NCBI GenBank assembly: GCA_027624715.1
Contig: JAQBTV010000009.1
Span: 1-50,046, forward strand
From: Pseudomonadota bacterium
GTDB taxonomy: Bacteria; Pseudomonadota; Gammaproteobacteria; Burkholderiales; Eutrophovitaceae
DNA: 50,046 nucleotides
Direction of reading: 5' to 3'
Each line of letters starts with the position of its first letter. The first letter of the stretch is position 1. Positions 1 to 50,046 of the stretch are shown piece by piece. The position numbers and the translations under genes are program-made. The notes beneath the pieces were generated by a model. That model ran no database searches and was not told the origin of the DNA. It was given only the letters and a program-made list of their open reading frames with translations.

Positions 1-4
1 CTAT

Positions 5-412
5 ATGGGGTATATGGAAAAGCTTGAGGCGCAAGAAAGGGCTGTTAAAAATCTAGAGGGCGTCGAGGCAAAAGCGTTTAGTGGCGATATTAAAGCGCAG
101 TATGAGCTCGCGATGTCATATAGGTATGAGTGGGGTGACGTGGAAAAGAATGATCGCGAAGGGGCTCTATGGTTTAGAGAGGCTGCGGATGCGGGGCATG
201 CGAAAGCTCAGTTCGAACTTGGATTGATGTATGAATTTGGTGAGGGTGTTCCGCTCAACTTGAATCGCGCTCAAAAGCTCTATCAACAGGCGGCACAACA
301 GGATCTTCGAGAAGCTAGAATCAGTTTAGCACTTCTCAAAGGTAAGATGCTGAAAGTAGAAGAATATATCCGTAATCACCATAAGCCAAAAAATGATGAG
401 GATAAGAAGTAA
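5..412 (+). CDS. Sel1-repeat (SLR) protein, possibly cut by the window edge
   Basis: A short protein made of Sel1-like repeats, the TPR-related helical hairpins used for protein-protein contacts. At least two repeats are visible around residues 27-100, with the typical A-x-x-G-x-x-x-A-Q-x-x-L-G-x-M-Y pattern (for example 'AGHAKAQFELGLMYEFGEG'). The C-terminus is short, charged and rich in Lys and Asp. ATG codons occur at 5 and 14, and the frame is open to the left edge, so the true start may lie outside the window. No signal peptide is visible in what remains. Partner and role are unknown. A second Sel1 protein sits at 9187-10131. Confidence 0.7.
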   Translation: MGYMEKLEAQERAVKNLEGVEAKAFSGDIKAQYELAMSYRYEWGDVEKNDREGALWFREAADAGHAKAQFELGLMYEFGEGVPLNLNRAQKLYQQAAQQDLREARISLALLKGKMLKVEEYIRNHHKPKNDEDKK

Positions 413-490
413 TTTTTAGTTGGTTTGTTCATATAAGCTATGTTTTTTTTAGAAGTTGTTAATCAATGAAACTTTGGAAGGGAGCGGGAA

Positions 491-1549
491 ATGAAATTTA
501 AAGATCTAGTTTCAGTTGTTGGGTTAGTGCTGGCGTTCATTTCGACGAGTGCGTATGCATGTACGGCAGAGGATTGGAAAGCGTGTGTCGGTAAGCCGTG
601 GGTGAATGGCACAAATATGGAGACTCCTTTGGGTGCAAAATGGTGGCCAAATCCGCTGTGGGGTGCTGATGATCAGTCGGGTTCAACAAACTGGTATAAA
701 AAACCGGAGGTTATTTTAAGAGCTGTTTCCCAGGTGAAAAAGGGTAAGGCGATGAAGATCGGTCAACAGTATTCCGACAAAATGCCGCTTTTTGGATCGC
801 GTACGTTTGCGCTTAGGATACCGGGATCACCTACTGGGGGTCCATTCGGCCCTAACAGGGTGATTTGGTACGATGAAATGCTTACCGCAGAAATCGGCCA
901 AGTGGGTACCCAGTATGACGGACTAGGCCACATTGGTGTTCAGGTTGGTAAGGCTGGCGACAAAACTGAAATGCGTTTTTATAACGGTGTCACCGTGGAG
1001 GAGATGCAAGGTTCTTATGGCTTGGTTAAACTAGGTGCAGAGCACCTTAATCCTATTATCGCCCGCGGAATATTGATTGATATCGCCGCCTCAAGAGGCG
1101 TTGAAGGTATGGACAAGGGTCAAGAGATCACCATGGCTGATGTGAAAGCTGCGTTGAAGCGTCAAGGAATGAGTGACTACAAGTGTGCATCTGGCGATGC
1201 TATTGCTTTCCGAACTGGGTGGTCCAGGCACTGGGGAAAAGATAATGCCCTTTATAACTCTGGTGAGCCAGGAATTGGAGCTGAAGTCGCTCGATGGCTG
1301 ACTGAGGTGTGCCAAGTCGGTGTCGTCGGTGCGGATACTTGGGCAGTTGAGGTGGTACCTAATCCTGATGCGGCATGCGTTTTCTGTATACACCAGTTTT
1401 TATTAGCCCGACATGGAGTTGCCATTCAGGAGAATCTTAACTTGGAAGGATTAGTGAAAGAAGGCGTATACCAATTCATGTGGACTTATTCGCCTGTGCC
1501 GATTGTTGGCGCTACAGGTTCTATCGGGAATCCAGTAGCTACTTGGTAA
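491..1549 (+). CDS. Exported cyclase-family (kynurenine formamidase-like) hydrolase
   Basis: A 352-residue member of the metal-dependent cyclase family (Pfam Cyclase; relatives include KynB and isatin hydrolase). The start ATG follows a GGGAGCGGG ribosome site by a few bases. Residues 1-23 form a Sec signal peptide ending AYA, followed by Cys. The family metal motif HxGTHxDxxxH is seen as GTQYDGLGH near residue 140, so the second His is replaced by Gln, as I recall for a long-chain subfamily annotated only as 'cyclase family protein'. Substrate is unknown, but the location should be periplasmic. It converges on the porin gene, and its 3' end was duplicated together with the porin's tail (1498-2085). 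Confidence 0.75.
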   Translation: MKFKDLVSVVGLVLAFISTSAYACTAEDWKACVGKPWVNGTNMETPLGAKWWPNPLWGADDQSGSTNWYKKPEVILRAVSQVKKGKAMKIGQQYSDKMPLFGSRTFALRIPGSPTGGPFGPNRVIWYDEMLTAEIGQVGTQYDGLGHIGVQVGKAGDKTEMRFYNGVTVEEMQGSYGLVKLGAEHLNPIIARGILIDIAASRGVEGMDKGQEITMADVKAALKRQGMSDYKCASGDAIAFRTGWSRHWGKDNALYNSGEPGIGAEVARWLTEVCQVGVVGADTWAVEVVPNPDAACVFCIHQFLLARHGVAIQENLNLEGLVKEGVYQFMWTYSPVPIVGATGSIGNPVATW

Positions 1550-1576
1550 TTTCCGAATTGATCACGAGCATCAGGG

Positions 1577-1605
1577 AAGGGGAGCAGTAGCTCCCCTTTC
1601 TATTT
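1577..1605 (+). terminator. Rho-independent terminator of the cyclase-family gene
   Basis: A perfect 9-bp stem, AAGGGGAGC/GCTCCCCTT (1577-1585 and 1590-1598), with a 4-base loop, followed by the T-rich stretch TCTATTTTCTTT. It lies 27 bases after the stop codon. Confidence 0.85.
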
Positions 1606-1650
1606 TCTTTGCTTTGGGCGGGTGACTACAGAGAATGTGGTCAACACGTA

Positions 1651-1679
1651 AAAAAACCGCGGTCAACTGCGGTTTTTTT
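1651..1679. terminator. Bidirectional hairpin terminator beside the decayed porin tail
   Basis: Ten-bp stem AAAAAACCGC/GCGGTTTTTT with an 8-base loop, giving T-runs on both strands. It lies 20 bases from the remnant porin stop at 1699, exactly the spacing seen between the 1977 hairpin and the intact porin stop. Confidence 0.75.
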
Positions 1680-1698
1680 ATTGGGTTTAGCATCAATC

Positions 1699-1770
1699 TC
1701 AGTATTTGCCTGTGCGATGCGCATCAAAGTCCATCATATACCGGACTGTGACTTAGTCATCTTACTGTTC
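1699..1770 (-). pseudogene. Remnant of a second porin C-terminus
   Basis: On the minus strand, the codons before the TGA at 1699-1701 read RYMMDFDAHRTGKY. The intact porin ends QYIMSFGAHGAHKY at the same distance from its hairpin. Further upstream the frame carries stops, although some residues still align (Leu, Glu/Lys, Asp). No start or body remains, so this is a relic of a duplicated porin gene. Confidence 0.55.
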
Positions 1771-1833
1771 CAGCAGCCATCTCTTCTTGTCGGGTTAGTA
1801 TGGCTTTGCAAAATTCCTGTGGATTTAAGCTCC

Positions 1834-1892
1834 GGTGCCGATTGTAGGGCTATCGGTTCTGGTGGAGTGGAATAACCAGTCGGTACTTTGGG
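1834..1892 (+). pseudogene. Remnant of a second cyclase-family C-terminus
   Basis: The plus strand reads PVPIVGLSVLVEWNNQSVLW, matching the intact cyclase tail PVPIVGATGSIGNPVATW, and the two share the 11-base block GTGCCGATTGT. Only the last ~20 codons can be recognised and the stop codon is gone. It is followed by an imperfect hairpin (1911-1932) equivalent to the cyclase terminator. Confidence 0.5.
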
Positions 1893-1976
1893 ACCATCTT
1901 GGGAGTGCTAGAGGAGGGTCTTGCGACCCCTCGGTTTATCTATGTGCGGGTCGTTGCAGAAGACCTCGGCCAAACG

Positions 1977-2004
1977 AAAAAACCGTGGTGAACCACGGTT
2001 TTTT
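1977..2004. terminator. Terminator of the porin gene (usable on both strands)
   Basis: Perfect 12-bp stem AAAAAACCGTGG/CCACGGTTTTTT with a TGAA loop. On the minus strand it starts 20 bases after the porin stop and ends in a T-run. The plus-strand T-run makes it bidirectional. Confidence 0.85.
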
Positions 2005-2024
2005 TACATACCTCAGCATTAATA

Positions 2025-3377
2025 TCAGTATTTGTGTGCGCCGTGAGCACCAAAACTCATAATGTACTGCAGAATAATCTGTTCATCTGTGTTATTAGCA
2101 AGTACCTTTTCTTGACCAAGTTGTAGGCGAATGCGGCTGAATTCGCTATTCGTCCAATCAAACATAATATTCCTTTGCGACGGATTAAAGCCCGCTCCGT
2201 CGACAGCTGTATTGTCCAAAGTGCCATCTAGATCTTTATTGTTCATTGAGCTGTACCGAAAGCCAACACGCGCTTCAGGCCTCCATTTGTAGATCGCTGC
2301 GACGTAGAAACCACTGGTTGTAGCGTCATATTGAGTTTCAGCGAACACTGCCGCGCCGGCACCTGTATAGGTTCCACTTTCTGCACGAGTGAAATGCTCC
2401 GCGGTGAAGGTTATTTCTTGACTGGCTTCGTTTCCTGTCGGCGCGTAGGTGTAACGAAGGTCGTATACTTCAAGGTCTGTTTCGCCAACAAATGTGACGA
2501 AATCCGGGTCGTCACCAATCTGTCGTCCCCCGGTTTCACCGTCAACTGCATACGCGCCGAATCGCCAGGTTCCGTTTGCACCGATGTCACCACCGACTCG
2601 ATAGTATATTGAGGTTGCGCCAATACCTGTTCCGTAGGGAGCGCCAAACGGAAAGTCACTGCCCCTAAATAGACCCAAACCGATCTCATTATAGAGTTCA
2701 GTTGGTAAAATTTTACTGATCTGGATACCTTCGTCATTGAAGGAGCCATTTAAATAGATTTTGTAGGGGAGAGGGCGATCCACGAAGTCATCGACGTGGC
2801 CGTGCTGCTCATTAAGATAGCCTAATGCCCATAGCGCTTTACCGAATTTAGTGTTGAAGGGTGCACCGGCGCCAGGCAGCGTTTCGATATAGGCTTCTTC
2901 AAGTTCAGTCTCCATTTCTCCATCATGCTCAGCAAGGGCATAGGTGAGACTGCCATAAAACTTGTCATCCACACTTGCTGAGAAGTTTAATTCGGTGTGA
3001 TCTAAGGCCATGCCCCCGCTGCCCCGATGAGCTTCTTCTCCAACAGCGAAGCCTGCTATTTCAGGTTCTGTTTCTTTGGAAAAATCCTTATATTGCCCAT
3101 TAAGGACGATACCAATCGATGGGTTAAAGGCATTTCCTTTAATGGCTCGTCCACCTGCTGATTTGACCTCATCTGTACTTTCTGTTTGGCTCGTTTGGCC
3201 TTTGGATTGCACAGCCGTTTCTAATTTCTTTTCTAAATCAGAAATTCTTCGTTCATATTCCCCTTTTAACTCGTCCAATGCCTGGCGCAGGTCACTGACA
3301 TCCTCTTGCGCGTGTGTCGAGCCAAAAGCGATGATGCCCATTGCTGCGATGAGGCAACGAAAGGTAGTTTTAGTCAT
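2025..3377 (-). CDS. Outer-membrane porin with N-terminal coiled coil, possibly zinc-regulated
   Basis: A 450-residue exported protein. A Sec signal peptide (residues 1-23, ending THA) is followed by a coiled coil at about 25-60 (heptads in DLRQALDELKGEYERRISDL), the layout of DcaP/OprP-like porins. The remainder has alternating aromatic/polar strands and ends in ...HKY, the terminal aromatic expected for BAM-dependent insertion. The segment NAFNPSIGIVLNGQY is typical of an uncharacterised porin family that I recall next to zinc-uptake genes. AGGAGA lies 8 bases before the ATG. A 7-3-7 palindrome resembling a Zur box sits 47 bases upstream, so zinc-repressed expression is inferred. The solute carried cannot be read from the sequence. 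Confidence 0.75.
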   Translation of the reverse strand: MTKTTFRCLIAAMGIIAFGSTHAQEDVSDLRQALDELKGEYERRISDLEKKLETAVQSKGQTSQTESTDEVKSAGGRAIKGNAFNPSIGIVLNGQYKDFSKETEPEIAGFAVGEEAHRGSGGMALDHTELNFSASVDDKFYGSLTYALAEHDGEMETELEEAYIETLPGAGAPFNTKFGKALWALGYLNEQHGHVDDFVDRPLPYKIYLNGSFNDEGIQISKILPTELYNEIGLGLFRGSDFPFGAPYGTGIGATSIYYRVGGDIGANGTWRFGAYAVDGETGGRQIGDDPDFVTFVGETDLEVYDLRYTYAPTGNEASQEITFTAEHFTRAESGTYTGAGAAVFAETQYDATTSGFYVAAIYKWRPEARVGFRYSSMNNKDLDGTLDNTAVDGAGFNPSQRNIMFDWTNSEFSRIRLQLGQEKVLANNTDEQIILQYIMSFGAHGAHKY

Positions 3378-3423
3378 TAAGTAGGTCTCCTAATTCTGTT
3401 ATTCATATCATTATATATCCATG

Positions 3424-3440
3424 ATGTTATAACATAACAT
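3424..3440. promoter_or_regulatory. Putative Zur operator upstream of the porin
   Basis: Perfect inverted repeat ATGTTAT-AAC-ATAACAT. It resembles the remembered proteobacterial Zur consensus (TGTTATAATATAACA) and is 47 bases before the porin start, where a repressor could block transcription. The zur gene is not in the window. Confidence 0.5.
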
Positions 3441-4163
3441 ATCTGATGATACTGAATCAATGGCGAATGTCTTTAATTTGTTTTTATGGCTCTTTTAAAT
3501 TGGTGCGTGTCATTTATGCAACAAGAGGTGAAATGTTTTTCAGGACATTAAATTCCAGTATCTAGCTAGCTTTCGGCAGAACACGAGGATACAAAACCCT
3601 TTAATTCTGCCTGGGATTATTGTGTGATGACTCGATTAACTGTTCCATTCGCTTTAGTGCTTGCGGTCAATTTGGCATGGTGTTAAGGTGCGCCACCGAG
3701 TTTCTGTTGCTCTTGACCAAAAACCATGAACGTTAAGAATTGTTCGCGGTCCCACGCAAATTAGTGGGTTTCTCCAAGATCATGCATAACTGCTAGATCC
3801 CAAGTGTTTGAATGAGAGTAAACCGGCGATCCACATGGTGTGGTTGTCATCGGAAAGTGACTCTCTATTTGAAGTAGGTGGGAAAGAGGAAGAGATATGG
3901 CAGTTATTACTGATCGGCGGTGTCATGCCGTCGAGGAGCTTGGTTTAACCGCGTCCGTTAAAGACGCCACCGATGTCCCAGTCATGGCAATGACATTCGC
4001 GGATCTAACAATTTGCAACGACTGGATTGTGAGCAAAAGCGCCACGATATAAGCCGTATTGGATCTCCAATAATCATTAAACGCTTAACAGCATTTACTC
4101 TATTAATCACAGTCAGATCGTGAACTGGCGGCGTGCTAACGCTTAGCCACATGCGTCTGCAAT
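3441..4163. other. Long intergenic stretch, probably eroded coding DNA
   Basis: About 720 bases separate the porin operator from the helicase ribosome site, with no convincing gene. Short open stretches look gene-like but are interrupted. One is a 19-codon hydrophobic start at 3625. Another is the phrase GDPHGVVVIGK near 3820, which runs into a stop. A 51-codon ORF at 3897-4052 is listed separately. The pattern fits an old pseudogene, but I could not identify a family. No RNA gene or repeat was recognised. Confidence 0.4.
3897..4052 (+). CDS. Small ORF of unknown function, possibly the tail of a decayed gene
   Basis: A 51-codon ORF opening with ATG after a purine-rich GGAAAGAGGAAGAG that could serve as a ribosome site. 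Its composition looks protein-like (VEELGLTASVKDATDVPVMA). No domain, signal peptide or membrane segment is recognised. It lies in a region with other interrupted coding-like stretches, so it may be the 3' end of a frameshifted gene rather than a functional small protein. Confidence 0.2.
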   Translation: MAVITDRRCHAVEELGLTASVKDATDVPVMAMTFADLTICNDWIVSKSATI

Positions 4164-4175
4164 GAGGACAGCAAT

Positions 4176-5387
4176 GTGAACAATTTTCAAGAAATGGGTC
4201 TACCAGACCAGATTTTACAAACATTAAAAGCGATGCAGTTTAGTAAACCAACACCGATTCAGGTTGAGGCGATTCCACAAGCCATTCAGGGGAAAGATAT
4301 TCTTGGTTCGGCGCAGACTGGGACCGGTAAAACAGCGGCATTCGGGATTCCACTGATCGCGAGACTTTTGGCTAATCCGCATGGATCAGCGCTAGTGATG
4401 ACTCCCACGCGAGAACTTGCCACTCAGGTGTTGAGTCAGCTTCGTTTGATGCTGGGGAAATCAACAAATATAAAAACAGCGCTACTGATCGGTGGCGATT
4501 CCATGTCAAAACAAATTCGACAAATTCGAGATAAGCCACGAATTTTCGTGGGTACACCAGGAAGAATTAATGATCACTTAGATCGCGGAATACTTAAACT
4601 CAAGAACACAGATTTTCTGGTTCTCGATGAAACGGATCGAATGCTCGATGCCGGATTCACGGTGCAAATCGAAAAAGTGATGACTTTCTTGCCACCACAA
4701 CGCCAGACATTGTTATTCTCTGCAACCGTCCCACCCAACATCGCTCGTATTGCTGAAAAATATTTAAAAGACCCCGTTCGTATCTCAGTGAGTGATGCTT
4801 CAGCAACAGCGCCAAATATCAAACAAGATACCGTTCGAGTCAGTGATGGAGAGAAATATACTTCTTTGATCGATAGCCTCAATGAGCGTGACGGATCCAT
4901 CATTGTGTTCGTTAAGACGAAACACGGTACGGAAAAAATGGCTACTCGATTATCAAAAGCAGGCCACAGTGTAGATGCCATTCATGGCGATTTAAAACAG
5001 AGTAAGCGAGATCGTGTGATTGCTGGCTTCAGAGGTAAGAAGTATCGGATTCTCGTCGCAACTGATGTCGCAGCTCGAGGTTTAGATATCCTGCATATCG
5101 AACACGTGATTAATTATGACTTGCCGCAGTGTGCTGAGGATTATGTTCACCGTATTGGGCGAACGGCTCGTGCGGGTGCAACCGGATCAGCTCTGAGTTT
5201 TATTACGCCAGCAGATCGAGGCAAGTGGAATGCGATTGAGCGTTTTTTAAATCCTGGAGCAAAGAAGGATAGCGAGCCAAGAAAGTCCATTAGAAAACGG
5301 CGACCAAATGCAGGGCCAAAAGCTGATGTTGTGGCCTTTCGTCGCGATAAGAAGAAGAAATGGGCACCAGCAAAAAGAGCTGCTTGA
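4176..5387 (+). CDS. DEAD-box-family ATP-dependent RNA helicase (DETD variant)
   Basis: A 403-residue RhlE-like RNA helicase that would unwind short RNA duplexes in RNA decay or ribosome assembly. Motifs in order are: Q motif with FSKPTPIQ (22-29), Walker A AQTGTGKT (46-53), PTREL (77-81), TPGR (127-130), motif II DETD (151-154) in place of DEAD, SAT (182-184), then RGLD and HRIGRTAR in the second RecA domain. The tail is short and very basic (RKSIRKRR, DKKKKW), probably for RNA binding. The start is GTG at 4176 with GAGG 8 bases upstream. A second helicase with canonical DEAD is at 13997. Confidence 0.9.
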   Translation: MNNFQEMGLPDQILQTLKAMQFSKPTPIQVEAIPQAIQGKDILGSAQTGTGKTAAFGIPLIARLLANPHGSALVMTPTRELATQVLSQLRLMLGKSTNIKTALLIGGDSMSKQIRQIRDKPRIFVGTPGRINDHLDRGILKLKNTDFLVLDETDRMLDAGFTVQIEKVMTFLPPQRQTLLFSATVPPNIARIAEKYLKDPVRISVSDASATAPNIKQDTVRVSDGEKYTSLIDSLNERDGSIIVFVKTKHGTEKMATRLSKAGHSVDAIHGDLKQSKRDRVIAGFRGKKYRILVATDVAARGLDILHIEHVINYDLPQCAEDYVHRIGRTARAGATGSALSFITPADRGKWNAIERFLNPGAKKDSEPRKSIRKRRPNAGPKADVVAFRRDKKKKWAPAKRAA

Positions 5388-5410
5388 TATTTCTTGGATG
5401 ATTAGAAGAA

Positions 5411-5467
5411 CGCTAGGGATATTCTCAATGAGGTATCTCTAGCGCAAAAATTCTCGAGAGTTTTTTT
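5411..5467 (+). terminator. Probable terminator after the helicase gene
   Basis: Stem CGCTAGGGATA (5411-5421) with TATCTCTAGCG (5434-5444), including one G-T pair, is followed by the small palindrome TCTCGAGA and a seven-T run at 5461-5467. It lies 24 bases after the helicase stop. Confidence 0.55.
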
Positions 5468-5563
5468 ACGATGCCGAGATCTTACAAATTATTTATCATA
5501 GCTATGTTTGATTTCAGTACTTGTGTGCTGAAGCGTATTTGATTTGAAGAGAAGAGATTTGCG

Positions 5564-5827
5564 ATGGAGCTGATGAATTTCAGGCGGGCTGTATTTTCAT
5601 TACTACTAGTCTTCAGTTCGGGCTTGGGCTTCGCACATCAAACCGAGTTATCTAGTAGTGCGCTAACGATCAATGGTTCGAGTGCTTGCGGGGAAGTTAA
5701 AGTCAATGAGTTGGAACTGAAGGCCGCGCTTGATGTAACACGCGTTAATCGTGATGGCTCAACTGACTTCCTAGCCATTGAGTTACGATCCGACTCTGTA
5801 TTTAACTGTGTTGCGATTAATAATTAA
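5564..5827 (+). CDS. Small exported protein of unknown function
   Basis: An 87-residue protein with a Sec signal peptide (hydrophobic stretch at about 10-23, likely cleaved at GFA-HQ near residue 24). The mature part is about 60 residues with just two cysteines (42 and 82), which could form a disulfide in the periplasm. AAGAGA lies before the ATG, and a second in-frame ATG at codon 4 is an alternative start. No family is recognised. It sits alone between the helicase terminator and the copper chaperone gene. Confidence 0.55.
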   Translation: MELMNFRRAVFSLLLVFSSGLGFAHQTELSSSALTINGSSACGEVKVNELELKAALDVTRVNRDGSTDFLAIELRSDSVFNCVAINN

Positions 5828-5993
5828 CCCTTCTCTGGCTTGGATGCCTAAGTACCCGAGAAATTCGGCGATTTTTTTTCTGATAGCCAATATTTTATTA
5901 TTGGCATAGGTTGGCTTGTAGGGTATGTGTTTCTAAAGTTGATTTTAGAAATGATGTGCGCAGCCAGTATTAATTTTTGTATGGAGGTTGGTT

Positions 5994-6476
5994 ATGTTTA
6001 GATACTTAGGGTTGTTCTTGTGTTTATACGCGTCTGTAGTTTTCTCTGGGCACCACGAGCCAAAGGAACATCCTAGTGAGATGCATATCATGAATGCCTG
6101 GGTCAAAGAGCCGTTGCCGGGTGTTGATGCCACTGGGGCATATCTCTTCATTCACAATCATGGAAAACTTGCTGATCGTTTGATTGGTGTATCTACTGCT
6201 ATTGCAAAGCTGAGTGAGATTCATGAAATGTTCCATAAGAACGGTGTTATGAAGATGCGGCGGTTGAAGTCGGGCATTTCGATTGCGCCTGACCAAAAAG
6301 TGCAATTGAAGTCAGGTGGATTACATATCATGCTTTTTCATCTCAATAAACCGATTAAGGCGGGTGAGGCGTATATTCTGACGTTAGAGTTTGAGAAGAG
6401 TGGGCGAGTAGATGTACCTGTTATTGTGAAAAAAGGTGCAGACTCAAAATCTCATGACCAACAACATAGTCACTAA
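5994..6476 (+). CDS. Periplasmic copper chaperone, PCu(A)C family
   Basis: A PCu(A)C-type cupredoxin-like domain that delivers Cu(I) to the CuA or CuB site of cytochrome oxidase. The start chosen is the ATG at 5994, seven bases after GGAGG; the upstream in-frame TTG at 5988 is too close to that site. A signal peptide (1-19, ending FSG) precedes a His-rich HHEPKEH. The family copper motif H-x(n)-M-x(22)-H-x-M is seen as His77, Met88, His111 and Met113. The extra His residues at both ends (HDQQHSH) could also bind copper. It is monocistronic here, with no Sco or oxidase gene nearby and the copper operon 34 kb away. Confidence 0.85.
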   Translation: MFRYLGLFLCLYASVVFSGHHEPKEHPSEMHIMNAWVKEPLPGVDATGAYLFIHNHGKLADRLIGVSTAIAKLSEIHEMFHKNGVMKMRRLKSGISIAPDQKVQLKSGGLHIMLFHLNKPIKAGEAYILTLEFEKSGRVDVPVIVKKGADSKSHDQQHSH

Positions 6477-6531
6477 TGAGTCACCGCATAGATCCTAAGA
6501 TTAAAAAAGCGTTCATGTTGCGGCGTTACTT

Positions 6532-8436
6532 ATGATCACCGCTGACGGTATCGCCCTTAGGCGCGGTGAGAAAATTCTTTTTCAGAATGCTCGCTTTACA
6601 TTTTATGCGCGTAATAAAATTGGCATAACGGGCAGTAACGGTTCGGGGAAAAGCAGTTTATTTGCGTTATTGCTAGGCGAGATGCAGGCCGATGCTGGCA
6701 CGCTCGGGATCCAGCCAGGCCTCGTAATTTCGCATGTTGCCCAAGAGTTGCCAAGAGGAACCCGTCGTGCGATTGATTATGTTATCGACGGTGATGTTGA
6801 ACTTCGTGACGTGCAACGTAAGCTCAAGGTTGCTGAAGAGAGAGAAGACGCTGAGCAGATCGGTATTTTGCACGAACATCTCAGCACGATTGATGGTTAC
6901 AGTGCAGAGGCACGGGCGAATCAGTTATTAGACGGTTTAGGGTTTAAGGTTGAGGACGTGATTAACCCGGTTGATTACTTTTCGGGCGGTTGGCGTATGC
7001 GTCTTAATTTAGCTCGAGCGTTGATGTGCCGCTCCGATCTCTTGCTTTTGGACGAACCGACAAATCACTTGGATCTCGATGCTGTAATTTGGCTTGAATC
7101 GTGGCTTAAACATTTTCCGGGTACCCTATTATTAATTTCCCACGACCGTTCTTTTTTGGATAATGTCGTCCAGACTATCTGCTTTATCAATAGTGGGACA
7201 CTTAAGACATATAAAGGAAACTACTCCGCCTTCGAGGTGCAACGCGCATCACATCTTGCGCAGGAAAAAGCATTGTATTTCAAGCAACAACGCGAGATTG
7301 ATCATATGAAACGTTTTGTTGAGCGTTTTCGTGCCAAAGCGTCAAAAGCTCGTCAAGCGCAAAGCCGAATGAAACAATTGGCAAAGTTGGAGTTGATCGC
7401 ACCAGCGCATGCCCACACTGCTTTTCGGTTCGAATTCAGGGAGCCAGTCTCTAAGCCGGATCCGGCGTTGGTTGTCACCGATGTTTCAATCGGATATGAC
7501 GAAAAAGCTATTTTGGAAAATATTCGTTTTGAGCTGAGATCTGGAGCGCGAATTGGATTGCTTGGACGTAATGGGGCAGGTAAGTCGACACTTATTCGTT
7601 TTTTGGCAGGTCAGATTAAAGCGATGAAAGGAGAAGTCTCAAAGAGTAAAGATTTGGCGATTGGGTATTTCGAGCAAAACTCACTGGATCAGCTCAGGGA
7701 GGATGAGCATCCACTTCAGCATCTTGTTCGTATTGATGGATATACCAAAGAGCAAGTGCTTAGAAATTACCTGGGTGGTTTTGGCTTTATTGGGGATGAT
7801 GTGTTCCGAGAGGTGGGGCTGTTCTCGGGTGGGGAAAGATCTCGATTGGCCCTAGCGCTTATTATTTGGCAAAAACCTAATGTTTTGTTATTGGATGAGC
7901 CGACCAATCACTTGGACATGGAGATGCGTTATGCCTTAACCAGAGCGCTGCAAAGTTTTGAAGGGTCTATGGTGCTCGTATCTCATGATCGTTCGCTGCT
8001 CACTGCCGTGAGTGATCAGTTGTACTTGATTCACGGTGGGGTTCTGAGTGAGTTTGAAAGTGACTTAGATGACTATTCCAACCAAATATTGGCAAAAACG
8101 CCTAGTTCAGATTCTGGCTCGTCAAAATTTATAGCGTCGCGCAAGCAGCGACGTCGTGACGAAGCTGATGAACGTAGCCGTCAAGCGGCACTAAAAAAAC
8201 CACTCGTTCATAAACTCAAGTCACTTGAGACTCAATTGAATCGTCTACAAGTGGAAATTGATTGTATCGAAGAAACCCTCGCTCAACCGTATCTTTATGA
8301 GGAGGGCGCAAAAGACGAGTTACTTGGTTATTTGCATGAGCAGGCGGTTGTGTCCAAGGACATGATACGTGTAGAGGAAGAATGGCTTACTGTTTCTTCT
8401 AAGCTTGAAGGCCTTAAAGAGGTGAGCGCTAGTTAA
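6532..8436 (+). CDS. ABC-F family ATPase, YheS-like
   Basis: A 634-residue protein with two fused ABC ATPase domains and no membrane segments. This is the ABC-F plan, whose members act on ribosomes rather than in transport. Domain 1 has GSNGSGKS (about 34-41), an FSGGWRMRL signature and LLLLDEPTNHLD. Domain 2 has GRNGAGKS, FSGGERSRL and VLLLDEPTNHLD. The linker between them is rich in Lys, Arg and Gln (the P-site tRNA interaction motif region). A C-terminal coiled coil lies at about 560-630. Length and N-terminus fit E. coli YheS (~637). No strong ribosome site is visible before the ATG. A translation-factor role is inferred from the family. Confidence 0.85.
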   Translation: MITADGIALRRGEKILFQNARFTFYARNKIGITGSNGSGKSSLFALLLGEMQADAGTLGIQPGLVISHVAQELPRGTRRAIDYVIDGDVELRDVQRKLKVAEEREDAEQIGILHEHLSTIDGYSAEARANQLLDGLGFKVEDVINPVDYFSGGWRMRLNLARALMCRSDLLLLDEPTNHLDLDAVIWLESWLKHFPGTLLLISHDRSFLDNVVQTICFINSGTLKTYKGNYSAFEVQRASHLAQEKALYFKQQREIDHMKRFVERFRAKASKARQAQSRMKQLAKLELIAPAHAHTAFRFEFREPVSKPDPALVVTDVSIGYDEKAILENIRFELRSGARIGLLGRNGAGKSTLIRFLAGQIKAMKGEVSKSKDLAIGYFEQNSLDQLREDEHPLQHLVRIDGYTKEQVLRNYLGGFGFIGDDVFREVGLFSGGERSRLALALIIWQKPNVLLLDEPTNHLDMEMRYALTRALQSFEGSMVLVSHDRSLLTAVSDQLYLIHGGVLSEFESDLDDYSNQILAKTPSSDSGSSKFIASRKQRRRDEADERSRQAALKKPLVHKLKSLETQLNRLQVEIDCIEETLAQPYLYEEGAKDELLGYLHEQAVVSKDMIRVEEEWLTVSSKLEGLKEVSAS

Positions 8437-8558
8437 TTAATAACGTTTTTTGGTGGTTTAGCGATTGAGTCTCGATGCGTTGATTGTAGAATTTATGCCA
8501 GCAGTAGGTTGTAACAAGTTCGTGGTAAGGTTTCATTGTTTTAATTTTATTTGGATTT

Positions 8559-9170
8559 ATGAATAGTTTAAAAGCTCTTAATCGCCTCATTGAGGGGAAC
8601 CAAAGATTTATCGATGGCCAGGTTGGAAATCTTTCTCATACTGCGATGGATCGGGTCGCTTTGGTAAAAGGCCAGAATCCGTTTGCAATCATATTAGGTT
8701 GTTCCGATTCTCGAGTCCCGGTTGAGATTGTGTTCGACCAAGGGCTTGGTGATTTGTTTATTGTTCGCGTAGCCGGAAATATTGTCGCTCCCTCACAAAT
8801 CGGTAGTGTTGAATTTGCGGTGGAACAGTTTGGAACACCTTTGGTTGTCGTTTTGGGACATTCTCACTGTGGTGCTATTGAGGCGGCACTCGAGTTCGAT
8901 AAGGGAAAGAAGGGAATATCTTCGAACCTTAACTTCATTGTGGATCGAATTCGTCCTGGTATTGAGAGCGCATATGAGTCAGGCGAGTGGAGTTACGATC
9001 AATTAATAGGGCGAGCAGTTCGAGCAAATGTTCGCGCTTCAGTTAGCCAACTCGGGCATGGGTCACCGGCTCTTGAGAGTTTGATCGCGGATGAGCGTCT
9101 ACTTATTGTGGGCGCAGAATATTCTTTAGAGACAGGTTTTGTGGATTTTTTTGATGGTGTTCCTTCTTAA
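8559..9170 (+). CDS. Beta-class carbonic anhydrase
   Basis: A cytoplasmic zinc enzyme interconverting CO2 and bicarbonate. The 203-residue length is normal. Zinc and catalytic residues are all visible: Cys48-x-Asp50-x-Arg52 in CSDSR, and His101-x-x-Cys104 in GHSHCG. RVAGNIV is the usual hydrophobic block. No signal peptide is present. The upstream region is AT-rich with no clear ribosome site. It converges on the Sel1 gene at 9187 with only 16 bases between stops. Confidence 0.93.
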   Translation: MNSLKALNRLIEGNQRFIDGQVGNLSHTAMDRVALVKGQNPFAIILGCSDSRVPVEIVFDQGLGDLFIVRVAGNIVAPSQIGSVEFAVEQFGTPLVVVLGHSHCGAIEAALEFDKGKKGISSNLNFIVDRIRPGIESAYESGEWSYDQLIGRAVRANVRASVSQLGHGSPALESLIADERLLIVGAEYSLETGFVDFFDGVPS

Positions 9171-9186
9171 TTAGGCTTATTCTTAA

Positions 9187-10131
9187 TTAAAATGAGATAC
9201 ATTTTTTATAGTCTTTTGTTCTGCATATAGTTGCGAGTTCTTGCGCCTTTGTAATGGCGCTGGCGCCCATACTTAGCGCGACACCTTCTCTAAATCTAAC
9301 AGCATCCCGATGCCCATTTTCGGCTGCAACAGTGAACCAGAGATAGGCGTAGATGTTGTTGGCTGGCACGCCCAACCCTATTTCGTAGATAAGCCCAAGG
9401 TTGTGAAAGGCTGCGGGATGCCCCTCGCTTGCCGCTCCAATAATGAGTTCGAGGCCGCGCACAGTATTTTTGACCACACCTTCACCTTGAAGGTACAAAA
9501 TACCGAGCGTATTTTTGGCGTCAATATTGCCTCGACTCGCCGAAGTCTCATACCACCTCAGTGCTTGGATTTGGTTTTGAGGCGTACCGATACCCTTCCA
9601 CAGCATGTCGGCAACATAATTTTGTGCTTCTGTTTGCCCCTGTTGCGCTGCGTCTAAAAAAACCTCAAAGGCTTGCGCCACATTGGTGGGTGTCCCGATG
9701 CCTTGTTGAAGCATTTTCCCCATCTCAGTTAAGGCATCAACATGCCCAGATTGAGCACTGCGGCTGAACCATTCAAAGGCTGATCGATTATTTTTTTCTA
9801 CGCCAACGCCTTCTTGGAACATTTTCGCTACCCGTAACTGGGCGAGTACGTGACCACTCTTAGCGGCTTGTAAGAACCAGTAAAAAGCCCTTTGAGTATT
9901 TTTACGAACGGTCGCCCCATCACGATACATTGCTCCAAGTCGTAATTGTGACTGTATGTTTCCTGATTGAGCCTGTTCCTCTAGAATCTCTAAATCAGTT
10001 ATCGTTGCGGTTGTTTCTCTGCCCTTTGTGGATTCCGGCTCTTGCTCTTGAGCATGAGTATAGGCGGGATGCCCGATCCATAGACACAAAACAAGTGTGC
10101 TTGTGATTGAAAAATGTCGACAGGTTTTCAC
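9187..10131 (-). CDS. Exported Sel1-repeat protein
   Basis: A 314-residue protein with a signal peptide (about 1-27, ending THA) and six to seven Sel1-like repeats from about residue 50 to 290. Each is about 36 residues with a G-x-x-x-A-x-x-x-L-x-x-M-x-x-x-G-x-G-V core (for example LGAMYRDGATV and LGLIYEIGLGV). The array forms a solenoid for protein contacts in the periplasm. The last ~25 residues hold two Cys (TICRTKDYKKCISF) that might pair. There is no catalytic motif, and function and partner are unknown. Confidence 0.8.
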   Translation of the reverse strand: MKTCRHFSITSTLVLCLWIGHPAYTHAQEQEPESTKGRETTATITDLEILEEQAQSGNIQSQLRLGAMYRDGATVRKNTQRAFYWFLQAAKSGHVLAQLRVAKMFQEGVGVEKNNRSAFEWFSRSAQSGHVDALTEMGKMLQQGIGTPTNVAQAFEVFLDAAQQGQTEAQNYVADMLWKGIGTPQNQIQALRWYETSASRGNIDAKNTLGILYLQGEGVVKNTVRGLELIIGAASEGHPAAFHNLGLIYEIGLGVPANNIYAYLWFTVAAENGHRDAVRFREGVALSMGASAITKAQELATICRTKDYKKCISF

Positions 10132-10302
10132 GATTATAACGATTCAACAGGTTATATTAACGGGCTACAGCCATACTATAACCGAGTGAGCTTAGGAAAC
10201 TGCTTTGTAATGTTCGTGTTTAAGATAAGGGGTACTGTCGCATCATGGCTAAGTTAAATTTGGGAGAGCAATTACATTTGATTTTGATCTAAAAGAAATT
10301 AG

Positions 10303-10331
10303 TGATGTTGCTTTATACGAGATACTATAAT
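10303..10331 (+). promoter_or_regulatory. Possible sigma70 promoter of the biotin operon
   Basis: A consensus -10 TATAAT (10326-10331) lies 41 bases before the bioA start. The -35 region 17 bases upstream (TGATGT) is weak. I found no convincing BirA operator (TTGTAAACC...GGTTTACAA type) around it. Confidence 0.4.
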
Positions 10332-10371
10332 GACCCAATTACGAAGAATGTAACCTTAACGATTAGCCCCT

Positions 10372-11679
10372 TTGAGTAATTTTTCTCCTCATTTATCTGA
10401 AAGAAGTTTGAACGCCATTTGGCATCCCTGTAGTCAAATGAAAAGACTGCAATGGTGTCCGCCGCTAGCGATTCGCTCTGGTCATGAGGGGTGGCTTGTC
10501 GATGAATCTGGTCGTCGATACTTCGACTCCATCAGCTCGTGGTGGGTCAATATTTTGGGTCATACCAATCGGCGCATCACCGATGCAATCATTGAGCAGG
10601 CCAATCAGCTCTCACACGTCATGCTGGGAGGCTGCACGCATGAGCCAGGGGTTAGGCTTGCCGAGCGATTGGCGGCAAGGACCGGCCATCAACTAGGTCA
10701 CGTTTTTTTTGCGTCTGATGGGTCGAGTGCAGTCGAGATAGCGTTGAAGCAATGTTTTCATGCAAAGGCGATACAGGGACAGGTATCTAAGACTCGATTC
10801 GCTTGTTTGCGTAATAGTTATCATGGCGAAACCATTGGCGCATTATCGGTTACTGACGTGCCATTATTTCAAAATGCCTATCGTGCGTTATTGACTGAAA
10901 CGTTCATTGTTGAAGCGCCTGATAGTCGGGCTAGTAATGAAGATGCGGCGCTCAAGGCGCTATCCGATTTGCTGAATGAACGGGGCAATGAGATCGCAGC
11001 TTTGGTGATTGAGCCGCTTGTTCAGTGTGGTGGGGGTATGTCCATGCATTCGCCAGAGTATTTACGTAAGGCCAGACAGATGACTCGTCAGCACAATGTC
11101 TACCTAATTGCGGATGAAATTGCTGTTGGATGCGGCAGGACGGGTACTTTTTTCGCTTGGGAGCAGGTGAGCGAAACAGATTGGCCTGACATTGTTTTGC
11201 TTTCGAAAGGGATCACTGGTGGTAATTTGCCCCTATCGGTTGTGCTCAGTTCAGAGGAGATTTTTAAGTGTTTCCTGAGTGATGACTTCACAAAAGGATT
11301 TCTGCATTCTCACTCATATACCGGGAACCCATTAGCCTGTGCTGCGGCTAATACTGTTCTGGACCATTTCGATGAAGGATTGACTGATACCATCGGTCTG
11401 CAAGCGCAATATCTAACTCGGGCCTTTGATCGCTTCAATAGCGACTCTCGTGTTTCACCAGTAAGGCAGTGCGGCATGATACTCGCCTTCGAGGTCAATA
11501 ATCCAGGTGATAATTTTGCGGAACGTTTTCATATGCAAGGTCGTGCCCATAAACTTTTGACCAGACCTATCGGGAATACGGTGTATTTGATGCCGCCTTA
11601 TGTGCTCAATCAGGAATTAGCTGAATTTCTTGCGAATGCTATAGAGCAGTGCATCGATAAAGTGTTGAACGGATGTTAA
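10372..11679 (+). CDS. bioA: Adenosylmethionine-8-amino-7-oxononanoate aminotransferase
   Basis: A PLP enzyme that moves an amino group from S-adenosylmethionine to KAPA to give DAPA, the third step of the conserved biotin pathway. Family marks are IWHPCSQM near the N-terminus, SSWWVNILGH, the SYHGET block, ADEIAVGCGRTG, the PLP-lysine region LLSKGITGG and HSHSYTGNPLAC. The start is TTG at 10372: the frame is closed by TAA at 10357, and the first ATG (10438) would remove the conserved IWHP block. The HPC (rather than HPY) motif and RPIGNTVYLMPPYVL tail resemble Burkholderiales BioA as I remember it. The 3' end overlaps bioF by 7 bases. Confidence 0.93.
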   Translation: MSNFSPHLSERSLNAIWHPCSQMKRLQWCPPLAIRSGHEGWLVDESGRRYFDSISSWWVNILGHTNRRITDAIIEQANQLSHVMLGGCTHEPGVRLAERLAARTGHQLGHVFFASDGSSAVEIALKQCFHAKAIQGQVSKTRFACLRNSYHGETIGALSVTDVPLFQNAYRALLTETFIVEAPDSRASNEDAALKALSDLLNERGNEIAALVIEPLVQCGGGMSMHSPEYLRKARQMTRQHNVYLIADEIAVGCGRTGTFFAWEQVSETDWPDIVLLSKGITGGNLPLSVVLSSEEIFKCFLSDDFTKGFLHSHSYTGNPLACAAANTVLDHFDEGLTDTIGLQAQYLTRAFDRFNSDSRVSPVRQCGMILAFEVNNPGDNFAERFHMQGRAHKLLTRPIGNTVYLMPPYVLNQELAEFLANAIEQCIDKVLNGC

Positions 11680-12893
11680 TTAGAAAATTACAAGACAAAA
11701 TGAATGTGCTGGAGCACTCGGATTTGTTGCGGCACAAATGGATTGCGCAGTCAAAAACTGGAACGCAGCAGATGCTCCTTAATTCCAGTCAATCGAATCT
11801 AAGTAAGCAAACATTATTTTGTTCTAATGATTATCTCGGTTTTGCGAGTCATCCAGATATTTTGTGTGCGTTGAAGGAGGGGGTTGACCGCTGGGGCGGT
11901 GGTTCAGGGGCGTCTCACTTAATCAGTGGCCATATGGCTCCCCATGAGGAGCTCGAAGTGACGCTCAGTCAATTGTTTTCGCGTTTAATACCCGACAATC
12001 GTTGCCTCACCTTTTCAACAGGCTATATGGCTAATCTAGCTGTGATGACTGTTTTGGGAGATGTGTCCTCTGAAATTTTTTCTGATGAACTCAACCATGC
12101 GTCTTTAATTGATGGGATTAGGCTTTGTAAGGGCAAGATTAATATTTATAAACATCGTGATTACGATGCGCTTACTGAACTGTTAGAGAAAAGTACTGCG
12201 GATATTCGGTTGATTGTCACTGATGGCGTTTTCAGCATGGATGGTGACCAGGCGAATGTGGATGTATTGCAAAAATTAGCCTATAAGTACGACGCATGGA
12301 TCGTGTTGGATGACGCTCATGGTTACGGTGTTATTGGGGATGAAGGCTTAGGCAGTCTTGAGGTCGAGCAATCAATCAACGGTCGTGTGATCCTTATTGG
12401 AACACTAGGCAAGTCTGCTGGGCTATCGGGTGCTTTCATTGTCGCTCACCAGACGATTATTGAGTACATTTTTCAGACGGCTAGAACTTACATTTATACG
12501 ACGGCGCCACTGCCTGCTATTTCGTATGCATTGGTTAAGTCTCTTGATTTAATGCATGGTGGTGAGGGGAAACAACGGAGAGGTCATTTGCGGGTACTCG
12601 AACAACATCTCCGATGTGGCTTGTCTCAGCTAGTGGTTGAGCATTCAAATGCTGGGTTGACTATTTCAGAGTCTGTCTCTCCAATTCAAGCTGTCATTGT
12701 GGGAGAGTCGCGGCGAGCTATGGATCTGTCGGCTGGTTTGAGTGAATTAGGGTTTCGGGTGTCTGGCATAAGACCACCCACAGTTCCAATTGGAACGTCG
12801 CGTATTAGATTGACGCTTTCGGCAGACCATACAATTGATGATATTGATCGTTTGATTGATGCCTTTCATGCACTTTTTAATAAAAGGATCTAA
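11673..12893 (+). CDS. bioF: 8-amino-7-oxononanoate synthase
   Basis: A PLP-dependent alpha-oxoamine synthase that condenses pimeloyl-ACP/CoA with alanine to KAPA, the substrate of BioA. It has FCSNDYLGFASHP, GGSGASHLISGH, DELNHASLIDGIRL, DDAHGYGVIGDEG, the PLP-lysine segment TLGKSAGLSG, and the BioF ending IRPPTVPIGTSRIRLTL. The ORF starts inside the end of bioA (7-base overlap), implying translational coupling; a second ATG at codon 10 is an alternative start. The family-specific tail separates it from Kbl and HemA relatives. Confidence 0.92.
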   Translation: MLIRKLQDKMNVLEHSDLLRHKWIAQSKTGTQQMLLNSSQSNLSKQTLFCSNDYLGFASHPDILCALKEGVDRWGGGSGASHLISGHMAPHEELEVTLSQLFSRLIPDNRCLTFSTGYMANLAVMTVLGDVSSEIFSDELNHASLIDGIRLCKGKINIYKHRDYDALTELLEKSTADIRLIVTDGVFSMDGDQANVDVLQKLAYKYDAWIVLDDAHGYGVIGDEGLGSLEVEQSINGRVILIGTLGKSAGLSGAFIVAHQTIIEYIFQTARTYIYTTAPLPAISYALVKSLDLMHGGEGKQRRGHLRVLEQHLRCGLSQLVVEHSNAGLTISESVSPIQAVIVGESRRAMDLSAGLSELGFRVSGIRPPTVPIGTSRIRLTLSADHTIDDIDRLIDAFHALFNKRI

Positions 12894-12896
12894 GCC

Positions 12897-13574
12897 GTGC
12901 AGTATTTTGTGACTGGCACTGATACCGAGATAGGAAAAACTACGATAACAGTTGGTTTGGTGTCCGCTGTAGTTAAAGCCGGTCATACCTGTGTGGGTCT
13001 TAAGCCGATAGCTGCAGGTCAGGATTGCGTGAACGGCGTTTGGGTCAACGAGGATGTTTTACGTTTGAGTCAGGTTTGTGATCCTGCGATCAGTATTGAT
13101 CAGGTTTGTAGTTATCAGTTTAGAACGCCTTGTGCACCCGAGATCGCAGCAGGCCTTGAGCAACAAGTGATCGATAAAAATATTGTTTTGAAGCATCTCC
13201 GTACGTCGATTAGTTACGCTCAGTATGCTTTTGTTGAAGGGGTTGGGGGGTTCAATATACCGTTAAGCTCGAATTGGACGACTGCCGATTTAGCGGTTGA
13301 CTTACACTTCCCGATCATTTTAGTTGTTGGAATGAGACTTGGATGTGTGAATCATGCGATGTTGACGCGTGAGGCGATTGATCGTCGAGGACTAGCTTTT
13401 GCTGGTTGGGTGGCTAACTTCGCGGACCCAAATTTTTCTTTCCCAGACGAAAATTATAAGACGTTGCAGGAACAACTAGGTGGACCGTGCCTTGGTAAGG
13501 TCCCTTTCCTTTCGGATACTCGACTGGATATAGCGCCTAATGTATTCCAATTGGACAGGCTACTTCTGGAGTGA
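12897..13574 (+). CDS. bioD: Dethiobiotin synthetase
   Basis: An ATP-dependent ligase closing the ureido ring of DAPA with CO2 to make dethiobiotin. The P-loop GTDTEIGKT (about 6-14), the KPIAAG motif and the EGVGGFNIPLS segment are diagnostic. The start is GTG at 12897, 3 bases after the bioF stop, with AAGGA upstream. Length (225) is standard. bioB, bioC and bioH are not in the window, so the remaining steps must be encoded elsewhere. Confidence 0.92.
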   Translation: MQYFVTGTDTEIGKTTITVGLVSAVVKAGHTCVGLKPIAAGQDCVNGVWVNEDVLRLSQVCDPAISIDQVCSYQFRTPCAPEIAAGLEQQVIDKNIVLKHLRTSISYAQYAFVEGVGGFNIPLSSNWTTADLAVDLHFPIILVVGMRLGCVNHAMLTREAIDRRGLAFAGWVANFADPNFSFPDENYKTLQEQLGGPCLGKVPFLSDTRLDIAPNVFQLDRLLLE

Positions 13575-13784
13575 GTGACACTCTACTAACGAGAATATAT
13601 TGATTTTGTATACAAGTGGTGGTGCCCCAGAATCATGGACTATAAGTGTGACTGATTTTCTTGATGCGATGCACCTGCAAATCGTCTGAGTCAACTTCTG
13701 CGAATCACCAGTGTGGTATGATGATATCAATACTACAATCTACCTCAATACTTTAGTAATTAACTATATAACTCAGATCATTAT

Positions 13785-13860
13785 TGGCGCCCCAGAGACG
13801 AATCGAACGTCCGACCTACCCCTTAGGAGGGGGTTGCTCTATCCACTGAGCTACCGGGGC
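13785..13860 (-). tRNA. tRNA-Arg (anticodon CCT)
   Basis: The minus strand folds as a complete cloverleaf: acceptor GCCCCGG/CTGGGGC, D-arm GCTC...GAGC, anticodon stem ACCCC/GGGGT with loop CTCCTAA (anticodon CCT, reading AGG), variable loop AGGTC, T-arm GGACG-TTCGATT-CGTCT, discriminator G and an encoded CCA. Length is 76 including CCA. It is isolated between bioD and a helicase gene. No integrase or duplicated 3' end was seen, so nothing suggests use as an attachment site here. Confidence 0.95.
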
Positions 13861-13996
13861 GCTGAACACGATATTCTAGCCCAGCTAGCTGAAAGAGTTA
13901 CAATACCGCTCTGTACCTTTAATGACTCTTTAGAATTAGATGTCTAAATTGAGTTACTTCCCTGATGTAATAATGCAACCTAATCGAATGCTTTGA

Positions 13997-15370
13997 ATGA
14001 AATTTACTGATCTAGGTCTTGATGATGTAATTTTAAAGGCGGTGTTTGATGAAGGATATACGCAACCCACTCCGATACAAGAACAGGCTATCCCAAATGT
14101 ACTCATTGGTAGGGATGTTATGGCTGCGGCGCAAACGGGAACCGGTAAAACGGCTAGTTTTACGCTGCCGATGTTACATCGACTACTTCCTCACGCAAAT
14201 TCCAGCACCTCTCCGGCTAAACATCCCGTTCGAGCGCTTATCTTGACGCCTACACGAGAGTTGGCTGCACAGATTGATGAGAGCGTTCGACGTTACGGAA
14301 AATACCTTCCACTTAAAGTGGGTTGTGTTTATGGTGGCGTGCCAATGCCTCCCCAAGTCGCTATGTTGCGATCAGGTGTGGAGGTGCTTGTGGCGACACC
14401 CGGTCGGTTGCTCGACCATGTCGGTACCAATGCGGTGAGGTTTTCTTCCATAGAATTTTTGGTGTTGGATGAGGCAGACAGAATGCTTGACATGGGGTTC
14501 TTGCCTGATATTAAGCGGATTGTGGATTTGATTCCTGCTACAAGGCAAACCTTGTTGTTTTCTGCGACCTATTCTGAGGATATCCGACGAGTTGTTGGAG
14601 CCTGGCTTAGAGATCCCGTGAAGATTGAGGTGGCTGCCAGAAATACGGTCACCGATACGATTCAACATACTGTGTTGGAAGTGTCTGAACAAGATAAATC
14701 AAGGCTACTTGTGCGATTACTGCATGAAGGAAAGATCACGCAGGCATTAGTCTTTTGTAATACAAAAATTGGTGCTAACCGCTTAACCCGGCAATTGCAA
14801 AATAAGGGTGTTGATTCAGAGGCCATACACAGCGATCGATCTCAAATGGAACGAACGGCGGCTCTAGAGAACTTTAAGGCAAATAGAACTAAGGTATTGG
14901 TGGCAACGGACGTGGCCGCTCGAGGCCTGGATATTGAACAATTACCTTATGTCGTCAATTATGATTTGCCCTACAATGCTGAGGATTATGTGCATCGTAT
15001 TGGACGAACGGGCCGTGCGGGTCAAAAAGGAGAGGCAATATCGTTTTGCACACCTGAAGACAAGGAATCGCTACGCGCCATTGAAAAACTAATCAATAAA
15101 AAACTAGAACTCATCGCGCCGATTAAGTCTGGATTTGATCGAGCGGTTGTTCCAACGCCCGCTTCAGCGCCTTCGAGAGTATTAAAAAGAGATGTAAAAA
15201 CATCGAAAGGGGATAGTTTTTTCTCTCAGCCATATCAACCGAGTGATAGCGTGAGTGGAACATCGGCCCCAGTGGTTGGCAATAAGGAGGCTCGGTTAGA
15301 GAAAGATGCTAACAAGAAACCTATCGCAGCGCTTTTCATGCCACCTTCTATAAAGCACACTGGAGAATAG
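13997..15370 (+). CDS. DEAD-box RNA helicase, RhlE-type
   Basis: A 457-residue helicase with canonical motifs: YTQPTPIQ, AQTGTGKT (45-52), PTRELA (85-90), TPGR (134-137), DEAD (158-161), SAT (189-191), DVAARGLDI and HRIGRTGRAG. The core ends near residue 375. The remaining ~80 residues form a disordered, Ser/Pro/Lys-rich tail typical of RhlE proteins and used for RNA or degradosome contacts. It differs from the helicase at 4176 in motif II and tail, so they are diverged paralogs rather than a recent duplication. Confidence 0.92.
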   Translation: MKFTDLGLDDVILKAVFDEGYTQPTPIQEQAIPNVLIGRDVMAAAQTGTGKTASFTLPMLHRLLPHANSSTSPAKHPVRALILTPTRELAAQIDESVRRYGKYLPLKVGCVYGGVPMPPQVAMLRSGVEVLVATPGRLLDHVGTNAVRFSSIEFLVLDEADRMLDMGFLPDIKRIVDLIPATRQTLLFSATYSEDIRRVVGAWLRDPVKIEVAARNTVTDTIQHTVLEVSEQDKSRLLVRLLHEGKITQALVFCNTKIGANRLTRQLQNKGVDSEAIHSDRSQMERTAALENFKANRTKVLVATDVAARGLDIEQLPYVVNYDLPYNAEDYVHRIGRTGRAGQKGEAISFCTPEDKESLRAIEKLINKKLELIAPIKSGFDRAVVPTPASAPSRVLKRDVKTSKGDSFFSQPYQPSDSVSGTSAPVVGNKEARLEKDANKKPIAALFMPPSIKHTGE

Positions 15371-15464
15371 TTTTAGTATTGTAATTCTGGTTCTGGCGAT
15401 TTTACTAACCATCTATATTTTAATAATGGGGAATCTTCCTGATGCAAATCGTGTGCGATTAGCG

Positions 15465-16211
15465 TTAATAAACGCTTTCTTCTAATTCTAATTCTCTGAG
15501 TGATTTCACTCTCTTGTTACTCGCTCTAATCTTCTTGTTTGATCCTTCTCTAATTTGGTACTCACGTCTCTGTAGCCATGTGTCCCTAATAAAACTGTAT
15601 TTATCGATAGCAGACTCATTTAACGCGTTATCGATCGGTAATAAATGCGCCCGTATATCAATGATATTCATTCCTCTAACTTTCATACGAATGGATTCGT
15701 TGTCAATGTGTGAGCCTGGATCCAGAAAATAATCCACTGGTTTTCCTAAACCGTCTCGCAACGTACTCGCCCCCAATAACGGCAGTACAAGATAGGGGCC
15801 GCTACCAACGCCCCAATATCCAAGTGTCTGCCCAAAATCTTCGTTATGGTATGGGATACCTATTCTTGTAGCTGCATCAAAGAGACCGCCGACCCCAAGG
15901 ATCAAGTTGGTGGTAAACCGAGCAATGTCAACCGGCACATTATGTATTTTCAGCTGTAATACATTATTAACCGTCGTGTTGAGGACGCCTAGATTGGTGA
16001 AAAAGTTATGAACCCCTGTGCGAACTAAAGAGGGAACAAAAGACGCGTAAGCTTGGGCGGCCGGCTTTATAATCGCTTGATCTAATGATTCATTAAAACC
16101 ATAAATTTTTCGGTTCATCGGCTCTAGAGGATCATGGCTGTGTGGGCCGGTTGCGCAGCCAGAGGTGAAGACTGAAATAGTAAGCAATATATTGATGGCT
16201 AAAATTTTCAT
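15465..16211 (-). CDS. mlaA: Outer-membrane phospholipid-asymmetry lipoprotein MlaA/VacJ
   Basis: The outer-membrane part of the Mla pathway, which removes misplaced phospholipids from the outer leaflet and passes them to MlaC. A lipoprotein signal with lipobox TSGC (Cys19) is followed by the family hallmark DPLEPMNRKIYGFNE and the conserved EDFGQTLGYWGVGSGPYLVLPLLG. Length (248) is typical. The C-terminal 25 residues are very basic. The other mla genes are not adjacent, which is common because mlaA often stands alone. It diverges from the SDR gene at 16341. Confidence 0.93.
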   Translation of the reverse strand: MKILAINILLTISVFTSGCATGPHSHDPLEPMNRKIYGFNESLDQAIIKPAAQAYASFVPSLVRTGVHNFFTNLGVLNTTVNNVLQLKIHNVPVDIARFTTNLILGVGGLFDAATRIGIPYHNEDFGQTLGYWGVGSGPYLVLPLLGASTLRDGLGKPVDYFLDPGSHIDNESIRMKVRGMNIIDIRAHLLPIDNALNESAIDKYSFIRDTWLQRREYQIREGSNKKIRASNKRVKSLRELELEESVY

Positions 16212-16340
16212 AAAATATGCAGCAGTACAAATCTGTGTAATTTATACCCCAATCTAGGGGGGTTATAATCTAGGTGCTCATAATATAATAATTAATGGCT
16301 CAATCAAATATTTGGGTTGTAAAACAGAAATGGAGAGTTT

Positions 16341-17120
16341 GTGGATTTCGGACTGAAAGGTAAATGGGGGTTAGTGTGTGCGGGAAGTAAGGGGCTAGGA
16401 CGCGCCTGTGCGGAGTCACTGGCGGAGGAAGGGGTGAATATTGTTATTGTTGCGCGCGGGGCGGAGGCTCTAGCAGAAACGGCCGAACATATACGCTCGA
16501 CAACTGCGGTGGAGGTTAAAATAGTGGCTACCGATATTACGACGCAAGAGGGTCGTGAGGCGGCTATTAATGCTTACCCTCAGTTTGATATCTTGGTCAC
16601 TAACGCGGGCGGTCCTCCAGCTGGAGATTTTAGGAGCTTTTCTCTTGCTGATTGGGAAAAGGCGCTTCACGCGAATATGTTGACGCCAATTGAACTCATC
16701 AAATCGCTACTGGATGGAATGATCGATCGAAAGTTTGGACGGATCGTGAATATCACTTCAGCGGCTGTTAAAGCACCCATCCCCATCTTGGGTTTATCGA
16801 ATGGTGCAAGGGCAGGTTTAACCGGTTTTATTGCCGGTCTTTCTCGGCAAACACCCATGCACAATGTGACCATTAACAACATTCTTCCTGGGGCGTTTGC
16901 GACTGAGACGATGAATGGCCGCATAGCTGCAATGGCAAAACAAAGCAATACTTCCTTTGAGGACGTGGCTCAAGCTAGGCTCAACGCAATTCCTGCCGGA
17001 CGCTTTGGGCAGCCAAAAGAGTTCGGGCAATTGTGTGCGTACATTTGTAGTGTGCAGGCCTCTTATATCACGGGTCATAACTTCCTCATTGATGGCGGGG
17101 TTTATAACGGGACGTTATAG
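16341..17120 (+). CDS. SDR-family protein lacking the usual catalytic Tyr and Lys
   Basis: A 259-residue Rossmann-fold SDR. The cofactor loop AGSKGLGRACAESL (about 14-27) and VTNAGGPP (for NNAG) are present, as is the active-site Ser region (NITSAAVK). Where the YxxxK pair should be, the sequence is LGLSNGARAGLTG, so both the catalytic Tyr and Lys are missing. I recall a proteobacterial SDR subfamily with this SNGAR motif. It may bind NAD(P) without being a standard dehydrogenase. The start is GTG at 16341 after GGAGAG. The C-terminal LIDGGVYNGTL is a normal SDR ending. Confidence 0.8.
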   Translation: MDFGLKGKWGLVCAGSKGLGRACAESLAEEGVNIVIVARGAEALAETAEHIRSTTAVEVKIVATDITTQEGREAAINAYPQFDILVTNAGGPPAGDFRSFSLADWEKALHANMLTPIELIKSLLDGMIDRKFGRIVNITSAAVKAPIPILGLSNGARAGLTGFIAGLSRQTPMHNVTINNILPGAFATETMNGRIAAMAKQSNTSFEDVAQARLNAIPAGRFGQPKEFGQLCAYICSVQASYITGHNFLIDGGVYNGTL

Positions 17121-17226
17121 TCGATAGAATTAAAAAAAAAGCAACTAAATCAAAGGGGTATTCTTTTGGCCTTAGTATTAGCCGTGCTTAATCACACCCA
17201 GTATTTTGTAAATACTGCTGTCAACG

Positions 17227-17286
17227 ATCCTCTGTCGATTTATTGTCGTTATTTTTCATAAAAAAACACTTGAAATCCTCTGTCGA
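17227..17286. repeat. 12-bp direct repeat in the speD promoter region
   Basis: ATCCTCTGTCGA occurs at 17227-17238 and again at 17275-17286, 48 bases apart. The second copy lies within the spacer of the predicted promoter, so the pair could be a regulator site. A short hairpin (CAGTATTT/AAATACTG, 17199-17217) lies just upstream. Confidence 0.5.
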
Positions 17287-17297
17287 AACCGTATAGT
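17270..17297 (+). promoter_or_regulatory. Predicted sigma70 promoter of speD
   Basis: TTGAAA (17270-17275), a 16-base spacer and TATAGT (17292-17297). Transcription would start near 17305, giving an untranslated leader of about 170 bases before speD. Confidence 0.6.
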
Positions 17298-17304
17298 GCG
17301 GCCT

Positions 17305-17463
17305 GAAGTATCTCGATCAGTCGGTAGCTTAATTTGGTGGCTGATCGCTGGGTCGTTCGAAGAACTCAGTGGGAATTGCAGCCATGTGAACTTCGGGCGG
17401 GAATCGCGGTTTGGGTGCGCGTCCTCGACGCAACGGTGGGGCATAGCCTCGCATTACGGAGGG
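17305..17463 (+). ncRNA. Structured 5' leader of speD, or an independent small RNA
   Basis: The GC-rich region between the promoter and speD has no ORF but folds locally: CGATCAG/CTGATCG (17314-17347), CTGGGT/ACTCAG just after it, and GCGTC-CTC-GACGC (17419-17431). CCTC (17447-17450) can pair with GAGG in the ribosome site (17459-17462), which could hide it. This fits a cis-acting leader controlling polyamine synthesis. A 6S-like RNA was considered because CCTCTGT (17278-17284) could pair with ACGGAGG, but the predicted start lies after that arm. No known riboswitch core was recognised. Confidence 0.4.
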
Positions 17464-17473
17464 AGAATGTGAT

Positions 17474-17980
17474 ATGCGTAATCTCAAATTGAAGAAGGTT
17501 CGTCCGGTCGCAACGGAGACAGAAACGCTTCATAAAAACGGAGACGATTTAGGTCTTCATCTGGTAGGTGGCTCTTCAGTTGAAGAGTCGACTTCGAGTG
17601 CGTCACTACATAGCGTTAAAGAAACTCCAGGACTACATGTCATGGGAGATTTGTACGACGTGACATGTAGCGAAAAATTTATGGTGGACGCCGACTTACT
17701 CAGAGTTCATTGTCTTAAATTGGTAAAAGACGCTGGATTATCTACTGTTGGGGAATTTTTTCACCAGTTCAATGGAGAGGGCGGCGTGACCGGCATGGTT
17801 GTACTTGCTGAGTCACACATGTCGTTGCATACCTGGCCAGAGAAAAATTATGTCACTGTCGATGTATATGTATGTAGTTATTCTCAAGATAACCGACCTA
17901 GGGCAAGACAGCTTTATCAATCATTGATAGATACATTTAAGCCTAACTTTGAGAAATCTCAAGCGGTCGAAAGACTTTAG
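17474..17980 (+). CDS. speD: S-adenosylmethionine decarboxylase proenzyme, prokaryotic short class
   Basis: Makes decarboxylated SAM, the aminopropyl donor for spermidine. The self-cleavage motif LAESHMSLHTWPE is clear: processing between Glu113 and Ser114 would create the pyruvoyl group on the new alpha chain. GLHVMGDLYD starts the conserved domain at about residue 53. Family members are usually ~120-130 residues; this one carries ~50 extra N-terminal residues with LGLHLVGG (26-33), which echoes PGLHVMGD (52-59). The ATG lies 10 bases after GGAGGG. It is followed by speE after 27 bases, forming an operon. Confidence 0.92.
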   Translation: MRNLKLKKVRPVATETETLHKNGDDLGLHLVGGSSVEESTSSASLHSVKETPGLHVMGDLYDVTCSEKFMVDADLLRVHCLKLVKDAGLSTVGEFFHQFNGEGGVTGMVVLAESHMSLHTWPEKNYVTVDVYVCSYSQDNRPRARQLYQSLIDTFKPNFEKSQAVERL

Positions 17981-18007
17981 TATAACCGGGTAGGTTGAGC
18001 TAGTTGG

Positions 18008-18961
18008 ATGGTGGATAAAAGTAAGGAACAGTATTTTCTGGAAAGTCTCAATCATGGAATAGGGTTTTGGGTCAGGTCAAAACAGCGACTTGCCCATGCG
18101 AAATCTGCTTTTCAGGATATTGAGGTTTTAGAGACGGATTTTGGACGCACTTTGCGTATCGATGGCTATTTCATGACATCGGACAAGGATGAGTTCTTTT
18201 ATCATGAAAATATGGTTCATCCGGCTGGAATCTCACACTATGCACCTAAGCGTGCATTAATCATTGGTGGTGGCGACGGTGGTGCCGCGGAGGAATATCT
18301 AAAGTATCCCTCCATGCAAGAGGTCGTGATGGTAGAAATTGATGCCGTCGTGGTTGATTTTTGCAAAGAGCATCTTCCTGAAGTGCATCGAGGCGCATTC
18401 GATGATCCTCGGTTAACAGTTGTAATTACTGATGGCAAGAGGTATGTGGAAGAATGTCAAGATCCGTTTGATCTTATGATGCTTGACCTGACGGATCCAT
18501 TTGGTCCTGCTGAAGCCTTGTACCGCGTTGATTTCCTCAAGCATTGTCGTCGTCTTTTAGGGCCAGAAGGGGTTTTGTCGATGCATTTGGGTTCACCTGT
18601 GACGCGACCGAATGTCTTTCATAGAGTCTACAGTTCGTTGAAAACCGTATTTAAGATTGTGCGTCCCTACCTGGTCTATGTGCCGTTATATGGCGCTATT
18701 TGGGGTATGGCGACAGCTTCAGACAAAACTGATCCGTTTGCATTCAATTCTGAGAACGTAGATGAGCGTATTAAGACACGTAAGATTAGTCATCTTCAAT
18801 ATTACAATGGTGATACGCATCAAGGTGTGTTCGGGTTGCCTAATTACGTTCGAGATATTCTCGACCTCAGTCTCAGGCCAATTACTGAGCAAGACCCTAT
18901 GGATGAGCCAGGGTTAGATCCTGAAAATCACATTCCCTTAAAGGTGAGTCGTCTCGACTGA
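18008..18961 (+). CDS. speE: Polyamine aminopropyltransferase (spermidine synthase)
   Basis: Transfers the aminopropyl group from decarboxylated SAM to putrescine. It has the Rossmann-like motif LIIGGGDGGAAEEYLKY (about 83-99), VEIDAVVVDFCKEHLP, DGKRYVEE and the catalytic DLTDPFGPAEALY segment. The N-terminal beta domain (about 1-75) is present, so it is the soluble type without membrane segments. Length 317 is slightly longer than E. coli SpeE. It is paired with speD, so both steps from SAM and putrescine to spermidine are encoded together. The putrescine source is not in the window. Confidence 0.92.
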   Translation: MVDKSKEQYFLESLNHGIGFWVRSKQRLAHAKSAFQDIEVLETDFGRTLRIDGYFMTSDKDEFFYHENMVHPAGISHYAPKRALIIGGGDGGAAEEYLKYPSMQEVVMVEIDAVVVDFCKEHLPEVHRGAFDDPRLTVVITDGKRYVEECQDPFDLMMLDLTDPFGPAEALYRVDFLKHCRRLLGPEGVLSMHLGSPVTRPNVFHRVYSSLKTVFKIVRPYLVYVPLYGAIWGMATASDKTDPFAFNSENVDERIKTRKISHLQYYNGDTHQGVFGLPNYVRDILDLSLRPITEQDPMDEPGLDPENHIPLKVSRLD

Positions 18962-19057
18962 CGTCATTAATTAGGGATAAAGATTGGGGTGATGACCAAT
19001 TTTTGTGAAATCTGTATCTTCATTGTTTGCATTAACTGAACTCGAAAGAGAGTGAGT

Positions 19058-20179
19058 ATGCCCGGACCTCTTAGAGGTTTAAAAGTTTTAGATTTTTCAA
19101 CGCTGCTTCCTGGACCCATGGCGACCTTGTTTCTCGCTGAGGCTGGTGCGGACGTGATTAAAATTGAACGGCCCGGCGGCGGCGAGGATACGAGATATGA
19201 TCCACCGAAGTGGGGCGATAGCAGTATCAATTTTTCATTGTTAAATCGTGGTAAAAAAAGCATTACAGTCGACCTGAAGCAAGAAAAGGAGAGGGCCAAA
19301 TTAACCCCATTGATTACACAAGCTGATATCGTAGTTGAACAATTTCGCCCAGGTGTGATGTCACGTTTAGGACTTGATTACGAGGCCATCAAAAAAATTA
19401 ATTCTAAGATTATCTATTGTTCAATTTCTGGTTTCGGACAAAATGGTCCGAAGAAAAATCTAGCTGGGCACGATATTAATTATGTCGGGGATGCAGGACT
19501 TCTGTCACTGAGTTTGGGTTCCGCGGAGCACCCTGTTTTGCCACCTGCATTAATCGCTGATATTGCAGGGGGATCGTATCCAGCAGTGATGAATATTCTG
19601 CTAGCTCTTCGTGAGCGTGATTTGTCGGGAAAGGGTTGTTACATCGATATTGCTATGACAGACGGTGTGCTTCCATTTTTGTTTTGGGCGCTAGGAAAAA
19701 CAAGTGCATCCGGCATAAACCCGAAAAATGGACAAGACCGGCTCACTGGCGGCTCACCGCGATATCAGCTCTACCCTACCAGTGATCAACGTTTTGTTGC
19801 GGCGGGGCCGCTGGAGGATAAGTTTTGGAAGGCTTTTGCAGAGACAATAGGACTGGCGGCAGAGTATCGTGATGATTCTATTAATAAAGAAGAAACAATT
19901 CGTCAGATTGCATCCATCATTAAAACGAAGTCAGCATCTTATTGGGAGCCCATTTTCAGAGAAGCTAATTGTTGCTGCACCATCGTTAAAACCGTGGAGG
20001 AGGCTTTGGAGGATGGGCAATTTAGGGCACGTGGTGTATTTGCTAAACAATTGATCAGCAAAAACGGTGACACAATTCCTGCCGTTCCAATCCCCATTAT
20101 CAATGACCTCAAAAAACAAAGTGATGGTGGCGATCGAGCGCCTGCACTTGGTGAGCATAATGAGGAACTTTTGGGGTGA
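19058..20179 (+). CDS. Family III CoA enzyme, alpha-methylacyl-CoA racemase-like
   Basis: A 373-residue CaiB/BaiF-fold protein. The start PLRGLKVLDFSTLLPGP is the family signature, followed by GADVIKIE. His138 (in AGHDINY) and Asp168 (in ADIAGG) are 30 residues apart, as in the His126/Asp156 catalytic pair of mycobacterial MCR. This favours an alpha-methylacyl-CoA racemase over a CoA transferase, which uses an Asp at the equivalent stage. A role in branched-chain or sterol-like acyl-CoA breakdown is inferred. The ATG at 19058 is preferred over the in-frame GTG at 19052. Confidence 0.82.
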   Translation: MPGPLRGLKVLDFSTLLPGPMATLFLAEAGADVIKIERPGGGEDTRYDPPKWGDSSINFSLLNRGKKSITVDLKQEKERAKLTPLITQADIVVEQFRPGVMSRLGLDYEAIKKINSKIIYCSISGFGQNGPKKNLAGHDINYVGDAGLLSLSLGSAEHPVLPPALIADIAGGSYPAVMNILLALRERDLSGKGCYIDIAMTDGVLPFLFWALGKTSASGINPKNGQDRLTGGSPRYQLYPTSDQRFVAAGPLEDKFWKAFAETIGLAAEYRDDSINKEETIRQIASIIKTKSASYWEPIFREANCCCTIVKTVEEALEDGQFRARGVFAKQLISKNGDTIPAVPIPIINDLKKQSDGGDRAPALGEHNEELLG

Positions 20180-20324
20180 GCGCGTGTTAGCAATAGGTGT
20201 TGGGATTGACGTATTGAGTCGCGTAGGATTTTTGGTCTAAATTTTAAGCCTTATTTGGGTTGACTCTAAAAGGCTTACCTTATACCCTATTTCAATCTGA
20301 TAATAAATTATAGAATTGCATTCG

Positions 20325-20489
20325 ATGAAAGCCTTAGCATATGTTCTCTCAATTGTATTTTTTGTAACTTGCGCCTTAAGTTATGCGGGTGTTACTGGGA
20401 CAACTGGTCCAAGCCATCACTCAGGTGCAAAAGTTAAGCCCCAAGCCGATAAGAAGCATGAGGAGTCTAAGGAAACAAGTGAGAAATGA
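20325..20489 (+). CDS. Small exported hydrophilic protein (54 residues)
   Basis: A short gene with a clear Sec signal peptide (residues 1-21, KALAYVLSIVFFVTCALSYA). The ~33-residue mature part is low-complexity and rich in Lys, Glu and Ser (VKPQADKKHEESKETSEK), with two His. It has its own strong terminator 35 bases downstream, and TTGACT (20260-20265) and TACCCT (20283-20288) with a 17-base spacer make a plausible promoter. The whole transcription unit supports a real gene. No family is recognised; it precedes the sox genes. Confidence 0.6.
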   Translation: MKALAYVLSIVFFVTCALSYAGVTGTTGPSHHSGAKVKPQADKKHEESKETSEK

Positions 20490-20523
20490 TCATTGAATAG
20501 CAGTATGTTGTGTTTTTAAAAAC

Positions 20524-20550
20524 AGCCGGCACTGCCGGCTTTTTTGTTTT
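20524..20550 (+). terminator. Terminator of the small exported protein gene
   Basis: AGCCGGC-ACT-GCCGGCT (20524-20540), a 7-bp GC-rich stem preceded by A's, followed by TTTTTGTTTT. It separates the small gene from soxA. Confidence 0.88.
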
Positions 20551-20722
20551 TGATTGAATTGATATGTTGTGATTTGTAATCTAAATTTGAGAATTGTAAT
20601 AACAATGCTAGTATTTTAGCATCGCAAAAAGGCGTGCTATGACGCACCACTCTGAGTAACTCCATTTTTAGTAAATCCATTTAGAATTTAGTATTGATCG
20701 AATTATTTTTATAGGATTAATC

Positions 20723-21529
20723 TTGATTAGGCGAATTGCAATTGCTGTCTTTATCGGTACTCTTTATGGTGGTCAGCTATTTGCAGAGTCTGAAACAGCC
20801 TCTGGGATCCAAGAGTACCGAGATTTACTTTCCGACAGTAATCCTGCCGAATTGTGGGTCTCTTCGGGTGAGGAGTTATGGTTCAGTCCATCGGGTCCCA
20901 AAGCGATGACTTTGGAGACTTGTGATCTTGGTAAAGGGCCAGGCGTGACAATTGGAGCTTACGTCGAATTACCCCGTTATTTTTCAGACGTAAAAAAGGT
21001 TATGGACTTAGAGCAACGTTTGATTCACTGTCGGATGGTGATTCAAGGATTCTCGCGCGCTGATGTCACTTCATATCCATTTACAAAGATTGGTCAAGAG
21101 ACATCAGAAGTTGAGATGTTGGTTGCCTTTATTGCCTCTGAGTCAAAAGGTATGCGCATAAATATTTCGCTCGAGCATGCTGCGGAGAAAAAAATGTTTG
21201 ATCTGGGTGAGCAGCTTTTTTATTTTCGAGCTGGTTCGCATGACTTTGGATGTATTACTTGCCACAGCGGTGATAATCGAAGGATAAGGTTGCAGGAGCT
21301 TCCAAACTTTAGAAACCAGGAGCAGGCGAGAAAATCATACGGGTCTTGGCCTGCTTATCGAGTGTCGGCTGGAGAGGTGCGAACTATGCAACACCGACTT
21401 TATGATTGTTTTTGGCAGCAACGCTTCCCAGAGGCTATTTATGGGAATGACCTGATTACAGCTCTGATTATGTTTTTAGCTAAAAGCGCAGATGGTGGTA
21501 TTTATGATGCGCCCGCAATGAAGCGTTAG
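20723..21529 (+). CDS. soxA: SoxA, monohaem-type c cytochrome of thiosulfate oxidation
   Basis: With SoxX this forms the SoxAX cytochrome that couples thiosulfate to the SoxY carrier cysteine in the periplasm. A signal peptide (1-21) precedes two half-domains. The C-terminal haem motif CITCH (177-181) is intact. The N-terminal half has only Cys67 and Cys103, with no CxxCH, so this is the monohaem form in which these two Cys probably make a disulfide. Cys229 in RLYDCFWQQR matches the persulfide haem-ligand Cys. The start is TTG at 20723 after AGGA. soxX follows after 9 bases. Confidence 0.85.
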   Translation: MIRRIAIAVFIGTLYGGQLFAESETASGIQEYRDLLSDSNPAELWVSSGEELWFSPSGPKAMTLETCDLGKGPGVTIGAYVELPRYFSDVKKVMDLEQRLIHCRMVIQGFSRADVTSYPFTKIGQETSEVEMLVAFIASESKGMRINISLEHAAEKKMFDLGEQLFYFRAGSHDFGCITCHSGDNRRIRLQELPNFRNQEQARKSYGSWPAYRVSAGEVRTMQHRLYDCFWQQRFPEAIYGNDLITALIMFLAKSADGGIYDAPAMKR

Positions 21530-21538
21530 GATGTAGTT

Positions 21539-22159
21539 ATGAAAAATATCAGGCTTATTTTGGACTTTATTGTGGCATTGTTGATGCTCGGATTAACGGT
21601 GGCTCGCGCGTCAGAGGAGATGCAGTCTCAGGTAAACGACCTACTAAAGGAAGGCTTGCGAAGTAAAGGGCCTGTACAGTTAGAGCGATTCTTGAATTTA
21701 GACGCCACCCAGAAATTCTGTAGTGCTTCAAATGTAAATATTAATAGTGATGAGGCCAGTCAGTTGATGGCTGAGGCTCAACGGCAGATTCAGTATCCGG
21801 CTGACGGTATTTATATTGGTGACTGGAAAGAAGGCGAAAGGATAGCGCAAAGTGGTAAAGGTTTACGATTCGATGATGCGAATGATGGAGAAAATGGTGG
21901 TAACTGTTACGCGTGTCACCAAATTCGTAAGGACGAGTTGTCATACGGGACTCTAGGTCCATCGCTGTACCAGTTCGGTAAATTGAGAGGCTATTCCGAT
22001 GAAGTCCTGCGCTATACGTGGGCGAAGATATTCAACTCTCAGGCATTTTTGATGTGTTCGAATATGCCCCGTTATGGCTACAAAGGTATACTTACAGTGG
22101 AGCAGATGAGGAACATCATGGGGTTATTGTTGGATCCGCAATCCCCTGTAAATGAGTAA
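21539..22159 (+). CDS. soxX: SoxX, monohaem c cytochrome
   Basis: The small partner of SoxA. A signal peptide (1-24, ending ARA) is followed by the haem motif CYACH (123-127), the LGPSLYQFGKLRGY block and Met176 in CSNMPRYG, the expected distal ligand. Length (206) is in the upper part of the family range because of a ~90-residue N-terminal segment. It lies between soxA and soxB, with a 20-base gap to soxB. Confidence 0.87.
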   Translation: MKNIRLILDFIVALLMLGLTVARASEEMQSQVNDLLKEGLRSKGPVQLERFLNLDATQKFCSASNVNINSDEASQLMAEAQRQIQYPADGIYIGDWKEGERIAQSGKGLRFDDANDGENGGNCYACHQIRKDELSYGTLGPSLYQFGKLRGYSDEVLRYTWAKIFNSQAFLMCSNMPRYGYKGILTVEQMRNIMGLLLDPQSPVNE

Positions 22160-22179
22160 GGGCACATTAGGTACCTTCC

Positions 22180-23910
22180 GTGACGCTATCTCGTAGAGAT
22201 TTTTTGCTGGCGCTGGGAGCTGCAGCTGCGGCCGGCCTTCCTATCTCTAATCGGCTGGTGCTTGCTAACCCTCATCTAAATGGGCTCTACGATGTTCCAA
22301 AATTTGGTAATGTTCATCTCCTGCACATGACGGATTGTCATGCGCAATTAAACCCCGTTTATTTCCGAGAACCCAGTATGAATCTTGGTACGGGCTCGGC
22401 TTCTGGAAAATTGCCACACATAGTTGGTGACGCCTTGTTAAAGGCAGTCAATGTTCCGGTAGACAGCCCTATGGCGCATGCATTTTCGTGCCTTAATTTT
22501 GAGGAAGCTGCTCGAATTTTTGGTCGTGTTGGTGGGTTTTCTTACATTAAAACACTGGTTGATAAATTACGGTCAGAGCGTCCAGGGGCTTTGTTACTCG
22601 ATGGCGGTGATACGTGGCAAGGATCTGGTACCGCGTTGTGGTCTCAGGGGCAAGATATGGTAGATGCTTGTTTATTGCTTGGGGTCGATGTGATGACTGC
22701 TCACTGGGAAATGACGCTTGGTGCACAGCGGGTACGGCATATTGTTGCCAATGATTTTTCAGGGCGAATTGATTTTCTCGCTCAAAACGTCAAGACATTT
22801 GATTTCGATGAACCCGTATTTGAGTCCTTTAGTATTAAGGAAATGAATGGCATACCTATTGCTGTTATCGGTCAAGCATTTCCCTATACGCCGATTGCGA
22901 ATCCTAGCCATCTGATTCCTGATTGGAGTTTTGGTATACGAGAGTATGAGTTGCAGCAGCTTGTAAATCGAATACGAAAAAAAGGGATTAAAGTTGTTGT
23001 TCTACTTTCTCATAATGGAATGGATGTTGATCTAAAGTTAGCTTCGCGAGTGACTGGGATTGATGCAATACTGGGTGGGCATACCCATGACGGCATGCCA
23101 GTTCCAGTAATCGTTACCAATAAGTCTGGAAAAACGATTGTTACAAATGGTGGTAGCAATGGGAAATTTCTCGGTGTGCTGGATTTCGCTGTGACTATAT
23201 CGGGCATCTCTGACTTCAGATACCGACTTTTACCAGTTTTTTCTGAATTCATTGATCCGGATCCAGATATGGACGCATTGATTCATCGCGTGAGACATCC
23301 ATTTGAACAAAAACTCTTGGAGCCGCTCGCAATGACTGAGGGATTGTTGTATCGGAGGGGAAATTTTAATGGGAGTTTCGATCAGTTGATTTTAGACGCG
23401 CTCATGGATGAGCTTAATGCGGATATCGCATTCTCTCCAGGTTTTCGTTGGGGAACGTCGCTTTTGCCAGGCAGTACGATCAATATGGAAGCTCTTTTAG
23501 CACAAACTGCGACCACTTATTCCTTCAGTACTTTGACTGAAATGAAGGGTGAGTCGATTAAAATAATTCTCGAGGATGTGGCGGACAATATTTTTAATCC
23601 AGATCCGTACTACCAACAGGGTGGTGATATGGTTCGCGTCGGCGGTATAAGTTATACGATTGACCCACATGCGCTCATCGGATCGCGCATTTCTGAGATA
23701 CGGATGGGAGAAATGCTCATGGACCCACACAAGGTGTATAAGGTAGCAGGATGGGCCCCTGTCACAGAGGGCGCGACGGGTGAGCCCATTTGGGACTTGG
23801 TTGCGCGTTGGCTAAAAAATCAAAAAACTGTGTCTATTAGAGCGCTAAGTACGCCGCATATTAGAGGAGTGGATGATAACATCGGGGTGACCGATCGTTG
23901 CAATGTCTGA
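22180..23910 (+). CDS. soxB: SoxB thiosulfohydrolase
   Basis: A dimanganese 5'-nucleotidase-family hydrolase that releases sulfate from the SoxY-bound sulfur chain. The Tat signal SRRDFLLALGAAAAAG directs folded export. Metal ligands are visible in LLHMTDCHAQ (Asp52, His54), GGDTWQGSGT, SHNGMD and GGHTHDG. Length (576) is normal. The start is GTG at 22180. soxYZ and soxCD do not follow, so the carrier and the sulfur dehydrogenase must be elsewhere or absent. Without SoxCD, such systems typically store or shed sulfur rather than oxidise thiosulfate fully. Confidence 0.93.
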   Translation: MTLSRRDFLLALGAAAAAGLPISNRLVLANPHLNGLYDVPKFGNVHLLHMTDCHAQLNPVYFREPSMNLGTGSASGKLPHIVGDALLKAVNVPVDSPMAHAFSCLNFEEAARIFGRVGGFSYIKTLVDKLRSERPGALLLDGGDTWQGSGTALWSQGQDMVDACLLLGVDVMTAHWEMTLGAQRVRHIVANDFSGRIDFLAQNVKTFDFDEPVFESFSIKEMNGIPIAVIGQAFPYTPIANPSHLIPDWSFGIREYELQQLVNRIRKKGIKVVVLLSHNGMDVDLKLASRVTGIDAILGGHTHDGMPVPVIVTNKSGKTIVTNGGSNGKFLGVLDFAVTISGISDFRYRLLPVFSEFIDPDPDMDALIHRVRHPFEQKLLEPLAMTEGLLYRRGNFNGSFDQLILDALMDELNADIAFSPGFRWGTSLLPGSTINMEALLAQTATTYSFSTLTEMKGESIKIILEDVADNIFNPDPYYQQGGDMVRVGGISYTIDPHALIGSRISEIRMGEMLMDPHKVYKVAGWAPVTEGATGEPIWDLVARWLKNQKTVSIRALSTPHIRGVDDNIGVTDRCNV

Positions 23911-23977
23911 TGTTGCAGTATTTAATTCTCATTTTGAAGATATGGATAAACACTTCTTGTGAATAAATATCGGTGAC

Positions 23978-24733
23978 ATGTCTCTAATGCGGATTATGCA
24001 GCAGCATTTACGCAGGATCGTTAAGTATCCAGTCCTGGTTGTGTTTTTGGTTGCAGGGCTACTGATATCGTCCTTACTATTTGCTTCTTATAATATCCGG
24101 ATCAAAAGAATTATCGCCAAATATTGGTTTCGATGTTTGTTGACTATTCTTAATCTTAAACTTGAAATTAAAGGTATCGATAAAGATTTGGAAGGAAACT
24201 TTTTGGTAGCCAATCACATTTCGTGGTTGGATATTGCAGTGATATCAGCTTGCTTACCGACTTGTTTCTTGTCAAAGTCAGAGATTCGTCGGTGGCCAGT
24301 GATTGGATTACTGGCCCGTTTCGTTGGGACGATATTCATTGCGAGAGCGAGTCGTAGTGCTCTAATGCACGTCAATCAAGAGATTGATTTTTCGCTCAGA
24401 GACGGACATTCTGTCTGTGTTTTTCCGGAAGGGACGACGACGCTTGGTGATCAGGTGGGTACATTCCACAGCTCCATTTTTCAGTCTGCACTTAATGCCG
24501 GAGCGAAGATCACACCGGTTGCGATACGTTATCTCGACAAAGCCCATGCGCGAACTGATTGTCCTGCATACGTTGGAAGTATGACGTTACTACGCTCTTT
24601 AGATCAAATAGTGATTGAACCTTTACTCATTGTAGAGGTGAGTTTTTTACCGACTATAGACGTTAAAGGTTTAAGTCGACAAAGTATCTCAGATTTATCG
24701 AGAGCCATGATTTTGACTGATTTATTTAAGTGA
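23978..24733 (+). CDS. 1-acyl-glycerol-3-phosphate acyltransferase, PlsC family
   Basis: A membrane-associated acyltransferase of phospholipid synthesis. One N-terminal membrane segment (about 19-38) precedes the catalytic NHISWLD (NHx4D motif) and the acceptor-binding FPEGTTT block. ITPVAIRY is the usual fourth motif. Whether the acceptor is lysophosphatidate or a lyso-ornithine lipid (OlsA) cannot be decided. Its 3' end overlaps the convergent dehydrogenase gene by 12 bases. Confidence 0.83.
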   Translation: MSLMRIMQQHLRRIVKYPVLVVFLVAGLLISSLLFASYNIRIKRIIAKYWFRCLLTILNLKLEIKGIDKDLEGNFLVANHISWLDIAVISACLPTCFLSKSEIRRWPVIGLLARFVGTIFIARASRSALMHVNQEIDFSLRDGHSVCVFPEGTTTLGDQVGTFHSSIFQSALNAGAKITPVAIRYLDKAHARTDCPAYVGSMTLLRSLDQIVIEPLLIVEVSFLPTIDVKGLSRQSISDLSRAMILTDLFK

Positions 24734-25624
24734 TGCTATGCGTTTTAGGGTCTTGTAGATCGTCGTGATATCTGCGTCTGCGCCATGTTCATGTATCGCT
24801 TGGTCGAAAACCGATTGGGTTGCCTTGCCAACCTGATCAGATGACTCATACATTTTCACTTCTGCGGCCCACAACTCTAGATCTTTCTTCAGGATGGAAT
24901 TGCTGGCTCCAAAGTTAAATCTGCCACTCAATATGTTGTTAGGAATAAACACCTGACTTGATCGGCTTAATCCGGACGAGGCATTTATGACATCGATCAT
25001 CTGCGTGGGATTAAGTCCTGCTTTTTCCCCGAGCGTTAGTGATTCAAGTGTTCCTGCCAAGTGTATAAATAGATTTATGTTGTTAACCAATTTCATTACT
25101 TGCGCCATTCCGGGCTTATCACCGACGTAGAATTGCTTCGCGCTCATATGTGGAAAAACGTCTGCGCATAAAAATTCGTAAGTAACTCTATCTCCTGAGC
25201 ACATTACGGCGAGTGTTGCATCTTTAGCGCCAGCTGGCCCTCCTGAAATAGGGGAATCTAAAAATGCAATATTGTGTGCTTGTAATTGAAATGCGGCGTC
25301 TTTCGCATAGGCACTACCTGTGGTCCCCAGGCTCACAATGCTCTTTATTCGAGACCCTTTTAAGACGCCCTTGGTAGGATCTAGAACTACAGAACGTGCT
25401 GCATCTAGGGAAGGCAAACAGGTGAAGACAATATCGGCTTGGTTTGCGACGTCAATCGATGATGAGCAGGTGTGTACATTGTCGCCGCTGAGGGCTGCGC
25501 ACCGAGATGCATCGATATCAAAAATATGTATTTGTAATCCACTTTTGATGATATTACCAGCCATGGGTGATCCCATCGAGCCAAGTCCAATGAAACCAAG
25601 TGTGGTGGTTTGTGAGTAAGCCAT
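24722..25624 (-). CDS. Beta-hydroxyacid dehydrogenase (3-hydroxyisobutyrate dehydrogenase-like)
   Basis: An NAD(P)-dependent enzyme of the HIBADH/tartronate semialdehyde reductase family. GFIGLGSMGSPMAGNI is the cofactor motif, SPISGGPAGAKDATLAVM the substrate-binding block, and the catalytic Lys lies in MKLVNNINL. FGASNSILKKDLELW is the usual C-terminal signature. The ATG at 25624 is preferred over an upstream in-frame TTG at 25639. The exact substrate is not determined. It heads toward plsC and follows sseA on the same strand, 48 bases downstream of its start codon side. Confidence 0.85.
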   Translation of the reverse strand: MAYSQTTTLGFIGLGSMGSPMAGNIIKSGLQIHIFDIDASRCAALSGDNVHTCSSSIDVANQADIVFTCLPSLDAARSVVLDPTKGVLKGSRIKSIVSLGTTGSAYAKDAAFQLQAHNIAFLDSPISGGPAGAKDATLAVMCSGDRVTYEFLCADVFPHMSAKQFYVGDKPGMAQVMKLVNNINLFIHLAGTLESLTLGEKAGLNPTQMIDVINASSGLSRSSQVFIPNNILSGRFNFGASNSILKKDLELWAAEVKMYESSDQVGKATQSVFDQAIHEHGADADITTIYKTLKRIASLK

Positions 25625-25672
25625 ATTGTGTCGTCTCAATGTTCAGTAAGTTTTTGAAGGGGTTGTGTCATG

Positions 25673-26527
25673 TTAAGCATTTGATTCGACAGGCAAGTCA
25701 TGATCACGACCCCATTCATCCCATGATCCGTCGTATATTCTCCAATCGTGTCTTTCAAGTTGATTAAGAGCGAGTGCCAAGATGCAGGCGGTTACTCCGG
25801 ATCCGCAAGTCAGTATGAGGGGAGTTTCAATATTTATTCCTGATTTATTGAACCTTTGTATTAGTTCTTCCCTAGGCAACAGTTTACGTGTTTCTGGATG
25901 AAGAAGGTGAGCCCAATACAGATTATGACTCTTGGGAATATGTCCTGGCCGAGCACCTGGGTAACGATCCGGCTCCTGCCCTGAAAATCGACCTGGCGTC
26001 CGTGCATCAAGTATCTCATCCCCTGATGAGGAGGCTTTTAAAACGTCAGCTTTAAGCGCCAAAAGATTTCGTGTTATCTCAGATTCAAAATTACGTGGTT
26101 CGCGCGGGGACAATTGTGTTGTAATGTCCCCTCCACGCTGTCTCCAATGTGTCAGCCCACCGTCCAGGATCGAGACATTATCGTACCCGTAGAGTCGGAA
26201 GAGCCACCAAACACGCGCAGCGCTATAAAGCCCAGGGGTGTCATACGCGACAACGTGCGTGTTGTTGTCGATGCCTAGATTTCCAACCTTAGCGCAAAAT
26301 ATATCCTTACTGGGGACCTTTCTAGGGAGGGGGTTATCCGGGTCAGCGACATCGCTAAGATCAAAAAAAATTGAGTTAGGAATATGCTGTTCTAAATATT
26401 CAGCCTCTGCATTTCGGCCGGTATCCGGTAGGTGCACTGTTGCGTCTACAATGCACAGGTTTGTATCATTTAGATGTTCAGTAAGCCATTGTGCAGAGAC
26501 TATTGGTCCAGGGTAAATGGATGACAT
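25673..26527 (-). CDS. sseA: 3-mercaptopyruvate/thiosulfate sulfurtransferase
   Basis: Two tandem rhodanese domains, residues ~1-145 (inactive) and ~160-280 (active). The active-site loop is CGSGVT at about 240, the CG(S/T)GVT form that marks 3-mercaptopyruvate sulfurtransferases rather than CRKGVT-type rhodaneses. LDARTPGRFSGQEP and GHIPKSHNLYW are the usual CH2-type motifs. Its place on the same strand as the dehydrogenase at 24722 suggests co-transcription. With soxAXB and metY it is one of several sulfur-related genes in the window. Confidence 0.88.
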   Translation of the reverse strand: MSSIYPGPIVSAQWLTEHLNDTNLCIVDATVHLPDTGRNAEAEYLEQHIPNSIFFDLSDVADPDNPLPRKVPSKDIFCAKVGNLGIDNNTHVVAYDTPGLYSAARVWWLFRLYGYDNVSILDGGLTHWRQRGGDITTQLSPREPRNFESEITRNLLALKADVLKASSSGDEILDARTPGRFSGQEPDRYPGARPGHIPKSHNLYWAHLLHPETRKLLPREELIQRFNKSGINIETPLILTCGSGVTACILALALNQLERHDWRIYDGSWDEWGRDHDLPVESNA

Positions 26528-26547
26528 ATCAAAGTTACCAATAGGTA

Positions 26548-27552
26548 TTAGCAGTATTGTTCAACTGCAACAGTTTGACCCACTGAATAGCGACTGCCAT
26601 GCGCCCATCCTACGGGGAGAGCCTCTTCAATCAACTTGAGCTCATTTATAGTCAGATTGCGTTGCGCTCCTTCTGCTAGTTCTTTGAGGTGAGCTACGGA
26701 TCGCGTTCCTGGTATCGGAATAATATGTTCGCCTTGATGCAGTAACCACGCAATTGCGAGACCTGATGCGCTTATGGCGAATTCGCCCGCAAGCTTTCTA
26801 AAGGCATTGGTTGCCTTGATATTCCTGCTTAAATTGGGCGCAATGAATCGAGGGTTTTCTTTTAGAAAATCCATCCCGGAGATACGTTCAGCTGTATGTG
26901 GACTGTCTGTGAGTAGTGAGCGTCCTACTGGTGAAAAGGCAACCAGTGCTGTTCCCAGCGCTTTGGTCGTTTGTGTTAAGCCTAATTCCGGGTTTCGTGT
27001 TGAGAGCGAATACTCTGATTGCACGGCCGCAACATGACTTACTGAATGGGCAAGCTTTAAAGACGATGGAGCGATCTCTGAGAATCCATATGACTTAATT
27101 TTTCCCTCCTTTATGAGTTGACTCATGGTTCCCGCTACCTCTTCAATGGGTATCGTCTCATCTCGGCGGTGTATGTAATATAAATCTAACGTTTCAACAC
27201 CTAGTCTGCCAAGGGACTTTTCGAGCTGATCGCGAATGTGCACTTCACTGTTATCAAAATAACGTTGTCCATTCTCTTTATTACGACAAATACCGACTTT
27301 AGAGGCAATAGTGAATAGTCGATTTTTTAACTTTCCTTGCTTTTTAAGAAAGGAACCAATCACTGTTTCCGATCTGCCATTGCCATAAACGTTAGATGTA
27401 TCGATATGATTGATGTCAAGATCAAGTGCCGTACTCAAAATTTCATGTGAGTCTTCATCTTTCGCCAATCCATAAAAGTCAGAAAATGACATGGCGCCCA
27501 CACCAATGGCGGAGACGTGTGGCCCATGCATGCCGAGTTGACGAATTTTCAT
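26548..27552 (-). CDS. Aldo/keto reductase
   Basis: A 334-residue TIM-barrel NADPH oxidoreductase. The catalytic tetrad is visible: Asp and Tyr in DTSNVYGNG (~51-59), Lys in ASKVG and His in YYIHRRD. IPGTRSVAHLKE near the C-terminus binds NADPH. It resembles the AKR12/13 'YajO/IolS-like' group. Substrate is unknown. It ends 20 bases before the sseA start on the same strand, so it may be first in a three-gene unit with sseA and the dehydrogenase. Confidence 0.87.
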   Translation of the reverse strand: MKIRQLGMHGPHVSAIGVGAMSFSDFYGLAKDEDSHEILSTALDLDINHIDTSNVYGNGRSETVIGSFLKKQGKLKNRLFTIASKVGICRNKENGQRYFDNSEVHIRDQLEKSLGRLGVETLDLYYIHRRDETIPIEEVAGTMSQLIKEGKIKSYGFSEIAPSSLKLAHSVSHVAAVQSEYSLSTRNPELGLTQTTKALGTALVAFSPVGRSLLTDSPHTAERISGMDFLKENPRFIAPNLSRNIKATNAFRKLAGEFAISASGLAIAWLLHQGEHIIPIPGTRSVAHLKELAEGAQRNLTINELKLIEEALPVGWAHGSRYSVGQTVAVEQYC

Positions 27553-27668
27553 TGGCGCTCCTAAATAAAAAATTGATGATTGAACGCACCTATTTTAAGG
27601 TAACGTTTCATTAATTATATAGGTCTGTATTTGAACGATTTGTTCTGGGGTATTTTCTTGCAGCTCAA

Positions 27669-27701
27669 GAGGTGCCAGAAGTTATAAATTCTAGGCACCT
27701 C
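27669..27701. repeat. Inverted repeat between hpf and the aldo/keto reductase gene
   Basis: GAGGTGCC (27669-27676) and GGCACCTC (27694-27701) are perfect 8-bp arms with a 17-base spacer. It lies just after the hpf stop and could act as an mRNA 3'-end hairpin. No T-run follows on either strand, so it is not called a terminator. Confidence 0.45.
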
Positions 27702-27728
27702 ATGGCTATTGGTATGACGGAAGGTCTT

Positions 27729-28061
27729 CTAAATGGGCTCTACCGTCATTTGTAGTTTTCTAATGGATTTGGTTGAATGTTGGGTCATTCTATCTTTAAT
27801 TTTTAGGATTTTTCTATCGGTTTTGGCCGCTAAGTCATCGATCGCCTTATATAGATCCAGTTCAATAGATTCGCAAAATAGATCTTTGCCGTGGAAATGT
27901 AACTTTGCCCCGGCTTTATGCTCGTGCTTTGAGACGGTCAGCATAATGTCGATGTCCATCGGATGATCAAAGTGTCGTTCGACCCGGCTCATTTTATTTC
28001 GAATGTGAGACTCTATGCCTGGGGTAACAGAAATGAGGTGAGCTGAAATGCTTAAGTTCAT
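27729..28061 (-). CDS. hpf: Ribosome hibernation promoting factor (short HPF/RaiA family)
   Basis: A 110-residue protein that binds the 30S subunit between head and body in starved cells, blocking mRNA and tRNA sites and favouring dormant 70S/100S particles. It begins MNLSISAHLISVTPGIE, has the basic KMSRVERHF, and the conserved segment DLYKAIDDLAAKTDRKILKIKDR. It lacks the C-terminal domain of long HPF. AGGAGG lies 7 bases before the ATG, a strong ribosome site. rpoN and PTS genes, common neighbours of hpf, are absent here. Confidence 0.9.
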   Translation of the reverse strand: MNLSISAHLISVTPGIESHIRNKMSRVERHFDHPMDIDIMLTVSKHEHKAGAKLHFHGKDLFCESIELDLYKAIDDLAAKTDRKILKIKDRMTQHSTKSIRKLQMTVEPI

Positions 28062-28159
28062 TGAAAGGCCTCCTTGGTGAAGGGTTCCACCGAAGACGGT
28101 AAATCAAGGCCCTAAAACAAAGCTCTTTACTATCGTCACCGAATGAAACGATTAGCCCC

Positions 28160-28447
28160 TTACTGGGCAACAATACCTAGCTTTTTTGTACAGCAGGTCT
28201 TTATATAAGACTCAAGTTCAGTAAACTCCATTAGGGAAAAGGTGTCAATACCTAATTCAACATTAAGGACATAAGCTCTGGTTTTCTGCTGGAAATTACC
28301 GTTGGGTTGAGAAGAAGGCTGATCGGCATCATTTTTCTATGCGATTTTTTTGCTGCTAATGTCCAAAGCAGACAAATGTCCCCACGGAACTTCTTCTAGG
28401 ATGACTTTCACGGAGTGGTAAGTCGTTGGCTGATGTAAGTTTGCAGT
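28160..28447 (-). pseudogene. Degenerate ORF with an internal TAG, quinoprotein-like at its 5' part
   Basis: The ~475-base gap between hpf and the NIPSNAP gene holds a minus-strand frame that stays coding-like except for one TAG at 28337-28339. Before the TAG it reads VPWGHLSALDISSKKIA, resembling the PWGxLxAIDLxTGxIxW block of PQQ-type quinoproteins; the stop falls where Trp is expected (TGG to TAG would do it). After it come 58 codons ending ...KKLGIVAQ. An upstream TAA closes the frame at 28448. The family match is from memory and weak, so this is a candidate gene relic. Nothing else was seen in the gap. Confidence 0.35.
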
Positions 28448-28536
28448 TTAGACTAGACAGGGCCGAATCAAGAGCAAAACTGAGGCCTGTCGGTGTTTTA
28501 TCATTTGCGCAGATGTTTTGAACTGATTGGCTCTCC

Positions 28537-28914
28537 TCATCTCATTAGGGATAGCGGAGTAGATCTTAGGTTGTGTACGATGATTGAGTTTCTATCAATG
28601 AGCTTGAATACTATCGGTGCGATATGGCTGGTCCATTCTTCGCTCTCGTAGACTGCTTTATAAAGTTCTTTTTTTTGTGCGGTACTTTCGAAACGTCTAA
28701 TCCAGACATACGTGCTTCCTTTAGGTGTCGATGTCATCAAGCGTTCGTTATTGACCATAGAAAATTCATCAGTACTGTCCATAACAAAACTGCCCGTAAT
28801 CAACATGCCTTTGCCAGCCTGAAAGGGGAAGATCGTGTCTTCGATAAATTGAACCCATTCATCTGTTTTTCCAGGATTGATTTGATAAATACGTAGCTCA
28901 AAAAACGGTTTCAT
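28537..28914 (-). CDS. NIPSNAP-family protein
   Basis: A 125-residue ferredoxin-fold protein. The opening FELRIYQINPGKTDEWVQF and the later YVWIRRFESTAQKKELYKAVYESEEW are typical of NIPSNAP domains, dimeric alpha+beta barrels found alone in many bacteria, without a firmly known enzymatic role. There is no signal peptide. It stands 88 bases before the SOUL gene on the same strand. Confidence 0.83.
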   Translation of the reverse strand: MKPFFELRIYQINPGKTDEWVQFIEDTIFPFQAGKGMLITGSFVMDSTDEFSMVNNERLMTSTPKGSTYVWIRRFESTAQKKELYKAVYESEEWTSHIAPIVFKLIDRNSIIVHNLRSTPLSLMR

Positions 28915-29002
28915 TTATTCTTCTTAACTAATTTTATTTTTTTACCAGAGTTCTTGAATGTTTTGGTTAACATCTTTGTGTGTGCTTTTCATTCTGATTT
29001 TT

Positions 29003-29641
29003 TTAATCACTATCTATTTCAAACATTACCTCATTTCGTCTCAGAATGGGAAGCGTCCAAGGCGGGTTATAAAAGGCGTAGATGGGGTTTCCCTTTATTG
29101 CTAGATCATTTTGGTGTGCATAGGTTTTAAGTTTTTCTTCATGAATCTGTATATTTTTTTTTGAATTTGATCCTGAAAACTTAATTGCAATAACGCTTTG
29201 TACGGGTTTGATCGTGATAGTTACTTCAGGGTTGTTTGGTTTCGGTAGAGTCTCAAGTGAGTATTCAGTAGGCATATTAAAGCTAATGACCCATTGATTC
29301 TCTTTAACAACCTGTTCCACCGGCGCAGTCATCGCGATTTTTTGAGTGATCGACGTTGACTCCGATGTCTCTTTTTCTGTTGACTGAGTAACGGTATTAC
29401 TACCGAAGATGTAATCCGCAAGCTGTCGAAATCCTGTCCTTATGGATTCCTCCCTTGATCCGGTGACGATAACTTGGGCAACGATTCGTGGATCATATCT
29501 TCTCAATTCGATGGAAGCATGCTTTTGTATCACGAGGTAGTTTGGGTGCTCAACATTACTCATGACGGGGCCAACCAATACAGCAGCAATAACAATCGTG
29601 AGTAGTAGCCCCATAGTGATATTTCTCCATTTACGGTTCAT
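29003..29641 (-). CDS. SOUL haem-binding family protein, membrane-anchored
   Basis: A SOUL/HBP domain protein: VEHPNYLVIQKHASIELRRYDPRIVAQV, then KIAMTAPVEQ and FNMPTEYSLETLPKP are the family blocks. An N-terminal membrane segment (about residues 10-30) suggests anchoring with the domain outside the cytoplasm. The ATG at 29641 is used; a TTG at 29668 would add 9 residues. Function in bacteria is unclear, and haem or porphyrin binding is known only for eukaryotic relatives. It may be co-transcribed with the NIPSNAP gene. Confidence 0.83.
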   Translation of the reverse strand: MNRKWRNITMGLLLTIVIAAVLVGPVMSNVEHPNYLVIQKHASIELRRYDPRIVAQVIVTGSREESIRTGFRQLADYIFGSNTVTQSTEKETSESTSITQKIAMTAPVEQVVKENQWVISFNMPTEYSLETLPKPNNPEVTITIKPVQSVIAIKFSGSNSKKNIQIHEEKLKTYAHQNDLAIKGNPIYAFYNPPWTLPILRRNEVMFEIDSD

Positions 29642-29791
29642 TTTAACGTGAGGCGATTTTGAGCCCAAAGAGGATGAGTAATAGCCAAGTTACCATAATG
29701 GTCATGCCTTTAACCGGAGAATTTACAAGTGCTAGTTTGCTTAAAGTTGCTGAAGGCCATATAGTTCAACATATTCGCAGGCAAAGCAACA

Positions 29792-30319
29792 TCACCTAGC
29801 ATCAATGAAGTAATAACAATGAATGACTGGAATTCCATTCAAAGGTCTTGGGGCTCTATGTGACAAATTCGCACCGCTTTTTTCCATGGCCTTTTGAGAT
29901 CGTATGTTGTTAATGCCAACATGAAACCAAATACGCTTTGCCCAATTAAATGCATGACTGAGCATTAGGTCTTTCATCTCCGCGTTGACAATTCCACCCC
30001 AATGCGATCGTTCTAAAAAGGTAAAACCTATCGCAACCTCAAGACTATTTATATCAACATCGTAATATCGTGAAGATCCAATAATCGTTTTCGTTTTTGA
30101 ATCGACTACTACCAGAGTAGATTTGGATGCGAGTCCTGTATCAAAAATTTCTTTATCAAAAACCTCTCGTTTATAACGCAATGGGCTAGGGTGCTGTTCC
30201 CAAATTAAGGGGTCACTTGCGACTTCATACAGGCTTTCAGCATCATCGATTCGAAGAGGGCGTAGATAAATTGAGTCACCTTTTAATATGGGCTGGAGAT
30301 CTAAAAATTTTGCTGACAT
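29792..30319 (-). CDS. GNAT-family N-acetyltransferase, RimJ/RimL type
   Basis: A 175-residue acetyl-CoA-dependent acyltransferase. LRPLRIDDAESLYEVASDP opens the Acetyltransf_3 type; IGFTFLERSHWGGIVNAEMKDLML carries the CoA pyrophosphate loop in altered form, and VGINNIRSQKAMEKSGA is the usual motif B. The acceptor is unknown. It is single, 123 bases upstream of the SOUL gene. Confidence 0.83.
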   Translation of the reverse strand: MSAKFLDLQPILKGDSIYLRPLRIDDAESLYEVASDPLIWEQHPSPLRYKREVFDKEIFDTGLASKSTLVVVDSKTKTIIGSSRYYDVDINSLEVAIGFTFLERSHWGGIVNAEMKDLMLSHAFNWAKRIWFHVGINNIRSQKAMEKSGANLSHRAPRPLNGIPVIHCYYFIDAR

Positions 30320-30432
30320 ATTGAGGCTTAAACAAATGAAAATCTAATTTTGAACTTAATATATTACTATCCCACAGGCAAACAAATCGGCTCAACCAAA
30401 ACTACATGATCAGGTGCATAGAATTACTAGGG

Positions 30433-30516
30433 TCAGCACGGTTTGCGACTCTGCATGACTTGTATGTTCACCGTGCTGAGGCTTAACCGTGGTGTCGTTT
30501 AACAAGACACTTGGTT
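30433..30516. repeat. Pair of inverted repeats in an intergenic gap
   Basis: TCAGCACGGT (30433-30442) and ACCGTGCTGA (30470-30479) are perfect 10-bp arms with a 27-base loop. Immediately after, AACC..GTGTC and GACAC..GGTT form a second imperfect hairpin ending near 30516. The block lies between two minus-strand genes. It could be a REP-like element or an mRNA end structure; no second copy was found in the window. Confidence 0.5.
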
Positions 30517-30546
30517 AATTGGCGGACCCACCCCCGGACGGTTGTA

Positions 30547-31002
30547 CTATCTGTTAATGCCAGTCCCAGCAATATTACCAATGCTGTTTAAGCTCAGTAT
30601 CTGCCAATAACCCATGTTTTTGGTGAGAACATAAAAACCAGTCGAACGCAGGAATTCTTTTTCGTCTTTGTCATAACGTGAAAAGTTCATTTCAACTAAT
30701 GCAGAGTTTTCACTCTCAGAAAGGACTTTGATGTAATTAATTTTTGAAAATTTCCACCCTGTTTTTTTTAAGCCTACATAATCAATCACGGGTATGTCTT
30801 TGTTGTCAAAGAGAGTAAGTTTTCCGTTGATAATTTTCGCGTGTGGAAAGTGATAGATCTCTTCCAAGGCAGGCATATTTTCTTCATTAAATACTTTAAC
30901 GTAATAAAGCATCAAGTCTTCTGGCGACATGCCATCTTGAGGATGCGCGTAGGCTGTAGTGGAGGCAATGCAAAGAGTAAAGCAGGCAAGAATTTTCTTC
31001 AT
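30547..31002 (-). CDS. Exported protein of unknown function (NTF2-like fold possible)
   Basis: A 151-residue protein. The start at 31002 gives MKKILACFTLCIASTTAYA, a clear signal peptide, whereas the longer upstream reading frame begins with unlikely sequence. The mature part (MSPEDLMLYYVKVFNEENMPALEEIYHFPHAKIINGKL) has the spacing of SnoaL/NTF2-like domains: two helices, then a 'fphakiinGk' strand. No active-site residues can be named. It diverges from the MOSC gene. Confidence 0.65.
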   Translation of the reverse strand: MKKILACFTLCIASTTAYAHPQDGMSPEDLMLYYVKVFNEENMPALEEIYHFPHAKIINGKLTLFDNKDIPVIDYVGLKKTGWKFSKINYIKVLSESENSALVEMNFSRYDKDEKEFLRSTGFYVLTKNMGYWQILSLNSIGNIAGTGINR

Positions 31003-31135
31003 ATTTGAGAACTTGAGATGGTTAATGGGAGTGCTTCGCCACCGTTTTTGTAGTAAAGCGCTGGATGTGTCGCGATCGTATAATCTCCAACAGCATAAGT
31101 ACAGTAATATCAAGCTTTTCTTTCTTGGAGAAATC

Positions 31136-31645
31136 ATGGGTTGGACAGGTAAATTGTTGAGTATTCATATTGCGCCAGAAGCGAGCTATGAGATGGTGGA
31201 GTTGGCGGAGGCTCATCTTGTCGCCGGTAGGGGCATTGTCGGAGACCGTTACTACCTTGGGAGAGGCACTTATTCGCCGGAGCCTGACTGTCGTGAGGTT
31301 ACCTTGATCGAGCGAGAAGCGTTGGATGGATTGGTTCGAGATGATCCACCCTTACAGGGTTCTTCCATCAAAATTGAGCCGTTTGAGCATCGCAGAAATT
31401 TGACTGTAGAGGGTGTACCGCTAAACCATCTTGTCGGTTACCAATTTAGGATCGGCGAGTGTATTCTGTCTGGTGGGCGACTGAATTTTCCCTGTCGATA
31501 TCTTGAGCAGCTATTGGAGCGCCCGGTTTTTTTACCTCTTTATAACCGGTCGGGTCTTAATTGTTGGATCGAGAGGGGGGGCATTATTCGTCCTGGAGAC
31601 GAGATCGTTCCCTTAAACGAAGTCACAAATAAACCTCATCGTTAG
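31136..31645 (+). CDS. MOSC-domain protein
   Basis: A 169-residue single MOSC domain, the fold that carries sulfur or molybdenum-cofactor chemistry in MOCOS and YiiM/YcbX. The start is the ATG at 31136 with GGAG 5 bases upstream; the upstream part of the frame is not coding-like. GRGIVGDRYYLG, EVTLIEREALDGL, RRNLTVEGVPLNHLVG and GGRLNFPCRYLEQLL with the conserved Cys are the domain landmarks. It is followed 10 bases later by a reductase gene, an arrangement like the YiiM/YcbX-type detoxification of N-hydroxylated compounds, which is an inference. Confidence 0.85.
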   Translation: MGWTGKLLSIHIAPEASYEMVELAEAHLVAGRGIVGDRYYLGRGTYSPEPDCREVTLIEREALDGLVRDDPPLQGSSIKIEPFEHRRNLTVEGVPLNHLVGYQFRIGECILSGGRLNFPCRYLEQLLERPVFLPLYNRSGLNCWIERGGIIRPGDEIVPLNEVTNKPHR

Positions 31646-31655
31646 TACCGCGTTG

Positions 31656-32597
31656 ATGAGTGCACGTATCATCATGAAACTGACCGTCGAGCGACGTGAT
31701 CATCTTGATGACGACTTGGTTCGTATTTGGTTAGGACATCCACTGAAACCTCAGTTGCCAGCATGGTCTCCTGGTGCTCATGTCGACCTTCGTCTCGGTA
31801 ACGGTAAGATTCGACAGTATTCGTTGACGAGTAATCCCCAAGACCTGTCACGGTATGCGATTACCGTAAAGCGAGAAAAAGACGGGCGCGGTGGATCGTC
31901 CTGGATTCATGAGCATTTTATTGAGGGATTTGAAGCGCACGTCTCGGCCCCACGTAATAACTTTGCCCTGGTTGATCGGCGGAGTGTCTTGATTGCTGGA
32001 GGGGTAGGTGTAACACCGCTTATTTCGATGGGACGCGCGTTAGCTCAGAAAAATTTGTTACACGGATTACATTTTTGCTCTCGGCGGCATCAATCCAACA
32101 TAGAACGGGAGCTGAAACAGTTTTGTGGACCTTTGTTGAGTACATATATTTCCTTTGGCCCTAAAAGCCAAAGGTTGGATTTGATGGCCTTGATTGGTGG
32201 CTTGTCACGTGATCTTCATATTTATTGCTGTGGCCCTGAACGTTTGATGGCTGAAGTGAAAGAGTTGACCTCAGAATGGAATCAAGAACAAATACATTTC
32301 GAAGTTTTTAAAGTTGGTGCGAATCAGGATCATAAGCCTGAGCCGTTTGACGTCATCATATCAAGCACTGGGAAAACCTTGCGGGTTCCTGAAAATCATT
32401 CGGTACTTGATATTTTAAGAATGGCTGGCCACATTATCCCCTCGTCCTGTCGGCAAGGTGTTTGTGGCACCTGTGAATGTGGCTATATATCGGGCGAAGT
32501 GATTCATCGAGATTCTGTGCTGAGTCCTGCTGCTCGCCGAAATCGTATGATGCCTTGTGTCTCAAGGGCACGCGTCTCCGTAACACTTGATTTGTAA
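31656..32597 (+). CDS. Flavin/[2Fe-2S] oxidoreductase of the phthalate dioxygenase reductase type
   Basis: A ~313-residue electron-transfer protein. RQYSLTSNP is the flavin-binding motif (FMN type, VanB/PDR family), AGGVGVTPLISMG binds NADH, YCCGPERLM is the nucleotide end, and the C-terminal plant-type ferredoxin domain has CRQGVCGTCECG plus a distant Cys in MMPCVS. It normally feeds a Rieske oxygenase, but none is encoded nearby, so it may serve the MOSC protein upstream. Start candidates are ATG 31656 and ATG 31674, neither with a strong ribosome site. Confidence 0.85.
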   Translation: MSARIIMKLTVERRDHLDDDLVRIWLGHPLKPQLPAWSPGAHVDLRLGNGKIRQYSLTSNPQDLSRYAITVKREKDGRGGSSWIHEHFIEGFEAHVSAPRNNFALVDRRSVLIAGGVGVTPLISMGRALAQKNLLHGLHFCSRRHQSNIERELKQFCGPLLSTYISFGPKSQRLDLMALIGGLSRDLHIYCCGPERLMAEVKELTSEWNQEQIHFEVFKVGANQDHKPEPFDVIISSTGKTLRVPENHSVLDILRMAGHIIPSSCRQGVCGTCECGYISGEVIHRDSVLSPAARRNRMMPCVSRARVSVTLDL

Positions 32598-32633
32598 GTT
32601 GTGGAAAAAGGCAGCAAGTACTTTTAGCGAGAA

Positions 32634-33110
32634 TTAATCCTCTTCGATTTGAGCTTGGGTGTAATTAGCAATGCCCATATCGCTGATTAAAGATAATTGT
32701 GTCTCGTATCCATCAATGGACGATTCTGCGCTAGACAACAGAGATTCCAATAAATCCCGCGTCACAAAGTCTTGGTGAGCTTCTGCCGCACTGATGCCTA
32801 TGATAAGAGTGGGTCGTTGTATTGTGGATTCGAACTGTAGGTCAGACTTAAGGCATTCCGTTACATTTTCGCCAATAGATAGTGAACCAAGAGCCTGTAA
32901 GTTAGGTAGCCCCTCTAGGAAGAGTATTCGTTCGATGATTTTGTCGGCTTCCTTCATTACACGAATAGAATTTTTGTATTCTGATTCGTTCAGTCGCTCT
33001 AACCCCCAATTCTTAAACATTTTTGCATGCAAGAAATATTGATTTATCGCCGTGAGCTCATTTTTAAGCACGGTATTAAGATTTTGAATGATTTTTTCTG
33101 AGCCTTTCAT
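32634..33110 (-). CDS. bfr: Bacterioferritin subunit keeping the haem Met but lacking a ferroxidase centre
   Basis: A 158-residue bacterioferritin. Aligned to E. coli Bfr, the haem-ligand Met52 is kept, but four of the six di-iron ligands are lost: Glu51 is Val, His54 is Glu, and the Glu127 and His130 equivalents are Ala and Ser. Glu18 and Glu94 remain. It cannot oxidise iron alone, but can bind haem at the dimer interface and help release iron. The start codon overlaps the stop of the other bacterioferritin gene (ATGA), so the two are translationally coupled and probably co-assemble. Confidence 0.9.
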   Translation of the reverse strand: MKGSEKIIQNLNTVLKNELTAINQYFLHAKMFKNWGLERLNESEYKNSIRVMKEADKIIERILFLEGLPNLQALGSLSIGENVTECLKSDLQFESTIQRPTLIIGISAAEAHQDFVTRDLLESLLSSAESSIDGYETQLSLISDMGIANYTQAQIEED

Positions 33111-33598
33111 ACGGCACCTCCCTCTTGCCCATTCATTTGGCTTTGGAGATAGTTTTCAAGACCAATCAGTTTGATGAGTCTTAACTGTTTTTCAAGGAAG
33201 TAAGCGTGATCCATTTCTGTATCCTCAATTTGCTGCACAAGTAAGTCACGCGTGACGAAATCCTGTTTTTGCTCACATAGAACAACTGCTGCTTTTAAAG
33301 TGCCAACCACTTGGTACTCAATCGCAAGATCATTTTTCAACATTTCCGGCACGTTTGTACCCGTTGTCATGTCATGACGAGTGGCAACGTCTGCGGTGCC
33401 TTCTAGAAAGAGAATGCGTTGTACGATGTCTCGAGCGTGTTGACGTTCGTGTTCTGATTCGTGTAACGAGTGTTCCGCTAGTTTTCGAAGCCCCATATCT
33501 GCGTACATCTCGCCGTGCAGTAGATATTGATCTGCCGCCATCAGCTCCCCTGCGAGCAGTTGATTTAGTACGGTTAAGACTTCAACGTTACCTTTCAT
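33107..33598 (-). CDS. bfr: Bacterioferritin subunit with intact ferroxidase centre, no haem Met
   Basis: A 163-residue bacterioferritin with all six ferroxidase ligands: Glu18, Glu51, His54, Glu94 and the Glu127/His130 pair (in ETEMDH). Residue 52 is Arg instead of the haem-binding Met. It would oxidise Fe(II) while its partner (32634) supplies haem, a division of labour described for paired bacterioferritins in Magnetospirillum and Neisseria. AAGGAA lies before the ATG. A Fur-like box lies about 170 bases upstream. Confidence 0.9.
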   Translation of the reverse strand: MKGNVEVLTVLNQLLAGELMAADQYLLHGEMYADMGLRKLAEHSLHESEHERQHARDIVQRILFLEGTADVATRHDMTTGTNVPEMLKNDLAIEYQVVGTLKAAVVLCEQKQDFVTRDLLVQQIEDTEMDHAYFLEKQLRLIKLIGLENYLQSQMNGQEGGAV

Positions 33599-33770
33599 AG
33601 AGATTTCCTTTGATTGAAAATGTATTGGATAATTAGTGTGGATGAAATGCTCATCATGATTTTTCTAGAAACTTGTTTTACTATTCTCTGCTTCAGCGCG
33701 TTCGATCTGCGGGGTATCGGATATTTGTGACGTGCGGATTATGCCATGCCCATTTTTGAAATGTTAAAAC

Positions 33771-33793
33771 GAAAATCATTCTCATTACTATTA
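33771..33793. promoter_or_regulatory. Possible Fur box between bfr and phoX
   Basis: GAAAATCATTCTCATTACTATTA resembles three to four NATWAT hexamers (GATAATGATAATCATTATC consensus). It is upstream of the bacterioferritin pair (start 33598) and just after the end of phoX, so iron control of the bfr genes is the reasonable reading. Confidence 0.4.
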
Positions 33794-33885
33794 CAATTTG
33801 ACACGCTAGGAATCAAGTTTAATAGCCAGAAAAGCATTACAAAACTTCTAAATAGTTGGTTGTGAGGTGTTTTGACTGAGGTCAA

Positions 33886-35748
33886 CTAACCCATTATGCC
33901 GCCATCGTCTCGCTTAATGGCTATGATCGCCGATCGAGGTATCGCATTGCCGCCCTCAGGCCAATGACTGCCGCCTTTTTGTCCGGGATGTTGTATGCCA
34001 ACAAACATGGTTTTATGGTCTGAGCTCCAAGTGAGACCGGAGATTTCACATTCTCTTGGACCTACTAAAAACCGATGAATTTCTCCAGTCTCTGGGTTTC
34101 CCATGAGCATCTGGTTGTTACCCATGCCTGCAAAGTCTTTTTTGTTGGAGTCGTCCCCATCGGTTTGTATCCAAAGGTTGCCTTTTGAATCGAATCGGAG
34201 TCCATCGGGACTATTGAACATGTTATCAGCATTGACGTTTGATGACCCACCTAAAAGGTTTGCATGTTCGGTGGGGTTTCCTGCTAATACAAAAATATCC
34301 CACGTGAATGTGCGCGCTGCATGATCTTCGTTGTGCGGTGCCCACCTCAGAATATGGCCATAAGGATTTTTTTTTCGAGGGTTAGCCATATTAAGCGGTT
34401 GGGACGTTTTCTCACCGCGATACTTGTTATTTGTCAGTGATACATAGGCTTCAGTTTTAAAAGGGTTGACAGCGACCCACTCCGGACGGTCCATCGTGGT
34501 CGCCCCCACTTTGGAAGCTGCTAGCCTTGCAAAGATCAGCGACTCATCATCTTGCATACCGGCTTGTTTTAGGGATATCCATTCGCCCGTTCCGTCATCA
34601 TGAAATTTGGCTGCAAATAGTTCGCCTTCATGCAGTAACTCAGTGTTGTCTCTGTTAGGGTGATATCGATCTCGACTTACAAATTTGTAGAGAAACTCGC
34701 CTCGCTCATCGTCGCCGAGGTACACCACGACGTGGCCATTTGGCGCAATAATTAATTCAGCATTCTCATGCTTAAATCGACCCAGGGCCGTAAGTTTTTT
34801 CGGCGCGTGTTGTCCAGATGGATCGATTTCGACGACCCATCCGTGCCTATTTGGTTCGTGCGGTTCGGTAGACACATCGAATCGAGCATCTGTTTGAGCC
34901 CACTTGTACCCCCAATCCTCCCCTTGTTGGGCAATGCCATAACGTTCTTCTTGAATGCTTTGAGAGAAATTTTCTCCTAAACTTGATGAAAAATACCCGT
35001 TAACGTTTTCCTCACAGGATAAATAGGTACCCCAAGGGGTTTTTCCGTTACCGCAATTGTTAAAAGTACCTAGAATTCTCCTGCCGGATGGATCTCTAGC
35101 GGTTTTAAGTAGGTCACTACCCGCAGCAGGACCGACTGCTAAACATTCTGTATTCGGGGTAATGCGTCGATTGAGCGGGCTATCTTTTACAATGTGCCAA
35201 CCTTCACTGGTTTCTTTTAACTCGATAACTGTTAAACCGTGCGCGGCTTTTCCCTTGTTCACGTCGTCATCTGTTTCGGGTGATTGACCCAAACGATTAC
35301 CAAACATTATTTGGATATTTGTAAATTCATTGTTTAAAACGAGTACGGTTCGTCCATCAACCGTAAAGGTGTCCATTCCGTCGTTATTGTCTCCAACTGC
35401 TAGCGCCTGAGTCGCGGCTGACCCAAGGGTTACATGATCGAATTCAGGAGTATCTGAATAAAGTGGGTCAGCCCACCGGACAACAACTTGCGCATTAAAG
35501 CCCTCAGGGATTGTAATACTGTCGTCGCTGTTTGCCTTGACAGGCTTAAAGGTTAGACCCGAACGAGTGGAGGCCAGCGCCGATCCAGTGGGTAGGCCAG
35601 CAGCTAAAACGAAAGCAGAGGCTCCAAAATTTACGGTGCTCTTGAGAAAGCCCCGCCTTGAAAGGATCTCATCGAACGCAGTTTCTCGAGTTTGGTTGCG
35701 GGCAGTAAACTTAGCGCAATTGTCCAACGTGGTGATTGGTTTAGTCAT
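33886..35748 (-). CDS. phoX: PhoX-family alkaline phosphatase, Tat-exported
   Basis: A 620-residue calcium/iron-dependent phosphomonoesterase that frees phosphate from organic esters outside the inner membrane. The Tat signal SRRGFLKSTVNFGASAFVLAAG is at about 30-51. Family landmarks include CLAVGPAAG, FNNCGNGKTPWGTYLSCEEN with the iron-ligand Cys and Glu, EPHEPNRHGWVVEIDP, YLGDDERGEFLYKFVS and SPDGLRFDSKGNLWIQTDG. It is a single gene with its promoter in the gap before 35951; no Pho box could be fixed with confidence. It suits a phosphate-poor habitat. Confidence 0.9.
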   Translation of the reverse strand: MTKPITTLDNCAKFTARNQTRETAFDEILSRRGFLKSTVNFGASAFVLAAGLPTGSALASTRSGLTFKPVKANSDDSITIPEGFNAQVVVRWADPLYSDTPEFDHVTLGSAATQALAVGDNNDGMDTFTVDGRTVLVLNNEFTNIQIMFGNRLGQSPETDDDVNKGKAAHGLTVIELKETSEGWHIVKDSPLNRRITPNTECLAVGPAAGSDLLKTARDPSGRRILGTFNNCGNGKTPWGTYLSCEENVNGYFSSSLGENFSQSIQEERYGIAQQGEDWGYKWAQTDARFDVSTEPHEPNRHGWVVEIDPSGQHAPKKLTALGRFKHENAELIIAPNGHVVVYLGDDERGEFLYKFVSRDRYHPNRDNTELLHEGELFAAKFHDDGTGEWISLKQAGMQDDESLIFARLAASKVGATTMDRPEWVAVNPFKTEAYVSLTNNKYRGEKTSQPLNMANPRKKNPYGHILRWAPHNEDHAARTFTWDIFVLAGNPTEHANLLGGSSNVNADNMFNSPDGLRFDSKGNLWIQTDGDDSNKKDFAGMGNNQMLMGNPETGEIHRFLVGPRECEISGLTWSSDHKTMFVGIQHPGQKGGSHWPEGGNAIPRSAIIAIKRDDGGIMG

Positions 35749-35951
35749 GGGGCCATTGTCTGCTGCATTATTTAAGCATAGATCTAAACATAATATGAAT
35801 AATGCTGTATTGCACTAGGTAATTTGTTGATAGACTGTAGGTAGTTATTCTTAGTTCACCGGTAAGCTTTATATCAAATCAGTGGCGTAGTATCGTTACC
35901 AGAAGTAAAAATACACTAACAATTCTGACACGGGTAGAAGGGAGATTTTCA

Positions 35952-36683
35952 GTGGAGATGACTGATCATAACGAAGCATATCATTCGCCTGCAATTACGC
36001 AATTGAGGGAGGATCTAGCGGCGGCTTTGCGTGCCGCTTCTAAACATGGCTTAGCCGAGGGTGTGTGTAATCATTTCAGTCTAGAACTGCCTGATCAGTC
36101 AGGTCGATTTCTACTAAACCCTAGGGGACTTCTGTGGCAAGAGGTTTTTCCTGATGATATTGTTTTGATTAATACAGAGGGTGACTTATTAGCTGGCAAG
36201 CATCCCGTAGAGGCTACCGCTATGTTTATTCACTCTGCTATTCATCGGATCTGCAAAAAAGCCTGTGTGTTACATACACACATGCCACATGCAACAGCGT
36301 TGTCTTTAACGAAAAATCGGGTATTAGACACAACTTTGTCCCAAACCGCAATGAGATTTCATGGTCGTGTTGTGGCTGACGATCTGTACAATGGTCTAGC
36401 CCTTGATGTGTCGGAAGGAGAGAGAATCGCCCGTGCTATGAAGGGTGCTGATGTTGTATTTTTAGGGAACCATGGCGTGGTAGTCTGTGGTGGTCGTATG
36501 GACTATGCCTATGATGACTTGTATTACCTTGAGCGAGCATGTGAACTTGAGGTTTTGGCGCGTTCAACAGGGCAGCCTTTGATTGGTGTTGATCCAGATT
36601 TGGCGCAAAACGTTTGCGATGCAACCTTGGGGGAACGGTTGCAATCCGAACTCTTCTTCAAGGCGCTAAAAAGAGTCCTATAA
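35952..36683 (+). CDS. Class II aldolase/adducin-family protein
   Basis: A 243-residue zinc-dependent aldolase-like protein. Zinc ligands are visible as the HTHMPH pair and His in GNHGVVV, and the catalytic Glu lies in PVEATAMF. The core resembles L-fuculose-phosphate aldolase, but many members in this length range act on unknown substrates. The start is GTG at 35952, 8 bases after GGGAG; ATG at 35958 is an alternative. It is monocistronic, bounded downstream by the hairpin at 36726. Confidence 0.82.
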   Translation: MEMTDHNEAYHSPAITQLREDLAAALRAASKHGLAEGVCNHFSLELPDQSGRFLLNPRGLLWQEVFPDDIVLINTEGDLLAGKHPVEATAMFIHSAIHRICKKACVLHTHMPHATALSLTKNRVLDTTLSQTAMRFHGRVVADDLYNGLALDVSEGERIARAMKGADVVFLGNHGVVVCGGRMDYAYDDLYYLERACELEVLARSTGQPLIGVDPDLAQNVCDATLGERLQSELFFKALKRVL

Positions 36684-36725
36684 CTATTATATGAGACTCA
36701 ATCTAGCGAATTGAGAACGGGAAAA

Positions 36726-36747
36726 GATGTAGGGCCATCCCTACATC
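36726..36747. terminator. Perfect hairpin between two convergent genes
   Basis: GATGTAGGG-CCAT-CCCTACATC is a perfect 9-bp stem. The minus strand has TTTT right after the stem, so it probably ends the ferredoxin operon; it may also stop readthrough from the aldolase gene. Confidence 0.65.
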
Positions 36748-36800
36748 TCATAAGGATTAAAACTCTAGGTGTATTATTAATGAAACTTTCTTATCAATAT

Positions 36801-37105
36801 TTATTTTAAATCAATTAAAATTTTCAAATCTGTTTTAACTGAGCTTTTGCAGGCTAACACATAACCAGACTCGATTTGTTCTAGGCTAAGCACATTGACA
36901 AAATCTATTTCTGGTTTTACTTCTCCCTCTAAAATTTTGCATTTACACGTTCCGCAACTTCCCACTCTACATTTATGTGGCCATTTTATCCCTTGAGCTA
37001 AAGCTACGGTAAGCAAGTTCTCACCTGCTTTTAAAACTATTTCTTTATTGCTCGGCTCAAGCCTTACATTAAATTTTAGATTTTTTTTTTAAATATATTA
37101 AACAT
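36801..37105 (-). CDS. XylA-like [2Fe-2S] ferredoxin, frame broken at an A10 tract
   Basis: A plant-type ferredoxin that should feed electrons to the hydroxylase upstream. The cluster motif is CRVGSCGTCKC plus a distant Cys in YVLACKS, in the same arrangement as the N-terminal domain of xylene monooxygenase reductase XylA. The intact frame covers 36801-37078 but has no start codon before a TTG at 37016 inside the domain. An ATG at 37105 reads MFNIFKKK in the other frame; adding one A to the run at 37081-37090 joins them into a 100-residue protein whose beginning looks like XylA (MNEFFKK). It is either a sequencing error, slippage or a true mutation. Confidence 0.7.
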
Positions 37106-37120
37106 CAAGATTGTTAACCT

Positions 37121-37142
37121 TGGGGCCCGCAAAAGAGCCCCA
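37121..37142 (-). other. Intercistronic hairpin between the hydroxylase and ferredoxin genes
   Basis: TGGGGC (37121-37126) and GCCCCA (37137-37142) pair across a 10-base loop, directly after the hydroxylase stop. There is no T-run on the minus strand, so it may stabilise or process the mRNA rather than end it. Confidence 0.4.
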
Positions 37143-37152
37143 TGATTTATAT

Positions 37153-38283
37153 TTAGTAACCATATTGCTTAGCAATATTTCTTTCGTCTTCAGTTGCATA
37201 TTTTGAATCCCAATTATCAAGATGCTTTTTTATATAACTTCTGAAGAGAGGTGGAATTAAAGTTATTAAAAATAATGAGAAATAACCTATGCCATAGTTA
37301 GGTCCTTTAACATCATCTAATTCCCAAAAGTAAGTTTCACCTCTAACATGGTGATCAGCTTGACGACCAATAGCGATAAAAAACCAATCGGTAAATACTG
37401 AGTCATTATCCCAAGAGTGTCTATATTCAACAGGCTTTCCTTTCTCTCTAATCAAACCGTAGTGCCCCATATAATTTAAGGCCTCTAGTTCAAAATTAGC
37501 TATAAGCCAAAGAGTAAAGAGCGCAAGAAGACCAACAAACAAACCTCCAGCCCACACAAATAGAATTACAGAAGGTAGGCTATAAAGATAGCCTAAGATC
37601 CATTTATTGTCTAAACTTAGGAAGGATTTTCCTTGTCGTTTAAGCCTTGATTTCTCAAGTTCAAAAGAAAATTTACTTTGCCCAGCATGTGATAACCAAG
37701 TGTGCATATAAACATTTCTTCCACGCGGTGCTGTTGCAGGATCATCTTCATGAGCTAGATCTAAATGATGCTGGTATACGTGCGCGTATGTAAAATGCGA
37801 GGCGCCACTCAAAGACATAATTAGTCTTGATATAAAAAAACCTTCTTTTTTATTATGAGAAAGTTCATGTCCGTAAATGATACCAATTCCCGCCCATAAA
37901 CCAGCAGAAATTAATGCACCAATTAAGTTAGTAGTCGTTATTCCATTTTGAATAGTTAATCCATAAGCACTAACAATATTAAACGGAGTAGCATTTACAT
38001 ATTGATATATTTTCCACGCTAATGCTAATTGTAAAGCTATAAACACAATCAACATCAAATACATTACACCGTATTGAAAAAATTTAATTCCATAGGAATT
38101 TCCATTTTCATCAAAGTCTGCTCTTAGATGTATATTTTTAGTAGCAGTATCTATTACTGCACATAATCCAAAAAGAATCACACCAGTCCAGACATAGTTT
38201 CCTCCACTTAACAAACCAAAGATTGTAACAACAGACATTGCTGGAACAATTAGATAACGCGTATTTACAAATAGTTTTTTCAT
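37153..38283 (-). CDS. Membrane-bound non-haem diiron hydroxylase, AlkB/XylM family
   Basis: A 376-residue integral membrane hydroxylase acting on alkanes or alkyl-aromatics. Hydrophobic segments flank the histidine boxes: GHELSHN (HExxH, ~137), YAHVYQHHLDLAHEDDP (HxxxHH type, ~165), NYMGHYGL and ADHHVRG near the end. The NYxxHYGL and EDDPA motifs are typical of AlkB and XylM. The start overlaps the preceding two-TM gene by ATGA. The region is clearly more AT-rich than its surroundings, and AAA/ATT codons dominate, so recent acquisition is likely. Substrate is unknown; the XylA-like ferredoxin favours a XylM-type oxygenase. Confidence 0.85.
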   Translation of the reverse strand: MKKLFVNTRYLIVPAMSVVTIFGLLSGGNYVWTGVILFGLCAVIDTATKNIHLRADFDENGNSYGIKFFQYGVMYLMLIVFIALQLALAWKIYQYVNATPFNIVSAYGLTIQNGITTTNLIGALISAGLWAGIGIIYGHELSHNKKEGFFISRLIMSLSGASHFTYAHVYQHHLDLAHEDDPATAPRGRNVYMHTWLSHAGQSKFSFELEKSRLKRQGKSFLSLDNKWILGYLYSLPSVILFVWAGGLFVGLLALFTLWLIANFELEALNYMGHYGLIREKGKPVEYRHSWDNDSVFTDWFFIAIGRQADHHVRGETYFWELDDVKGPNYGIGYFSLFLITLIPPLFRSYIKKHLDNWDSKYATEDERNIAKQYGY

Positions 38284-38540
38284 ATTTTTTTCCTTCTCGA
38301 AAATTCTTCCAAAGAATCATGACGTTTTTTATATTTATCCCACGAGTAAGGTTTGTTGCCTCTAACCTTAAAATATATAGTCATATTGACCATGTGTGTG
38401 ATTATTAAAACTAATCCGATAAGAATAGCCCATGTTAATTCACGGTAATGCAAATGTGCATCAAATGAATACAAGGCAAAAGCTATTAGGGAAGTCCACA
38501 AAGATACTGGCAGTAGTGCTAGAAAAGTAGATTGTTTCAT
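38280..38540 (-). CDS. Small two-TM membrane protein of the hydroxylase operon
   Basis: An 86-residue protein with two membrane segments (about 8-27 and 34-55) and a basic C-terminal tail (KYKKRH...SRRKKI). A perfect AGGAGG precedes the ATG. It overlaps the hydroxylase start by 4 bases, so it is translated with it and probably helps the enzyme in the membrane. I do not recognise a family. Same AT-rich composition as the next two genes. Confidence 0.75.
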   Translation of the reverse strand: MKQSTFLALLPVSLWTSLIAFALYSFDAHLHYRELTWAILIGLVLIITHMVNMTIYFKVRGNKPYSWDKYKKRHDSLEEFSRRKKI

Positions 38541-38615
38541 CTTTCCTCCTTTTTTAGTGCTTCGACATATGTCAGGCGCACAATTTAGTTAAATGCCTGG
38601 TTTAATTTTAAAAAG

Positions 38616-38643
38616 ATAAAAAAACCACCGGCTAAAGCGGTGG
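38616..38643 (-). terminator. Terminator of metY
   Basis: On the minus strand CCACCG-CTTTAGC-CGGTGG (38625-38643) is followed by an eight-T run (38617-38624 as A's on the plus strand). It lies about 90 bases after the metY stop. Confidence 0.85.
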
Positions 38644-38730
38644 CCAAAAGGCTTTTCACTTTAGCAGGATTTATAATGCGCATTGCCTTGATAGAGTTTC
38701 AGGCTGACAATGGGTGTGGGGGTAATCCAG

Positions 38731-40002
38731 TTACGCTGCGCCCAAGGCCTGATTCAAATCTTCTTTCAAGTCGTCAATGTGTTCAATGCCAACGCATAAG
38801 CGTACAGTCTCCTCGGTGACTCCTGATTTGACTAACTCTTCTGGTGACAGCTGACGGTGGGTAGTTGATGCCGGATGCGTAGCTAGAGAGCGAACGTCTC
38901 CGATATTCACAAGGCGCGTGAACAAATTCAGTGCATCGAGGAATTTGGCGCCAGCTTCGCGACCGCCTTTCAGTCCAAATGTAAGCAGTCCCGATGCTTT
39001 TCCATTCATATACTTTTTGGCTAATGCGTGGTCAGGATGGTCGCTCAATCCTGCATAATTGACCCACTCTACTTTGTTATTTATCTGAAGATGTTGTGCG
39101 ACAGCCAGCGTGTTATCGCAAATTCTATCCATACGTAGCGCAAGTGTCTGGATACCTTGTAAGATCAGAAATGCATTGAAAGGAGAGATAGCCGCGCCGG
39201 TATTGCGCAGCGGCACAACTCGCGCCCGCCCGATGAACGCTGCAGCTCCCAATGCTTCGGTGTAGACCACGCCGTGGTAACTCACGTCGGGTTCATTTAA
39301 TCGTTTGAACCGAGCTTTATGTTGAGCCCATGGAAACTTACCTGAATCTATGATGGCGCCTCCTAAACTATTACCATGACCACCCAGGTACTTGGTGAGT
39401 GACTGTATGACGATGTCTGCTCCATATTCTATCGGGCGCCAAAGGTATGGACTTGGGACAGTGTTATCGACAATCAACGGAACGCCATGCTTGTGTGCGA
39501 TGGTTGCTATGGCTTCAATGTCGGTAATGTTACCTTGTGGATTCCCTACGGATTCTACAAAAATAGCTTTAGTTTTGTCGTCTATGAGTGACTCGAAACT
39601 TGCTGGATCACGATAGTCTGCAAAACGAGTTGTAATTCCAAATTGCGGAAACGTATGAGCGAATAGGTTGTAGGTTCCCCCATACAAGGCGCTCGATGAG
39701 ACAATGTTGTCGCCTGCTTCAGCGATGGTTTGGATGGCATACGTGACAGCAGACTGACCTGAGGCGACCGCCAGAGCTGCAATGCCCCCTTCAAGGGCGG
39801 CAACCCGCTCTTCGAGAACCGACTGAGTAGGGTTCATTATGCGGGTGTAGATATTACCTACGACTTTTAAATCGAATAAATCGGCACCGTGCTGAGCATT
39901 GTCAAATTCGTAAGCAACCGTTTGATAAATGGGTGGCACAACCGCTTTGGTTATGGGGTCAGGTTTGTAGCCCGCATGAACGGCCAAGGTCTCTAGTTTC
40001 AT
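38731..40002 (-). CDS. metY: O-acetylhomoserine sulfhydrylase
   Basis: A PLP enzyme of the Cys/Met metabolism family that makes homocysteine from O-acetylhomoserine and sulfide. The start MKLETLAVHAGYKPDPITKAVVPPIYQT is typical of MetY, as are YTRIMNPTQSVLEERVAALEGG, VDNTVPSPYLWRPIEYGADIV and the PLP-lysine segment SLTKYLGGHGN. The 423-residue length fits MetY rather than MetB or MetZ (~400). AAGGAAA precedes the ATG. Upstream there is an AT-rich gap with no recognised SAM riboswitch. Confidence 0.93.
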   Translation of the reverse strand: MKLETLAVHAGYKPDPITKAVVPPIYQTVAYEFDNAQHGADLFDLKVVGNIYTRIMNPTQSVLEERVAALEGGIAALAVASGQSAVTYAIQTIAEAGDNIVSSSALYGGTYNLFAHTFPQFGITTRFADYRDPASFESLIDDKTKAIFVESVGNPQGNITDIEAIATIAHKHGVPLIVDNTVPSPYLWRPIEYGADIVIQSLTKYLGGHGNSLGGAIIDSGKFPWAQHKARFKRLNEPDVSYHGVVYTEALGAAAFIGRARVVPLRNTGAAISPFNAFLILQGIQTLALRMDRICDNTLAVAQHLQINNKVEWVNYAGLSDHPDHALAKKYMNGKASGLLTFGLKGGREAGAKFLDALNLFTRLVNIGDVRSLATHPASTTHRQLSPEELVKSGVTEETVRLCVGIEHIDDLKEDLNQALGAA

Positions 40003-40282
40003 TAGGTTTCCTTATTAGAGAAAGGTAAGAAAAATCGACTTTATTAGTAACCTATTGACTAAACTACTATTTTTTTGATCTTAGTATATAACTAAAAAAG
40101 TAAAAAATTAGCTAACTATATGCTTTTTTGGACAAATAGAATCATCTTTATGCCTAAGGACAGCATGAAATTATTGATGAAATGTTGTTTTACTCTCTAA
40201 AGTAGACAGTAAAGGCGCTGGACCACTACTTACGAAGGTCGCTATACGCAACATGTCCTAGTTATGTTGCTTGACGTGGTGC
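40003..40282. other. AT-rich divergent promoter region between metY and csoR
   Basis: The 327-base gap holds the metY promoter (TTTACT and TATACT-like sequences on the minus strand) and, at its right end, TTGACG (40271-40276) before the csoR operator. No ORF, tRNA or known riboswitch core was recognised. Confidence 0.4.
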
Positions 40283-40303
40283 ATATACCCAGGTAGGGTA
40301 TAT
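40283..40303. promoter_or_regulatory. Putative CsoR operator
   Basis: ATATACCC-AGGTA-GGGTATAT is a perfect 8-bp inverted repeat with a 5-base centre, matching the GC-tract-between-TATAC layout of CsoR/RcnR sites. It overlaps the likely -10 region and lies 27 bases before csoR, so the copper operon is probably auto-repressed. Confidence 0.75.
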
Positions 40304-40329
40304 ATCTATGTATTATTTAGGATAAGTCT

Positions 40330-40596
40330 ATGCATCCTTCACATAAGAAAAGTTTGGGAAATGTAAATCGAGTATTAGGCCAGATTGAAGGCGTGAAGCG
40401 CATGATTGTCGAGGAGCAATACTGTGTAGACATCATGACTCAAATTCGCGCAGCTCGAAGTGCGTTGAAGTCCATAGAGATGACGGTCCTAGAAACGCAT
40501 ATGAGGTCATGTCTTCGTGAAGCCGCGCATCGCGGCGAAGACGAACAAACCTCAAAAATAGAAGAGATCACAGCTCTACTAAAGCGTTACGATTGA
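40330..40596 (+). CDS. csoR: CsoR-family copper-sensing repressor
   Basis: An 88-residue all-helical DUF156 repressor. The Cu(I) ligands Cys32, His57 and Cys61 keep exactly the spacing of mycobacterial CsoR Cys36/His61/Cys65, so copper rather than nickel, formaldehyde or persulfide is the expected signal. GNVNRVLGQIEGVKRM is the DNA- and tetramer-forming helix. It is first in the operon, followed by the exported protein, OM factor, oxidase and CusF-like genes; when copper binds, repression at the palindrome should be lifted. AGGA precedes the ATG. Confidence 0.9.
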   Translation: MHPSHKKSLGNVNRVLGQIEGVKRMIVEEQYCVDIMTQIRAARSALKSIEMTVLETHMRSCLREAAHRGEDEQTSKIEEITALLKRYD

Positions 40597-40662
40597 TAAA
40601 CGATGGGCCATCTATATTTGAAAAAATACGTTGTTGGAGTGCCAAGGTCTCTAAGGTTATAA

Positions 40663-40980
40663 ATGTTAAATTCAACACTAATATTTTCTGGCGTAATACT
40701 TAGCTTTACCATCTCTTTGGTTGTCGCTCCTTCTAGTGTTAATGCGCAGCCAATCCATACGAATAGCGAAGCAAGCGCTCAATTGATATCCGAAGCGGTT
40801 GATCTCGTATTAACGAGCGACGACGACCAGGTGCAATTTTTTGGTAACTATCGAGCCTACGAATCTCAACAACTAAGCTCCTGGCTCTCGGTCAATGAGC
40901 TGGTCCTTACCATCGGAGGATGGAAGGCGTACGCGCGCGATATTTACCGATATCAGACCTCAGAAGGTCGGAGTAAGTGA
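40663..40980 (+). CDS. Small exported protein in the copper operon
   Basis: A 105-residue protein with a signal peptide (about 1-28, ending VNA). The mature part has few His and no Met clusters, so copper binding is not obvious. The C-terminal KAYARDIYRYQ is amphipathic. It is 66 bases after csoR and 13 before the TolC-like gene, so it is probably co-expressed. No family is recognised. Confidence 0.6.
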   Translation: MLNSTLIFSGVILSFTISLVVAPSSVNAQPIHTNSEASAQLISEAVDLVLTSDDDQVQFFGNYRAYESQQLSSWLSVNELVLTIGGWKAYARDIYRYQTSEGRSK

Positions 40981-40993
40981 AGCGAAAATAATT

Positions 40994-42376
40994 ATGGAGT
41001 TTAAATTTATAACACTGAGCGTTGCGTTTTTAATGTTTTGTAGTAGCTGTTCGACAACGGGAGTCTCTGAGAACTTAAAATACCTTGACGACAGTCTAGT
41101 TAGTTATTCTGTGGTTGGCGCTTCGTTCTCCATCGATCCAATCATACAAGATCGTAACGAAACATTAGTGAATGCGACTCTTGAGGCTCCGATTGGATTG
41201 ACTGAGGTACAAAAGATAGCGCTTTTGAACAGTGTCGAATTAAAGATGATAGTAACAGCAATGCTGTCGGACATCGCTGGTGCCAAACATAACGGGCGTA
41301 TCTCTAATCCTAGATTTTCGTTTGAGAGAATCTCATCTCCCGGTGAATTAGAGCTTACGAGAGTATTAACGCTGGGACTGTTCGAATTACTGACCCTTCC
41401 TAAAAGAACGGCGATTGCTGATTTGCAAGTGGACCTAGTTCGTATCCGCATGGTCTCCTCCGTTCTCGACTATCTTGCGCAAGTAAAAATAGCTTGGGTG
41501 GAGGCCGTCGCAGCTAAGGAGGCACTTGAGTATGCGAAAAAAGCATTGGATAGTGCTCAGGCCAGTGCCGAGTTAGCTGGACGCATGGAGCTTACGGGCA
41601 ATTTTAATAAATTAGAGCGCGCTCGTGAGCACGCGCACTATTCGAATATGGCGACCAAGTTTGCTCTTGCTAAACATGAGGCTGTTACGTTAAAAGAAAA
41701 CCTTGGTTCAATGTTGAGTTTAGACAGTGAGCAGCGGAAAAATTTTAAGCTCCCTGAGCGTTTGCCCGACCTACCAAATACAACTATATCGGTTGATGCT
41801 CTTGAACAGGCAATTAATCATGATCGTATCGATGTCAGAGTAGCGAAGAATGAATTGTTGGTTCTGGGTGAAGCGTACGGCCTGCAAACGATTGATAGTT
41901 TTACAGATGTCGAAATGTCATTAGTAGATAAGACTGAATTTGATGGTGATCGAGGCTCTTCAGATGGCTTTGAGTTGGAGATCGCTTTGCCCCTATTCGA
42001 TTGGGGTGGGCAAAAACGTGAAATGATGACTCAGCGTATTCGATCCGCAAGCTATCGATACGAGTATGTGATTCAACACGCGGCTAATGAACTAAAGAAT
42101 TCATACCAAACATACTTGGTATCGTATGAAATTGCACGGCATTATCGGGACGAAATTGTTCCACTTCGGAAAATAATTTCTGAGGAAAACTTGCTGCGAT
42201 ACAACGGAATGATTATTGGAGTTTTTGAACTTCTAGTGGACTCCAGAGAGCAAATATCTGCGGTCATTGGTGCAATAGATAGTAAAAAACAATTTTGGAT
42301 TTCACATGTAGTTTTGGATTCCGCCATGATTGGAAACCTAATGACTGCAAGAAGTTTCAAAATAAAAAACGTCTAA
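40994..42376 (+). CDS. TolC-like outer-membrane efflux lipoprotein
   Basis: A 460-residue outer-membrane factor. The start at 40994 gives a lipoprotein signal with lipobox SSC (CSSCSTTG, about 15-22); the longer reading frame adds non-coding-like residues. Two repeated OEP halves with long helical hairpins (AKKALDSAQASAELAGRMELTG and VIQHAANELKNSYQTYLVSYEIARHYRDE) and LPLFDWGGQKRE, typical of CusC/NodT-like proteins, are visible. It would form the outer duct of a copper exporter, but no RND pump or adaptor gene follows. Here it sits between the small exported protein and the oxidase. Confidence 0.82.
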   Translation: MEFKFITLSVAFLMFCSSCSTTGVSENLKYLDDSLVSYSVVGASFSIDPIIQDRNETLVNATLEAPIGLTEVQKIALLNSVELKMIVTAMLSDIAGAKHNGRISNPRFSFERISSPGELELTRVLTLGLFELLTLPKRTAIADLQVDLVRIRMVSSVLDYLAQVKIAWVEAVAAKEALEYAKKALDSAQASAELAGRMELTGNFNKLERAREHAHYSNMATKFALAKHEAVTLKENLGSMLSLDSEQRKNFKLPERLPDLPNTTISVDALEQAINHDRIDVRVAKNELLVLGEAYGLQTIDSFTDVEMSLVDKTEFDGDRGSSDGFELEIALPLFDWGGQKREMMTQRIRSASYRYEYVIQHAANELKNSYQTYLVSYEIARHYRDEIVPLRKIISEENLLRYNGMIIGVFELLVDSREQISAVIGAIDSKKQFWISHVVLDSAMIGNLMTARSFKIKNV

Positions 42377-42402
42377 ACCAAGCATAAAAGAGGACATTGA
42401 GA

Positions 42403-43821
42403 ATGGACAACAGCAGGCGCAGACTTTTAACATCGGCTAGCGGGATCTTACTAGCGAGTGCGGTTGCTTTTAGTCCCGTTTCCAAGCACGCTCTGGCTGG
42501 GTTACCAGAAATTACAAGTAAGGATGACGCGGAAACAAACTCTTCATCAGATCAGCATGAGGGTAAATATAATCCCGTAGTTACACTAAACGGTTGGACT
42601 TTGCCTTGGCGGCTAAACGAGGGGATAAAAGAGTTTCATCTCGTGGCAGAGCCAGTCGTCAGGGAATTAGCCCCGGGGTTTAAGGCACATCTTTGGGGTT
42701 ACAACGGACAGAGTCCTGGACCGACAATTGAGGTAGTGGAGGGAGATCGAGTTAGGCTGTTCGTTACGAATCGCTTACCAGAGCGAACCAGTGTGCATTG
42801 GCACGGACAGAGACTTCCAAACGGGATGGATGGTGTTAGTGGTTTAACTCAAAAGGCTATTGAACCTGGAAAAACTTTCGTATACGAGTTTATGGCAAAG
42901 CGACCAGGTACCTTTATGTATCATCCGCATTCGGATGAGATGACGCAGATGGCAATGGGAATGATGGGATCCTGGGTAACCCACCCGAAACAGACTAACC
43001 CATTAATTACTTCAGTCGATCGTGATTTTTGTTTTTTGCTAAATGCGTACGATATTGAGCCTGGGAGTTATACCCCAAGAGTTATGACAATGACGGATTT
43101 CAATATATGGACGTGGAATAGCAGAGTATTTCCGGGGATAGATTCATTGAATGTTCGATTAAACGACCGAGTACGTATAAGGATTGGAAATTTAACGATG
43201 ACCAATCATCCGATACATTTGCATGGGCATGAATTTGAGGTTACGGGAACTGACGGTGGCGCAACCCCAAAGGGTTCTCGATGGCCTGAGGTGACAACGG
43301 ATATCGCTGTTGGTCAGATGCGACAGATAGAGTTTGTTGCAAATGAGCCAGGCGATTGGGCCCTCCATTGTCACAAAAGCCATCATACGATGAACGCCAT
43401 GGGACACGAGGTCCCGACAATGATTGGTATCGATCACCGAGGTGTAGCCGAGAAAATTAGTGATTTAATTCCCGACTATATGGTGATGGGTGAGCGCGGC
43501 ATGGGGGACATGAGTGAAATGGAGATGCCACTTCCTGATAATACAATTCCAATGATGACTGGACCGGGACCATATGGTTCTTTAGAGATGGGAGGTATGT
43601 TCAGCGTTTTAAAAGTTAGGGAAGATCAGCTTCCTAACGATTATTCTGATCCTGGTTGGTACCAGCAGCCCAAGGATACCCAAGCTGTTTCCATTAATAA
43701 ATTGGAGGAGGATGCGGTTCGCCGAAGCGAACCCGGACAGTCTTTGATGTCAGTGATTAAAGACGGTCGGGATTCTCTTGAAGTTAAAGTAAGAAAGCCT
43801 CGGAAGCATAATCATTCTTAA
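42403..43821 (+). CDS. Multicopper oxidase, copper-resistance type
   Basis: A Tat-exported multicopper oxidase (SRRRLLTSASG at the N-terminus) that would oxidise Cu(I) to the less toxic Cu(II). Copper motifs are HWHGQRL, HPHSDEM, HPIHLHGHEF and HCHKSHHTMNAMGHE, giving the T1 Cys/His and the trinuclear His cluster. Met-rich stretches (MTQMAMGMMG, MGERGMGDMSEMEM) are likely extra copper sites, as in CueO/CopA. Length is about 472. The ATG at 42403 after GAGG is chosen over the TTG at 42397. A small CusF-like gene follows after 15 bases. Confidence 0.9.
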   Translation: MDNSRRRLLTSASGILLASAVAFSPVSKHALAGLPEITSKDDAETNSSSDQHEGKYNPVVTLNGWTLPWRLNEGIKEFHLVAEPVVRELAPGFKAHLWGYNGQSPGPTIEVVEGDRVRLFVTNRLPERTSVHWHGQRLPNGMDGVSGLTQKAIEPGKTFVYEFMAKRPGTFMYHPHSDEMTQMAMGMMGSWVTHPKQTNPLITSVDRDFCFLLNAYDIEPGSYTPRVMTMTDFNIWTWNSRVFPGIDSLNVRLNDRVRIRIGNLTMTNHPIHLHGHEFEVTGTDGGATPKGSRWPEVTTDIAVGQMRQIEFVANEPGDWALHCHKSHHTMNAMGHEVPTMIGIDHRGVAEKISDLIPDYMVMGERGMGDMSEMEMPLPDNTIPMMTGPGPYGSLEMGGMFSVLKVREDQLPNDYSDPGWYQQPKDTQAVSINKLEEDAVRRSEPGQSLMSVIKDGRDSLEVKVRKPRKHNHS

Positions 43822-43836
43822 TAAGGTAACAAGCAA

Positions 43837-44214
43837 ATGTATAAAACAAATATTAAATTTTTACTAGCAATATTTTTATCATCTTTTCTAAGCGCCACGA
43901 ACGCAGGTCACCATGAAGGCGCCCATATGGAACATGATGAAGTGAACCATCAACAAAACTCTTCATCATGTGCTGATGATAGTTCCTGTTCTATGGCGCA
44001 TGGAGTTGTCTTGAGTCTAAGTAAAGAGGTTAGCAAGATAACATTACGGCATGGAGAAATTCCGAATATAGATATGCCACCGATGACAATGGTGTTTACT
44101 GTGGAAGATTCCTCATTGATGCAAAACCTAAAGGAAGGGGATCATGTTCTTTTTCATGTAGAGAATATTGGTGGCGAGTACATAATTAAAGATATGATTG
44201 AGGATCATCATTAA
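43837..44214 (+). CDS. CusF-like periplasmic copper-binding protein
   Basis: A 125-residue protein. A signal peptide (~1-23) is followed by a His/Asp/Met-rich stretch (HHEGAHMEHDEVNH) and a CusF domain. Aligned to CusF His36/Trp44/Met47/Met49, it keeps His, Met47 and Met49 (in MPPMTM) but has Met in place of the cation-pi Trp44. This should change Cu(I) geometry and may allow a three-Met/His site. It ends the copper operon. Confidence 0.83.
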   Translation: MYKTNIKFLLAIFLSSFLSATNAGHHEGAHMEHDEVNHQQNSSSCADDSSCSMAHGVVLSLSKEVSKITLRHGEIPNIDMPPMTMVFTVEDSSLMQNLKEGDHVLFHVENIGGEYIIKDMIEDHH

Positions 44215-44322
44215 GATTTGGCTACTTACTGATTTATTGATAGGGCCCTATTTTTGTCCACTAGCTTTTGCATTTGGTACCTGCGAAGGTTGACTTAGTT
44301 GATGCGGTTTTTCGCGATATAG

Positions 44323-45159
44323 ATGACCCGACTTTTTCGTTTTTTGGCTTTTCTGCCGCTGCCCTGGATGCAGCGTGTGGGAGCCGTTCTGGGCTGGCTG
44401 GTGTGGGGTTTCTCGCCCACCTACCGTCGTCATTTCAAAACCCAATCGGCTCAAGCTGGTTATCGCTGGACTCAGGTACGCGGCGCGGTGGGTGCTGCGG
44501 GTTGTCAAATCCTGGAGTCTTTTCGGGTTTGGTTTGGCGCATCTATGCCCGTCACTTGGGATGGCTTGCAACACACAACAGCCGCCTTCGCAAAAGGCAA
44601 GGGCGTCTTGTTCTTCACGCCGCATCTGGGTTGTTATGAAATCACTGCGCCCGCCTTAGGTGCGCATTTTGGCCAAGATCATGGCCCAATCACTGTGCTC
44701 TACCGACCAGCGCGTCAAGCCTGGTTACGGGCATTCTTAAGCTATGCGCGCGCGCGGCCATACCTGCGGGCTGTGCCCACCAACATGCACGGTGTGCGCC
44801 AGTTGCTCAAAGCACTGCGTTGCGGCCAAGCTGTGGGATTGTTACCCGATCAGGTTCCGCCCGAGGGCATGGGCATCTGGTCGCAAATGTGGGCGCGCGA
44901 CGCCTACACCATGACCTTAGGCGTACGACTCGCTATACAAACCCAGGCGGAGGTGGTGCTTGTATGGGGCGAGCGTTTGTCTCGAGGTCAAGGCTACTGC
45001 ATTCATTTGGAGCCTTTGGGGCATGCACTTGATCCCCACGTAGCGCAGGCTGTGCTGCAACTTAACCAGGCCATGGAGCGTTTGATCCGCCAGTGTCCTG
45101 CGCAATACCTCTGGGGTTACGGCCGCTTCAAACAACCACGCCAGGAAAGCCGAGTATGA
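44323..45159 (+). CDS. LpxL/HtrB-family lipid A acyltransferase, foreign base composition
   Basis: A 278-residue late acyltransferase of lipid A synthesis, inner membrane. An N-terminal hydrophobic segment precedes the catalytic HLGCYE (Hx4E) motif in FFTPHLGCYEITAPALG; VLYRPARQ and VGLLPDQVPPEGMG are usual blocks. Codons end mostly in G or C, unlike every neighbour, and resemble Burkholderiales genes. The block from about 44320 to 45160 is thus a transfer or an assembly join. It is preceded by an AT-rich gap with no promoter that I could fix, and no mobile element is visible at the edges. Confidence 0.85.
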   Translation: MTRLFRFLAFLPLPWMQRVGAVLGWLVWGFSPTYRRHFKTQSAQAGYRWTQVRGAVGAAGCQILESFRVWFGASMPVTWDGLQHTTAAFAKGKGVLFFTPHLGCYEITAPALGAHFGQDHGPITVLYRPARQAWLRAFLSYARARPYLRAVPTNMHGVRQLLKALRCGQAVGLLPDQVPPEGMGIWSQMWARDAYTMTLGVRLAIQTQAEVVLVWGERLSRGQGYCIHLEPLGHALDPHVAQAVLQLNQAMERLIRQCPAQYLWGYGRFKQPRQESRV

Positions 45160-45174
45160 TACTGAATTACCAAT

Positions 45175-45500
45175 CTAAATTTTTTTAATCAAAAAAATTA
45201 AATCGGTAGATCTGCCCGCCCGGCATAACGAGCTGCACCGCCTAGTGCTTCTTCCCTCATTATGTTCTTTAAGTGTGAAATTAACCTCATATAAGAAAAC
45301 CTCGATATTTGGAACCATTGCCATGGCGTAAGATAATTTTTTATCGAATTGGCCGGCAACAATAATTCCACGCACATCTGAATCTTTTTTTTGTTTTTCA
45401 ATCCATCCCATGTAACGGGTTAGTTGACCTACGGTATCGTCGCCGGTTTGATTTTTTTGAGTTCTATTACTATGTGGTGGCGATTATTTTTTCTAATGAT
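45175..45500 (-). pseudogene. Truncated, frameshifted NucS/RecB-type nuclease remnant
   Basis: The minus strand reads NNRHHIVIELKK in one frame and TGDDTVGQLTRYMGWIEKQK in the next. They join if the A7 run at about 45451 had one more A. IELK and QLTRY are the E-x-K and QxxxY elements of PD-(D/E)xK nucleases of the NucS/DUF91 or RecB type, and VRGIIVAGQFDKKLSYAMAMVP is the usual following strand-helix. The N-terminal part of the gene is missing where blh begins (the two overlap at 45493-45500), so this is a decayed C-terminal domain. Confidence 0.65.
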
Positions 45501-46365
45501 TAGGATGTATCACTCTGTCTACCAATAGCATATGAGGCACTGTCAGGCAGGCTAGACCCACAAATGTCAGTTGCAAGATACGTGTGTAATTGAGTGAATC
45601 TGGTAAATAGATCCAACTCAGCAGAAAGATTAAAACAACCCCTAGCATTGGTAACAATGATGTGAACAAAATCTTCTTCCAACTGAGTTTCGAATAAGAT
45701 TGGGTTCGTAAAATATGTCTGATGCTATGCATCCCACAGAAAAATAGGGTAAAACTGATTAAGGGTTGAGCAAAAATCGCTAATAAACTGACAGCGAGTA
45801 ATTCAATTGCTTGAAAAGTGTTTCTATAGCTTTCAAACGCAATGCTCAAAATTAAAAGAATTAAATAAGGTAATGCAATGAGGTGTAAAAAATTCACAAC
45901 AAGCAATCCATCGTCCTGATTTAAGATTAATGTAAATAAATTGACCATCACGTCATAGTGGAGAAGTGTTGGTAAGACAATGACAGTGCCACCATACAAA
46001 AGCTTAGTTATTCTCGGAGCAGTATTTTCTAAATCTCTTGAGAAATGGAAGACTGAAAGGCACAAAAATGATACTATAAATAGTAGGGGAGAGAGCACCC
46101 AAAAAATGATCATCGCCAAACCTAACAGGCCATACAGTAAGACAAAGTAGGACCAGGATTGCCAGGTGTTTACAGATAGTAATTTCTTGGCGAAAATAGG
46201 ATCCAAGGCACCATGAGGTACTCCTAGAAAAAGAATAACGATTGCTGGGATCATTAAATAAGTGAGGTTGTCAGTGGGTTGCCAAAAAATACTTATAGTG
46301 ACAACTATTAGCGCCAGTATGCTAAAGCAGATACCTTGGGCTTTAATCTGATTCATCGACTTCAT
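45493..46365 (-). CDS. blh: Brp/Blh-type beta-carotene 15,15'-dioxygenase
   Basis: A 290-residue integral membrane enzyme that cleaves beta-carotene into two retinals, the chromophore of microbial rhodopsins. About seven to eight hydrophobic segments are visible. The family hallmark GVPHGALDP (His51, Asp55) is present, as are the later His in VFHFSRD, GMHSIRHIL and VPHMLLVD, which supply the iron ligands. The ATG overlaps the crtB-crtY stop by ATGA. It is the last gene of the operon on this strand; a rhodopsin is not found in the window. Confidence 0.9.
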   Translation of the reverse strand: MKSMNQIKAQGICFSILALIVVTISIFWQPTDNLTYLMIPAIVILFLGVPHGALDPIFAKKLLSVNTWQSWSYFVLLYGLLGLAMIIFWVLSPLLFIVSFLCLSVFHFSRDLENTAPRITKLLYGGTVIVLPTLLHYDVMVNLFTLILNQDDGLLVVNFLHLIALPYLILLILSIAFESYRNTFQAIELLAVSLLAIFAQPLISFTLFFCGMHSIRHILRTQSYSKLSWKKILFTSLLPMLGVVLIFLLSWIYLPDSLNYTRILQLTFVGLACLTVPHMLLVDRVIHPNH

Positions 46366-48449
46366 CTCTTTGGAAAACGAAAGACTTCCTTTAAGAAAGG
46401 GAGCGGTGGCAAAGCAGTGACTACTGCAAGGTAATCTAATATACCGCCGTGATCAGATAGAAAACGAATCAGTCTTGGATGGCTTACCTTAGAAAACATA
46501 TCCATAAATAGCGACGATCCCATCGCGGGATTATTTCGCAGCACATTTAAAAAGATATTATCCATTTTTGATATTAGAAAGGGGTCGGTAGGTTGCGCGA
46601 CTGGTAGACCTGTTCTACGAAGTTCTTTTGCGCACTCTTGCGCCCAAGTTTGGATCCGTTGAAATGTATAACCAGTAGCCGGCCTAGCTGAACCTGCTGT
46701 TACACCAACCTGTGCATAACTTTTCGGAATCGCACTGCTGTGCTTTGGATGTCTAGCACCCAATCCCATTGGTATGAGACCCGATTCTGTCCTAATAATT
46801 GAAAATGGACTTTCCCCTACATACTCCGAAACTGTTTTATTTAATCTTTCTAAAAGATCGTCTTTGGAATAGGCTTGACTTCCAAAGCTGGTAAATTCAA
46901 TTAATGCTTTTGTTGTTGAAAAGGGCAAAACATAAGTAAAGCCAACAAAATCATTGTTTGCCTCACAAAAGTCCATCAGGTGGGCTGTATTTGGATCAAA
47001 TAAGGGATTGTTACATTCAATCTCATAGCCTACGAAGGATTGCCAGAGTGTGATATCTCCCATCGTATCCATCGGAAGAGGACGTGTATCAATAATTATT
47101 TTGCTTATAAAACTTCCAGCATCTGTTTGAACTAACCAGCCATTATCCAACTGGAATGGTTCATTGGTCAGTTTGATGCCCTTACGTAGCTGTAGCTTAT
47201 TATTTTTCTCAATCGTCTCTAGGGTGTGTTGGTAGAAGTCACTGGCAATTAACAGTTGATAAGGGGAGGCTTCACACTCAATGAGCGCACTCCGCTGCTG
47301 AGAATCTTTAACTTGCACTTTTGACCAGCGATTTTGAACCAACTCCATGAACGGCGTTTTTGGATGTCCCCAGAAGCACCAAGTTCGATCATTATGGTAC
47401 TCAGTCCGTTGTTCAAGAAAAATGGTTTTAGGAGCATCTTCACCCATCTCGGCTAGATTGAAGCCAAGACTTAATCCTGCGCAGCCTGCGCCAATCACAA
47501 TGACATCGGTGACAATATGGTTCATTTTAGAAAGCCCAACATACGTGTGAGGATGCAATGGTTTCTGTAGCGCTACATCATGATTTTTTGGGCGAAACCA
47601 AAAATGGGGGTTAAAGCATGCCGTCACTATCGTTAAGCAGGTAATAACAATTTTTCTTGGAGTAGAAACAACCATGCGTCGATCCCAATAGGCATAGTCT
47701 TCTGATGCCAGCTGATTGCCAATATCGTGATAAATACGAGCTGCAATGAGAATGGAGATCCTCGCCCGCAGTGGTAAATAGAACAGCCCCTTTTCTCCAC
47801 TTTGATAATAGTGATCCGCCAACTTTAAAAGACTAGCAACTGCAAGCCGTAAAACTGTTGCTTGTTCTTCATTGGGGGCAATTAGGTGAGCTACTTCAAT
47901 GTTCCCGATTAAGCTATTGGGAATATATTGACGATTCACCAAAGCATCCGCCTTGATATCTCTGCAGATATTAGTGAGTTGCATTGCTATCCCCAAATCA
48001 ATCGCATAGGGCTTCGCATTCTGGTCTTGAACATCTAAGGCGTAGCACATCATCAGTCCAACCGTGCCGGCTACCTGATAACAGTAATGAAGCAAATCAG
48101 GCTCATTCACTATCCTAACGAGTTCAGTATCTGACTCAATTCCTGCAATTAGATCAAAAACAACCTCTTGCGGGATATGACATTGCTGGATTAATTCAAT
48201 GCCACTGCTCAAGCTGGCTTGATCTGTAGATCCCTGTAATAGCGCTTGACGCGCCTCCATAATATTTTGTTTGCCCGAATCTACTTGACCCTCTTCATCG
48301 ACCATGTCATCAAGATATCTGCAAAAACCATAGAGTCGCATTGCTCTGTGACGATATTTTTTCCCTAAAAAATGACTCGCCCAATAAAAGCTTTTACCCT
48401 TATTTTGCAGTAGTTGATGAGCAACTGAATGAGGAGTGGTTAATTTCAA
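46362..48449 (-). CDS. crtB-crtY: Fused phytoene synthase-lycopene beta-cyclase (CrtB-CrtY)
   Basis: One uninterrupted 695-residue frame holds two enzymes. Residues ~1-295 are phytoene synthase: the Asp-rich motifs are YLDDMVDE (Asp47-Asp51) and NICRDIKAD (Asp164-Asp168), which bind the diphosphates of GGPP. A short linker leads to residues ~309-695, a full-length FAD-dependent lycopene cyclase: VIVIGAGCAGLSL at ~316, then the NDRTWCFWG segment and the GARHPKHS loop; an internal Met309 marks the likely old start. The fusion links the first carotenoid step and the final ring closures. It overlaps both neighbours by 4 bases. Confidence 0.9.
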   Translation of the reverse strand: MKLTTPHSVAHQLLQNKGKSFYWASHFLGKKYRHRAMRLYGFCRYLDDMVDEEGQVDSGKQNIMEARQALLQGSTDQASLSSGIELIQQCHIPQEVVFDLIAGIESDTELVRIVNEPDLLHYCYQVAGTVGLMMCYALDVQDQNAKPYAIDLGIAMQLTNICRDIKADALVNRQYIPNSLIGNIEVAHLIAPNEEQATVLRLAVASLLKLADHYYQSGEKGLFYLPLRARISILIAARIYHDIGNQLASEDYAYWDRRMVVSTPRKIVITCLTIVTACFNPHFWFRPKNHDVALQKPLHPHTYVGLSKMNHIVTDVIVIGAGCAGLSLGFNLAEMGEDAPKTIFLEQRTEYHNDRTWCFWGHPKTPFMELVQNRWSKVQVKDSQQRSALIECEASPYQLLIASDFYQHTLETIEKNNKLQLRKGIKLTNEPFQLDNGWLVQTDAGSFISKIIIDTRPLPMDTMGDITLWQSFVGYEIECNNPLFDPNTAHLMDFCEANNDFVGFTYVLPFSTTKALIEFTSFGSQAYSKDDLLERLNKTVSEYVGESPFSIIRTESGLIPMGLGARHPKHSSAIPKSYAQVGVTAGSARPATGYTFQRIQTWAQECAKELRRTGLPVAQPTDPFLISKMDNIFLNVLRNNPAMGSSLFMDMFSKVSHPRLIRFLSDHGGILDYLAVVTALPPLPFLKEVFRFPKR

Positions 48450-49933
48450 AAAAGTTTGACCTCTCCGACGCTCGGAATCAATTTATCGATCAATTTAGCC
48501 GACGAGATGACGCCGGGTAGACCAGCCCCGGGATGACTCCCGGCACCAACTAAAAAGAGATTCTTAATACCTTCAGCCTTGTTATGAAAGCGGAACCACG
48601 CTGACTGAGTAAATAGTGGGGAGATCGAAAATCCAGATCCTTGAGAGCTTAAGTAATTTTCTTTAAAGTCCTCAGGTGTCATATAAAAATCATCTGTAAT
48701 GGTTTGAGAAAGATTAGGCATGATCGTTTTCTCAAGTGCAGTAACGATACGATCTCGTAAGTTAGGGCCTTCAATTGACCAATCTTGCCCACCCAATAGA
48801 TTAGGTACTGGACATAAAACATAAAAACTGTCACATCCTTTAGGGGCAAAGCTAGGATCGGTGGCAGTAGGACGATGCAAATACAATGAAAAGTCCTCTG
48901 TTAGGATCTTTCGATCAAAAATGTCCTTTAGTAATTCTTGATAACGCTCACCTAACCAAATCGTATGATGTGCAATATCTGGATAGGTTTTCGTGGTACC
49001 AAAATACAGTACAAAAAGACCCATTGAGAGTTTGGCTTTTTTAATCTTTAAGCGAGCCAAAAAATGCAGCTTACTGGGCTTAATCATTTTGGTATATAAG
49101 TGGACGGGGTCGGTATCTGATACTACTACGTCAGCCATCAGCGTATTTCCGTTCTCAAGCAGAACTCCGGTTGCCGCATCCGTCTCAATGACGAGCGACT
49201 TTACAGTCTGACCTAAAACAATATGAATACCATTACGTCGCATCAGTTGCTCTAATGCTTGGGTAATGGCGTGCGTTCCACCCATTGCAAAAAAAACGCC
49301 ATATTCTCTTTCTAGGTAATGAATCAAGCCGTAAATGCTGGTGGTATCAAAAGGGTTGCCACCCACCAAGAGTGGTTGTATAGAAAATGCCTGACGGAGT
49401 TTGTCATTTTTTAAATATTGGCTAACTAATTGCCAAACCGTCTTGTAGCACTGCAGGTCGATGAGTCTAGGGATCTGCTTGATCATGGTCCAAAGACGAT
49501 CGAAGGGCTCCGTAGCTAGCTCAACAAAACCCACATTGAAAATTCGCTTAGAGTGTGCTAATAATTTTAGATAGCCATCACAATCAGTAGGTTCAATCCG
49601 ATTAATTTCGCTTAAAGTTTCTTCAAGCGTACCACCATAATCAAAATGATCACCATCGGCAAAGACAAATCGATACCAAGGTTTTAGGAGGACAAGCGTA
49701 ACGTGATCAGCGAATTTTTCATTGAAAAGAGCAAATAGCTCTTCGAATAGGAAAGGGGCAGTAATAACAGTTGGGCCTGCGTCATGCCGGAAGCCATTTC
49801 TTTCGAAAAATTGGGCTCTGCCACCCAGTTGTTCGCATCGCTCGATTAAGGTAACTTCATAATTCTTTGCGCGAAGTCTTAAGGCGCTTGCAATTCCACC
49901 AAATCCTGCGCCGATAACGATGGCATGTTTCAA
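48446..49933 (-). CDS. crtI: Phytoene desaturase
   Basis: A 495-residue FAD enzyme converting phytoene to lycopene. It opens HAIVIGAGFGGIASALRL and ends with the family signature GAGSHPGAGLPGV. ITAPFLFEELF and the HRPTATDPSFAPKG segment are other CrtI blocks. The start is TTG at 49931-49933, which overlaps the upstream gene's TGA stop as TTGA; this mirrors the ATGA overlaps with crtB-crtY and blh and supports the TTG. It provides lycopene to the cyclase half of the next protein. Confidence 0.92.
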   Translation of the reverse strand: MKHAIVIGAGFGGIASALRLRAKNYEVTLIERCEQLGGRAQFFERNGFRHDAGPTVITAPFLFEELFALFNEKFADHVTLVLLKPWYRFVFADGDHFDYGGTLEETLSEINRIEPTDCDGYLKLLAHSKRIFNVGFVELATEPFDRLWTMIKQIPRLIDLQCYKTVWQLVSQYLKNDKLRQAFSIQPLLVGGNPFDTTSIYGLIHYLEREYGVFFAMGGTHAITQALEQLMRRNGIHIVLGQTVKSLVIETDAATGVLLENGNTLMADVVVSDTDPVHLYTKMIKPSKLHFLARLKIKKAKLSMGLFVLYFGTTKTYPDIAHHTIWLGERYQELLKDIFDRKILTEDFSLYLHRPTATDPSFAPKGCDSFYVLCPVPNLLGGQDWSIEGPNLRDRIVTALEKTIMPNLSQTITDDFYMTPEDFKENYLSSQGSGFSISPLFTQSAWFRFHNKAEGIKNLFLVGAGSHPGAGLPGVISSAKLIDKLIPSVGEVKLF

Positions 49934-50046
49934 TTTAAATCTTCCAAATTAACTCTTTTATCTTCAGTGGTGCTTATTAAATATTTTTTTAATAAGAGGC
50001 TCGACCTTGAGGCTAGGAATCTAAAAGTGTTAAAGCTAGTTATCCT
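49930..50046 (-). CDS. 3' end of an upstream gene in the carotenoid operon (cut by the window)
   Basis: The last 38 codons of a minus-strand gene run from the window edge to a TGA at 49930-49932 that overlaps the crtI TTG start. The tail reads ...SLLLKKYLISTTEDKRVNLEDLN. No domain can be seen in this piece. By gene order in rhodopsin-linked carotenoid clusters (crtE-crtI-crtB-crtY-blh) it could be crtE (GGPP synthase), but the visible sequence does not show it. Confidence 0.6.
   Translation of the reverse strand, partial: RITSFNTFRFLASRSSLLLKKYLISTTEDKRVNLEDLN

Follow-up and report, generated by a model that had tools for sequence, protein, structure and literature searches.

Results

A single frame encoding CrtB and CrtY

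The window, by which we mean the whole 50,046-nt stretch of DNA analyzed here, contains on its minus strand a single open reading frame of 695 aa with a TTG start (46362-48449), in which a complete CrtB is followed by a complete FAD-type CrtY, as the initial annotation had described. In hmmscan searches, the squalene/phytoene synthase family PF00494 matched residues 15-263 with 187.1 bits against a cut-off of 26, and the FAD-type lycopene cyclase (CrtY/CrtL) family PF05834 matched residues 315-686 with 161.4 bits against a cut-off of 23.4, each over nearly the full length of the profile. The crtB part comprises residues 1-308 (47526-48449, minus strand), including a tail that reaches the last codon before Met309. 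The crtY part comprises residues 309-695 and the stop codon (46362-47525, minus strand) and begins with its own ATG, the in-frame codon of Met309 at 47523-47525. The motifs previously claimed for the two halves are also present: LDDMVDE (residues 46-52) and RDIKAD (163-168, within RDIKADALVNRQYIP at 163-177) as the first and second Asp-rich motifs of CrtB, and GAGCAG (320-325, the FAD motif) and DRTWCFW (354-360) in CrtY, which further contains LIEFT (516-520). We take all five to have their usual roles in these enzymes.

The NCBIfam equivalog models all scored below their cut-offs, with 148.6 bits against 480 (NF042419) and 157.4 against 500 (NF045921) for CrtB, and 56.2 against 215.2 (TIGR01789) and 94 against 209.5 (TIGR01790) for CrtY; the best NCBIfam model for the CrtB half, HpnD, was also below its cut-off (159.6 against 278.6). 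Therefore, the names CrtB and CrtY are based here on Pfam, motifs and operon context. The same genome carries two further PF00494 genes that adjoin each other on contig C8 and that we take to be hopanoid genes; thus, the operon context favors the identification of the gene in the window as crtB. A PDB sequence search returned nine distinct sequences, all of the synthase type and all aligned to the CrtB half, with CrtM (8is6) and phytoene synthase (5iys) as the best matches, and no match to the CrtY half. As a separate observation on the cyclases, the CrtY proteins of three members of genus g3 in the same family (L037, L038 and L039) read LLFQTTYIG, LLQITYIG and LLQVTYIG where the window has LIEFTSFG. 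Gln thus replaces the Glu that we assume to be the catalytic residue of FAD-type lycopene cyclases.

The surrounding operon

The fused frame lies in an operon, crtI-crtBY-blh, on one strand with a 4-nt overlap at each joint, and the gene order crtI-crtB-crtY-blh is that of a retinal-synthesis operon. Upstream is crtI (48446-49933, minus strand), a member of the phytoene desaturase family (TIGR02734, 551 bits; cut-off, 238.1), which shares TTGA at 48446-48449 with the fused frame, in agreement with the overlap reported earlier. Downstream is blh (45493-46365, minus strand), encoding beta-carotene 15,15'-dioxygenase (TIGR03753, 155.5 bits; cut-off, 95.25; also PF15461), and the shared sequence is ATGA at 46362-46365. 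A further frame end of 38 codons (49930-50046, minus strand) overlaps crtI with TTGA and leaves the contig.

The contig thus ends 113 nt before crtI, exactly where relatives carry rhodopsin or crtE. We compared the upstream stub with two crtE and three rhodopsin sequences of relatives; the scores were no better than those of shuffled sequences (in the best case, 15 of 200 shuffles scored as high), and the stub was assigned to neither. No match to the rhodopsin family PF01036 was found in the window's genome, in a search that was positive for 8 of the 17 family members; another rhodopsin search likewise found none, and in that search no control genome matched either. Given that the contig stops so close to crtI, the genome may nevertheless have a rhodopsin gene. 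Because no rhodopsin was found, the purpose of the retinal is deduced from relatives. The genome also carries two polyprenyl synthase genes, both outside the contig of the window.

Elsewhere in the window, we noted copper-handling genes at 5988-6476 and 42397-44214 (a PCu(A)C chaperone, a multicopper oxidase and a CusF-like protein), and three consecutive genes at 10372-13574 (class-III aminotransferase, class I/II aminotransferase and AAA_26) that look like bioA, bioF and bioD.

Distribution of the joint frame

We compared 58 loci (the last 6 kb of the window, L034, L036-L048 and L058-L100). In 32 of them, the window included, crtB lies directly before crtY, so that the order I-B-Y is ordinary for this type of operon, but the two genes share a frame only in the window (1 of 32). 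In the family, 9 of 17 genomes gave a PF05834 match at E<=1e-18, and the eight besides that of the window all have adjacent crtB and crtY in separate frames. At the same threshold, the matches numbered 19 among 399 genomes of the order, 16 among 369 of the class and 36 among 398 of the phylum; these sets and that of the family overlap, and together they contain 68 distinct genomes with a match. In none of the 67 other than the window's own does CrtB occur in the frame of the cyclase. Two further PF05834 frames exceed 600 aa, in G071 (1200 aa) and G571 (820 aa), and were rejected as B-Y fusions; CrtB there lies in another frame, after crtI.

The initial annotation had asked whether the same fusion is already common in related genomes. 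We looked for it and did not find it, either in the 31 other B-Y operons or in the 67 other genomes, and the search for the two-domain architecture within the Pseudomonadota sets gave no second B-Y frame. Nor was there one in the family of G138, described below (64 genomes, matches at E<=1e-28). In the named genome collection there was one relative, L034, where crtY was not found in the stretch examined. Viral contigs gave a single 15-residue match and no match to the junction pattern, and phages gave two records with partial matches. Among 230 plasmid records, the 25 listed are all from Pantoea, and in these the annotation gives crtY and crtB as two distinct genes. We also observed that two loci from genomes of 0.3-0.4 Mb (L070 and L071, from G924 and G1028, possibly insect symbionts) have crtI-crtB-crtY, with blh not found in the stretch.

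The sister operon

Next, we built trees of CrtB (57 rows), CrtY (52 rows) and CrtI (56 rows; a quick tree), leaving out rows with under 70% domain coverage (the partial CrtI of L036 is one example). The CrtB, CrtY and CrtI of the window are each sister to those of G138 (support 99/87, 100/97 and 97, respectively), a genome of the same order and a different family, and are placed apart from the remaining members of the window's own genus. This suggests that the CrtB and CrtY halves share one history, which is the only use made of these trees, in view of their long branches and varying row make-up. Operon exchange between families, or unevenly kept old copies, would explain the placement. The identities between the window and G138 are 71% for CrtI, 46% for CrtB, 44% for CrtY and 34% for Blh.

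The G138 operon, rhodopsin-crtE-crtI-crtB-crtY-blh, has crtB and crtY in separate frames. Its CrtI and CrtB, on the other hand, lie in a single frame (L072:2253-4682, on G138:C1) of 810 aa from the ATG, or 869 codons from stop to stop. This is the only such case among 55 adjacent crtI-crtB pairs, and it probably represents a CrtIB fusion outside the Verrucomicrobiota, if the assembly is right. None of 28 crtY-blh pairs is in one frame. The window and its sister operon thus carry one singleton fusion each, each from one assembly. In G1119, which belongs to the genus of G138 and lies outside the 58 loci, CrtI (73% identical to that of G138) and CrtB are in separate frames, as are crtB and crtY. 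In the same genome, at about 7600-7880 of L117 (G1119:C31, reverse strand), a G138-like CrtB tail (RHHD...) occurs in a frame other than that of the domain.

Anatomy of the junction

The junction occupies 47522-47528 of the minus strand and consists of AAA (codon 308), ATG (Met309) and a following A; it contains a relic ATGA (47522-47525) and a run of four A (47525-47528). The initial annotation had proposed a short linker with an internal Met309. The methionine is indeed in frame, but the supposed linker belongs to CrtB and CrtY themselves. In the eight other genomes of the family, the CrtB tail extends 32-39 residues beyond the end of the domain, as defined by a purpose-built profile, and the residues of the window up to 308 align with this tail; past Met309 there is a short lead and then the Rossmann fold of CrtY. 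Judged by this alignment, the frame has no added linker: the residues to 308 are the tail of CrtB and Met309 is the start of CrtY. The domains are separated by 129 nt in the window and by 25-179 nt in the 31 unfused crtB-crtY operons. Given a spacing within the unfused range and a native tail and start, nothing was inserted, and the frames seem to have been joined at a pre-existing contact point.

We then enumerated single-base changes at the junction. The sequence TCT AAA ATG AAC is a single base away from a two-gene state, by either of two routes. With one A fewer in the A-run, a 308-residue CrtB ending in ...PLHPHTYVGLSK results, and its TGA overlaps Met309 as ATGA; such an ATGA overlap is the crtB-crtY junction in 8 of the 31 unfused operons (L041-L044, L074-L076 and L079). 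If instead codon 308 (TAA for AAA), 303 or 298 were a stop, two genes in phase would result, and crtB and crtY are in phase with an intervening stop in 5 of the 31 (L059, L078 and L084-L086). The sites where a stop could have been missed are thereby narrowed to the A-run at 47525-47528 and codons 298, 303 and 308. Either the A-run route or the stop-codon route may have been taken.

So perfect a start/stop relic fits a very recent event and an assembly error equally well. In the latter case, crtB and crtY would be distinct genes in the organism, either overlapping in ATGA or with a stop immediately upstream of the ATG, and one wrong base in the assembly would join them. We regard this as unlikely, although it is the most serious alternative. 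A single base at an A-run is enough to join the frames, and the fusion, confined to one of 32 B-Y operons, is known from one assembly of one species, with no second case. In addition, the CrtB tail of G1119 seems to shift frame near the same junction, which indicates that such changes, real or not, occur in the assemblies of relatives. However, the run is of just four A, and the window proteins tested against Pfam (36 of the 63 listed ORFs; 3 of the 36 had no family) gave no sign of split genes. Given that no neighboring pair of these proteins consists of pieces of one family, frame errors are infrequent in the part tested. A missing 16S gene would suggest a short-read metagenome assembly. We did not find a 16S gene in this genome, but the same search missed it in 5 of 14 control genomes, and little weight can be placed on the result.

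The crtB start has a ribosome-binding signal of -8.2 kcal/mol, whereas the signal before Met309, -2.4 kcal/mol, is no stronger than that of random 18-mers (median -2.7). The signal is at background level at the blh start as well (+0.7 kcal/mol), and at 11 other start codons tried in the window it ranges from -0.9 to -12.6 kcal/mol. Given this wide spread, a weak signal by itself proves little; it agrees with a coupled arrangement, crtY having been translated after crtB. It also bears on a second alternative, that the fusion is real yet CrtY is made alone as well, from the retained Met309, and exists in the cell alongside CrtB-CrtY. The whole N-terminus of CrtY is retained together with Met309, and signals as weak are evidently compatible with starts, as at blh and several other genes of the window. 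Nevertheless, with a signal at random level before Met309, and with termination-reinitiation presumably unavailable once the crtB stop is lost, we consider separate production of CrtY improbable.

Discussion

On the basis of the sequence comparisons above, we propose that the window probably carries a real and very young CrtB-CrtY fusion within a retinal-synthesis operon of the ordinary kind (crtI-crtB-crtY-blh), and that its product would serve retinal synthesis as a bifunctional enzyme. In the previous state, crtB and crtY would have been separate and translationally coupled, with the stop of crtB overlapping or touching the ATG of crtY. If the assembled base is correct and the direction of change was from two genes to one, the stop would have been lost through a single-base change at the junction (an extra A, from AAATG to AAAATG, or AAA in place of TAA at codon 308), and the frames would have merged with no residues lost. 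If the frame is expressed and both halves are enzymatically active, the N-terminal half would convert GGPP to phytoene and the C-terminal half lycopene to beta-carotene; CrtI would act between these steps, and Blh would cleave beta-carotene to retinal. The likely consequence would be that CrtB and CrtY are equally abundant and co-located, rather than direct channeling.

A broader idea can be offered only tentatively, as it may well not hold in full: that a real bacterial fusion of CrtB with FAD-type CrtY arose when one base changed where stop and start were coupled, that retinal operons with overlapping genes are prone to repeated fusion, and that bacteria would here show the first step of a route which protists followed independently using a different cyclase. 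The proneness to fusion is suggested by the CrtI-CrtB frame in the sister operon of G138. Carotenoid-enzyme fusions are already known from fungi, protists and Verrucomicrobiota. The present case, if real, extends this list by a bacterial B-Y fusion that has an FAD-type cyclase, and it displays the birth of a fusion with the scar still readable, that is, a stop lost at a tight gene junction. It also makes a question testable: with the first and last steps joined and CrtI acting between them, is the flux to beta-carotene helped or harmed? Should it prove a sequencing slip, it would serve as a useful warning about calling fusions at junctions of overlapping genes from one assembly alone.

We finally compared the fusion with known systems. 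In the fungal CrtYB/CarRA proteins, the two domains occur in the reverse order. Like the frame in the window, these proteins hold phytoene synthase and lycopene cyclase in one chain, and they are a known type of natural fusion (PMC2889829, PMC5924542). The initial annotation rightly set them apart: their cyclase is homologous to CrtYcd (PMC2889829), whereas that of the window belongs to PF05834 and comes second. Among the matches listed in the literature searched, we found no report of a bacterial fusion of CrtB with FAD-type CrtY. PMC10284914 mentions 'CrtBY and CrtIBY' as natural fusions, with references to PMC5924542 and to an engineering paper; we take 'CrtBY' there to mean the fungal CrtYB.

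The thraustochytrid CrtIBY, which makes beta-carotene in yeast (PMC10016063, PMC5924542), has the order I-B-Y in common with the window, and the bifunctional protein of Noctiluca likewise joins CrtB and a cyclase in one chain (PMC10016063, PMC5924542). In both, however, the cyclase is eukaryotic and of the CrtYc/d type, and CrtIBY includes CrtI, which in the window occupies a separate frame. According to PMC10016063, the thraustochytrid CrtYc/d has an origin independent of CrtY/CrtL, and the protist CrtI is placed beside Bacteroidetes. The earlier suggestion of an intermediate towards CrtIBY is therefore unsupported, and kinship with it is rejected on the type of cyclase. An old, selected bifunctional enzyme that is a forerunner or relative of CrtIBY is thus very improbable, in spite of the shared order and the single CrtI-CrtB frame in the sister operon; the lack of a linker, the intact start/stop relic and the absence of the fusion from every relative searched also speak against it. 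The fusion in the window and CrtIBY are alike in joining neighboring steps of one pathway.

Other counterparts are bacterial. The natural CrtIB fusion in PR-1 operons of Verrucomicrobiota, described in PMC10284914, and the CrtI-CrtB frame of G138 are, like the present one, fusions of neighboring genes in a retinal operon, although the enzyme pair is I-B in Verrucomicrobiota and B-Y in the window. The crtI-crtB-crtY-blh operons of rhodopsin photosystems agree with the window in genes, order and overlaps or near-contacts and, in the loci compared, in cyclase family. They differ in that the window has no rhodopsin found and no crtE nearby, its contig ending just before crtI, and in that their crtB and crtY are separate genes, whereas in the window the two form one frame.
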